This document shows, piece after piece, positions 1 to 64,000 of a stretch of 64,000 bases of DNA; position 1 is the first letter of the stretch; each line of letters begins with the position of its first letter. Both the position numbers and the translations under genes were made by a program. The notes under the pieces are model-generated. The model was not told the DNA's origin, searched no databases, and saw nothing but the letters and a program-made list of their open reading frames with translations. The stretch is from Clavelina lepadiformis (taxonomy: Eukaryota > Chordata > Ascidiacea > Aplousobranchia > Clavelinidae): NCBI RefSeq assembly GCF_947623445.1, contig NC_135240.1, forward strand, positions 7,688,001 to 7,752,000, written 5' to 3'.

Positions 1-2746
1 CCTCAGATAATAGCGACCCAGATGGTGGTGACCCAGAAAATAAACCATCCACTGATAATAGCGACCCAGATGGTGGTGACTCAGAAAATAAGCCATCTAC
101 TGATAATGGCAACTCGGTTGGTGATGACCCAGACAATAAGCCGTCCTCAGATAATAGCGACCCAGATGGTGGTGACCCAGAAAATAAGCCATCCTCAGAT
201 AATAGCGACCCAGATGGTGGTGACCCAGAAAATAAACCATCCTCTGATAACGTCAACTCGGTTGGTGATGACTCAGACAATAAGCCGTCCTCTGATAATA
301 GCGACCCAGAGGGTGATGACCCAAAAAATAAGCCGTCCTCAGATAATAGTGACCCAGATGGTGGTGACTCAGAAAATAAACCATCCTCTGGTAATGGCAA
401 CTCGGTTGGTGATGACTCAGAAAAGAAGCCATCCTCAGATAACAGCGACCCAGATGGTGGTGACCCAGAAAATAAACCATCCTCTGATAACGTCAACTCG
501 GTTGGTGATGACTCAGACAATAAGCCGTCCTCTGATAATAGCGACCCAGAGGGTGATGACCCAAAAAATAAGCCTTCCTCAGATAATAGTGACCCAGATG
601 GTGGTGACCTAGAAAATAAGCCTTCCTCAGATAATAGTGACCCAGATGGTGGTGACCTAGAAAAAAAACCATCCTCTGGTAATGGCAACTCGGTTGGTGA
701 TGACTCAGAAAAGAAGCCATCCTCAGATAATAGCGACCCAGATGGTGATGACTCAGAAAATAAGCCATCCTCTGATAATAGCGACCCGGATGGTGGTGAC
801 CCAAAAAATAAGCCTTCCTCAGATAATAGTGACCCAGATGGTGGTGACCCAGAAAATAAACCATCCTCTGGTAATGGCAACTCGGTTGGTGGTGACTCAG
901 AAAAGAAGCCATCCTCTGATAATAGCGACCCAGATGGTGGTGACCCAGAAAAGAAGCCATCCTCTGATAATAGCGACCCAGATGGTGGTGACCCAAAAAA
1001 TAAGCCGTCCTCAGATAATAGCGACCCAGATGGTGGTGACCCAGAAAAGAAGCCATCCTCTGATAATAGCGACCCAGAGGGTGATGACCCAAAAAATAAG
1101 CCGTCCTCAGATAATAGCGACCCAGATGGTGGTGAATCAGAAAAGAAGCCGTCCTCTGATAATAGCGACCCAGATGGTGGTGACCCAGAAAATAAACCAT
1201 CCTCTGATAATGTCAACTCTGATGGTGGTGACCCAGACAATAAGCCGTCCTCAGATAATAGCAACTCAGTTGGTAATGACTCAGAAAATAAACCATCCTC
1301 AGATAATAGCAACTCGGTTGGTGATGACCCAAAAAAGAAGCCATCCTCTGATAATAGCGACCCAGATGGTGGTGACTCAGAAAAGAAGCCATCCTCTGAT
1401 AATAGCGACCCAAATGGTGGTGACCCAGAAAATAAGCCATCCTCTGATAATAGCGACCCAGATGGTGGTGACCCAGAGAATATTCCACCTCTTCGAAATA
1501 GTGGTGGTCTTTCACAGAAAATATATCCTGCTGTGGTAGCTGATGAAGGTAATGTCTTTGTGAATATACATGAACCTCAACCTCGCTTAACATACCATGT
1601 CCATTGTAGGAATATTATTGGTATCTCAGGCCAGCGAAGTTTTCTGTAATAAGCATTTTGCTTAAGAATGGGTTACAATTTTCAGTTGCTTTATATCTCA
1701 TAAAGATGGTAAAGTTATGTGTTCTAATGTTTTTGTATCACTTCAACTGTTAGATACTAACTAGAGTTTAAAAGATGCACTTTCTAGCTGTGGTATGTTT
1801 AAGATGTTTTGAATTAGTGAGATATACTCAAGTTTGTTCTGCAGGTGCTTATGAAGGCCATGCTTTCACATACTTCATTCTACTTCTGGTTGTGGCTGCA
1901 TTTTCTTACCTGCTTTATCACAATCGAAGAAAGGTAAATAGTTTTTGGTTTAAGGAATAAGATTTACATTGTAAGTTAACGTGAAGAACTGGCCACGACC
2001 GCATTTCTTTTTTAGAAGAGATCTCAAAAGCGAACCTTTATTTTCAAATTAGGTGCGGAATAATTTTAAAAAGCGAGAGCAGCATAAAGAGCACACTCTT
2101 TTTTTGATTGACATGCGATAGCGTGAGCGACATTCTTTTTAAAAGATGAGTCATCAGTTCTGCTAGCAAGTTGACTGCTAACTATTTTTATGAAAAAGGA
2201 TTAGCTTTGACTGCCAAAAGTATACCCATTGCCAGTTGAGTTCATTGCATTTTTTACAAGTTTGGTCTGCATTATACATGCAAAGTTCTCATCCTTGACA
2301 GAAAAACATGGAGAACGAAAATGGAAAAAATTTCATTACTTTTTACATGTCAAGGATGTAATTCCAAAAGAAATTGTCAATTTGGAGCTTTATTGTTCGC
2401 ACCTTGAGCCCAAGTATGCTTTGGTGCCGGGGCAGTTAACGTATTGAACTGAAATTAATGTGCAGTCAATCCAGTCACATACATGAGTGCCTTGGTGCTT
2501 CCATTTCAGCGATAGGAAACGTATTGCCATTTCTTGTATATTAAAAGACACCAGCTGCATATAACACATAATGTGCAGAGCTGTTAGTGTGGATCATTTA
2601 TATTTTTCCAACTCGTTTTACAGGTGGTAGCTGTGATACTTAAAAGAGGAAAGAGGACTGGTAGTCGATTCAAGAGCGGAGGAAACGGTTATCAAAAAGT
2701 GCCCACCTCTGAAGAACGATCGGCCGCAAATTCGTATGTTTTCTGA
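1..2746 (+). CDS. TGOLN2: TGOLN2/TGN38-like trans-Golgi network membrane protein, 3' part
   Basis: Three exons can be joined: up to 1548 (reading frame with codons starting at position 3), 1845-1933 and 2624-2746. The splice phases agree (1, then 0). The gene starts before the window. Exon 1 is almost wholly a 16-residue tandem repeat rich in Asp, Ser, Asn, Pro and Lys. Exon 2 encodes GAYEGHAFTYF followed by a transmembrane segment ending YHNRRK. Exon 3 encodes a short basic cytosolic tail (GKRTGSRFKS) with GYQKV, a Yxx-hydrophobic sorting signal. The EGH-F-YF / YHN-RRK / GKR / YQ series matches the end of mammalian TGN38/TGOLN2, where the equivalent YQRL signal drives retrieval to the trans-Golgi network. 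The repeated acidic, Ser/Pro-rich luminal stalk also fits that family. Family assignment rests on the membrane and tail segments, because the repeat is not conserved in sequence. Exon 1 also reads on to a stop at 1647-1649 if intron 1 is retained. Confidence 0.82.
3..1482 (+). repeat. Coding minisatellite, 48-bp unit, about 31 copies
   Basis: The unit encodes SDNSDPDGGDPENKPS or close variants; a second class reads DNVNSVGDDSDNKPS. Unit length stays 48 bp, so the frame is never broken. A higher-order period is visible: the block from about 232 to 340 recurs almost unchanged at about 472 to 580, 240 bp (five units) later. The repeat leaves several other frames open on both strands, which explains the spurious long ORFs there. 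Confidence 0.95.
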
Positions 2747-5286
2747 TGTCTGTTGCTATCTTGCAACCACAACTATTCGGTTGCAAGATATTGCAACTAT
2801 TTTGTGGTGTGCGATATTATGCAAGAATTCTTACCTGTCAAGTTATATAAAAGACGCTCGCTTTGCTTGGTACCTGCTTCTTGTGAAGATCACATATTTT
2901 ATAATATTGGAAACGATACATTGTCTTAACATTGAGTTCCAATTTGCAGTTTTAAAAGCTAAAACTAAGTAAAACAAAGTTAAGAATCACCAGTATGTTC
3001 CACGTATTACTTTTCATTGTTGAATTTTATTTCAGTACCTGACTAATATCTCATTCAACTCTGACCGACTAAATCAAACTACAGAAACATTTTTTCAGTT
3101 TTAATATACAGTGAATTCATTGATCATTGCTATCAGTAATATACTGAATTATGTGTAATCCAAGTTTGACCTATTGTATTATCTTTTCCGTCTATGTACA
3201 CCCAGATTTCAGCCTGCATTGTTATTGTTTTTTGTATCTTTTACTTGTTAATGTTCACAATTAATAAGTTTTTCTAACATGAATGTTAACAACCTTAGTA
3301 TCCTTTCGTGCATGTTCCACAAACCCCCTCGCTAAATTGCTTTCAAAAATGACATTTTTTTCTTACAACACTGTGGCCCCTCATTGTAGTTATTGCTACT
3401 GTGGCTTGTACATTCATGTTTACGTTTTTTTGACTAAAAGCCAATCTTCAACGGGTGACAATAATTCTTTATTTAATTTCTATTAAACGATTTACAAGAT
3501 ATTGAATAATTCCAGTCTTCGCAATATGCTTCCACATTTCATACGTTGTCAGTACTTTAAATTTTTTTTTATGTGTGAGCAATATTTTGGCTACCATAAT
3601 TTCATAATCATTTACAGAAGCTCCACTTTGCTATGATATTATTAACATAAAAAGTGTAGTTTTGTGGCAGTTGGATCCTTAGCTGTTAGTGAGTTAAATG
3701 CATGTAATGCCAGGAACTGTGTACAATTATGTTTTTATTATGCAACTCAAGTAATACTACTACTTCTAATGTCAACTTTCAATGTGCTTTGCACTTAAAT
3801 CTTACTGAAGTTGTAAAGACTATTCTTTACATGCAGCGATTACATTACGTTTAAAAGTATTTAATGTAATGTAAATACACTTCTAGCAAAAGACTGTAAA
3901 TTCTGAAATGGTGCTTGATGGTGTTACCTTTCCATTGAGTAATAATAATCAAGATATTTGGCTTTGTGTCGAATTGAAGTATTTTAAAGAATATTTCATG
4001 AAGCCTGATAGCTTTTTCGTGAAGTTCAAGTCTATTGCTTAAAATTTGTTGGTCTAATACTGTTATAAAATCTAGGCACTACATCGCTTTGAGTGAAAAT
4101 GTTCATCGCTTATATATGTGTGGTGCTTCTGTTCTATTATTTTATGTTGTGCTTCAGTTTTGCTTATTTAGTAAATCATAGTTTTACATGAGGATAACTT
4201 TTGAAGCATAGACCTGCATAAGTATAGTTCTTGGCGGCAAATGATTATTTTCAACATCATATGACACAACTTTGTGAAACGTTTAAAAGATCTTCATTCT
4301 GAAAAATCATACAAAGTTGTTTTTGTAGTTTATTGTATCTGTTACTCATTATTTTTAATCAGTGTAGGTTTGTTTGTAGAAACTATTGATGATTTTGCAT
4401 TTATTGTAAATTCTAAGTTTATTGTATTTTTTTCTTCTGGTGAATACAAGTAAAATAAAATTTATTTATGTCATGAGTCACAAATTAAATTTATGACTTT
4501 TCTGAAGGTAGTGATTTACTTTATCGTTGAAGGTTTCCTTATCTTGCTGTTTGCTGCATTTCTGATACAAAAATGACTTTAAAAAATTTAGGAAGCAATT
4601 AAACATGAAGCAACTGGAGCTTAAATTGTTCATTGACTCACGCCTATTGATAAACATAAACAACTTGTTGCCTTGGTCAAGTTTTCACTAACAGGAAATT
4701 GAAATCTTTACCATGTGCTTTTGAAACGCAAATTATTTTATGAACAGATATCTAGTTGAAGCAAGGAAGTGCTGAAAAAGGTAAAGCAGTATGGTGCACT
4801 AAAAGTTACTACCAAATTCCTATTACATCAATCAATTAAAGCTTGCAAAACATTTAGCAGTGACACCACAGGGAGTGACATAATGACAGATCTAGAAGAA
4901 CAACTAACAGGCTACGCTAAACTAGAACTTAACTAAAGCAGTGGCAAACATGAATGAGCAGACAGAATTCAATCAACCCAATTTCTTCAATATTTTGATT
5001 GCACAACACACAAGACATTTGAAAACTGTGCAGTGAGTATCATTGATTCGTTATAAAGTAAAAATAAAGATGAAAGTACTTGGCTGGTTATCTTTTTCAA
5101 GGCAGTCTGTAAGAATTATAGAGTTTTTCACACCTATTCGTCCTTGAATTACTAAACGAAAATAAACACAAAAAGAAATCTCAATTTCAGCTAATATTAG
5201 GCAGACACAGGCAGCGAAACGAATGAAAGTAAGCAGGCTGCTAAAAATTAAACTATCACAAAACGGTTTCTCATATTGCACATGAA
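2747..5286. other. Convergent 3' flanks of the TGOLN2-like gene and the 194-aa gene
   Basis: No coding segment was found. An AATAAA at 4454-4459 (+) and an AATAAA on the other strand at 4466-4461 lie back to back and could serve as poly(A) signals for the two converging genes. That would give long 3' UTRs of about 1.7 kb and 0.8 kb. This is inference; nearer signals may be used. Confidence 0.4.
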
Positions 5287-7283
5287 TTAATAAGGTCGTC
5301 TTATTCCAGAATGTGAGCTTCCTGACAGTGAAGCTGAATCTTGATCTTTTCCTGTTTCAGGCCTTTCTCGTTCAAGTCTTGTCTCCAGAAGATAATCATC
5401 TTCCACTACTGGACGCTGTCTTGCCCTGAAACAGTTTTTTATGATGGTGTGACTTTACAAAGTATTCTGGTTACATACTCATCAATCGCTAAGCATTTGC
5501 TAGGTTCTAAAATAATCAGTTCAGCAAATACTGTTTAAATTATTGCAAACATAAAGCTGTTCTAAGATATGTTCTTATAAAAGCTTACGATGTTGGAGCA
5601 GAAAATGGCCGCCTTGTGAAGGACTTTGGCAATGGTGTCCATGGATTTTGATACAAATGCGTATGTCTGTCTTCTGCACTTTGCCGAAATTCACCTCTCT
5701 AAATTCAATGTAAGTTTTAATTATAAATAAGTGATTACTAATCAGCAATTAAATACTTTCTTTGATATCTGCTGTGCAAAGGTGTCTTTCATATCTCAGG
5801 CAATGTCAAACCTTTATATGTTGTCCTGTGTGGAGAACTGATCTGTCGCTGTGCAGCGGAATTCCCCAGCCAATTTCACCGACTCTTTTATGTTTTGGTC
5901 TGATAGCAGGAGCATTTCTCCAATCTGGCCTGCCATACAAGTTATAAACATTCACTATTGAAAGTTTACTTTGTGGTATAATGACGTGTTGTTAAACATA
6001 TTTAATAAAGTATTGTCGATGAAAATTCTAAACGCAACGCTTAACTAATAAATTAAAATACCGGCTACGTTATATAAATGCAATGCGGCAATTACCTTTG
6101 TTACATCTCATGCAAAAAATATAAATTTCTCAGAATAACACTGTTTAACACAAATAGTCCAAAATAAGCCACTAAAACATTTTAAAAATATATTTCCATT
6201 ACCCACCTGTATAAGTATGCTATTTCACTTGTACCTTCAGGTGACATAGTATCAATGCCAACATATCGGTGTTCTTCCTCAATATGCACTCGTTGGTTAG
6301 TGATCCCATTCGGTCCTATAAATAACATTTACTGGATGATATGAACAAAACAAACTAACACAGAGAGGATTTGTTGTTGCACATATATCACGAGGATATA
6401 TGTGCAACAACATGATATATATATGGATATATGATATATTGCACATATAGAGGATTTGTGAAATAAAATAGCATAATTGTTTATATGTTGAGTTGCAATT
6501 TTGTGCAAAAGATCGATTTAAATTGGAGATGATGCAAACATGTATACTGTTTGGTATTGTTAAGATAAAGATAATAACATAATAGATAATAGAATAATAA
6601 ATAAATAGTAGATAATAGAAAGATAATTTGTTTTGATAATCCAGCACAGATGTGAACAGCACACAACAAACAATTCTTCTAGATTTTTGTTCAAACGCAT
6701 AAATAACATGATGCAGTTATTATTAACGACAGTGTAGTATGTTCTGTAGCTTATAATAAATTCTCATGAAAGTGCACAAGTACTGGTATATAACCTACTT
6801 TGGCGAAATTTCAACAATACTTGCAAAAAAGTCGATTTTAGTTATAAACATAGGGCTATAGGGTTAGTTTGAAGTTAGATTTAGACTAGCCTAAAAGATA
6901 GGTTTAGCTACGGTTTAGATTACTATGTTATAACCATTCAGTTAGATTAATAATAGACTGTGAAAAATAACTTCAAATCTATGACTTTTTCTGGTAGAAT
7001 AAGCTTAGTGAAAGCCTAAAATTTTTCCATTCAGGCTTTCATGTGTGCGTGCAAAAGTAAACGAGAAACCAATCCATTTTAATCAAAAATATAAAAACAA
7101 TAAGCTCGCGACGTTTATCCAATATAACTCTATATGTTTGATTTTAAAGTATAATGGTTCAATTGAGCTTTTACCGGTGAAAAGCATTCGACGTCCAGTA
7201 GCATTAATGCCGATGGGCCAGCAGTATCGCTTAGTGATTGTATCAAAAGCATCGCTGTCGACTCTAGATATGGAATGCGTCAT
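5287..7283 (-). CDS. Uncharacterised 194-aa protein, five exons
   Basis: Exons on the minus strand: 7283-7175, 6315-6207, 5929-5812, 5698-5589 and 5425-5287. All four introns are GT-AG and the phases agree (1, 2, 0, 2), which strongly supports the model although no exon stands out as a long ORF. The protein starts MTHSISRVDSDAFDT and ends SGIRRPY. It has no signal peptide or membrane segment. It is rich in Arg, Pro, His and aromatic residues, with short motifs such as YLYRPDWRNAP, GEIGWGIPLH and LYQNPWTPLPKSFTRRPFSAP. This composition (short, basic, YRP/PW/RRP motifs) resembles ciliary or sperm microtubule inner proteins, but I could not name a family, so that role is a guess. The donor of exon 3 (AAG|GTTTGA) is weak. 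Convergent with the TGOLN2-like gene. Confidence 0.72.
6372..6412. repeat. Perfect 18-bp inverted repeat with 5-nt loop
   Basis: The arm TGTTGTTGCACATATATC at 6372-6389 is followed by ACGAG and its exact reverse complement at 6395-6412. It lies in intron 1 of the 194-aa gene, beside further AT-rich ATATAT runs. Confidence 0.9.
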
Positions 7284-8886
7284 TGTTGTTTTTTAATTAC
7301 ATACAAATTATCTTCTATTTGTTTCTTTCAACACATAGAGGCGTGAAACGACTTTATCAGCAGTATCACATTACTAATCTAACAAAACTGATGACTAACA
7401 AACAAACATTCCAATTAACACAAACTGTTGTCTCATTGGTGACAGATATTTATCGTTGCGTGGCAACATCGCTTTTGATGGTGGCGCAAGAGTGCAAGAA
7501 GTGACTGTCGTTGGACCACGACCTTAATTTTTCTAACTACAGTAAATCGTTTACCTTTTTGGCCATTGAACCGACACACTTACAACTAAAAAAAAAATTT
7601 GAAAATTACACATCTCCTGTTTAAATATATTCTTTAGAAATAATACTCAAATACAAATACTTGTGGTTTTGTCTCCTTTTGACGAAAAATAAAATGATAG
7701 ATTGATTAATTGACTGTATTAAAATATGTTTCTATCCTAACCAATTTATAGAAATGTAGTAAACAAACATAACTTACTTTTTTCAAAGGTCAGGTAGTGA
7801 TAATAATCACATTGAATGCAGTAGGGAGTAGCCTAGGCTATATAAGTTAAATTAAAGGATGGATACATATGGGGTACATGCGTTGATCTAGGCTAGAGCT
7901 CGTTTGATTTACTAAACGTTTATCATATGTGAATTTTAAATTTGTGTGTTAGTTAGATCGTCCGCTCTTCTTACGCTTGCGGAAAAAAAATTTCGCTTGG
8001 CGGGCAAAATTCGTGTCAAGCCTGATCTGAAGGGCAGCATAAGTTAAAATTCCAAGATAAAAATAGAAGTAAAACTCCTAGCAGCACTGGGGCACAACGA
8101 CACACAATGTCATCGTTACATAAAAAGATAAACTATAACGACTGTACGAAAACTTAACTGGAACAATATTTGAGGAATATAGTTTTCAAATGTTTAGTTT
8201 TAATACAACCGATAATTAGCGAATCACGCATAAGATTGATTCTGCTTCTTGCTTATGATCAAGTTTAGAACACGTTTGTAATCAGGTATTATATGTCATT
8301 AGGATTCAAACAAGGTAAAATTAAGTACAATTTACCTTAAATAGCATCACGTACAGTCCAGTGCGTGTCGTATATCTAGGCGTACCTTAGTTTGTGACGA
8401 CAGTTTTAGCCCATCCTTGAAAATAGCGTTGTACGTGAATCGAACAGACATATTATTAAAACAAAACAACTGCGTCATTTTCTTTAATTTTACCATTCTG
8501 AAACAAAACTTTGTTTGAAGTGAACAAGGAGAAGAAATATTTTAAAACAGGGAACAGGACGAGTCCTATTGCTTTTTTGCTAATTGCAAATAATCTTCTT
8601 AATTAAAACACTTTCTCTATAAACCAAAACAAGGAAAAAGTTACGTTTAAAATTAGAAACAGTAATGGTTTTCTGATCAACATTAGCGAAGTTTATATAA
8701 GTATTAGTTCAGTTTGTTGGGAAGATGATTTTAACTTTACCACAATTATAGGTTAACCAGGAAGAAAATGATTCAACATTAAAAATTTTTCCGTCGTTTC
8801 CTGTCTCATTTCAAGTATCAGACAAAAGTTTATTCGACCTCAAGATTTTTCGAACGGTTAGCATTATCAATAATTACCACAGAAAA
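7284..8886. other. Intergenic, nothing recognised
   Basis: Upstream of both the 194-aa gene (leftward) and the first TSR gene (rightward). Only short ORFs without splice support. A TATATAA at 8694-8700 is a possible TATA box for the gene starting at 8887, implying a 5' UTR of roughly 160 nt. Confidence 0.4.
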
Positions 8887-9630
8887 ATGTTAAAACAGAT
8901 TTTAGGAGCTATTGCCACTCTACTGATTGCAATTACGCCTTTAGATGCTTTTCTTTTAGGACCAAGTAAGTGAAAGTCTTGAGATTACTTGATCTTTAGC
9001 TTGTAGTTACGCGATTTACAAAAATATACTGTTTTGTTAATAAATTGCTGGATATGCTGAATTTCTGTTAACTGTTAGAGCGTTGGATGTACAGTAGCTT
9101 TGGACGTTTTATTATTCATTTTGATGCTGATTATTTCAGTCGACTGCAGAGTGAGTGCTTTTGGTCCTTGGAGCGACTGCTTTTTCATACCTGACCTAAT
9201 TTCCCGGTCACTTGTCGCTGTTCAAGCCCGGGAGCGTGTAATTTTAAGATTTCCCCTTTTTGGGGGACGCCCTTGTCCCTATTTAATCGAGGAAAGATGT
9301 AAGTAAAAATTCAATATTAGTCGAAAATGTTTATGCAAAGTTTGCATTAAAAGTAGCCTATTAGTTTAGCCGACTTAATCAAATTAGTATTTATTTGTTT
9401 TTATTAACCAATGTTCACCAAAACAAGTGGTTGAACGAGCTTCACTTTTTGTTACAGTTTGTAATATTCCCGTTTTGGGAAACGTACTACCCCCACCTTT
9501 TGATATTCCCGGCGACCTGGCGGGCATCCACGACCTTCTAGGTCCGCCGATTAGTGATCCGGACCCCGAGAAAACAAGATATGATTCTTCCTCCGATTCT
9601 GACTCTGATTCTGACTCGGACAGTGACTGA
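8887..9630 (+). CDS. Secreted TSP1-repeat protein with acidic Asp/Ser tail (family member A)
   Basis: Exons 8887-8965, 9140-9298 and 9458-9630; both introns are phase 1 and GT-AG; 136 aa. Exon 1 encodes a signal peptide (MLKQILGAIATLLIAITPLDA). Exon 2 encodes a single thrombospondin type-1-like repeat: DCRVSAFGPWSDC, a region with paired Arg (ARERVILR), then GGRPCPYLIEER, with the closing Cys at the start of exon 3 (FCNIP). Four cysteines are visible instead of the usual six. Exon 3 continues with a Pro-rich stretch and ends in DSSSDSDSDSDSDSDSD. It lacks the Arg/Ser block of its relatives at 11412-12813 and 14830-16015. The phase 1-1 exon around the TSR is typical of shuffled extracellular modules. 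Function is unknown; secretion and charge suggest an extracellular matrix or calcium-binding role (inference). Confidence 0.75.
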
Positions 9631-11411
9631 GCATAACTGATTTCGACGCAAGTTTGCGTTTTGCATTTTTGTTCGTTTTGTTTATATCGGTGTATCTTTT
9701 TCGATTTAGAATGGCTTCAGTTGGCAAGTCAATATGTTTTAAGTTGACACTATGAAGCGTCTGCATTGCCATATTACGCCCTAAATTTAACCAATATAAA
9801 TACAAGAAAGTTATCGCAGGATTTATCAACTAACATTTGTACGTTTAAAACACTCCAATTACAGCAGAGTATGTACCAATCACAGCAAACGTTCTTACCC
9901 ATAATGCTCCAGCAAACCATCACGTTTCAAATCAAGTCTAGCCCAAGGCGCGACAAACACGTGAACTTCGAGAACAGGTTCCGTAACATTTTCTGAAAGA
10001 GATTACTTCTAAATTTGTACAGTAACCTAATCAATCAATTGTCAGGCTCTAAAACGGAAAGAAAATGACCGTAACTCGTTTTTGTGCTATTGCAGTTTTA
10101 ATTATTTTTTTCTTTGATTTAGTTTTTATGTACCTATAGGCTACCTTTAATTTTAACCTACAGAAATCGAAGCTGTTAAGCTAGATTTTTTGATAAATTT
10201 GTGACCTCGAAGGAGTTATACTAATAAGCCAAGTATCACTTTCAATTTGTTATTTTCTTTCCATATACTAAATATTTCTGAAACCAAAACTAAAAGATCT
10301 CTGAATGATACCCTTACTATAATCTTTTTCATGACAAAACTCTCATTGACCAAAAATATTAAGAGCCAAGAGGACCGCAAATATTGTTCAAACTTACTTT
10401 AATTTTTTGTACTTTTTAAATGTCAATGTCATCAGATTATAAAGATTGCATTATACAAATGCAATGGGATGCCTATAAAATTGCGGCACGTAGGCTTGAT
10501 GACATTTTTTACTTCCTTGATTGCAATAGTAAGCATATGTAAACGCCATTTTATTACGACATTGCAAAGATTGTCGGTAATCAGCGGAAAAAGAATTGCG
10601 CGTTCAAAGCAGTTTTCGATTAAATATTTAACGAACTTGGAACTACATGTTAACGTTATAAATCAAATTCTCAGGTATTCTTTCTCTTAATCTAACCCCC
10701 AATAATATTTATTAACAACGGCCGCGCGTGTCATATAATTAGGGTAGACATAGTCGCATATTTGATTATGACGTGTTAGACGGCACGTTATTACATACGT
10801 TTAATTTATTACACAAAATTAAAACGTGTTTTACCGGAGTTATTTGCCGCTCTTTGTCCGGTACCATCAGTGACCTGTATATACCGTTATTTTTGCAAGC
10901 AAACCAATTATTCAATGAAAACAACGCCAAAAAAGAAATACACCGTTCCACTATAGGCTAGCATAATATGATATAAAATTTAATAAAGATTTGAGAATTA
11001 TCATTAGACCCAGGGCCAGGCTTAACCGGTAACAGGCCTATGTACAATAAAGATATCAGTTTTTATCATTAATCATTTTTAGAACTATATATAAAAACCT
11101 CAGATTTTTTTTGAATTAGCGCGTCACTTATTGTGAACAATGGACATGACTTTTGTCGACATCATAATTCGTAAATCGCTTCATTCATGTGACAGTAAGC
11201 AACAGCGACAAATGAGCCAGTTTTACTTTTTATTTAATCAAATCCCATAAACATAGTTCCACGTTTATATTTAAGTTACTAGAAATGTCCATTTAACAAG
11301 AAAGAGGTTTAAGAATTATCAAGAGTTCAAGGAAACAAGACAAAAAATAAAATTCCAAGTATTCGGTTGTCATAGGTCATGCGGTAAAAACTTAAGGTGA
11401 ATCCACTTCAT
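9631..11411. other. Intergenic between convergent TSR genes A and B
   Basis: Only short, unsupported ORFs. No repeat or domain recognised. Contains the 3' flanks of the two converging TSR-family genes. Confidence 0.4.
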
Positions 11412-12813
11412 CTAACGCCAGTAATGATGATAACCGTCTTGCCCACGGCTTGGTGATCTGCTTCCACTACGAGACGGACTTCGACTCCCGGATCGACTAC
11501 GACTGCGAGATCCTCTCCTGCTGCTGCGAGACCGGCTACGGCTGCGTGATCGACTTTTTGAGCGACTCTTGCTCCTCTTTCGAGATCCACTTCGTGATCT
11601 GCTCCTGCTTCCACTTCGGGATCTGCTCCTGCTTCCACTTCGAGATCTGCTCCTGCTTCGGCTGCGAGACCGGCTTCTATCTGAATCCGAATCGCTGCTG
11701 TCGCCATCGGAAGTATCGCTGTCGGAAGTATCGCTGTCAGAAGTGTCGCTGTCATCAGAATCACTATCGGGACGGCGATCGTCGTCCTTATTGTCCCCAG
11801 TAGGCCGAGGTTTGGTGACAACTGGAGGTCGGCGAGTGTCGGCTACTTCTCTGGGAGGAAAAGCGACAAGAGGTTTGCATTCTGCAAAGTAAAATATACC
11901 TTTGATGATTAAGTAAAAACTTAGAGAGTTTAAACTTTTGAATATTGTGAATTTCTGCCGACGGTACATGCGGCAAACTATAGATTATAACTCATAACGT
12001 TGGCCAACAAAATCTTTCTTATTCTAACTAAACTGTCAGCAAAAGTATCTGTGATTAAATAACTTTTTTTTACGTATAATTAAGAGCAATATTGTAAAGT
12101 GTTATTTGAAATGGCAAATAAAATGCCCCTTCGTCCAGTTATAAATGTTTATTAGCTTAATCTACAGAGGTGCTTGTATCTGTCGCGTATCACATTCCTT
12201 GAATTAAACTGCATGAATGCATTCCCATGGAAGTTACTTTTGGTATAAAATGCAAGAACACATAGGCTATATACTATACAATCAAGTCGGCCTATCTCAA
12301 TAACAAATAGATGCTGCATGTAAGAACATCTCACACAATACTCTTCCGAGAACACATTTCGGGTTACCTTTGACTTGGTATAGGCTTGGACAATCCCTTT
12401 CGTCTCCTCTGATGATGTTCCTGTATCTTACTTGAACGTAGTGATTACCGTAGCCAGTGAAATCGTCTTTGGCCCAATAACAATCACCCCAGTCACCAAA
12501 CGGACCAACCTCACAACCAACTTAGAAGAAAAAATAAAAAATAATAATAAATTGAAAAATTTTGTCGTCTCAAAATTTTATTTTTCAAATCGTAATTCTG
12601 TAAGAGTCATCTGGAGGAGAAAACAACTGCTTCTTATACAAAAGAGCGAATAGGCCTATAGGCTGCATTTACGATGCATCAATAAGTGTTTGCAAATTTT
12701 TCTTATCAAGTTAGCCTACATAGCCTACCTTTTTCTCGGGCCCTGACAGCCCAGGCATCTGCCTGGTAAGAAAGAGCAGCTAAGAGGACAAATCCCAGTA
12801 AAGCTTTCCACAT
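11412..12813 (-). CDS. Secreted TSP1-repeat protein with Asp/Ser then Arg/Ser repeat tail (family member B)
   Basis: Exons 12813-12729, 12520-12368 and 11881-11412; both introns are phase 1; 235 aa. Exon 1 gives a signal peptide (MWKALLGFVLLAALSYQADA). Exon 2 holds one TSR: CEVGPFGDWGDCYWAKDD, the Arg pair VRYRN, then DERDCPSLYQVK, with the last Cys at the exon 3 start (ECKPL). Exon 3 begins with FPPREVADTRRPPVV, then an acidic DSDTSDSD block, then a run of over 70 residues of Arg-Ser dipeptides with occasional Gly, Lys and Pro, ending DGYHHYWR. RS repeats are normally found in nuclear splicing factors, but here they follow a signal peptide and a disulphide-type domain and there is no RRM, so a secreted polyelectrolyte is the better reading. 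ADTR-PP is shared with member C. A TTTAAA about 70 bp upstream may act as a TATA element. Confidence 0.8.
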
Positions 12814-14829
12814 ATTGATGAACTTGTTTGTTCAATATGTTCAATAAAAAGTGAACGAAAATCAATTCAAGTATCGACCTTTTAAAGGAAACCGTTGTCA
12901 AATGTTTAATCATCGTGACACGGCTTCTGTCACGATACCATGGACTTAATTGATGCAACAAAGTTAATAATACATATTTCGCGTAGGGAAGGTAACGATT
13001 TTAAAGTTTAAGGTTGTGACGTAAATATCTGTTACACATCGCATGGTTGAATGTAGGCTATATAATTGTTGCGACGAGATAGGCATAATGTCATCCGCAG
13101 TTGGTGGAAAAAATTCGCTTCTGTCATCAAACGTTTTTCAAGGAATAAATTCCGACTCTAAAAAAAACCAAGAACTACAGGTTACCGAGATGGAGGCTAC
13201 GGGTAAATCTACCAAGCATAGATTTATAAATGGATGAAAGTTGCAAGCCATTTTTTAAACTTTTTTATATACAATGACTTACCTAAAACCATTTGTTTAC
13301 CAAAAGATTGCAAATCGCTATTAGGAAAAAAATCAAATTAGGAAAAAACAAGGTTTTGTTTTATTATTACATATTTGCTGGAAAAACATCGAGTACTTTA
13401 ATTGCTACGTAAAAGGAGAACGTGATTGCCTTTTTGTAATTATTTGAAAATTGCAAAACATTGTCTCACAGTTTATATAAATTACCAACCTGTGTGCGCG
13501 AACTGTTGTAACTGATCGTGGAATGTTAATTCTATATGCGAGAGTTTAATAAGCCCAAAGCGTTTGATTAAACCGTAAATGAATTTAAACACCTTCCAAA
13601 AAAGTAGGTGGGTTTGCATAATAAGTAGGCATCGTGCACGTTAATGCTCCTTATTTCTGATCTTTTCTTTCTTCTTTTAGAAAACAGCGAATACAATGTC
13701 AATATCATCATTATGTGGTTTAATTGTTCTTAGACAAATAAATTAAAAAAGTTAATTACAATTGGGATGGTCTAAGTGCTTATAAGTGCTGTCTTTTCAA
13801 AGGCACTCTATACCTTTCTTCTATAGAAAGCTATGCAATTTGAATACTTCCCAGGTTGTCTTTCTGAACCTCAGCCAGTTACTAAGTGCTGCATTTCTAC
13901 AATACATGTACCAACTTGAAAACAATCAAGTACTGATATTATGATTTGTAATTCAAGTAGTAGCAGTATACTATAATAAAAAAACATAGATATGTAAAAA
14001 ATATTTTCAAATTTTCAGCTAATTACTGTTAAACGAGATATCGCAGAAAGCTAAACAACTTGCTCATCGTTAATTGAAGATTGCCAATCATTATAGTGCA
14101 CGTCATGATGACTAGTAGGTCGTGATGGTGCACGTCATGATCGATGGCCGAAACGGAAAAAATTCTTCTCATGATTAAAATATCCAATCACTTTTTCTTG
14201 CGAGTCGGCAAATAAATCTACAAACTGGCATCGAACACGTGATATCTAATACCGAGTGTTATGATCTTGATCAAGAAGTGCCTATAATCACAATTGGCTC
14301 GCATAAAGTAGTCTGTAGATATAAAAATATGATGCAACGAAAACAATCTTTTTGAGACAACTTGTGGTTGTCCTACTACAGGTTTTGTCAAAAGTCAAGA
14401 ACGGGCTGGTGGTTCTATCTTCCATTTTTTGCAAAATAATTACTTGTGCAATTGCTACAAAGTGGAAAAACAACAAAAACTCTATAGACAGCCAAAGGCT
14501 TTTCGAAAACATCAAAGACATGATTTTTATTATCGAACGACATGACTGTGCCTAAGCGGTGTCGTTATCACAATTAGCTATCTACCTCAATTAGCAAGGT
14601 GGCGCAACTCTATATCTAAGATGCGGTTGTGTTTCAACAGACTTTGCCTTCAATTAAAAATGCGCTGGCTGTTAAATTACTCATTTTTCACAAACTAATT
14701 ATACGAGTGCAATTTTTGCAAATTAAAAACAGCAGAAAAATTCCCAAACTGACAAACACCGTCTGTTATAAAAAGCAGCATTTAGCGATTTACATTCATA
14801 TTTGCAAGCAGTTCACACATCGGAGTGAA
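12814..14829. other. Divergent spacer between TSR genes B and C
   Basis: Shared upstream region of two divergently transcribed paralogues. Holds a perfect 14-bp direct repeat GTGCACGTCATGAT at 14096-14109 and 14128-14141, and the TATA box of gene C. No coding segment recognised. Confidence 0.5.
14767..14774 (+). promoter_or_regulatory. TATA box of TSR gene C
   Basis: TATAAAAA lies 63 bp before the ATG at 14830. Usual spacing would put the transcription start near 14797 with a 5' UTR of about 30 nt. This supports the short first exon and its start codon. Confidence 0.6.
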
Positions 14830-16015
14830 ATGTTGCAAAAAACTTTACAATTCGCAGCAATTTTCTCAGTGACAGCATGCGTTTTCGGCGCACTGCCTGG
14901 GAGAAATGAACCAGGTTAGACGAGTTTTTATTAAAAAGATTAACTAATAAGCTGCAATAAAAAAAATTCTTTAAAACCTATGGGTCAAAAGTAATAATAT
15001 GTGCATTTGTTGTAAATGGAAAACAAATCTTGTCTTATGTTTATGTTGTGAAATGAAGTTGTTTTAAATTGTTTTTTTTTTGTCCCAGTAAACTGTATCG
15101 TAAGTGACTTCGAAGACTGGAGCGACTGCTACGACATACTAAACGAAGAGACCGGTCAATATGAAAGAATGCAATACAGAATTCGAGAAATCCTTCAGGT
15201 ACCTAGAAACGGTGGAGAAGAATGCCCAAATCTACTTGAGACACGAGGTAACGACATAAAAGAAACACAAGAACTTGACTGGAGATCTAAGGCCTAAATT
15301 TTTTCTCGTTTTAGTTATAGTTTGTTAAACGTTTATGTGTGTCAAATAGATTAATTATAGTATTGGTGGGAACGTAAACGTTATTTAAAATGAGTGGAGC
15401 TTTTTCTTGTCATTTTATTGGAAAAAAATAAACGAGAGGTTTGCAGGATGCATTGATGACGTCAATCCCTGGTTTGACGTTGAGGCTGAAGTAGACGAGG
15501 AAGAAAACAATGATGAAGAAGACAATCAGGAGACATATGAAGAAGAGCGGAGACCTCCCTTGGCTCTTCCTGAAAAAAATCTGGCCGACACAAGAGCTCC
15601 CCCGGCCCGTTTTACGGAAGAAGAAAATGTGAGAAAGAGCGGTAAAAGACGCGGGTCAGATTCCTCTTCCGACTCGGATTCGAGTTCCGATTCGGATTCG
15701 AGTTCCGACAGTTCTTCTGACAGTAGCCGAAGTCGCAGCAAAAGCCGAAGCAAGTCACGCAGCCGTAGCCGGAGCAAATCTCGAAGCCGAAGCAGGTCAA
15801 ATAGTCGCGGATCCTCGAGAAGCAGAAGCCGTAACAGCAGCAGAAGTAGGAGCCGTGGATCGAGCGGCGGCCGCGATTGCCATCTCAAAAGCTACTATTG
15901 GAAGCAATACAAGTACTACTTGTATAAGTATCAGCACGCCTCTTCACACAGTGACAGATCGAATTACAGCAAAAAATACCTGTGGTTTTTGAAGAAGTAC
16001 AAGTCATGCCACTAA
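14830..16015 (+). CDS. Secreted TSP1-repeat protein with SD/SR tail and Tyr/Lys-rich end (family member C)
   Basis: Exons 14830-14914, 15089-15247 and 15447-16015; both introns are phase 1; 270 aa. Exons 1 and 2 have sizes (85 and 159 bp) matching B exon 1 and A exon 2. Exon 1 is a signal peptide (MLQKTLQFAAIFSVTACVFG). Exon 2 is a TSR: NCIVSDFEDWSDCYDI, the Arg pair YRIRE, NGGEECPNLLETR, with the closing Cys in exon 3 (GCIDDVNPWF). Exon 3 then has a Glu/Asp-rich segment, LADTRAPPARF (shared with B), a Ser-Asp block, a long SRSRSKSR block, and a C-terminal region unlike the others: CHLKSYYWKQYKYYLYKYQ and more Tyr/Lys, ending KSCH. An in-frame ATG lies far upstream at 14629, but 14830 is chosen because it starts the signal peptide and lies just after the TATA box. 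Tyr/Lys plus polyampholyte tails recall adhesive or scaffold proteins (inference only). Confidence 0.8.
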
Positions 16016-18457
16016 GCTAAAGAACGGCACCTGCTTTGAGTAAACAGATGAAGGATTCATGTTTTTGATTGCATTTGGTGAATTCTACAAAATTGTTTTG
16101 AAATAATTTATGAGTGCTCTGCATAATTGATAACAAAGATATTAATTAAAAAACAATAATTCATTAAAAACTTACAAGGAAATTAATATTGATAATTAAA
16201 AGAGAACCTTTGTTTCGCTTGCTGTTTTTGAAAATTTGGAAACGTTTGTACGCATGTATGTAGCACAAGCACAGTTGTGCATTCCGGTGTAGCCTACTCG
16301 TCTGACACATAGAAAACTCAACTCAATAAAAGCTTTGCAGGTGTAGAACGTTTGATATTTGTCTGAAGTTACAAATGCGAAAGTATTGCTGATAGATATA
16401 TCAGTTGCTTTTGCATATACCTTCTCAGTAAAATCAGGAAAATGCGTGCGGATACGCAAATATTATCTTACTCAGAAGAAATTAAGCTACCTTTATAGCT
16501 AGCTGAGAGTTTATCAACGCATTCACTTGTTACTATCATTTAAAACGGCGTTTGTCAAGACAAACATCATGTGATAAATTTTACACTTTTGTTACCCTTC
16601 TGCAGTTTGTCAAATATCTCTTTAAATATGTATAAGCATCCATATTAAATTAAGTAGCTTAAATAATAATTTATCTTATTTACAAAGACATTTGATTAAT
16701 TCATCTATTACAGCATTTTTAACACGCACAACCATTTATTACAAAATATAAGCTAATCCAAACAAAGTGATGAGTATAAATGATGTAAATGCATTACCAC
16801 ACTGCAATTACAGATTTAAAATTTCATTTATACGTAAATAATATACACAGTATAGCATGAATTTACAAATGGGGATATTACTCCGCAACTTGTCGAAATT
16901 CAATTCAAAATGATAGAGCCGGGCAAATAACGTGATGTTTTTCAGAAAACAAATTGCGCAGAAATATTTCAAAAACAACCTTTTTGGTATGAAAGCTTCA
17001 ACAACCAAAAGCGAACAAGGTCACTGTCAATACAATTAAAGCTTTAACAATGAGGTAAACCCACGCTCATAGAGAATGTGTCGTGGTTTACAAGGCTTGC
17101 TACTTGAAGAAAACATTTGAGTATACAACAATGGATTCTTTTATTTTCGAGTGCTCTTTAAATATTGTTTCTTTTCGGTTTTACATACAGTTACACAGAT
17201 GCAAAGTTAACTTAATTTTAAATCGTCTACCTACAGTATACCAGTGGATAAGTTCAAACAGAATCTTAAACGGCATATTTTTGTTCGTTTTGCTTAAAAA
17301 GTATATAGATAAGTCGAGGTAAAAAGTCAACAGGTTTTGTAAATAAAACGCATGGACACTTTAGGTAATTTTAGTAGGTTCAAAGAGATGTCTTTTGCAA
17401 ATGTGAATGACGCAAGCCACTCTGTGTGTTGCATGAGGTAATGGCAGAAACGCAAAGTAAGTTGTCGAACATTTTAAAAAGCGACTGACATTTTTACGAA
17501 AATAAGATTCATTTTCTGTGTCCTTTTGACGTGAACGTTTGATTGGAGTTCGTTAATCGCAATAAATGATAAATAAATAAGTGCAAAATCATATATGGTC
17601 CGCAGCAGAAGTACAAATGATAAATGGATCTTTATACAACAATTTCAGACATTTTTTGCAAGTTTTGAAGATATACACACGTAACGATGTAAAAGAAGCA
17701 AGACAATACGATCTATGGGTGTATTGTACACTTTAGGCTTGCGCTAATCCTTCAAGTCGCCAGGTTATGAAAACAACGTTTAGCTAACAAAAGTTATCGC
17801 AATTTTTAGGTTGGTGACGACGATAGAACGCTACCCTGCGGTGAATTGGTTCGGCACAACAAAATCGGTTCAGACACTCACATACCTTTACAATACGTCA
17901 AAAACCAACAACACCCATAGCTAAAGCCTTGGAAGCTTCAGTTTTCGACTTTGCGTTTTGAGCATAAAGGGTACTTTTTGGTGACGTCAAAAGTAATTTC
18001 AGCATTTATTGTTCCATAGAAGCTCTTGACTGATGTCGATAAACATCTATTTATACAAGATCGCTTTCTTACACATCGAGTGTATGTTACATATATACTT
18101 GAAAATACAATATCGTATGAGAGCCGTCTGAGTTGTGAGTAATTGTATGAAAAAGGGGGAACCTATCAGGAGAGTTGATAAAAGATTTGAGTTTTGTGTG
18201 TGTGTGCGGTTTTCATGACTCTGAAAATGATTTCAATATCATTTTACAATAAAACACCAAAACGTATTGGTCTCAGTAAGTCAAAGGGTAGAAAAAAAAT
18301 ATTAAAACTTGAAGCAAAAGTGAAATTAGGTGCAATTATCAAAAAGAATTAGCAGTACAACTAACCTAACACTAAAATCTCCGCCAACAAGTAACCAGCA
18401 GGAATATTACTTTTAAAATCTTACATATAGAAGGTGAAGGCATTATAAGAGTTCTAC
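16016..18457. other. Intergenic, nothing recognised
   Basis: AT-rich. Short ORFs only, without splice partners or domain signatures. A short GT run near 18200 is the only simple repeat noticed. Confidence 0.4.
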
Positions 18458-21400
18458 ATGAACCGACACAATACTGCCAAATATGAAAGCAACAGGGGAA
18501 GCTACGGCAGCTCTGCGAAAGAATATTACGATCCAGAGTCACGGAAATGGGACAATATCATTGCGAAGCACGAAGACAAGTGAAATATCTAGCTTTGTCA
18601 AAAACTGCAATCTCGCAGAAACTTATACACTGAGAAAGGAAGTATGTAAAACAAACAAATATAACGTAATCTTTGTTGTATTTATTCAGCATCGTAAGTT
18701 AATATATATTTGGTTTAACATAATTGTTAATTTTAACAACTTTACGTCAGAATTTTGCTTAAATTCAAAATGAATTCGCTTAAAACGCAAAAAAGTGACA
18801 GTAGAATATCAAATATTGCAGTAATTTATCAAAGATCTTACTGGGTTTTGCAGCTCAACATCTGGCATAAAGACACGGATTTTGAAATAAGACGTTTGAA
18901 CAAACATCAAGAAAATATGTATAAATCACTGCTGAGACTTAGCAAGACCAAGAAAGAAATTAAAAGCCACCGGGAAGAAAAGAAAAAAGACCGCGAAGAA
19001 CGAAGTATCTGGAAACAGTCGGATCGAAGAACGAGAAGGAAAAATATAGTAGTCTCACAAATAGGACTACGCATTGACGAAAGTAAGACACAAACAGGTC
19101 CAGTTCTGTTCTAATTTACCATAACTTCTATTCTAATTGATCGGGACTGTATTTCGCTGCGCCGCCGTTAACTGAGAATTCGGTTTGTTTTATCATAAAA
19201 AATGGAAATTGTGTTCTGACTTTAGCACAAAACCTAAGATTACATAAAATAGTTTTCAAAATCGCTAAAAAAAACTCAAACCAATGACTCCATAAGCTAA
19301 GTAGGGCTAGACTTCTATAATAAAAAAGCATACTATTGCCAAAAAGCTGCTTTAAAAGTCGACTACGTTAGCGCTTTTCAAGGCTTGCATTTACAAACGC
19401 CTACTTCAACTAGCAAACACTGCTATTTAAGAGTAATGGTCAGTACAGAAGCCAAAACTGAACACTGCTTGTCCAGGCTAATCCTGCTACGAGTATTTAC
19501 AGAAGCTAAATGAATGTTAGATAGGCTATTACGCCTATTAGCCTACTTAAAGCAACTGCACTAACGGACTGGTCAGTTTAACTATGTGGAATCACTTTTA
19601 GTTTCAGATTATGATTGCTTATCGCCCGTTTCAAGTGTTAACTGCCTCAAAATGCACGACAAAGATGACCAGGAACACAAATTGAGAACGCAAAGGCCTA
19701 GCCCAAGCTCCAGCCTAATGCTTGGCCTTGCTAGCAACAGAGGATATAAAAAATCTCTCGCACTTACTGTTGAAAACTTGGAGAAGTTTGATGAACTCAA
19801 ATCAAAGACCAGTTGCGGTTTAAGCACCTTATCTGAGCTATCTAAGTCTGTCACCAATGGTCGCTTATCTCCTGCGAGCAACCAAAAGTTTGCAGCTGAC
19901 AAAAGGAAACAAAGCACGAACAATTTTGCTTCCACTAAACAAGCTTGTGAAGAAACAGCTCACAATAGTGCAAGTGTGACGTCAGACAAACTTGACAAAA
20001 CGCAACCTGAACATTTGCCGTGCAGTTCTGATCACTTCTCCCGACAAGAGCCAGCTGATAAATTGCTTGAAACAAAGCAATATGATCCGATCCAAGTTGT
20101 TAACGAAATTTCATTAAAACCTGCCCAAAGGAAAACTGCAGCATCCATAAACGAAAATGATCAAAGTAGTGAGAAAAAACGTAGAGTTGGAAGTATTTTG
20201 CCACCAATTCGTCCGGCTCATTTACAACGGCTAAAAAGCACCAAGTTTGCCAAGTTAGAAAGCAACGATGCATTACGCGAAAAGGATGAAAGCGATTTTC
20301 GAAGCCAAAGTTCATCAGAATTACCTAAAATTCCAGAAATGGACACGAACTTGTACGCCGCCAGTCCAGTCCTGGGATCAGACAACAGCAACACTAAACC
20401 TAAACAGAAAACTATGAGAGAAGTGGAATATGTGAAAGCATCCAACCCACTTCACTGGGAACAGGAAGCGGAAGTGCGCTCTACCGAGTCGGAAATATTT
20501 GAAGACGTAATTCAGACCCTTCAAGCTTCAAACATTCCTGAAGACATAGTTGATACATGTGGCATGGACTCAAAGTGTACGGAAAAGAGAAAGCCCCTTT
20601 CAGGCAAGAGAAAGAAAAAACGGAAGCGAATAAAGCTGAAGAAGAAAAACAAAGTTGATCCATCGATCGAGTTAAACAACACTTCCTCAATACAGGTGAA
20701 ATATTGGCGCTCACATAACACGAAATAACGCATTGCATTTTTCAACACTTCATTGACCAAGTGCATAAATATAGTTTATATGTGTACCCTAAAATATAAC
20801 AGATATTTTGATGCATTAATATCTGCTGTTTAACGAATCCTATGATATTAGCCTACGATTATGTAATTTAAATTCTTGGCTTTATTTACTCAAGTTAGCG
20901 TTTTCAGACTCGGCCCGGTAAGGTGTACGATTTGACAGTCTACAAGAAAAACTCGAAGGGAAGTTTGGACGAAGATCATCTTCGCTATGACACGACCATT
21001 GACGTTGCAAAGCATTTTAATTTGGCTTCACACAAGTATAAAAGTTTTTTAACCTATAAGACTATTTCAATGCAATTTAAGACTATTATTAGTATATTGA
21101 ATATTATATTTCTTTTTGTCTTTAGGGAACGTTTAGAGCGGAAAAAACTTTTAGAAAACGCGAGGAAAACCGAAGCTCAACAACGCCATCGCGTGAATGC
21201 GTTTCTGGAGCGGTTAGCGATGATGGAAGAGTCAGAAAGACGAAATCAGCTTCTGGTACACATAGTTTAATATAGTTTCTGTTTTTGTGAGTGTTTACTA
21301 CTTTCAATTGACGAGTTCTATATCGTTGTCAACATATTTTGCTCTCTCTAATTTCCAATTATATTTTAACGTTGAACTTGTGTTCTAGCGTAAAAGAGAA

Positions 21401-21832
21401 GCTGAGGAGGCCAGACTTGCATTTGAGAAGAGATTAGAAGCAATTAAGAAAGGACCACCCACTTATGGCGTCAGAAGCAACAACACGCCCAGTTACGTCA
21501 GAAACTACGTCAGACCGTAAGCGTTTTGTCATCACATCAGTCTGTCGTATAGCCATCAGAGAAGTGATGTTTTAGTTGTTAAAGTTTCAGTTTCGTCTTT
21601 TTTAAGGTCCGTGCAAGTTAATGGAAAACGTCCACGAAAACGTTCTAGTTGGTCCGTCCCCTCTGTTTTTACCCTTCAGCTTGCAGCCGAATCGAAAACG
21701 AACTCTTCCCTACTCAATTCTTCCTTTGACAGCTCTGCGGCTCTTTCACGAGGACCCTCTGTTCCTGATTCTTCCTCTCACCTGGTCAACATCAACATCG
21801 AAAAATATCTTCTGGATGCAGCGGAAGGATAA
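18458..21832 (+). CDS. Basic coiled-coil protein of unknown family, seven exons
   Basis: Proposed exons: 18458-18579, 18892-19082, 19608-20695, 20908-21035, 21126-21255, 21389-21516 and 21607-21832; 670 aa; phases agree throughout (2, 1, 0, 2, 0, 2). Exon 2 encodes a charged helix (KTKKEIKSHREEKKKDREER). Exon 3 is a long Ser/Thr/Asn/Lys-rich disordered segment ending in a basic cluster (GKRKKKRKRIKLKKKNK, about residues 435-452) that looks like a nuclear or microtubule-binding signal. Exons 5 and 6 encode a Glu/Arg coiled coil (ERLERKKLLENARKTEAQQR, then RKREAEEARLAFEKRLEAI). The last exon is Ser-rich and ends KYLLDAAEG. Exons 3-7 are solid. The start is less sure: a rival first exon with ATG 18483 and donor after 18645, joined to an acceptor before 18854, is also in phase. 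Exon 3 has two acceptors 6 nt apart. No family recognised; CCDC-type cytoskeletal proteins are the closest in style. Confidence 0.65.
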
Positions 21833-23597
21833 TCTTCCCGGTACAAGCTTTAAACTCATACAAAACACACTTTGGGTGCCTCCAGGGCTAAAAGTAAATT
21901 AATTTCCTTTCCGGTAGCGGCGGTAGCCTGTATGCAGAGATTAAATAGGAGATATATAGGCTAACTATATAAAGTAGGCCTCCAGACTAATTGCATTGCA
22001 TTGTTGAACCGTTACTTGCAACAATTTGTAACAAACACATAAACCGGAATGTCACAACAGTGTGCAATGAACGTAGAAAAATGGAACCAAAACCGATAAG
22101 AATTTCATGAAATCGCCAAGAACTCGACGTATGCTGTCATTGAAGAAAGCGGCCTGTTTTAAGGCATTAATGCTCGAGAGCATGGGAAATGGCCAGGTCG
22201 CTATTCAAAAGAAAAACGTTGCTTTTTTGTGATATACGTTACGCCGTTACGGTTTCAACTGATTCCTTCCTTCCATTCATATCGTATTACAGTAATATGA
22301 CCATACACCTGTATACAATGGGCAATTTCTAACGGATTTGGTCTCGAAAAACAACACGAATAAGAAAATAAGTGATGACAAGCTACACCTCGTTACAAAG
22401 AAATAAAGGGACGACATCCCTCGCAAATTCTTTCCAACAAGCAATGTTTGCAAATCTGTTAAAGATAACTGACTTTGCTGATAAAACTATTGAACCAGGC
22501 ACAAATCACTCTGTACCCGAACTCCATAAACCGCAAGGTCAATGACGAATGTTAGGTTGGTGGCATGTCGCTGTCGCTTTTCTCAAGCTACGTTATCGAT
22601 AAGCGATCCAAGCAAACCATTAAATTTTGGAAATTCTTTACACATTTGTCTTTGCAGCGTTGAAGTAAATCAGAGATCCTTCATATAATATAGCGTTATC
22701 TTCAACCGTATATAGGCTACTATATGTGCAACACAGTACTTCTTAATTTGCATATGTCACTCAAAAAATATGTTTGCAACCAGAGTGCTGCCATTTTGAA
22801 CTCTATACAGATGAAAGGCTATCTGGTTAACAAATTTTGCAGATATCCGTATGCAAAAATAGGTATATTGGATGGAAGTGTTAATTTCTATGCATTCTTT
22901 GTGGTTCGAATCTGCATGCTTTGGTCATTTAACGGTACAAATTAGCGTACATAGATCATGGTAAGATATGCGTCGTTACTACTAAGAAAGTGTTTATATA
23001 CAATAACAAATATCATAATCTTTTTATGTGTAATGTAATAAAAAAATTAAATGCAGTTTTATTCAACCTAAACATTTGCGTAAGGAGTTGGATATTTTAT
23101 TTTTTTTCTGGAAATATGGAACTTTTCCAATTGATATTTGTATGATTGTTTGATGTTTGAATGGCCTACAACGAGTGTATTTGAACACTTTACGAGCTAC
23201 AATTGTTGTTTCCTTGTAAAAATTAAACTTGTCAAGAATAAAATATATCTAAATAGACTATAATGCTGGGGTTATTGACAAAAGCCATAAATCGCTGTCG
23301 ACATGTTTACCATGCAAAGTTATGTATTTATACAACACGAACTAGTTGCTGTTCGAACAAAACACCATTTCACAATGTGTAGTGGGGTATTTATTTATAT
23401 AAACTGGAAGAAAATATTTGAACAACAACCAGCAGCATAAAAGTTCTTTCGTATTGCTAAGTTATAGCTAAACTGTTTAACAGAGAGTGTAGTCTGTTGT
23501 GAAATATGGTTTATACAGCAGCCAAGGGAATAGTATTTAGAAAAGATCAATGAAATGAACATTCAATGCAGCTGTACAAGCATGGTAGGTTACGCGT
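21833..23597. other. Convergent 3' flanks, nothing recognised
   Basis: Lies between the 3' ends of the coiled-coil gene (+) and tetraspan gene D (-). No coding segment, known repeat or RNA gene was seen. Confidence 0.4.
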
Positions 23598-26062
23598 TTA
23601 AGCAGAAACATACGCAGTTATGCGAGATGTCCTTCCCGAACAAGCAAGTTTCCAATTGATAATCCCGGCTGCAAGCGCGGATGCATGGAAAATACAACCG
23701 CACCACAGAAAATAGATCGAATAACCAAATACCGGAAACGAGTCAAAAAATTGAAATAACATTTTGATGCCAGCGCTGTTGGGACCTGAGAAGAAAAACC
23801 TGTTTCTTCTCGGAGCTCTTCTCTTTCGTCTTTCTTCGACAAATAGAACATCATCCTCTGAGTGGGAGTTTGTCAAAATCAAACTGTTGAGAATTTCTTC
23901 AATTTCATCCCAAAGGTCTTCATTCGTTGGATTATTTAAAGTGGAGTTATCACTAAGAATGGGAGAATTGTTGTCAGTCGAGTTCCTGTGTGAAGATGAG
24001 TTTTCGTTGCTTACAACTGTGGAACTTGTGCGGCTGAAATCGGTATAACTCGAACTATTGGTCCTAAACTTGACCTGTTGCCGACTGCCTTGAGTGGTCG
24101 AAATAGGTAAGGTAAAATTTAAGTCTGTATTTGAACTTTGGTCTTCTGTGTTATTCAACAATGGCTGCGAAGTGGTGATCAACGAAACTGATATTCCTTT
24201 TGTGGGCATACCGAGCTCATTATTTTTTCCAAAATTTCGTTCGTTAAGCACATTGGAACGATTCTGATCCAAGGATGGATTAAAATTGAACGGCGTTTTA
24301 CCAGCTGCTGTTAGGTCGATACTGGCGCTTTCAATACCGGCAGTTGCGCTGAGTACTTGTAGTATGAAGGTCTGGGGATGGCCGACTGCTTTCGATTTTT
24401 CATTTGTGAGAATAGAAACGCCAGCTATGAGTAATGCAACTGTAATTGCAAAGCGATAACATATGCGTTAGTATAATAGTAGCGGCCTTATTTGTCTCAA
24501 GCCGTAGGCTACGCGTCTTACGAATTACATGCATTTTGTAGTAAGTTATGCGATGTTTTATCTTATATACATAAGCTACATGTTTCATACAAAGAAATCA
24601 TGAAACTTTCTGGCGAATAAGAATGTTTGCAAGGTTTGTTTCATATTTTCAATTGTGTGAAACTGAGCTAAAATTAAATGTATTTACAAAAATTCATGGA
24701 GACTGAGATTTTAAGAATACGAAGATATTTAAGACGAGCAAGTCGATGCGTGAAAGCGTTGATAACCACAGTTTGCCCAAACATCTTATCTTCAATCTTT
24801 GCATCGTTACTTACCGCTCATGCTCTGAATCACGGTTCCCTGGATATTATGTTTAGCGGCACGAAATTCCTTCTTCGGATTTCGTCTGTCTGCTCCACAC
24901 GATGCGATCAGGAAGAAATGGAAAGAAACCACCGCACACGCCATTCCGACCAATAAGAGACCGGCAACCACTCGAGAATATTGCTTTTGTTCTTCAACTA
25001 AAAAACCCTGAACGTTAAACGTCTATACAACAACGCTGTTGTTGTATAGAAGGATATCTTAAGTTGGCGAGAAAAATACGTCGATTTAACTCACGACAAA
25101 AAATATTTCTAGTGAAAGTTTTGTTTTGATCGGCGACAAGGAGCTCTTAGCTTAGCTTATTATAGCCTACGTCACATCGCTTTCGGGTCTAAATTAGATA
25201 AAAATAAAATTTCACATCTTTGACATTTTTGCCTCGGGTGTGGTTGCCATGAGCAACGATAATGCAGCTGATAGCTGCGATAGATTATTAATAGTAGCTT
25301 ATAAGTTTAGGCAAAGTCATTTTACCAACTATATGTTTGATGATGGTTTTGGATTTTTGAAGGCTTAAATCGTTACAAAGTTTTTTTTGTAGTTGATTTT
25401 ACTTGTTCGACAGAAAGAGGTTTGAAAACTCACGCGGGGTTTGAAGGTAGACAGTCCCATCTGGCATCAGAAAACCAATATAAAACAGGCCTTGTTCAAT
25501 ACATATTTGTTTCCTCTCCTCTGATTTGAAACCAGGCATTCGACCAAATCCACTTCTCATTCCATGCTCTAGAAACCTCATAGCTGATGACGATTCTGGT
25601 GGACCTCGACAAACCTACAATAATTTGACAGAAGTGTTTTATGATGGGAAATATGTCCTACTCTAACAATTTAAACGCGTCATGGATTTCTTTTGCCTCG
25701 GCAGTTTTGTCAATTGAATATGCACCTTATGCAGGAAAAGGTCAACGCTTTGGTAATTTCATAAACTGATGCAGAGAGTGCAGACTTTTTAACCACTCAA
25801 CCAAGTTTTTAAGTAGGTAGGCCTACTACTCGCAATACTCTCTCAAACTCTAGCACAGGTGGCTAGCTTTACTTCAATCAATGTTCCTATCTTACAAAAG
25901 CAATCGTTTTTTTGAAAGTGCCTAGCTTGCATCCTACGACATTATAACAAGCGGATAGACAAGTTTTACCTGCACTACATTGGAAGTTATTATTCCAGCA
26001 ATAAGGAAGCAACTTCCAACACCAATAAGAGCCGCTGCAAAGATCAGTGCAATTTTTCTCAT
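23598..26062 (-). CDS. Four-TM claudin-superfamily-like protein with long Ser/Asn-rich loop (tetraspan D)
   Basis: Exons 26062-25970, 25614-25434, 24997-24815 and 24439-23598; 432 aa; phases 0, 1, 1. TM1 is about residues 5-27 (RKIALIFAAALIGVGSCFLI). Extracellular loop 1 starts VCRGPPESSS and has CIEQGLFYIG. TM2 is about 100-122 (VVAGLLLVGMACAVVSFHFF), TM3 about 143-163 (TVIQSMSVALLIAGVSIL) and TM4 about 390-416 (GYSIYFLWCGCIFHASALA). Between TM3 and TM4 lies about 220 residues of Ser/Thr/Asn-rich sequence with several N-glycosylation sequons (NSS, NST) and a basic patch VEERRKRRAPRRNR that fits a furin-type cleavage site. Exon borders and loop motifs match the gene at 28445-32964, so they are paralogues. 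For exon 4 the acceptor before 24439 was preferred to one 15 nt downstream because it completes TM3. Exact subfamily (claudin, clarin, TMEM) not determined. Confidence 0.72.
25023..25049. repeat. Perfect 12-bp inverted repeat with 3-nt loop
   Basis: CTATACAACAAC, then GCT, then GTTGTTGTATAG. It lies in intron 2 of tetraspan gene D. The arms share the GTTGTTG core with the hairpin at 6372-6412. Confidence 0.85.
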
Positions 26063-28444
26063 GTTGTTCGCACTCCACGACTCACAAGATCATCTGCAAA
26101 TTTTGGGAAGCCGTTGGTATTTAAACGATAGCTTAAAATTCAAACTTCCGCATGCCGCCATTTTTCATTAGCCCTCGGGGGAGCAAGTTGAGCTTCGCCC
26201 TGAAGCGAAATCCTGATATAGATTTTTTGAATCCTCAGGTGAGGTTGGCGTTATAGCGGTTCCCAGAGTTTGTTTTTTTATTGGCACCTTGAAATGAAAG
26301 TCACGAAGTGCATGTAATCATCCGAACTTCCTTAACGCACTGTAACCAAGCCCGCTGTTTTCTGTAGATCGTAGCTTGAAGGCAAAAAGGAAATACAAAG
26401 ACGCCTTACATTTTTTGGGGCAAAGTTGAAACACAATTATCGTTCGCTGATTGATTGTCGTACTGTGTTCGAATGACGTATGGATAAGTTACTCTCGGTT
26501 AATTTCCAAGCTTGGTTGAAAGCAATGAGCAGCATATCGCGCGGTCTTTGAAGCTAAAAATGTTTTGCAGTTAGAGTTGAACACAAACTTTGCGAAAAAT
26601 ATCTGATTTATTATTAGATGTCTAAAAATGTACCTTTTTAGAACGTTTTAAACCGCTGTTTTTTCTAGGTTGGTGGGATTACACAGCTACGTACACAAAA
26701 TATAAACATTCTGAATCAGGACTATATCGTTAAGGATTTAACCTTGCCCTGTCCAAATCGAAAAATTTACGACAAACCTGTAGCTGCAGCTTTCAAGCTA
26801 TTTTATTCATCTATTGATGACTACAAATGATTGTTTAAAGATTTGAAAAACAAAGTGAAGGTTGGAAGTTATCAACTGGTGGGTTTTCATCGTTTTGAAG
26901 CAAACACTGTAGTTAGCAAGACAAATTGAATTCTAATCCATTTTAATGTTGAAATATGGCTAAACCCAAATACTAGCAGACGTGGCCTTAAGTACATAGA
27001 AAGTCACACAAAATTCAGTGATAAAATAGAGTTACACAGTGAAATACGTATTAAAGTTACAAAGGTAGTAAAGCGAAATATGTAAAAAAAATTCTAGTTA
27101 CGAATACATACAAAAAAAAAGCTCTGAATGATAATAATAATTAGGTCATGGGGTGACAAAACATGACAGCAGAATGATATAAAACCAGACAACACATCAC
27201 TTGAACTTTAATTAATGCATGGTATGTAATGTTGAACTTGAACATAGCTCATTGTGTTTAAAATAAGTTATGCATAAGCAGACGATGGTTACTGTAACAT
27301 GAAATTTGAGCAAGACCAAAGCGCCACTATATGCAACCACTTAGGTAAAACATCTGGTGACATAAGCATTGGCTAATTACTCATAAATGGCAAAAATTTA
27401 TTTGAAAACTGTATACTTGACATAAACTTGGCGCCATAATCTCAATACAGTGCTAGTGGACACTATAAGAATATGTGGTGGGTTTCCATTTAGCACACAC
27501 TGTATTACTAAATGTTGCATGGGCATTGAAAAACAGCATTGTTAAGAATTGAAGCATTAATTTTGCTAGAAACAAGTACGCATTAGGAACATCACAAATA
27601 TGATAGTTGTCTGATACTGCATACTTGGTAATTACATGGATGAAGACAGAACATCCTGCTGATTGTTATAATATCCGGATATGACTTCTTTTATATGAAA
27701 TAAGATATTTAACTGAAACAAAATTTCGCTGTTTTTCTGAAAAAATTTAAGGCGAGTCAAACAAACACAGAAAAGTGCTTAAAAGTTAAATATAATGAAC
27801 AAAAAGACTGATAAATAAAAAAATTTTCTACAAACAGTTGTATGTATTTCACAAACTAATGAGGTACATGATGTATTGTCATGTGTCAACAGTTGACAGG
27901 CAAAGGCTATTTAGGCTGAAAAATACTGTGTATATTGTCTCCTCAAATTGAAATATATCAAAGATGAAAACTTACGCCTATATTTGTTTAACAACTAATG
28001 CACAAATTAACATTGTTATATACCTCCACTCATAATAAAGTAACCAATAAAGCTAAAATGCATGTTCCTACTGTTAAGCATAGGGCATCATCACGCTGGG
28101 CAATACTGAGATAAATACAACACACCACTTGCCAAAAACAATTGCCGTGATGAAATAACCGAAAGTAAACGTAAGCACAAGTCCATACAAGACTTAATAT
28201 TAATTTAAATTTCAATGTGAAAATTTATATTGAAATGTTGACACCAACATATCATAGTTTATGGAACTTAAGCGGTCCTAGTACACCTAAAATTGTGGGG
28301 ATATTGCAGCAACACTGTACTAGCTAGCATGGCAACCTTACAATACGATGTGGATATTGCAAAGCAAACACTACTGAAGTACACCTTCAGGTGAATAAAA
28401 TTTAATTCTAAAACTTAACTGTATACCTTCTGAATAGAGCAAAG
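26063..28444. other. Spacer between the two tetraspan genes
   Basis: Contains the 5' flank of gene D and the 3' flank of gene E, both on the minus strand. No coding segment with splice support and no recognised repeat. Confidence 0.4.
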
Positions 28445-31400
28445 TCATAAAACAGAGATATTGCATTCTGCGTGTTTATGTAAATTTTTATCGTTGCGAG
28501 AATGATAGAATACAATGGCGCTATTTAAAGTGGCACAAGTTGAAAACAGACTTAGCCAGGCCAAATAGTATGAAAGACCATATGAACCATGGAAGTTATT
28601 CAGGAGGTCTTTGATAACGTCTTGTTCTGGATCATCAACCATTGCAGTTCGTTCTTTGTAAATTGTGAAAATAATGACGGCAGCAAAGAGAAACAACACT
28701 ATAAATGAAAGAAAAACATAAATAAAATAAAAATTTCTGATTCTCTACATCTATAAAGTTTTATAGAAAGCTATATATTCAAGCACGATGCAAGTTAATG
28801 CAAGCATGTTTAGTCTTTTTTACTAACCTACAAAAAAGTAAATTGTACATTATGATTACAGCTTGGTGATTTCTAAAGAATTTCTGTATTTTCGTAACTG
28901 AATTTGATACATCATTTGTTTGCATTGATTGTAGTAACTACATTTGCAAAAAGTTGATATATGTATTTTACTATCTGCACAAAACTTACCAGAAATGATA
29001 ATAGATACAATAACAAATCTTCTTTTGAATATCTCAAAATAACACAAAAATGAAACTATGGCGGAAATAGGTAGAATGAGTACGGTAATTAACATCAGTA
29101 CAGCTGAAACCTTCACCATGGCATGGCATTTGTCACCTGTTGACAATGAATGAAATGCCAGCATAAATAGGCGTTGAATTGTGGGTGTGCAACAAAGCTT
29201 ACCAAATTTTATCCATTGCAGACAGATATCATACTGTAATGTTTGCTTTGTATGTATTCTATGCCAATATAATATACTGCAATTGCGCATATAAAATATG
29301 GCGATAACTTAATAAAAAATCAAAATTTATTGAAATCATGCCATTAAAATGAAGGCTACTCACAAAGTGACACCACAAATTCAACTAATGGAAGCTTACA
29401 AAAACAAAATGATCTTCTAGCTACGACATTTACCTATGTACACAAAGGAAGTTGGTAGATGAGGCACAGACAAAGCACCGTTGAACAAACCAATGTTCAG
29501 GCACATTTGATGAGTGTCGTATGAAGTCGTCTGAAGATCTTCTTGCAATTCCTTGTGGTACAAGTCAAATGCATTTCCAGAAGAGCTGAACGGAGCACAA
29601 ACCTGCCGTACAATAACAGAATATCATTATCGACTATGTAATTACAAAAAACAACTGATTGCATATAACTTACGAAACAAGTCAGTGACTAACTATTTGT
29701 GATTATTATTAATAAATCACAAACAACAAAGTTTTGAGTGTGTTTGCCTCTTGAAATATATTTACCAGACTCTAAGCAAATATAATTCCTGAATTGACAG
29801 TGTAAGTGAGTAAACAAGAGTCATATATACATTTTATTTTCAGCCTCAATAAAAATGAAGTGTCCTAACATAACTTAAATAACATTGCAAATGAAATGTT
29901 AACTTTCGTGCAGAAACCAATGTAACGTCCATAGAATTTGAAGTTGGAATTTACTGTGGTTACTTAGGTTGAAACATCTTATTACTGTGAAAAGTTCAAT
30001 TAATAGGGTTGCAGCGGTAGAATAACAATTTATATTATATATATACTTCAAGAAACAAACAACCTGTCAAAACCATGTCATTGAAATAACAAAGATTTTT
30101 GTGTAGCTGCCAAGTGTTGATGTTATGCTTATATTGTAAGTTTGTAAGGTATGTTACAGTAACTTGTCTCTAGTTTAACAACAACTGATATGATGGGTTT
30201 AAAATTTGAAAGCAAATATATAAAAATTATTTGGCAAATATTTTGGCAGCCATCTTGTTTGAAAATGAAAATGAAAAAACAGTGATTTCACTTCACTGTC
30301 AATGACCCTATATTCAGTTCGTTTTAACAGATTTTCAAAACTTTTATAGCTTTCATATATACAACAGTGAAATCTTCTCTTTTATATACAAATGTTTCAA
30401 ATTTCAAATTTAATTTGAAAATAAGGAACATCATGACGCTGTTTTCCCTGCTTTTAAACAAACTGCTTTTGCAAATTTTCATTTTTTGGTTTTGTTTAGA
30501 AATAGGATTGCAAAATACCTCTTCACCAATTTAATATAAATTCATATGCCAGTGAAATAAGCAAACATTACTGAAAAAATGGTCAATATGATAAAAATTT
30601 TATACATATATATACAATTTTTGAATACAAAGCAAACATAGCACTTTTCAAAGAAAGTTGAATTTTTAATGTACAGTGAGACCTCGTTAATCCGGACCAC
30701 TTCGTTTCGTCAAAAAATGTCGGTTTAGCGGGGTTTCCGGATTGTCGGAAAGTAAAAAATCAATCAATCTTGCAAATGCAGCACCGTGTTCAAAACGCAG
30801 TATGCACCTTACTCCAATTCTAAGTACCGAGTTTCTGGTTGGACAGCAACTAAAATAAAATTATATTTTTTGTATGAACCAACCCAGTGTTGAACCCCAG
30901 AACCACCGTATTTAAGACGAATGCTGTAAGCCAGAAGTGACCAACATGCGGTCGCAAGTCGGTTTGACAACCGCTCTTGCATTGCAAAGCATTTCGGCGG
31001 GACCAGCAGTCTTGAACTTTCTTTGACCTGTTTCTAATCTTTGCGCAATGCGATATCAAAAGCTGATAGCACAATTGAGTTGCAGCAGTATGTCTTCAAT
31101 AGATTGCCGCACTCAACCGATGTACTGTACGTATTTTTTTGCGATCGCGGAAGCGTTGTTTGTTAGTGTTGATGAACAATTTATTTTTTCGTTTCTGAAA
31201 TACTGTACAATATTTCATAGTATGACTAAAAAGCTGTGCGGCTTATTCAGCTGTAACTAACAAAGTGGCTTGCCAGTTGCCACAACGAATAGGTCCGTCA
31301 CCCCTGCTACAACGTTATTATGCAACGCAACGTAATTGACCGCAACGTTATTATGCGTAGATAATCGGCTATTGTTTCGTCAACTAACTACATAGGCTAC

Positions 31401-32964
31401 TATATTAGGACAATCGTGAATCATTTTCGCTTAACTGTTAATAATCCGGTTTATCGGATTTTATTGCTATTGATTTAGCACGTTTGTTCCAAAACTTTTG
31501 TGTCGGAGTCGGACAGCGGGGTTTCCGGATTAAAGGGGTAAAATGCATAGGAAGAAATCCGTTCCCGGCAGTTTTGTGTCGGATAGCGGGGATTCCGGTT
31601 CATCGGGGTACGGATTAACGAGGTCTCACTGTATATTCAATGATTAATAATAATCGCAATACCGAAGCCGGTCTCAAATTTTGCCAATTACTCAAACTCT
31701 TTAAAACAATGATGTTTGTAACAGTATATTTGAAGATTAAAATCAAGTAAGAATTATACAACCCATTGAGCCAGACTGGAGATAAAGTTCAACGGCTTAA
31801 AAATGGGTTTGATATAGAAAGAGATCTTAAAAAGAAAGATGAAAAGAATGATTTTTTTATCTCATGTACAACTCATGTTAGGTTTCAATGACTCCACAAG
31901 CCAAGCAATACCAACAGCTACACAACACCCTGGACATAAATATAATAAGCCACACATACAAAAAATAATCAACTAAAAATTCAATCAATACATCTGTCCC
32001 ATAGTAGCTATATATACTTGTAGATGTGATGTAATAATATACATATTACATTCATTTAACTGATTGTTATTCCAGTTTGTATATTTTTACAGCCAATTTG
32101 TGAAACAAATAAAAAAGTGAAACTAAAATTAACTATAAAACAATTAACTGAAATTAGTATCAAGCTTTGGAAGAACAAAGAGATTTGTTGTATTTAGGCT
32201 TCACATTAACCGTTTTTTAAAATAACATTTTGTCAAAAAAGCAAACAAACACATATCATGCAGTCTAACTAAGTTTGTTGGTGCCTAAGTCACAATTGGA
32301 AAAATATTTTCAATATTTAAATGTGCAATTATTTTTTTACAATAGTATAGATAATAATTAAATAATAATATATATACAATTTTTTTTAATTGGTTGATTA
32401 GATCAAAATATAAAGCGAAGCCTATTGCTGTACTAAGTCCTATGCTTTCAAGAGTTAAAAAGTGGAACTGCAATTTTTATTCCTATTGTTAGATTCATCA
32501 CTAATCTATCAATCAATCATTCTATTTTTTTTCAAAAGTGTGGCGGGGATGAAAAATCAAGCCAGTTGTTACTAACACACGCCAATGCAATTAAAAGTGA
32601 CAAAGCCGAAAAGGCTTAAAAGATGCTCAAGAAAAATAACGTTAATATTTGCTGGTAACAACTAGAACGGCCACTAAACGTATAACAAAATAAAATTGTT
32701 CAATACAAGGTGCATTAAATTCACTAATTAATTAATTAACTCACTTCAGTGAGTTCATGTGTAATATGCATCACATGTATAAATAACAAGATTAAGAATA
32801 AAATATTGACAACTTACACTGATCCAGTAATTGGTAAAACAGGATGCAAGCAATATAATCCAGGACAATACAATGTAAATAGTTATTCTATGAATTCGTC
32901 TGAATGGTTCCGTCACCAACTGGGTATACTTCTTAGACCCAGGACAAAAGGTGACAGTTCGCAT
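28445..32964 (-). CDS. Four-TM claudin-superfamily-like protein (tetraspan E)
   Basis: Exons 32964-32818, 29602-29434, 29136-28990 and 28698-28445; 238 aa; phases 0, 1, 1, the same as gene D. TM1 is about 26-47 (ITIYIVLSWIILLASCFTNY). Loop 1 begins VCAPFSSSGNAF and contains MCLNIGLFNGALSVP, aligning with VCRGPPESSS and ICIEQGLFYIG of gene D. TM2 is about 114-137, TM3 about 145-168 (FVIVSIIISVLFLFAAVIIF) and TM4 about 196-218 (GLSYYLAWLSLFSTCATLNS). The short loop 2 (ERTAMVDDPEQDVIKDLLNN) is the ordinary size for this superfamily. The G-L-S-Y-Y-L-A-W start of TM4 is typical of claudin/TMEM/LHFPL-like tetraspans. The two loop-1 cysteines fit the conserved disulphide. Intron 1 is 3.2 kb and hosts a DNA transposon at 30674-31631. 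Confidence 0.75.
30674..31631. mobile_element. Non-autonomous pogo/Tigger-type Tc1-mariner element
   Basis: Terminal inverted repeats begin CAGTGAGACCTCGTTAATCC; about 24 of 25 bases match between ends, and TA dinucleotides flank both. Length 958 bp. The interior carries subterminal repeats of AGCGGGGTTTCCGGATT at about 30728 and 31517 and a variant near 31577. No transposase was recognised in any frame, so it appears non-autonomous. It is an insertion in intron 1 of tetraspan gene E. The nearly intact ends suggest a fairly recent insertion. Confidence 0.85.
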
Positions 32965-33807
32965 GTCTTCATTAGATTACCAAAGGTGTATTGGATCGTT
33001 AAATATGCATTTCAGTTTTGTTTTGTCCCTATGTTGTAAAGCTTAGCTAGCCCTAAAGATCATTTTTTTGTTTTGATCAATTGGCATAGGTGCACTCAAT
33101 ACTGTTTTTCATGAGCTATAAATACTGGTGAACATAAGGAGAGCAATTTTGTGCTTAATCACCTGGACAGACCTTCTATGCCAAGATTGGAAAGTTTCTT
33201 GTTTTTGAGTGAGAAATCTTAATCACCCACGCACTTAGTAAATTTCTTCAATCTGGTTCTGCGCATTCAGCTTTTAATGGATTAAATTAAGCATAGTCAA
33301 ATTGTGCACACATTAAGATGTAATTGTGCATTTAAAAATTTTTGTGCACTCGCACATGTCTGTATTGGTTGTTTGGCGCACGTAAGATCTTGCTGAAAAC
33401 GGCCATACTTTGCGGTCTGGCCAATATCCTGATATCAGGTGTGAATATCATAACCTACCGTTATTAAGAGATCACTACTGTTTGCTAGTGAATGCTCTAG
33501 GCTACCGCTATATTGCCTTTCCATATGGAAATTCAGCCTAAATAGACAATTAATACTATAATTAGAGGCGTGCATGACGAGTGAACGAGCTATATTATAG
33601 ACCTAACAAATTGTTCACTCAGTTTGCAAACCGGTTATAGGAAGGGCCAAGGTATCATCACGACAGAAAAGTAGCGACAGTTTTCGAGCAGAAATCCAAA
33701 CGAACAATTGAAGCTTCTTTGAACGCTATCCAGCCAAAACTTGTGTCGTTGTCCATAGCAGAAAGTTTAGCACCTGTACGCAGAAGGTCCATCAACGTGT
33801 ACGCTTA

Positions 33808-33935
33808 TCTTTTTTATCTCACGCCAATTTATAATAAATAAACAAAAAATTGAGGCTTCAATTCACGCCTTCACACATCAAGTCAAAATTCGTATCTTTG
33901 CACGCAAGAGTTTTTGTCAAAAACTGCCGTACTTT
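33808..33935 (-). repeat. Dispersed repeat copy, minus orientation
   Basis: Read on the minus strand it runs GTACGGCAGTTTTTGAC ... TTTGTTTATTTATTATAAATTGGCGTGAGA, parallel to the plus-strand copies near 36033, 48640 and 49040. Family unknown to me. Confidence 0.6.
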
Positions 33936-35483
33936 TCATTCAGGATATTTCGACGCCCAATTTTCAATTTATTGTTGAAAACTGGAAACTGCAAAATTTT
34001 CTAGTCGGGTGCACTTACCAGTACATACAGAAGGCTAGTCCGGTCTGTAATTGTCAGTACGGTATTTAATCTAGTAGGGTTGAAAACGTCGGTCTGCTTG
34101 CTAGCCTACGTCATTAGCATTATACATCTTTTCGCTTCCCACAGTCACTGATGAAAAATAAACAATACAATACCATACCCCAGCACAAGATCTGACAAAC
34201 TCAAAACAAAAAATGTTCATTTTCTGTGTTCTACACAAACGTAGTAATCTCTGCTCATACTACCTGTATTTGATAAGAATTTATCATAGAAATCTAACAA
34301 CGGTGTTTCGTCACGGTTAAGGGTTTCAAATATGTTTGTTGGCCTTATGCTTCCAGTCCTAAATACTCCAACAGCGATGTTGACTCGTATTCAGTAGTTT
34401 TTCGTATGTCAATAAAATGTTTTTTGTCGTTTTTTTTAACCCTTGGAAAACATTGTTGGATAAAATGAGGTTGTAGTCACATTTTTGTGATGCAATGAAC
34501 AAGAGACCTTTAGGAATCCTGCTCTTGTGCTAATTGTCATAATTAGCCCTTATTTCTATGGAATTCTCGTGCAAATCTGATGATATCATAATGTTATTAG
34601 TGCTTAATTGCGTGTGTTTAATAATAAGCGCTGTACTATAATTTGGCCGTGTCTAGTATACGCAACACATTATTACTTTCGAATTACTTCATTCGTACTA
34701 TAGCGCTCAACGCTTTAGTTCTGATATTGTGCAGTCTAGTAAGTAATAATGGCAGTCTGGTTATCTGGTATTAACAGTCTACTGAATGCAACTCTATTTT
34801 GTGCTCTGAAAACAGTAAACGTTTCGTTCAGAATCAATAATATATCGATATTAAAATTTCGATATGGTATAGTGTGGTTTGGTACTGGGATGCTTAACTA
34901 GGCTATCTGTGGTTAATGAAAGCGCGATCAATGCATTCAGACTAGCTAACAATCGATCAAGCAACAATCAACCCCAACAACACGCCCAGTTAGCACACTC
35001 TTTGACGCAAGCTACCGACCGACTCGCAGTTTTTAACAAGATTTGAGTCATGATTCCTCACAAGCTCAGTCTAGTTTTTATAGAATCATGAAGTGTGCCT
35101 GCACCATTCACATGAAAGAATTCCAAATTCTGACGTGCATTAATTGTTAAGTAAAGAACTTAAGCATTTACGTGCCCATATTTCTACTACATGGCAGTGA
35201 TTCACAGTTGTTTCTTGTAATTTAAATGGTAAAGTATCGCTCTACAGTAATAGGCCTATACATTCAAACATCGACATTATGCATGGGTTGTCATACGTCA
35301 GGATTTTCCCGAACATGTCAGAGATTTTAGTGTTCAAATCTGCGTCAGGAATAAATGTTAAAAAGTGCTTAAATGTCCGGGTTTTTGAATAATGTATTTT
35401 ATGAAATTTAACTGGCAATATTTTCACAATAAGAATTTGTTTAGTACCAATGACTAAACTTTGTTATTGTTTTAATATTGAAA

Positions 35484-35570
35484 ATGGCTAAGCGAAAATG
35501 TAAATTTACGGACGAGATGCAGGCAAGCTCTGAAGAAACCCTTTTGACTTATGATGGTATCTTAACTTAA
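35484..35570 (+). pseudogene. Short transposase-like N-terminal fragment (MAKRKCKFTDEMQ)
   Basis: An ATG opens a 28-codon ORF starting MAKRKCKFTDEMQAS. That opening resembles N-termini of ZBED/hAT-derived proteins. The reading frame then ends with no zinc finger. It is a fragment at best, and the similarity is short. Confidence 0.3.
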
Positions 35571-36032
35571 TTTACCTGTTGAATTATTTGACTCTATTGT
35601 TGCGTCGATTAGAATACTCTAACCTTTTGCCGGCCGTAAGGTTTTGATATTACAACAGAAATAGCTTCCAAGAAAAGGTTTTTATTATAGGTGCTGTACA
35701 CTTTCCCAATATAATGAATAACCAAGAACATAAGTAATGCTATTGCTCATAAGATGGCTATTGTCTATTAAACAGAAAATTGTTGGATTAAACAAATGTG
35801 ACAATTCTGTGCTTTTTCCCATTTGTTTTTACATTTACATCTTTTACATCAGATTTCCCTTTTTTCCCTCTGTGACAGTGATGTTGCCTTGCAGAAAAAA
35901 TAAATGTTTTGATTGGTAGGATGTACGAACATACTGCAAAAAGTCGTATAGCGCCTGTTTAGTGTCGCAAAAGTTGGTCATTGAGACCGTCAGGAATTTG
36001 GCTTTTTCTGATATGGTACCCCTACATTATTC

Positions 36033-36175
36033 TCGATTGGGAAGTGCGGCAGTTTTTGATGAAAAAACGCGCGCGTGCTGACCAAGATAGAAAGACTCAA
36101 ATTTTGTTGTGATGCCGTGCACTGAAGGCACAATTCTTTGTTTTTTTATTATAAATCGACGTGATGATAAAATAT
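36033..36175 (+). repeat. Dispersed repeat copy, plus orientation
   Basis: Contains GTGCGGCAGTTTTTGATG, then GTGCACTGAAGGCACAATTC and TTTTATTATAAATCGACGTG. These blocks recur in the same order in the copies at 33808-33935 (inverted) and 48640-49200. Confidence 0.6.
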
Positions 36176-36336
36176 TTTGCGTACATGTTGTTAAACGTCG
36201 GTCGTGAAAGTGCCACACCTTCCACCATAGGCCTTGGTCAGATGACCTTTAAATCTTTTAGGACAAAGAAAATCAGGCAGTATATTGGCAAACAGTTTAC
36301 TTTGTTTGTACTGTTAACTATAGGACTTATGTGGAA

Positions 36337-38076
36337 ATGGCAGAAATCTTTAAAGAATTTATAACAACTTTTCTTGCCGGCAGTGCAGGTACATTAAAAG
36401 CATATAGTAATATAAAATCAGTAACTTGTTTAAAATTTCCTAGTTTATTGTATGTATCGGCATTCGTTATAATGAGTAAGTGTAACTATACTTAAATAAT
36501 GACAAGATAAGTTTGTTCGAACTTTTTAATTTTTCATAAAAGGAGGCACAGCCTGTGTGTACGCGGGCCAACCATTGGACACTGTAAAAGTCAAACTGCA
36601 GACCTTTCCTAATGTTTATTCCGGAACATTCGATTGTTTTAAGACAACTTTGAAAACTGAAGGTCTACGTGGCTTGTACAAAGGATCAGTGCCTGCACTT
36701 GTGTGCAGTGTTTCTGAAAATGCTGTTTTGTTTGTTGCACTTGGTTGCATGAAAAATATGATTGCCTACATTACCAACAAGCAAAGTTCAAACTTGAGGT
36801 GGTTTAAATTTCTTTGTATCATATGACATTAAGTTGGATATAATATTTTGGGGTTCTTATTTTTTTGTGGATATATAGCAATGTTTAATTGTTTTTGAAG
36901 AATTTTGTTATTTATAGTTACTGTCGGTATTTAAATTAATAAATGTTGAAATTGTATTTTTAGTAATATTGAAAACGCTTGTGCAGGAAGCCTTTCATCA
37001 ATTTTTTCATCATTAGTTGTTTGTCCAACTGAACTTGTAAAATGCCGAATGCAAGCAATGAGTGAGTTATACACAACAGGGAAGCTTGAAAAACCAATGT
37101 ACGATTATTAAACTATGCATATGTATCTACTGCTCTGTAAATTTCATATTTAATCTTGACAAGATATGTTCTGAGAGTTGAAAGTTTGCTCTGTTAAATT
37201 TGTGGTATCGGCAAATTGTAAATGTAACAAATATTATTATATAATATGTACTGTGGTTTGTTTGATATGATTGTTCACCATAGTATCCTGTATTGCCATG
37301 GTCATGAGTATTATTATACTAGGACTGTCACTTGTTACAGTACATTGCAGTGATGTAACACTGCTTTTGAAGGTCCCCATATGGTGTTGTGAGAAGCATG
37401 ATAAAAGCTGAGGGTGTTTTGTCATTATTCAATGGGTTAACAAGCACATGGGTGAGAGAAATGCCGGGGTATTTCTTTTTCTTTTATGGTTATGAATTTA
37501 CAAGAAACCTTTTAACAGCAAAAGGCAAGAAAAAGGATGACATAGGTAAAGAGAATGTAAATATGTGTGCAATAGATTAATTGTTCGTCTGTGAAGAAAT
37601 GCACAAACGTAGTATCTGAGGCTAGTTAGCAAGCTGTATTTTCCAGGTGTTGTAAAGACAGCATTTGCCGGTGGCACAGCAGGTCTGTGTTTGTGGGTGG
37701 CTATTTTTCCTATCGATGTCATCAAATCCAGGATACAAGTCATGTCGGTAGCTGGAAAGCAAGAAGGTTTTAGGAAGACATTATTTCATGTTGCTAGGCA
37801 TGAAGGCAAGTTGGTTACATTGTACCATGTGGATACTGATACCATATAAATCTATAAAGCATATAATTATGAAATATTCTAGTCACTGTAATCTTTGTGC
37901 ATGTATTTTCAGTGATACAGTTTTTGTTGCTTTTTGAATGTAACAAATTGTCAACAGGTATCAGAGCTTTGTACAGTGGACTTCTTCCAACTGTGATTCG
38001 AACTTACCCTGCCAATGGAGCCCTCTTTGTTACATATGAATACACGAGTAGATGGCTTCGGAAACGCATTAATTAA
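36337..38076 (+). CDS. SLC25A15: Mitochondrial ornithine carrier (SLC25A15/ORNT1 type)
   Basis: Exons 36337-36388, 36543-36798, 36964-37098, 37373-37545, 37647-37805 and 37958-38076; 297 aa, close to the human 301. It moves ornithine and citrulline across the inner mitochondrial membrane in the urea-cycle/arginine pathway. All three carrier signatures are present: [23 protein letters not shown] and [11 protein letters not shown]. The orthologue-specific runs [33 protein letters not shown] and [11 protein letters not shown] match human ORNT1 nearly residue by residue. Intron 5 uses a GC donor (GAAG|GCAAGT) with a normal AG acceptor, a known rare splice type. Intron 3 has a weak GTACGA donor. 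An AATAAA at 38242-38247 is a plausible poly(A) signal. Confidence 0.95.
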
Positions 38077-40177
38077 TTTTTATAGTCTTTTCTATGCAGT
38101 AAAATTAATGTTTTACCTAATAACCTAGTTAATTTGTTTGGTGCAGAGTTTCTGTAATTGTAAATGTAAGCAATTGGATCAGGTAAAAACTTGTGCCATA
38201 TATTACCGTATCTTGGGTCTTACTATCACCGTATACAGCACAATAAATATTGTTGCTTCCTGTGATATTACAGTACTTTACATTATCTTTCAGTGCCTGT
38301 TAATTCTTATTGTGTGTATCTGTATATACTCTCTTTCTAGTTTATACAGAAAGATTGAAAGTTTTCATTTCGTCTTCCCATCCTTTTCTTGTTCAAAAAT
38401 GTAACACTCATGCAAAATAGCTTCTTTCTTTTAGAATGATTTGTTGAGCGCCTATTCATTACATACTAGCTATTTTAATGCAATCCAAGTTAGGAAAAAA
38501 GCTTGTACTCAGAGGACTTTGCACTGTGATTTTAGCCTGCCACATAAATCTTGTCCGTTGTATGATGTAGTTGCAATGCAAGTTTGTTATTCTACTTGGA
38601 ATTGGATAACATTTGCTATCTACCTTTGCTAGCAAACTAATAAAAGCACATCATATCAGTCTATTAGAAACTTTCGTTTGCAGTGGCCTAACGTTTATTA
38701 GGTTGTAGACCTTTTGTGTATATGAAGCTGCTGGAAATTTGTGGAAAACTCATGAAGAGCTAATTAAAACCTGTGGTTGCTTTGTACGTGCTAAGAGCCG
38801 TTCAAAGTAGCTTTTTTAATGTATTCCTATAGCTGTGAATGGAAATAATTCGCACATCGGCACATTGACCTCAGAAACAAGTAACATTCACAGATTAGAT
38901 AAAGTATTGAAATACAAAAGGAGCACAATCAAAGTAGATTGTTGTTTGTAAATGAAACGAGGGTTGGGTTACACCCAAGTGACTACTGTGTATTGGTCTT
39001 CATTGTAAGAGCTCCTAGCTCACACTGATTTATATTCAAATTTCTACAAACCATGCAAATACACATAACTTAGTGTATTGCTAGGGATGTGCCGCGTAAA
39101 AATTATTCAGCTTCATGCGAAGTGGAGTATTATGAAGGTCAGTACGAACCAATCCCGAATCTATTCTTCTAGCGCCAAACCGATGCAAAAAAACAATAAT
39201 AGTTTTCAGTGTTTAGATTAAACAAATGCAGGTCGTACGGAAAAAGCGATAATCTTACATTTTGTGGGTTCAGGTTGGCCGATTCCTTATTTACTATTCC
39301 ACTTTTCTCGAACAATAAGCTTAACTATCTCGCTTAATGAGAATAATTTTTTGTTTCCGTTTGTCCCATCCTATCCATTGGTACACTTGACAGGCACAAC
39401 ATCGTGGCATTTCTAGGCGACAGAAACAGAATTCCGGTCCTTGAGATGGATTAATTATCTTTCACGATTTTTCACAGATTGCGTTCTCGCATTGCGTGTT
39501 CAAAACAACAATTGTTTCTGTCACTTGAACCCAGAGATTAAGGTGTCGGTTAATCAAGTAAATAGGTTTTATTTCTATTCAATTAACCGGATTATGCAGT
39601 AAACCGGTATGCGATTAATCGAAGTATTTTATTAAACAAATGATTGTCTTAGTTTGGGACTTGCAATCATTATGCGATAAAACGGATTTTGCGGTTATCC
39701 GGTATGCAATGAACTGAATTCTTCTGTACCATCAAATAAATGTTTTGCGCATTTTATTTCAAATGTATACGCTTTTTTGTGCTACAGCATTCAGCATCTA
39801 TTTTTGCTTCTCACAATTAATGACAAGAAATAAACCATGGGATATACTATTACATGATTTTAAATTTAGGACACTTAATTGACCAATTCTGAAAATCAAC
39901 TTAATTACGTAAAGAATACCAAAAGGCAGAGTTAAAAAACAATTTGCTTAAAGTTTCTATTTTTCCTTTTTTATTTTCACAAAAGGGAGTTTCCCGGATT
40001 AAAAACCGAGGTGACTGATTACTGTTAACGGTTTATTAGTTATTACAGTAACCTGGACTCTGAAAAAGTATATGCTACTTAGAAGGTGTCAAAAGGAAAT
40101 AATTTAGGTTAGAAAAAATTGGTTGTTCGGTTTCACATAAACAAGATTTTATCAGTGATTGAACGCAACTGTTTAAA
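38077..40177. other. Intergenic with weak transposon traces
   Basis: At 39082 CTAGGGATGTGCCG resembles a hAT terminal repeat, but no partner end was found. Around 39540-39720 several GGTTAATC / TTATCCGGTATGC segments resemble the pogo-type element subterminal sequence. Too decayed to delimit. No gene seen. Confidence 0.35.
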
Positions 40178-41815
40178 ATGTCGATAGTGCGCAATTTGTT
40201 CCAACGGTTTTCCTGTGGTTGTCAATGTTTGTTTAAAGTCAAATCAAACGACCCTAATTGTGTTTTATCACTGAAAAACTGTTTTTCAACCGCTTCTGTC
40301 TGCTTTTCAATTGAAACAGAGGATACCAAGCAATTCGTAAACCAATTTTCGCGGAGGCCAGTACGAAGAGCTTTGTTGTATGTTCCTGGTCATGATGTAC
40401 GCAAAGTGACTAAAATACCCAGTTTGCAGGTCGACTGCACCGTTCTTGATTGTGAGGATGGTGTAGCTTTGGACAAGTAAGTAAACCGAATACCGTATTT
40501 TACGACAATGTAACTTCTTGTAGTTAGTACATTTAATACTTATTGCTATGTAGAAAGGATGAGGCCAGGTCCAAGATTGCTGAAATGTATGATGACATTG
40601 CTCAGAAGTCATCATGTGAAGTTGGAGTTCGTATCAATGCACCCAGCAGTGGTTTGGCCAAAAAGGATCTGGAAATTTTATTTGGAAAAGTCCCGTATCC
40701 TTCTTGCTTGGTCGTACCTAAGATAGATGACCATCATGAAATAACTTGGGTGAGAATGGATACTCAAACAGATTGTTACATGCTGGTTGGGAATACTTTT
40801 ACCATGCAACCCATAAAACATTTTACAGATCTGTGATACTCTACGTGATATTGTGTTGAATGCAATTCTACCAAAACAAGTTCCACCAAATGTTATTCGG
40901 ATAATATTTCAAATTGAGAGTGCAAGGGGTCTAATTGGTATGAAGGTAGCTGATGATTTTGTGAAAAATCTTTTGTTTTATTAGCAGTTGGTTTTATTTC
41001 ATATTTTCAAAGAATTTTTATCAAATTAGGAATCTGTTGAAGCCGGTATCGCCAGCTGCGCCAAAATCAGGTGTACCAGCCAGATTGATGGAGTGATATT
41101 TGGATCTGATGATTTTTGTGCTGATCTCGGAATCAGTCGAACTTCAGAAGCAATAGAACTGATATATGCCAGACAGAAGATTCTCACCACAGCAAAGGCG
41201 TATGGCCTCCAAGCTATCGACATGGTGTATATTGATTACAAAGGTCGGAAGATTAAACACTCTGAAATTTAAGTACTTTCCTATAGTCATTAATAAGATA
41301 CCAGCCTGGAGATAGAATTTTGATTTTCAAAACTCGAGCTATCTTTTTGGCTGAAAATTACGACTGTATTTTTCTCTGCCGGGGATTTTTGCATTTTCAA
41401 TGGCAATTAATAATATTTTCTTATGCTATTCCGGTTATTTGCAGATACTGATGGCTTAAGAAGACAATCCATAGAAGGGTTCAAGATGGGTTTCACTGGA
41501 AAACAAATCATCCATCCTCACCAAATTCAGACTGTACAAGACGCCTTTATTCCTGAACCTAAGAAAATAGAATGGTCTTTGGAATTGCTGAAAGCATATG
41601 ACGAAAGCCACAAGGTGAACCATGACATTCGCTTGGTCGTATGTTCCAAAAAAGATTGTATTTAATGTATAGATAATAATATATAGATTTGTTTTTGACA
41701 GGGAGCTTTCACTTTTCAAGGCCAGATGATTGACCTACCTACCATATTACAAGCACGAAACATTGTGAATATTTATAAACATATCAATGAGCAAAAGAAG
41801 ACCAATGCTGAATAG
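40178..41815 (+). CDS. CLYBL: Citramalyl-CoA lyase, mitochondrial (CLYBL)
   Basis: Exons 40178-40476, 40554-40749, 40829-40945, 41030-41243, 41445-41614 and 41702-41815; 369 aa (human 340). The enzyme belongs to the HpcH/HpaI-citrate lyase beta superfamily and cleaves citramalyl-CoA in mitochondria, part of itaconate/C5 disposal that protects vitamin B12. The Arg/Lys-rich N-terminus fits a targeting peptide. Family landmarks: RRALLYVPGHD, VDCTVLDCEDGVALDK, VRINAPSSGLA, IFQIESARGLIGM, VIFGSDDFCADLG, QKILTTAKAYGLQAIDMVYID, GFTGKQIIHPHQI and GAFTFQGQMIDLP near the C-terminus. Donors of exons 2 (GTGAGA) and 4 (GTCGGA) are acceptable to weak, but phases agree. The stop lies 218 bp from the stop of the convergent DDX56 gene. 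Confidence 0.95.
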
Positions 41816-42033
41816 GCTGTTTTTATGCCAAAGTCATGTATTTTGAAACTGAATCAGTTGGTTAGTTGACGGACTTCAATAGCAAGATACCACACAATTG
41901 CACTCAGTGACATTTTATAAGTTTACCAGTTTTTTTATTTCATTGTCAAATTGAAATATTTGTTTCAAAGACAGATTAGAAGAAACAAACAAGACATTGG
42001 TGCACTTGCAGTTTGAAAGCACAAGCTCCAAAA

Positions 42034-45000
42034 TTACACCTTGCTTTTTGTTTTCACATATCTAAAACTGCGCAAAGGATCTTCCTGCTGCTTTTTATAT
42101 TTCGGATTTGGTTTTCCAAATCTAGGTTTCTTTCGATCCCGTTTAACGTCATGGGATGGAGGCGGTAGTGTGCGCTTCGTCTTCACTGGAACCCGATGAT
42201 ACATGCTTTTTAAAGTGGGTGGTACTGCAAAGCACAAACGATATTTCACGTGATAATATATTTAGAACTAAGCGTATGTGTTATGCGGACCTTTCATGCT
42301 GAGCAAAAACACGAATGGTCTTTAACTCTGCGGCTCATTTTCCCTAGGTATAGTTTAATACTGCAGCATTGACTAAAGGCGATGGCAAGGCTGACAGTTA
42401 GATATTTTACTAAAACAGATAAAGAAACAGAATATCGACAAATACATCTTTTATATACAACAAACAATAACCACATTTATAGTAACTTACTTAAATATTC
42501 TGGCACATTCTTCATGTGTTTCTTGACCTTTACCGGCCTCGATATAGAGTCATGGCGTAACACCTGCAGATCATGTGGGTTTTCTTCAAAGTACGTCTTT
42601 AACTTCTCTGAGTTGAGCATTTCTCTTCTCACTTCCTTCACTCTTGCTTCACGGATTGCATTCTTTGTCACGGCACGAATAGCATCCTGGAATCCAGACA
42701 AGTGATAACAGACAGGAAATTTGCTACGACCTTGAGTTTACTTTGCTTAACTTGACAGCAATATTTTAAGCAGTTTTGGACATTTTTGTAAACACCATCA
42801 ATCATCCTACATTGTTCCATGCAAAATACCTAACCTAGCTACACAAATTATTTAAAAAATGTGTGGCATTCAATGCTAAATATACAACACTATGCACAAA
42901 AACTCTAAAACAATACAAAATATAAATGCTACCTTGCATCGATACCGGAAGCCTTCAATTTCATCCATTTTAAACTGATATGGTTTTAGTGGTTCTTCCT
43001 CACTGTTGGTATCAGACAACTGCTTTTGAATTTTCTTTAAAACTCGCATTTCTTCGTCCACCACAAATGAGAGAGCAGTACCCATCTGCTCACCGCGAGC
43101 AGTTCTGTAAATATAATTCAGTTACGACAACAGTTTGTCCTCTAGCCTTAACTTGTAAGAAAATGATTTCTTTACTCTGTGCTGTAAACTTAAATGACAC
43201 AATAATCTGTCTAAAAGATAATCAAATGGTTCAAAAATCGAAGAGTTTTAATTTTTTTCCTAGTTAAATTTATACAATAAACCGCAATTGTGCAGAAAAA
43301 ATTAGAATGCATACCTGCCCACTCTATGCACATAGGATTGCAGCGATGTTGGAAAGTCAAAATTAATCACATTGGACACATTTTGAAAATCAATTCCTCT
43401 TGAAACGCCGTATTCTTTCATTTTTGTGCTTTTTTTCTTTCTAAAAATAAGCAAGATTCATTGTTTTTCTGTCTGGTAACATGCAATTTGACAAATTCAT
43501 AAAACAAAACTTAGCATAAAAACTGGTGCTGGAAGTGCACATTGAAAAAACATAGCGACAGAAGACAAGTTGCATTCATTGAGATTTACATGCACTAAAA
43601 TACAACTTACTTCAATAAAATAAAACTTACTTAATCAATAAAACTTACTTTATTTTTCCAGATGTTTTTGACTTCTTTTCATCAACTGATGTTGATTTTG
43701 ACGATTTACTGGCAGTTGATACAACTGCACTTTCGTCAGTGGCAATTATATAATCGTACAGGCCCTAAACACACATATAAAGCTAAACATTGCACTTTGC
43801 TGTTGTTAACAAGTGTATTTATATGACGAACCTGATTAAATTGCTCTACTACATGACACCTTGTATTTACAGGAAGTTCGGAATTTAAAACGCAACAAAA
43901 TATGGAAAATTGTTCCAGAAAGAGTTTGAGTCTGAATATGAAGTAAATCATCCGTATGTTATATGTTTCCTACATTCTTTTCTTAGTACCGTACAACTTC
44001 AGTTTTATTTTAGTTAACTTATTCTCACACATAATATAGTCGCTGGTGTGTTCACTTACCTATATGATCGGCCGACGGTGTTTACAAATATAAGAGACTT
44101 TCCACGGACTAGCTTAAGTTTTATAAGGGCGTAAAGTAATAAATATTTGTCATCTTCTGTGTCACAAATGACGTGGTATTGTATGAGTTGGTCAGCCATT
44201 GGTAACTGACTCTCACTAAGATTCAATGTCACTGGATTGTGAAGGACAAGTTTTTTCAGAGACTCCAAGTCCTATTAACATTGATTTTTTTAAAAACCTG
44301 ATTATGAAAATTTTTTGAAAGACACACAGTTTCAGTAGCAACTTTGATGATATACTTTATCTTTCAACAGGAAACTCAATAAATACAAATAAAATACAAC
44401 AAAAATATATTTCTAGGAACAAATACCTCACTGAATGTTGCAGACATTAAAAAAGCCTGATAGGACTTTGGAAAGTGTGCCAACAAGCTCTTCAAATCAT
44501 TTTCATAACCGAATGAAAACAAGAGATCAGCTTCATCCATTACCACCCACTCGACCGACGTAGAAATGTCTAAGTTTTCAGCTTTTATGTGAGCCAACAA
44601 GCGACTTGGGGTACCAATTACAATATCCGGCTTCACAGCAAGCAATGGCCTGCAAAAGGTGAAACATGTATTTTATCATAATGGATGTTTTTTTTTTGTA
44701 AAAATACTCACACAATTAAGTGATTATTGTTAACATGTATATATTTTTTTGGCATTTTTTGCTTATGTTTGGTCTACATACTGTGACTAGGGATGCACAA
44801 TACAGAATATCGAATCTTAGAGATTCGAATCTCAATGTATTCAAATCTTATTTGCAGTTTATTTTCGGATATCAGGATTCGAAATTAAATCTGTTAAATG
44901 AACAGTGTGCGATGTTAAACAAATGTAAAGTTGATATTTTCCGTCTTGCGCGCCGCCTTTTTTCTTCATAGACTGTTTGTTCCAAGCGCCTATTTTCTTC

Positions 45001-48000
45001 CTTCATAGGGTTCACGCAGTTATCAGAACTGCAGACACGCAGTGCGTTCCCGTACGAGTAAATAATTTGTCCTGCCTAGATTTTAGTTTAATCATCCGTA
45101 ACGAAAAACGCCAACAAAAAGCTGAAGTTTGCACGTGCTGCATGTGTGTGCGGGCGAATGATTCATTACGTGTGCTGTGCAGTGCAGTCGCGCGCGCATT
45201 GATTCACTCACCAACCATGCGCTTGATATTCGTAAACAAGACAACAAGTAAGCAGTAGACTGTATGTAAGTGTAGACTGTAGAGGAATAAGGTAATCTAT
45301 TAATTATACTGCGTCATGTCGAGTGGTCGTGGGCGAAAAAAAAGTTCCAGCGTGTGGGAACATTTTTGTAAGCCAGATGAAAACAATAGCGTGGTTTGTC
45401 GCCATTGCAAGGCAATTTTATCATATTGCAACAGTTATGGCAGTCTGTTGATTGTTGAAGCACTTGAAGAAAAAGCATGTGTTCTTTAATATCAGCGGAA
45501 TTGAAGGCAGTCTCTCTGCAAGCGCAAATAACAACAGTAGGAAGTAGGAACAACACCAGTAGGAATTACAACAGTCCAAGGACTCGTGGAAGAATTGTTA
45601 CCTCTAAAGGTGGCCAGTGACTTTATTGAAGGAGATAAATATGTGACAACTGCAGCCATTATAGCATTAATTAAAGGGCTGTTGACTGTTGAGTAACTAC
45701 TCAAGCTCCTTCTCTACAAGCAGTGCTAGTGTGCATATTTCTGCATTTAGACAAAAGATTAAATCTGATATAGAATGAGGATTTGACTTTGCTGTTGCAT
45801 CTGATGATGTTCCATTTCCATCTTTATTTGATATGGCAACATGGCTTCCCCCAGCATACAAAGATAAGTATTTTAAACCGCATCATGCTACAAGGGTTCG
45901 CCTGCATTTAAAATCAGAAATGATTTCTGACACAACCATAGCAGTGATAGCACCACACCGTAATCCCATTCCTGTTGGCGACAGCACCACCAGTTCTGTT
46001 TCCATGATGGAAAATTAGTTTAATTTAGGAATGGAGGTGCAACAAAGCAACCAAGAAGATGCAGATGATGAGGGAGCTGACATTGACACTATTGTAACTA
46101 ATGAGGTTTCAGCCTACCTAAAAGATAACTCCAATAAAACAGACGTGTTGGAGTATTGGAACTTAAAAAAAAGAATTACCGAAAGTCACTTAGAAGCACT
46201 GAATATCCTACATTGCAACAAGCAGCTTCTTGATTAATTCTATGATTCGATGTGTAAATGTGTTACCTCCGAAAAGTATGGTATTAAGACTGTTGGTAGT
46301 GCAGGTGGCAAGAACTACACGGCTCTATGCTTTAATATGAATCGTATGATGCTTGATTTAGCATATGTTATACTGTTTGTCATGTGATACTAATACAATT
46401 CAAAATAATGTACAAATATTTTTGCTTTTTGTTCGTTATTACAGTATTTGGAAAAAATTGCCGCATAATTTCAGAATAGATTCGAAATTCTGGATTCGAA
46501 ATTAAGTATTCTAGAATATTCTAGAATAGCCAGGTATTCTGTATTGTGCATCCCTAACTGTGACTTTTAACCAAAATAAAGCTGTATAAATATGTTGATG
46601 TAATAACAATAGCAATAGTACTGTTCGCCTATATTCAAGTCTAACACTACACATAGTCTGAAACACGCATGTGCATGCTTTTGCTGCGAGAAACATCTGT
46701 TTAACAAAGGAACATAACTTTAACTACATTAACATGATTATTAACCGCAGACTGACATATAAAACCAGCTCCTGATCAAACAGAAATCATCTATCTAGGT
46801 TTCTTATAAACTACTCGCTCCATTGAAAGGTAACTTACTTTAATAATTGTGGGTCAGCTTCAGTAGAAATATCAACACACGTGACTTGCTGTGAGCAATA
46901 TGCGGCCAACTGTTGCATCATAAAGTGGGCTTGACTGGATAATTCACGGGAGGGAACAATTATGAGAGCTCTAACACACTGCTCTAAAAAATTAGCGTGA
47001 ATGTTTGAAGACGAAAGAATAATTTTATATTGCATTATGCAAAACTTTCCCATTTCTATAAACGTCCAAATATGAAATTTTACCATCATGTTTGTTGTTT
47101 GAATCTAAAACTTTCTTGGCTCGCAAAATTTGTTGAATGACAGGAACTGAAAACGCCGCAGTTTTACCAGATCCTGTTCTGGCTCGAGACAAAATATCTT
47201 TCCCATCTAAAGCTAAAGGAATTGCCTTTTCTTGAATTGGCGTGGGTTCCGACCAACCAAGTTTCGCAATGGCCTGCAAAGCAGAACAAGAAGAGTTTAT
47301 AACTTTTTAATTCTGTTGAAATAAATAATAAACTGTTGAGCATCTAAGTGTGCTTAAGGATGGGTTCCTTCCCCTACAAGGATTACGGAAGAAATTGCAG
47401 CAAAACCTTGCGCTGAAATATTTTTTTGGGGTTTATTGCACAACATGAGAGGCAACATATCACACAATTAAAAAGACAGAAAAACAGCTGGCAATTGTTG
47501 TTTTCAAAATTATGCTTAAGTATCCAGATTGCAAGACTGCCAAGGTTAATATCCATTGGCTTCTCAATGTCATGGCTGATTAAAGTTTATAGATTTTCCA
47601 CGGTCACAGACATGGCAACTGTAAAATGCAACACATGTGCATGGTACGCACAAAGTCTTAGTACAGTAGTATGATATTCCTAATATCACTTTTGTTTTAC
47701 CAAAAACAGTTATGATTATATAGTCTTGAAAATAATTGAATGAAATTGATACACATGTGGTACATATTACAAAATTGAAATTTAAAATCCTAAAACTCAA
47801 AACAATTCACCAAAATTGAGTTGGGACTTCAAGTTACCACTAAATTCAAACTGGTACTGGTATCCAGACAGACAATCTGGCACTACTAAAGATGAGGACG
47901 CTTTCACTATCATGAAGTTGTGCAAGAAATAATATTCTAGTAGTTATCTTCAAAGTGCTCAGACCGTCAGACAGCAAGCTTAGTGAGAGTTGCCAACCCG

Positions 48001-48197
48001 ATATTGATCAGGTAACTTTCTTGACAATTTGCTAATTGTGGGCAGAAGATAATGGCAAAATATGTTTTCTGAGCATATGTTACGTAATACATATTATATT
48101 TGATTATTCCATATCCATCATATAATTTTACCTTTAGTAAACGATTGTCCAAACCCATTTCATGAAACTGAGTTTTCTTTTCGATTTCATCAGCCAT
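42034..48197 (-). CDS. DDX56: ATP-dependent RNA helicase DDX56 (nucleolar DEAD-box protein)
   Basis: Eleven exons: 48197-48132, 47273-47084, 46983-46839, 44649-44427, 44271-44060, 43931-43832, 43764-43649, 43440-43315, 43104-42933, 42686-42491 and 42224-42034; 578 aa (human 547), all phases consistent. DDX56 works in nucleoli in 60S ribosome assembly. Motifs in order: Q motif [17 protein letters not shown], Walker [25 protein letters not shown] in [31 protein letters not shown] and HRVGRTARG. The DDX56-specific segments [48 protein letters not shown] and the basic tail with DPLRSFRY match the human protein. A Ser/Lys-rich insert (exon 7) replaces a variable region in human. Intron 3 holds a hAT transposon at 44788-46556. 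Confidence 0.96.
44788..46556 (+). mobile_element. Decayed hAT DNA transposon in DDX56 intron 3
   Basis: The ends are inverted repeats beginning TAGGGATGCACAATACAG. An 8-bp target duplication ACTGTGAC flanks both sides (44780-44787 and 46557-46564), diagnostic of hAT. Length 1769 bp. A BED-type zinc-finger start is readable from 45316 ([18 protein letters not shown], then VVCRHC); a frameshift then moves the finger's histidines (LKHLKKKH) into another frame, and the first frame stops at 45489. Near 46080-46235 [11 protein letters not shown] and [10 protein letters not shown] recall the hAT C-terminal dimerisation region. Most of the catalytic part is missing, so it is immobile by itself. Confidence 0.88.
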
Positions 48198-48237
48198 TTC
48201 TTACTTAGCTATGCACGTTTTAGTGCTGTGATGTAGA
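48198..48237. promoter_or_regulatory. 40-bp head-to-head interval (candidate bidirectional promoter)
   Basis: The DDX56 ATG (48197, minus) and the ATG of the candidate gene at 48238 (plus) are only 40 bp apart. If both are real, their 5' UTRs must overlap or be almost absent, or the promoter must lie within transcribed sequence. No TATA box seen. Confidence 0.35.
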
Positions 48238-48602
48238 ATGAATGGGTCTCAGAACGAACCTTCCAACAGTCCACTGAAAAAAACTGCTCCAGTTGCTCCC
48301 GGTTTTGCAAAAAGGTAATGTAAACAATAAAAACAATGGCTTTTCAAGTTCGTATTATAATTGCATTCCAGCCAGACTGGTGAGGTTGATCTTAGAGGCC
48401 TTTTGTAGGCCTATACGCTAGCAGGAAAAACACAGCAATGGTCCAATGGGCTATGTTTAGCTTACAACCTGAAATTAAACCAGATCAAAATGTACAACTT
48501 CAACCTAACATCACACACACAGAGTCGCAACAATTGCGGCTTGTGTCCCATGGTCAATACCCGGTGGCAGTACTGTTGCAATGTTCTTGGGCAAGGCATT
48601 AA
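48238..48602 (+). CDS. Candidate small two-exon gene, 84 aa
   Basis: Exon 1 is 48238-48314 (MNGSQNEPSNSPLKKTAPVA, then PGFAKR), with donor AG|GTAATG. Exon 2 is 48425-48602 after the acceptor CTAGCAG, phase 2, giving KRKNTAMVQWAMFSLQPEIK and so on to a stop at 48600-48602. The first exon and the start of the second read like a real protein. The last 20 or so residues (LRLVSHGQYPVAVLLQCSWA) come from a SINE-like repeat, so the true 3' end may be elsewhere or the exon may have captured the repeat. No family recognised. Confidence 0.4.
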
Positions 48603-48640
48603 CAACACTTGCTCCTGTTCTGTGGACCCGTCCAGAAAGT
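48530..48640 (+). repeat. SINE-like segment (TTCTTGGGCAAGGCATTAAC core)
   Basis: The run TGTTGCAATGTTCTTGGGCA AGGCATTAACAACACTTGC (split here for length) resembles a core widespread in SINEs of marine invertebrates (CCTTGGGCAAGGCACTTAAC). Ends, A-tail and pol III boxes were not identified. Its 5' part overlaps the predicted exon at 48425-48602. Confidence 0.5.
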
Positions 48641-49310
48641 ATGGCAATTTTGATAAGAAATCGGGCGTTCAAAGACGCACATTTTGACGAGATGGCGAGC
48701 AATGAAGGCTCAATTCTTTGTTTATTTATTGTAAATTGGCATTCAAACAACCAGCTTTTCTTTGTTTATTCATTATAAATCGGCATAAAAATTAAAAGTT
48801 TGGCGTGCACATTGATGAACCTCTAGCAGGCGGGTGTCATGATTTCCACTGTGGCTGGTGGAGAGTTTTAAATTCGGACAATCACAAAAAAAACAAATTC
48901 AAAATGTGTGATTGACAATCAGAACCAAAAGTGCGCACAAGGTTCATCAAAATTTTTACTTTCACGCCGATTTATAATAAATAAACGAAGAAAAGTTGGT
49001 TGTTGGAATATGCTAATAAAAAAGAATTGGGTCTTCAGTGCAAGGCAAGTTTCGACGAGAAATCGCTGAATCGTGCATTCAAAGATGCAAATTTTGGCGT
49101 CATGGCGTGCACGGAAGGCTCAGTTCTGTGTTTATTTATTATAAATTGGCGTTTAAACAACCAGTTTTTCTTTGTTTATTTATTATATATCAGCTTGACG
49201 ATAAAAAAGTTTAGCATGCACGTTGACCAGTTGATAAATCCCGTACGTGCAGGTGCCATACTTTACACTAGGCCTACGGGTCGTGCAAAAGTCCGAGAAT
49301 AAAGATTATT
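48640..49310. repeat. Cluster of dispersed-repeat copies, direct and inverted
   Basis: A plus copy spans about 48640-48830, an inverted partial copy about 48945-49010, and a second plus copy about 49040-49215. Shared blocks: GAAATCG, GCATTCAAAGATGC, GAAGGCTCAATTCTTTGTTT, ATTATAAATTGGCGT and CAACCAGCTTTTCTTTG. The direct and inverted copies could fold into a hairpin of about 70 bp per arm. The same blocks occur at 33808-33935 and 36033-36175. Confidence 0.65.
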
Positions 49311-50286
49311 ATCATACCGTACCGTACAGTTTTACGAATTGTAAAGTACAGAATTCAGATGGAAATTAGCCTACTTACAATTAGCAAAATGGTAACCTGC
49401 GACTAGGCCTACGGTTCTAACTTAAGTCGTGCTTTATGACGACAGTTCGAGCCTTACATGACGTTGCTGCTGGACAAAATTTTCACGTGAATCTGTTTGG
49501 CGTTTTTCAGACCACATGAAAACTCTACAGCCATAGACACAAGACATACAGGTGGCGTAGAAACAGAGATAATTTAATCGCTTGTCAATCGTTATTTGAT
49601 TGCATTTTCCCAGTAAGCATATTCTATTCCAATGCATGCAGTCTTATGACTCTTATACTTTAATACTGGAGTCAATTATTTTGATTTTTTAAGTACAAAT
49701 CCTGAAACAATCAAAGTAACGGAAATCGAAGTTTTGTCTGAGGGTGCAAATGTGCCAGTAAAAGGCAAAATAGATGATTTTTGCTGACTTTGTGCAACTT
49801 GTTTTCGGCGGCGACTGCACAAAGCGACTATAATTTTTACTGATATAATGCTGTGGCGACCAGATCACGATAATTGTCATTTTTCTTTAAATTTTCGTTT
49901 TCTCGCTTAATTTACTTTCTTTCGTTGATTACTTTTTTCTTACATTTTTTCTTGCGTTTTGTACTCTTATTCATTCCATTAATGACTATCAGTTCGATTA
50001 ATTTTATTCTGTTCATTTCAGTTTAATAATACTTTTTTGTATTAACTTATTTTGTTTATTTGTTAGCCGTTCTGCTAAGCAAGTGCTGAGATGAACACCG
50101 AACACGCTGCCTGGAGTTGAGATTGTTGCCTTATACTACAAGCATACTTCAGTGAAATAGTCACTTCTGAAATAATAATTAAAATATCTGCATTCGTGGC
50201 AAGCTTGCTACGCGTTGCAAATATACTATATAGTATATAGACTACCGGGTTTACCAAAAAATTGTATAATGCTTCTACTTGCTCAG

Positions 50287-50613
50287 GGCGGAAGGGCTCG
50301 TTGTGCCGTTGATGACAACTTTAAGCTCACGTTTTGCTTCCTTGTTGTTAAGATGCACGGATGCCGACACCGTTTTGCTTTGGATGAGCTTCAACCTCTA
50401 TTCTCGGAGGTTCCGCTTGGGAAACCAGTTTGCTCCGGGGCGAAGAAGGGATCAACGGTGGTATAAAGCGGGCGTGGATCAAGCTTTCGAGAATCTTGAA
50501 GGAAAACACAATAGACATATCTGACGATAACTCTTTGGGTCCCCTAGCGGCTTAACCTGAAGCTCGTTACTGCAATAGCTCTTTTCCATAATTTCGGGAT
50601 GTTTTGGTGTTGC
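50287..50613 (-). mobile_element. LINE (non-LTR retrotransposon) reverse-transcriptase fragment
   Basis: On the minus strand, split over several frames, one reads IPKLWKRAIAV, KPLGDPKSYRQICLLC, ILESLIHARF, then FFAPEQTGF, then directly KTVSASVHLNNKEAKRELKV. These match in order the fingers/palm entry (KPLGDPKSYRPISLL ... PEQAGFR) and the later SKTVS.VFHLNNKEAKRELKV segment of a widespread invertebrate LINE reverse transcriptase. The catalytic YADD part between them is missing, so there is an internal deletion as well as frameshifts. Clade uncertain; jockey/CR1-like. Confidence 0.75.
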
Positions 50614-50949
50614 AAGCAAAAAGACAGGAAGCTGCTTACACAGCTAAAACTTCATGGGAATGTAAACGTCAGACAGATGTTGCCGGAACCCGAAGCCTTA
50701 CCTGGCTTTGTTTATTGAAAGGCGAACGGCAAACTCATTTGGGGAAATCTCCAGAGATTTTGTAACCGTTAGGTTGTCCTACACCCTCCATAGGTCAGAC
50801 ACATCATTTGCCACAAATCTAGAAGACTTGCAGTTTCCTTGATCGCGCAAAACTTTTTTTACCAGTTCATGCGATGTGATGTGATGATGTAAGAAAAGAG
50901 AGGGAACGAGCGAGGTTTGTGAACTGTCCTTGTGTCGACAGTTTCCGTT

Positions 50950-51085
50950 CAACCTGCAACAAATGTGAAGCTGGATTAATGAATCGCGCTTTCTGTGTGT
51001 AATTCATCACCGTGATTCTAATGAACTCACAACAAATGAAGAATCTGTCAGGTTTGCTCACGCACCAGATTTATTGACAAAAATT
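50950..51085. repeat. Segment duplicated at 54900-55040
   Basis: AAATGTGAAG...ATCG(C/T)GCT...TTCATC(A/G)C(C/G)(T/A/G)TGATTCTAATGAA is shared between 50958-51045 and 54914-54990 at roughly 70 percent by eye, with weaker matching to about 51085/55040. The second copy is the 3' UTR and downstream flank of the thyroglobulin-domain gene. It may be a relic of a tandem copy of that gene's end, or an unrecognised repeat. Confidence 0.45.
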
Positions 51086-53563
51086 TTCTTCTTGTATGAA
51101 AACGAAATTCATTATGCGTCAATGTTTCAATTTCTGTGAGTTGTAAAGTCCCGAAGTAGACCTTTTTTACAAAACCAGTAAACAAATTGTTCATACACAA
51201 CACAAAAGCAAAAATACCTAATGCAGCTTTGGCTCGGCGTATTTTTTTATAGATCAAAGGTTAGGAACCACAGATTATGTGAAGGTAACATGTCGGTGAC
51301 TAATGATTAAAAAGCACTGTTCTATAACCATTCATGCTCTTAAAAGGGATTCAGTATATCGACTGCTCAAACTTGCTAAAGTGGGTGTAGGACTGGTGTC
51401 CAAAATGTGTGGCCCAGAGCCAAAATACTCATATTTAACCGAACATTTGAGATCTACCGCATGTTGTTGATTTATCAAACGCAGATCTTTGTCAGAGCGT
51501 TTATGTTATAAGTCCGAAAAATAATAAACCCAGCCAATTATTATATTGTATATTATAGCCTACGCTGCAGTAGCATAGCAAATGCGGCCTGTTAGGCCTA
51601 CACTTGTATTAATTACCGTGGTGTCAAGGGAAAAGCTGCGATGCTTAAAATTAATGCAAGCGTTTCCTTTTAAAATAGAATGAGCGGAAAACGAACTTAG
51701 CTGCAATTTTATAAATTACCGTTACTTCCGGGAAAATGACAATTCCAGCAAATACCGTCGCTTACAAATTAGATTACGTGCGTCACACGAAGCTGCAGAC
51801 TGTATATGCACGTTATGGGCCACGTATGCCAAAATCGCCATTTGCTACATTCCTTCCTGCAAATTGCCATCAGTGATGGTGTCCTCAATGGTTTCAAGGT
51901 GATGGTGATGATATGGTGTCGTTAATGGTTATGATGGTGTCAAGCTGAATAGCCTACCTGCCATAGTCGTAAATCCGCCACTTTATAACCTTCTGACATT
52001 TGAACTTGTATTTGTTTTTATTATACTTGTGTTTTCTTTCTCTCGAACTTTGGTTGTTTCTGTTCTTGCCACGTTTTTATCTTATACACTGATTTCTTTT
52101 ATGCACAGAATTGTTATTTTTGGGATTTTTATGTGATTTGCCGCCGCTTTGATTCGGTTGACCACGTAGCTGCTGCACGGCTTTTCATGATCGGTGCCGG
52201 TGTAATAAAATGGGGTTTTCTTTTGATGCAGAGCATGACTTGAGAGGATATTCCAGATGTACGGGCCCAGAGTAAGGACCTTCGTCCTTGCTCTGCTACA
52301 TAGGTGCGCTGCAAAGAAGTTTTATTCATTGTTTTACTGTACAAGTCCGTTAGTGACTTTTCTTATATGTTTTTTAATCCACGAGTTTTATATTATAATG
52401 TTTGTAATTATAATGTTACCAGCGAGATGTTTTTATTCTACATGCTTGGTCTCGCGTGGGCCGTGAAAACGATAAACGAGCGGCTGGCAGACGATTTCTG
52501 CTGCAATTGTGTTGCCGTTGCCATCCTCATCAAGGCATAAGAGTAGGGCATTATTTACGTCCATATTGAGGAAAAATATTACATACCTTTTTATTGATGG
52601 TAAATATTCAAGGTTTGAAAAAATTATAAAACTTTGAAATGTTATAGTTTTACAGAAATTTTGTTCTGGCTGAAGGATTTAAGCTAAATTTTGACAATAT
52701 AGTCAAAATTTTTGCTCTCCTAAGTATTCGTCGACTGGGACAACAACCCGTCTTGCCCCACCCACAATACGCCATTGTCGACAACCATACATTGATATTA
52801 ACATAATTAATAATTAAAGTGTTCGACGATAATTTTCACCAGATTTCTCATTCAAGGGAAGTTGTACTGTTACGCCCGGGCGCAGTCGTTAATCTAGATC
52901 CCATAACTTCTATTTCCACACTGCAGACAATTTGCACAATTTAAATAATGTCTTCCTGTGCGCATTTGGAAAACGTTTTTAAAGTATACGTGGCCTTAAA
53001 TGGGTATTTACAGCAGGGATTTGTGGTGATATGCAGCCAGTCAGCCGTTGGCTTGCTCTGAGAGGGAAGTTAGATGCCCACTTGTACCTCCAGGGCCTGG
53101 AATAACGCTTTTGCATTTGGTTTTACGTTTGTTGTAACAGTCATAGTTACACCAGCAAACGAATCGCCATACACAACAGTGCAATAAGTAAAATAGTCCC
53201 TATACTGGAGTTGCTGTGCGGCAGCGCCGATAATAAAGTTAGCAGCGAATAAAAATAAAATATAGAAAGTTACTGGTCCAATCTAGGCTGTTAAACTTAC
53301 TTCGCTTATTCATTTATTCAGTAAAACGTTATATCCGGTGAGGAGTTTTTCCTATTATTTAAAATCACGCTCAATAACTGAGAAAGGGAAGGAAATATCA
53401 CAGACTTTCCCCGATTTTGAGTAAATAATTTTGTAGCGACTGCACTAAGCGTTGCGTCCACTTGTTAGATTTTGTAACAACCGTTCTTCGCAATTTTGTA
53501 TTTACAGGTGATATTCCAACTTTTTGAAGAAATTCTAATTCCAAGAAAATTTCAGTGAACAAA
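51086..53563. other. Intergenic, nothing firmly recognised
   Basis: Upstream of the thyroglobulin-domain gene. A minus-strand stretch at about 52095-52320 reads GPYIWNILSSHALHQKKTPF and on, protein-like but without splice support or family. A short GATGGTG-rich run lies near 51870-51940. Confidence 0.35.
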
Positions 53564-53916
53564 ATGCGCACCTTGGTGTTATTGTCCGTGCTCTGTTTGG
53601 TCACAATGGTGGCGTTAACATCTGCAGATGGTGAGTGCAAAACATCCTGATTGTAGTGAATCCCTTGAAAAAACAGCAAACGAAATGACCCGAAATTGTT
53701 TTCTTTGATGCCATAGGATCTTGCAAATATCTTTACAATGAACTAGTGGAAGCTAGGAAGACTCTGTACGTTGAGGATCTTCCTGAATGCGAGGAAGACG
53801 GTTCTTTCAGCGCCAAGCAGTGTAACGACGCCAACAGTTCCTGTTGGTGTTCCAGCCCTGACGGTTTACTACTGCAAGGCACCATGACTGAAAATGGTGC
53901 CTCACTCCAATGTTAA
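53564..53916 (+). CDS. Secreted single thyroglobulin type-1 domain protein, 88 aa
   Basis: Exons 53564-53630 and 53717-53916, phase 1, GT-AG. Exon 1 is a signal peptide (MRTLVLLSVLCLVTMVALTS). Exon 2 encodes one complete thyroglobulin type-1 domain: SCKYLYNELVEARKTL, PECEEDGSFSAKQCN, SSCWCSSPDG, then GTMTENGASLQC. The six cysteines and the DG-F-QC and CWC signatures are all in place. Such domains are often cysteine-protease inhibitors (thyropins) or matrix modules; a stand-alone copy suggests a secreted protease inhibitor (inference). A donor (TAAG|GTGAGT) immediately after the stop and an acceptor before 54773 predict an intron in the 3' UTR, ending at an AATAAA at 54911-54916. Confidence 0.88.
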
Positions 53917-54910
53917 TAAGGTGAGTGTTTACTCGTACATTGCAACATGTTAGCTCCCACCAGCGGCCATCTGGATAAGGCACTGATGGTGACAGTGGCG
54001 TCGCGCCACCCGTTAAAATGTGAGAGGCTTAAACGCAAAACGCCAATGACGTATTTATGTTCTTAATATATGGCGTCACAAAAATACAACCTGACGTGTA
54101 GTAATCGGTTTTTTAGGGCAAAATGGTGCATTACTAATTGTCATAAACAAAATGAAAGTGTTGCGAGTTGCGCAAAATGCGTTGTAAAGTAAAAGCTTGA
54201 AAACGTTTTAAAAGTGTAGCCCAGTACCGACGCTTCACGCTTATAATCATAACGTTTCATTTATCTCTATAGCATCCTTTTAAACAGGTTTGAACAACCT
54301 GGCACCTTATTAGGCAGGATTGCAGAATTTGACAAGTGCAAAAAAAATCGTGAAAATGGGATTTTCTAAACATTCGCCTGTTTCAAAATTTTTTTTATTA
54401 TTTTTCAATGCAGTCTGACTTCTATTTTCTTTTGCTTAAAATGTCCGTATATTTACCACACAAAGCGTCTGCCATCTTATTCCGGCCATTAAGTGTCGTT
54501 AACATAACAAAAAGCATAAAAGGTAATATTTCTATACTTTTTGCCTTCTACAGTACTTAGCACTTTTAAGTATCTCTTAAAGTTGATTTCAGCACCCCAG
54601 GTTAAAGACGTGCAGCGTTACTACGCAAAATCTTAGCAAATACTTGTAGGTTATTACATTTGTGTACATATAGGGTGTGAATATAACCTAATCTGCTAGT
54701 GATATACTAAGACTGTAGAAATTGAGCCTGAACGATTTAAAAAACAATAAATCATGTTTTGATTTTTTGCAGCCTAATCTCCGCTACAAACAAGGCTCAA
54801 ACGAAGATTATTCATACTCAGAGCAAAGGCATGAACAGATTTATAAAATATGGATATTGCGTTACCGTTAATCAGATTGTTTTCGTGTGAAGTCTTGCTC
54901 ATTTATTTGT
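53917..54910 (+). other. 3' UTR intron and terminal exon of the thyroglobulin-domain gene
   Basis: The donor GT is at 53921-53922, four bases after the stop codon. The acceptor TTTTTTGCAG precedes 54773. The intron is about 850 bp. With the intron just four bases after the stop it should not trigger nonsense-mediated decay. Confidence 0.5.
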
Positions 54911-54916
54911 AATAAA
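54911..54916 (+). terminator. Poly(A) signal AATAAA
   Basis: First canonical hexamer in the predicted 3' UTR exon of the thyroglobulin-domain gene, about 140 bp after its acceptor. Confidence 0.5.
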
Positions 54917-54920
54917 TGTG

Positions 54921-56244
54921 AAGGTAGCATTATAACTGATCGTGCTGCTTGTGTGAAGTTCTTCATCGCGATTCTAATGAAACCACAATAATGCATAAAA
55001 CGTTTGTCAACAATTCGCACTGAAGATTTTATTATCCAGAATAATATCCCGTCTCGCTACGGCAACTGAAAAGTAACATATGCGTAACGACATCGACTGA
55101 AAACGACAAAATAAATAAAAGGAAAAATGGGCGTAAAACAGAAACATACAACGCAAAATTGTTAAGATAGTTGAAATGAATGAAAATAAATCAGAACGAT
55201 AACTTTTTTCTAAAGATCGGACGAAAAAGTTAAAATCAAAACTTTCCCATCTTTGTAAACTACGCATCGATTTATAATCGCGTACGAGTCAATCGTACGT
55301 TTTGTGCCGCAAAATGGCCAATAATATATTTTCACTAAATTTCTTCCATTTCTTCGTTTCATCACAGACGATGCGAGAAAACTAAGACAGAATCAAAAAT
55401 AAAGAAAAACGCAACAATCGTGAAAGCAACATTTATTGCCTACTGCTTCTTTCTATGGAGTAAAATGAAATACATTGCACAAGCGATTGTACATAAGATG
55501 ACAACGCCTGACACGCTAAGGCTGAAAAAATGAAATAAATACTTTGAGCGGTCACAGACGCTCATCTTTAAAATACTCGCGAAACTTGTTGGAGGGAACG
55601 CAATTAGAAATATAAGAATTCGTTGTGGCAGTTTTTACAAAAGCGATTTTCATCTACAAACAATCACTGATGCATTAACCAGTGTATTTAGCTACAAGAA
55701 CACACCAATTTGATGCGCTGGTGTTACACTCAGGGCGTATGCAAACCCAAGTCAACTATACAAGCACTTACACTTGAGCGCCATGTTCGAACAAGCTATA
55801 TAACAACACACTTTATTGCAATAATGGCAAGCACGGTACTCTTATAATAAACAGTGGAAAACTTTCTAAACAAAGAAATTTAAAGCAGCTAACACACGTC
55901 AAAATTAAAGTTTGCTTACGTCATTGCAAAACAGACTTTACAAAAGCGATCTCTGAATGCGGATAACTAAGGAGATTGTATGACAAAGGTTGCCGGTTAG
56001 GGCAATGCTGGCCAGACTAGGAAATGCAAAATTTCGTGCAAACGTAGTCAGACAGAATGTGGACAAAAGTATTTCTGTTTCTGACAGTTTTGCGTGTCAT
56101 TTGCATGCGATATTCACTGTGGCGATGTGAACGTTTTGAAGATATGAGAGGCCGGCCGTAGTGTATAACATTGCCCGCAAAAGTTGCTTTAGGAGCTTTG
56201 TCAGCTTTACTACGTCCCATCAAGTGTTCGTGATAGCTGCTGTT
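54921..56244. other. 3' flank of the Robo-like gene
   Basis: Non-coding by inspection. On the minus strand an AATAAA near 55430 could end the receptor's 3' UTR of about 0.8 kb. Confidence 0.4.
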
Positions 56245-59200
56245 TTATTGACTCTGGTCGCTGTAATCTTCGCAAAAATCTGAAGTTGATACTTCGGGAA
56301 CATCGGACAATTCTTTTGGTCTTTGCCGGTCAAGTTTGTCAGCAAAAGCTGCCCTTGCAGATTGAAATTGTGTTATACTGCCATCAGTTGGGGTTTGGTC
56401 CGGGTAATGCTGCGGCGTTTGAGGCTTCGTGTTTAGTTGGCACGCTTTCTGAACATCTAAAAAATTTAAGAACTGAGCATAAAGATCAAATCGCAATAGC
56501 TCATGTTAAAGGTGATTGATTGACATTAAGAGATCTAGACCATTAAAACAAAAAACTCAGAAAATATTTTTACCTTGGAAATTAGTGGGTCGTTGGGAAG
56601 AAGGTAGGGGCGGGCGTCCACCGGTACCTATACGGGCAGGTCGGCGGGGCGTTAACTGGCCTTGCTTGGACGGGGACGGGGGTAGAAACTGCCAACAGCT
56701 TGACGCCGTGCTCATGTAACCACTTTGTTCGGAGACTCCGCTGGCAGTCGGAGAAACCGGGGTTGAATCGTCCCCTTTAAACCCAGCCAAGGCCCGGGCG
56801 ATGTCCAGTCTGGGCGGGATTGCCTCTACTGGACCATTGGATGCGTTCGCAAAGCAAAGAGCATTGTCCGCAGTTCGGCTGCGCGGGATTAGGCCTCCGT
56901 CCGTATTTTTTCCCGCGCTTGTGGCACTGGCGTTGCTGTTTAGGCTGTTGTGTTCAGTTGAAGTCACGCCAGCGCTCATGCCACTGTCACCAGTGTTGTG
57001 AAGATATGATGACGAAGTGCTGCTTGCACTATTCATGCGAGTCAGGCTGTTGTTTGATGTCTTTTTATTACTAAAACGTCGGGATTTTCCGCTTTTCCGC
57101 TTAGCCTGCTGTCCACTGTTCCGCATTAGGGCATCGTCTTCAACCGGGTAGTTGTGATAAGTGTTCGAGTACTGGCGATGAGGAGAGTGTTCGGTCAGAA
57201 CCGGTTTATGCGATCGAGGTGATTGGTTGTTCTGCAAATCGTCGTCATGTATAAGATGCTGACCAACCTGACATAGAAACAAGATTTCATATAAGCCAGA
57301 AAAACTCGAGCTAAAAAAATGAACTCCTTTACATCATTTGATTCCTACTAACCTGAGAGACAGATTCCATGTGGAAAGATTCGGCGGAGGAGGAGGACAC
57401 AGTCGAATCCCGATCCAGAGATGAATCTCTTCCGTCCGACGGATCGTGGTTCATCATTGAAACGCCGGACACTACACGGAATTTCAAATAACGTTAAAGT
57501 TCTATACTTTTAACCATTTTTTTTGTAAAATAGCAAAGAAATTTTACAAAATATTCTTCAATGTAACATTAAACTTGATCGTTTTCGTTTGTGACGACAC
57601 TAAGCTTCCCATCTAGCTTACTTACCCGCCATGCTACTCCTCGGGTCAAGTTCAGGATAACGGGCTCGAACCTGGAGCTGCGCGACCTGGTCATTCTCGA
57701 TTTCGCTTTCCCCCTCCGATGCTTCGGCCATGTAACCCAGGTTCAGTGTGGGGTCTCTGGGGGAAACGGGGTCAATTTTGAGTAACTTTATAATAATACC
57801 GGTAACATAGATTACGGTAACTATTACCTGAATTAGCATAAACTGGTCAAACACACCATTTTCTTACCTGGAATGATTAAAATGCATCATAGCTTGCCCA
57901 TACGGCGGGTAATTAGATGCCCCGCGTACAGGAGGGGTCGGAGGGGCGGGGGAAACTTTTCCTGTACCTTCATCGGATCTGAAGCAAAATAATATATTGA
58001 AGAGAACTATGAAATATTAAAAACCCTGTTTTATAAACCAGAACATTTCTTCCCAAGTGTTCCGCTTTATCGCGATAGTTTTGACGCTATAATTATAATC
58101 ATACGCTACTAATTTAAGAGACAACAGTACATTAAAGATGCATCATATATAATTGTGTAAAACAATTGTGAGACTCAACGTCACCTGTGAGGCGAGCACA
58201 AGAGATGAAGATTATCGTTATCAGGGTCAGTTGTAAAGTATGCGGCTACCGGTGCGGTGTTGTGGGGCAATCTTTGGCCTCGGTTCGAACGCTTCGACTT
58301 GTGGCTTGAGCGTGAAGTCCTTTCTCCAGTTGAATGCATTCCACTACTGCGGCTCCTGATAGCGGATGCGATTTAATAAATTGCGACCGGACTTCGGTTT
58401 TATGGTAATGTCGGTAAACTCAATACATCAAATGTAGTCCAACTCCGGTCAATTCAACCTCCGTTTATTCGAGCAATTATAATTATATTAAACCCATGTT
58501 CAAAGGAGTTGAATTGACAGGGGTTGAGTTAACAGGAGTTAGGACCCTTAGCAGCCATTGAAGAGACCGTTATAAAATACATTACAGAACTCATCAGAAA
58601 GTTTTATATTTTGCCCAAATTTCTATTTAGCTGAACCAACTATAGCGATATCCTAAAACGAAGCTTTTACCGGTCACTGACGCCAGTTCTCTGTGATAAA
58701 GGGGGACTCGGAGGTGGCGGAGGTAGTGGAAAATCCGATAAATTTTCATCTGTAGGGCAGACATCCGCTTGATTAGTGCTCCCAAAAGTGCTGTTATTGT
58801 TGCTTCTCTGCCTGGAAAGATGCTGTTGATGTTGCTGAAGATGCTGAACTGTGCTCGACTGCGTGGAAGTCAGACTCGGTCTGCGAGAAGAACGAAAACT
58901 GCATCAATCTTTCATTCATTCAACAAAGAAAGACAAAAAAGGGAGAAAAAAGAAAACAGAGAGACTCATCCAAGGGGGAAACAAAGATGATAACAGTTGC
59001 GGTACTTATGTGTATATTTATAACTGGTGACCATAAAGTATTTAACTTTATTAAGCAAAAGCGACATAATAAAGTTAATGCAGCCTATTATCTAATGGAA
59101 AATGTCTTTTGTAATTTCAAACGCACCTGGACAGGTTGGTGTTGGAAAACTGGGGCGGAATGCTTGTCTTGCTTGTCAGCTGATCAGTGACGTATGAGAA

Positions 59201-62200
59201 ACCTCCCTGGGGAATCCCCGCTGACTTGTCATCAAGCAGGAGAGGCAGATTATCAGAACTAAAAGAAGAAAATAATTTCAAAATAATAAGTTCTCGTTCT
59301 AAAAACCGAAATCGGTTTAGCAAAAAAAGCCTTAAAATTTAAAAATCAGCAGTTGGCGGTTCTTTTGCTTGACAATAAAACTTCTCTTATAATTTGTGGA
59401 TATAAGTGCAATCCTCTTAGCAAGGTTCGTAGTAACCTATACATCTTACATACGAATTAATGGCACAGATATCTTGTACAGTAACTTGATTCGTACTTGG
59501 CGTTATAAGAGACAATTGTATTCTTTGGGGCGTTGTTGTTGGTTCCGTGATGAGGCGGGGCTTGCTGTAAATAATTGTTTGTTTCGCTCTGTGGCGGACC
59601 CATCGGGGGAAAACCATCTGTACCAGGATTCGCCCCTTGTGCACCCCCGCCCCCTGCGGTCGGTGCCATGTGAAAGCCGGCGCTGTATTGGGTGTTGTCA
59701 AACCTGTCCCTGGCAACTCCTCCTCGGTGGCTCGCTGCAACAAAAATCGGTTTCATTAAAAATATAAAAAATAAATATTGTAAAATATCAGAATAACTTT
59801 AAAGTTAAGCGCAAGTCCAAAAACAAGTCGATTTTATATGAAAGAACACTAACCACTGAATATTCTGGTAAAATATTTTTGAAAAATAATACGAGGTTAG
59901 GCAGTTATCGACGAAAGAAAATCGCAAAAAGTCTTAGTTTTTGGCTTTCATTGTGAAGTAATTGAAGGCTATTGTTATGTCATAGATCAGTCAAGTTGAT
60001 TGACAGCATGCTGCTGCTGTTGCTTTCCTTGCGCGGTAGTCAACTGAAGTCAGAAGTGTAAGTCATTGTAATTGAATAAATTATGAATGTTTGAAACCTA
60101 AAAAATCTGGTGGCCCAATCATTTTCCTTCATGAAGTCACGGTACCCTTTGGACCGCATAGGCTACTCGTCAAACCGGTACGTACTGGTTGCCGTGATTG
60201 GGCTACAGGCTGTCACCTATCAAGCTCTCGGCAGTTAGAGCAATCTATACAGTTGTAACAGATACATACAAGTCATACGTGATATACAGTAGGTATAGCT
60301 AATTTATGAATTTGTGAATGTTGTGTGTGACTACGTATGACATCACAAGAGCCTTGATCTACGTCACAATAAAGGCCAATTTTGCAATCTTCTTTTGCAT
60401 ATAATTCCTTTAACCAAGAATTATTCTTCAAAAACATTTCAACAGGATATTCAGTGAGTAGTGTTCTTTCATATAAATTCAACTTGGTTTTGGACTTTCC
60501 CTTCACTTTACAGTAAGTTTGCAATTAGGTTAAGTTGAAAGCAAAAAACTTCAAAAAAAAACGAGCGCAAAATCCATAGAAATCTCAAACATGCAAGAAG
60601 GAAAAAACTACGTGAGACCTTATGAATTACCTGAACGAGCAGCGAAACTGAAGGTTCGAACTGTAGTGAAAATAAGAAAACAAACCGGTTAGTGCAAGTT
60701 TGATTATATGGGCAGCACACACTTGTAGTTGAATTAAAACAGAATTAGTAAAACAAGAAAAAAAGGAACTCATGCAAGGCTGTGTGGAAGCATATTTCGC
60801 ACATTAGTATTCTCATCAAACAATTAGTGGGCTATCCATAGTAATTATACGGGATTTAGTTAATGTCAAATGTAGACAAGTTGCTAAATGATACCACATT
60901 ACCACTGCGAACATTTATGACTCTGGTAATCGAAATGCATTTCAAACCGAGCAGCTCATGCATGAGATCTATTAAAGCCAATTTACCGTGTAAGCTTCGT
61001 GATTTGTGGCCGCGTTTCGATTTTCGATAATAACAAATCCCACCGACGATCAAAGCGATAACGGCGACGAATGCGACAGCCACGCCGACGACTACCGCGG
61101 GCTGACGTTGGATCATGCCGACGAATCCCTCGTCCGCGCCAGGAGCGTCAGTTGAAGCCGCTGTGTTTAGAAAAAGACAAGTTCTAAGAGCTCGCCAACT
61201 TACAAGTTATGGTGGTGGGTCAATTTAACCATCGGACAATTAAACCCAGAACAATTCAACCAAAAAACTATTCGACCCACAGACGTTGGTTGGGTCGTTC
61301 TGGGTTTAGTTATCTTGGGTTGACTCGACCTGGAAGCGAAAATTATACCAACACCGTGACTAAGGACTGCAATATAAGTTATGGTTATAGCGCGGTAAAG
61401 AATCAAAAGAATTAACGACAAGGGAAAATAGCAAATGTAAATTGTTAGCATATACCTTCGATTGTGAATTCCTTTTCTTCGCTCGTTTTGCCTTCGCCAA
61501 GATTAGTCGAATACGTAACATTGGCGACGTACGTTGCGTCATCACGTAGATCACGCAGCGTGTACTCGATCACTGAAGAATTTACATGCACAACGTGTCC
61601 CTGGGCGCGGCCAGCACGCAAACGGTATCTCAATGCGTAGCCGGTGACGTATTGAGCAGGTAGGTCACGTGGCGGATGCCATTGAAAAGTTACCTTCCTT
61701 CCGTCATCTGGGTCAACTTTGATGGACAGTGACGGAGTGGCCGCGTCAACAACTATAAAACAAATAATTTTCATTATACTCACAAAAAACGTTTAGGGAA
61801 GAAACATCAGAAGTAAGAGAATACTGTAAAAGTAGAGGCTCGTTTACGATTAAAGGCACAAGTGATTGATTTTCTGCCAAAGACTAGACAAGTCAATCAT
61901 TCAAAGTGGCAAATTACTGATCTGTTGATGGCAGACCGTGCAGAAGAAAAGCTTCAGTAGCCTGGAAGCCGCCAGCGGATCGTAATTCTATTTTAAGGCC
62001 TATAACTGCCCCCAATTAATTATTAATAAAAACAACCAACTCAAGTCAGTTCGGTCATGTGCCATAGGATATAAAATTTTCATGTCTTGTATATGGTTTA
62101 TGGCGAGTCACATTGATAGGACAGGTCAGGTTAAGTGTTTGTGCGGCGATTACTTCAAGAAATACTTCCATATGTTCATATACAAGTCATGAAACATTAT

Positions 62201-63424
62201 TTATAAATCCAAAACATTCATTTGCATTTTGTCTGCTTGTAAGCAAATTTTAACGGCAACTTCCCAAGCAATTATAATTGTTCATTGATGATATTTAACA
62301 GTTAGGCCGTAACGCAGGTTTGTTCGGCGTTCATTCATAAATTTTAAATGGTTTATGAAGCACAATCACGACACAAATGTCCAGATACTCACTTCCGCTT
62401 TGTAAAGACATGAAGACAATAGGACTGGCCTTCCCGATCTCCTGACCTCTGTATGGCCGGACTCTGACCTCATACTTGGCGCTGGAGACGATGTTTTTCA
62501 AGTCGAATGACCTGTTACAACAGAAGTAAACATCCTCAAATAAATGTATAAATAGCAAATGTTTCAACTTCTATGACGCCTTCGTATTAGGCTCGGGCTT
62601 TGTTGCTTAAAATAACTCAATATTCCAAAGCGAGTAACCTGCGATAAATTGTGTGACGTAATCAGTTTTATTCTCGGAAGCGACTATTTGATCGTAAGTT
62701 GCCCATAGTAGCCCTATCGCACAGGTTTGTAAGTTTTGCTTTTAAATATTTAAAGTTAAAGTAAAGTTGGGTTTACCTTGGAATGTAAGACTTATTGATT
62801 AAATTTAAATTACCACGCTATATCCTTTCAGTTACTGACACACTTTATTCTTAATACCTACCTTACGTCACAAGCAACAGCACGCCTGATCATCTCGCTT
62901 GACGGAATTGAAACCGGTTGTGCGACTATCATAAAACCCCCTATGACGTCACAATTGCTACCCGCGCTCCAGCTGAGTTGGACGTCCCCGGATGAAGCTC
63001 CGGGAGAAAAAGATGGTCTTGCTTCCTCCAGCTTCACGGACACCGATTGCAGGTTGGTTGATGCGGTGTTGGGGATAGTGGATGTGGGCTGGATAACCAG
63101 ATCTTGGAGGAAGAAGAAAGATTATGTAGCATGCAGGAGAGCAAGAAAATAATAACAATATCTAACTTTAATGCATACGGTTAATGAATTAATTGTTTTA
63201 CAAGACATAACCTGATAGCGTCTCAAGATTATCCGTTTTTGTAGTCATGTTTACCTTTAGTGCTCATGTACAAAGACATGCGGCTTGGGTCACCCACACC
63301 GTGCAAATTGACGCTTCGCACAACAAATACGTAATCCGATGACGCCGCTAGATGGCTCACAGTGCAACTTGGTTGCCTAACACGGTCGGTGACGTAATGC
63401 CAAGTTGACGGGGATTCACCGATT
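56245..63424 (-). CDS. ROBO: Roundabout (Robo)-like axon-guidance receptor, 3' fourteen exons
   Basis: Exons: 63424-63255, 63102-62862, 62511-62393, 61752-61456, 61160-60987, 59734-59497, 59258-59127, 58880-58671, 58355-58185, 57978-57868, 57756-57626, 57471-57353, 57267-56574, 56456-56245; 1005 aa, all phases agree. The 5' end (expected Ig domains) lies outside the window. Residues 1-56 are the end of one fibronectin III domain (YVFVVRSVNLHGVGDPS), 64-175 a second, 177-275 a third (VTFQWHPPRDLPAQYVTGYA). IQRQPAVVVGVAVAFVAVIA starts the membrane segment at about 295-318. The cytoplasmic tail of about 680 residues is Ser/Pro-rich. PTPPVRGASNYPPYGQ matches PTPPVRGA of vertebrate ROBO, and GERTSRSSHKSKRSNRGQR and DFPLPPPPPSPP match its SH3-binding regions. 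Three FN3 domains before the membrane also fit Robo. Slit-receptor function is inferred. DCC/neogenin and DSCAM tails fit less well. Confidence 0.8.
59806..60510. repeat. Inverted duplication of about 85 bp in a Robo intron
   Basis: The plus-strand segment 59806-59890 (AAGTCCAAAAACAAG, TATATGAAAGAACACTA, CCACTGAATATTCTGG) recurs on the minus strand at 60510-60420 with about 80 percent identity by eye. The two arms face each other about 530 bp apart in the intron after the transmembrane exon. Not recognised as a known transposon end. Confidence 0.7.
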
Positions 63425-64000
63425 CTAATAACAAAATATAAAATAGATTAAATTCATTTCAATTCAAAATATTTACCTCGGGCGTAAGCTTTTGCAAGTA
63501 GTTGAAGATTGTAAAATCACACCATGAGCAGCCCACATAGTTTGGCATGTTAAAGTTTGAGCCATCGTCACAGCGGTCCCCACAAAAACAGCAAAGTACT
63601 TGACACTATCATTTATGTCCGGAAAAATATAATCTACGAAATTCAGTCACGCGTGACTTCGTCTTTAGCATTCATGACGTCGTTTATCAAGTAGCCCATC
63701 AAAGGGTTTAACAGCTTGAAAAAATTACTTTCAAATTCGAAGTATTGAACAATTTTGGGGGTCTATTTTGTGAATCTTGCAACAAAGAATGCTTTCAAAG
63801 AACATAAGTGCAGTATTATCTTCATATTCACCGGCAAGATTGCATTAGAGAGCAACTCTTCAAAGCCCTGACATCAGTGTTATAAATTACACTTGAATTT
63901 AAAGCAGCTGCTTAAACCCATGTGACAAAAAATTGTTTGAGACGCCAAGAAAGGTTTCAAATTTCGTTTGAACACTTTGGAAGTCAAAGGGGCATGAAAA
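63425..64000. other. Intron of the Robo-like gene (presumed)
   Basis: No exon in frame with the fibronectin III sequence was found, so this is read as intron leading to upstream exons beyond the window. Confidence 0.45.

Follow-up and report, generated by a model that had tools for sequence, protein, structure and literature searches.

Three adjacent genes on C1 of the Clavelina lepadiformis genome, A (+), B (-), and C (+), join a putative signal peptide to a single, reduced thrombospondin type-1 repeat (TSR) and a charged, repetitive tail. They lie in a stretch of 64,000 nucleotides (C1:7688001-7752000), which we call the window and whose positions are used below unless a contig is named. 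The architecture of leader, reduced TSR, and charged tail is firm, and from their sequences A, B, and C look like genuine genes of unusual design. The TSR domain and both kinds of tail were known already; what appears not to have been found before, judged against Pfam and searches of the open-access literature, is their union behind a leader. The exons, rebuilt from the sequence, are as follows, with the grounds for each call.

8887-8965 (+): gene A exon 1, ATG and hydrophobic leader (MLKQILGAIATLLIAITPLDA); GTAAGT donor in phase 1, hydropathy
9140-9298 (+): gene A exon 2, TSR, 159 bp, phase 1-1; Pfam TSP1_spondin
9458-9630 (+): gene A exon 3, last TSR Cys, Pro-rich linker, Asp/Ser tail (DSSSDSDSDSDSDSD), and stop; charge, synonymous excess
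12729-12813 (-): gene B exon 1, hydrophobic leader (MWKALLGFVLLAALSYQADA); splice context, hydropathy
12368-12520 (-): gene B exon 2, TSR with RGD, 153 bp, phase 1-1; TSP1_spondin, similarity to A and C
11412-11881 (-): gene B exon 3, last TSR Cys, ADTRRPP linker, Asp/Ser block, Arg/Ser block, and GYHHYWR end; charge, synonymous excess
14830-14914 (+): gene C exon 1, hydrophobic leader (MLQKTLQFAAIFSVTACVFG); splice context, hydropathy
15089-15247 (+): gene C exon 2, TSR, 159 bp, phase 1-1; TSP1_spondin, AlphaFold2
15447-16015 (+): gene C exon 3, last TSR Cys, acidic ADTRAPP linker, Asp/Ser and Arg/Ser blocks, and Tyr/Lys end; charge, synonymous excess

In all three genes a putative signal-peptide exon comes first, the only TSR exon second, and a low-complexity exon last, measuring 79/159/173 bp in A (136 amino acids), 85/153/470 bp in B (minus strand, 235 amino acids), and 85/159/569 bp in C (270 amino acids). 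The sequence-only reading of this DNA had claimed leader exons of 79, 85, and 85 bp, TSR exons of 159, 153, and 159 bp, phase-1 introns, and a low-complexity last exon, and the rebuilt exons agree with it; once the splice contexts were read, 6/6 introns were GT-AG and 6/6 were in phase 1, with lengths of 159 to 486 bases. The leaders were called by Kyte-Doolittle hydropathy over a 12-residue window, which reached maxima of 2.3 to 2.8 in the three first exons, and the signal peptides are putative to that extent. A TATAAA stands 63 bases 5' of the gene C ATG. At 8874-8889, TTACCACAG abuts the AAAAATG of gene A; it resembles a splice acceptor and may mark a spliced-leader site or an intron in the 5' UTR.

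Next, we looked at the TSRs themselves. They matched the Pfam profile TSP1_spondin (PF19028) in A (E value = 3.8e-7, 30.7 bits), B (E value = 0.0063, 17.2 bits), and C (E value = 2.8e-10, 40.7 bits), and none of the three reached the curated cutoff of 41 bits, from which C was 0.3 bits short. By profile E value they are homologous to TSP1_spondin, and the predicted fold is TSR-like: the AlphaFold2 model of the gene C TSR had a mean pLDDT of 89.9. A Foldseek search gave no match with E < 1. The earlier reading had taken the TSRs as ordinary, which they are not, since each holds four cysteines rather than the six of a thrombospondin type-1 repeat, with Cys III (of the CG) and Cys VI absent in 3/3. 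In all three, moreover, FxxW replaces WxxW, and the C-S-x-S/T-C-G motif was not found. WxxW is the C-mannosylation motif and CSx(S/T)CG the O-fucosylation motif. By comparison, CG is present in 15/17 other aligned TSRs of the genome, and the loop after Cys II is 8 to 11 residues long in 15 other genome TSRs (those caught by one search pattern) versus 16 to 17 in A, B, and C, a difference of 5 to 9 residues. The four-cysteine pattern put forward earlier, C..F..W.[DS]C...R.R...CP.L....C, was right in its cysteines in 3/3 genes and needed correction in its spacing: the motif is C....F..W.DC, 16 to 17 residues, R.R, and CP.L.....C. The TSR exon encodes three of the four cysteines; the third exon supplies the fourth, at its beginning. 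The gene B TSR also holds an RGD (12402-12410, -) that is not in the A or C TSRs and that may be there by chance.

Two further TSR loci were recorded in passing. A pair of near-identical TSR-like matches 18 kb apart (C4:9018289 and C4:9036588) also has F for the first W and lacks CG. A dense TSP1_spondin array occupies C7:16393758-16525481, where each of the two loci read has several tandem TSRs, one of the two also having EGF-like exons.

We then evaluated how A, B, and C are related to each other. In searches of the genome (209 Mb, 95 contigs), the TSRs of A and C were each other's best match after self (E values = 8.6e-5 and 7.8e-5). B was not among the matches of the A TSR, ranked fourth, below a TSR on C4, among those of the C TSR, and itself found only C besides self (E value = 0.021). 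When the comparison was made locally, over the 66 fetched loci plus the window and with corrected scores, the picture was similar among the matches listed. With A as the query, C scored 45.1 bits, followed by three other TSRs (38.9, 37.7, and 33.5 bits) and then B (28.5 bits); with C as the query, A scored 45.4 bits, and at least four other TSR loci stood above or level with B (34.3 bits); with B as the query, C was best (32.0 bits), followed by A and one other TSR (28.9 bits). When TSRs were shuffled with C and W held fixed, 0/500 shuffles reached the observed score for each of the pairs A-B, A-C, and B-C (z = 7.8, 12.9, and 8.9, respectively), and comparable scores were found with other TSRs (B versus R-spondin-2, z = 9.2). 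In a tree of 22 TSRs, TSR2 of complement C6 fell next to A among A, B, and C; supports were near 0.7, the fragment was short, and the tree is uninformative and does not set the three apart as a group of their own. Because other TSRs outscore B for A and for C, the TSR sequences by themselves fall short of proving an exclusive trio.

The linkers and the DNA add to this. The B-C linker score was reached by 0/1,000 shuffles, which bears out the motif ADTR-PP (ADTR.PP) that had been noted in both genes, while the gene A linker had no significant match (score reached by 916/1,000 shuffles for A-B and 72/1,000 for A-C). Third codon positions were the least alike among the genes (0.29 to 0.42, versus 0.55 to 0.58 for second positions), and no DNA repeats of at least 30 bases joining A, B, and C were found. 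Judging by these two observations together, A, B, and C are old duplicates constrained at the protein level. Common descent of the three is the simplest reading of the sequences, given their shared reductions, identical exon design, adjacency, and the B-C linker. Of the local duplication with inversion proposed earlier, the duplication stands, on adjacency, design, the B-C linker, and the best matches (mutual for A and C, B to C); the inversion is consistent with the data and is put no higher, since no repeat of at least 30 bases joins the genes at the DNA level.

The tails differ among the genes. Asp/Ser and Arg/Ser tails had been ascribed to all three; the Asp/Ser block is present in 3/3, and the Arg/Ser block is confined to B and C. 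Gene A ends in an Asp/Ser block only, with a charge of -7 in 15 residues. In gene B, an Asp/Ser block of 30 amino acids (charge -14) is followed by an Arg/Ser block of 79 amino acids (charge +33), and in gene C, an Asp/Ser block of 25 amino acids (charge -7) is followed by an Arg/Ser block of 51 amino acids (charge +20) and by 46 terminal amino acids in which Tyr and Lys abound and Cys occurs twice. We compared each codon of a block with the codon two places on and took, for each frame, the synonymous share of the pairs that differed. In frame 0, synonymous pairs numbered 7 of 10 differing pairs in the Asp/Ser block of A (expected 1.6, z = 5.0), 8 of 23 and 43 of 70 in the Asp/Ser and Arg/Ser blocks of B (expected 1.6 and 10.2, z = 5.7 and 12.2), and 9 of 19 and 17 of 39 in those of C (expected 2.3 and 3.9, z = 5.3 and 7.5). 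The excess was thus present in frame 0 in 5/5 blocks and off frame in 0/10 tests (z = -2.1 to 0.7). Because the synonymous excess is restricted to the coding frame, the tails of A, B, and C are, by this codon comparison, real protein selected at the amino acid level. Ser and Arg each use all six codons in the B and C blocks. The Arg/Ser block of B also holds a 24-base array of about 3 copies with 96% matches, which suggests that this block has partly grown by a recent DNA repeat.

A genome search with the Asp/Ser and Arg/Ser tail of C found only itself and missed B too, evidently because of low-complexity masking, and is silent on other Arg/Ser genes. For the Tyr/Lys end of C, the genome yielded no relative; the matches other than itself had E values of 0.62 and 0.76. 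Arg/Ser repeats are known mainly from the nucleus, and best from nuclear splicing proteins.

What such proteins might do is speculative. The reading to which we lean, tentatively and by analogy, is that A, B, and C are polyelectrolytes of a matrix or an adhesive, anchored by their TSR. They would be secreted as structural parts of tunic, mucus, or adhesive, outside the cell, where the TSR would fasten each protein to glycans or proteins of the matrix. In B and C, an Asp/Ser block whose serines may be phosphorylated along the secretory pathway would make up a diblock with the oppositely charged Arg/Ser block. Such a diblock could condense with other copies of itself, with gene A protein (acidic only), with sulfated polysaccharide, or with Ca2+, both inside granules and once released, and the C terminus of C, with its many Tyr and Lys, would be a plausible cross-linking site. 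The action would resemble that of the polyanion/polycation cement of the sandcastle worm, without kinship. At the level of sequence, polyanion and polycation do occur together in leader-bearing proteins, as looked for in a coacervate adhesive. A gene for a FAM20C-type secretory kinase is present in the genome (C5:17991885, E value = 7.3e-81), which makes phosphorylation of Ser in the secretory pathway possible. FAM20C prefers S-x-E, and the Asp/Ser blocks of A, B, and C offer no S-x-E sites, which counts against this reading.

Two analogies favor the matrix or adhesive role. In marine cements, polyanionic and polycationic proteins coacervate, and phosphoserine occurs in marine adhesives, according to the sections available to us of a study of such cements (PMC4275877); likewise, the accessible part of another study proposes that a tunic phenol oxidase is tethered to the matrix by its TSP1 domain (PMC9395347). 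A word search of the available portions of two studies on ascidian larval adhesion found no protein of the A/B/C kind, and the papilla-associated TSP1 protein KH.L96.43, as described there, carries a trypsin-like domain, a design unlike that of A, B, and C. Pfam matches of neighboring genes in the window (4/10 frames matched a family) gave no hint of a matrix role.

Those neighbors include a mitochondrial carrier exon (36530-36826), DEAD-box helicase exons (44376-47306, -), and a fibronectin III exon (61445-61792, -); six other long frames between 36530 and 61792 had no Pfam match. At 493-1614, both strands have long open frames made up of a minisatellite-like repeat in degenerate form (minus strand, HYQRMVYFLGHHHLGRYY...).

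As far as the sequences go, the tail might just as well serve to mask a cationic segment or to bind heparan sulfate. The second of these would suit R-spondin-like modulators, in which the TSR and basic tail bind heparan sulfate proteoglycans without the furin-like receptor-binding repeats, and of which A, B, and C might be exon-loss descendants; we consider this unlikely. The R-spondin architecture and the binding of heparan sulfate by the R-spondin TSR are described in the portion available of PMC8954098. When a profile of A, B, and C was compared with solved structures, the sole match with an E value below 0.01 was the TSR of R-spondin-2 (6.3e-4); the gene B TSR as the query alone had no solved-structure match at E values up to 10. 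In the shuffles, the z value of B with R-spondin-2 was on a par with those of B with A and with C, and the values for C and A with R-spondin-2 were 5.5 and 3.0. The R-spondin-2 loop after the second Cys is also long (15 residues in the alignment), basic tails are found in B and C, where they follow the acidic block, and the exon order of leader, TSR, and basic exon is that of an R-spondin minus its furin-like exons. A gene with furin-like repeats, a TSR in a phase 1-1 exon, and a basic region is found on this chromosome too, at a distance of about 0.41 Mb. Against this reading, a Pfam scan of the three proteins at E values up to 1 turned up no furin-like match, the tail of A is acidic, and the tails are regular Arg/Ser and Asp/Ser repeats. 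Having no furin-like repeat, A, B, and C are, by architecture as read from sequence, not R-spondins.

The reverse search was of little help. The R-spondin-2 TSR matched 17 places in the whole genome, the best being a multi-TSR gene (C1:24089229, E value = 4.9e-5), and none was A, B, or C; the furin-like gene's own TSR was missing too, so the search cannot single out R-spondin TSRs in this genome and has little power. In the local comparison over the window and 66 loci, the R-spondin-2 TSR scored 29.6 bits with B, 23.1 with C, 17.3 with A, up to 41.2 with ordinary TSRs, and 21.6, below B, with the TSR of the furin-like gene. R-spondin-2 was absent among the matches listed in the structural comparison, which carries no weight. 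The furin-like gene (C1:8107001-8117000, -, at 8.11 Mb) is itself a likely R-spondin gene, with four furin-like matches (two over the cutoff), a TSR of unusual CRC...C spacing in its phase 1-1 exon, and a Lys/Arg-rich last exon.

Rather less probable is a role in host defense, in which the acidic Asp/Ser propiece would shield a cationic Arg/Ser segment freed by proteolysis and the TSR would be the recognition part. Tunicate antimicrobial precursors with acidic propieces occur, acidic and basic blocks stand side by side in B and C, and the TSRs of complement C6/C8/C9 are among those closest to the TSR studied here. However, thrombospondin-1 TSRs tie with them in Z in the structural comparison, the C6 sequence matches have E values of 0.019 or worse, no clear cleavage site was seen by eye between the Asp/Ser and Arg/Ser blocks, and gene A has no cationic part. 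To our knowledge, Arg/Ser repeats are not a known antimicrobial design.

We regard as improbable that A, B, and C are gamete-surface or egg-coat proteins whose charged repeats change fast. The tails do vary between genes in length and makeup while the TSR is kept, and TSR proteins occur on ascidian sperm; those sperm proteins are, however, astacin proteases, another design, in the sections available of the source (PMC6353882), and nothing in A, B, or C points to expression in the gonad. Least credible of all is that the three are exons of larger TSR genes, the objection raised from the outset, or that a gene model was joined wrongly: the models rest on genomic sequence, and neither AATAAA nor ATTAAA occurs within 770 bases past the stop of gene A, but one design recurs at three loci, each with its own ATG, leader, phase-1 introns, and stop, the tails are under coding-frame selection, and queries with A, B, and C found no fourth TSR exon in the window or in the 10 kb upstream.

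No described family with a leader, a TSR, and an Asp/Ser or Arg/Ser tail was found in Pfam or among the titles and abstracts listed from the open-access literature, the genome covered being that of C. lepadiformis alone. The earlier statement that no such family is described holds within that scope. Taken together with the matrix or adhesive role, this raises the possibility, which we hold more loosely than that role itself, of an undescribed tunicate family in which an Arg/Ser repeat beside an Asp/Ser repeat would make an extracellular one-chain polyampholyte, carried on a TSR that has shed its third disulfide and its O-fucose site and acting as a self-condensing matrix or glue protein. If secreted diblocks of this kind are maintained by selection, they would give nature a polyampholyte in a single chain and offer a starting point for work on wet adhesives or on tunic assembly; A, B, and C would also show that a TSR can dispense with its conserved Cys III and its O-fucose site.

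Among known systems, the thrombospondin type-1 repeat of the TSP1_spondin kind shares with A, B, and C the profile match, the two-Arg layer, CP.L, a compatible predicted fold, and the phase 1-1 exon, and differs in having Cys III, Cys VI, WxxW, C-S-x-S/T-C-G, and a shorter loop. Terminal complement components C6/C8/C9 have a complement domain that Pfam did not find in A, B, or C, and their sequence similarity is at best that given above. R-spondins have a leader and a single TSR, as do A, B, and C, with a basic C-terminal exon (as in B and C) and a long loop (in R-spondin-2), but they carry furin-like repeats, and their region rich in Lys and Arg stands where B and C have Arg/Ser and Asp/Ser repeats. 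The sandcastle-worm cement (Pc-3A/B and the basic Pc proteins) likewise pairs a serine-rich polyanion with a polycation, and no homology is claimed; its polyanion and polycation are separate proteins without a TSR, whereas B and C carry both charges in one chain behind a TSR. Finally, Tuphoxins, tunicate tyrosinases with TSP1, resemble A, B, and C in secretion (putative for A, B, and C), in having one TSP1 domain, and in their proposed tunic role, and differ in the tyrosinase domain, to which some add EGF or cupredoxin domains; the accessible part of their description mentions no charged repeat tail (PMC9395347).
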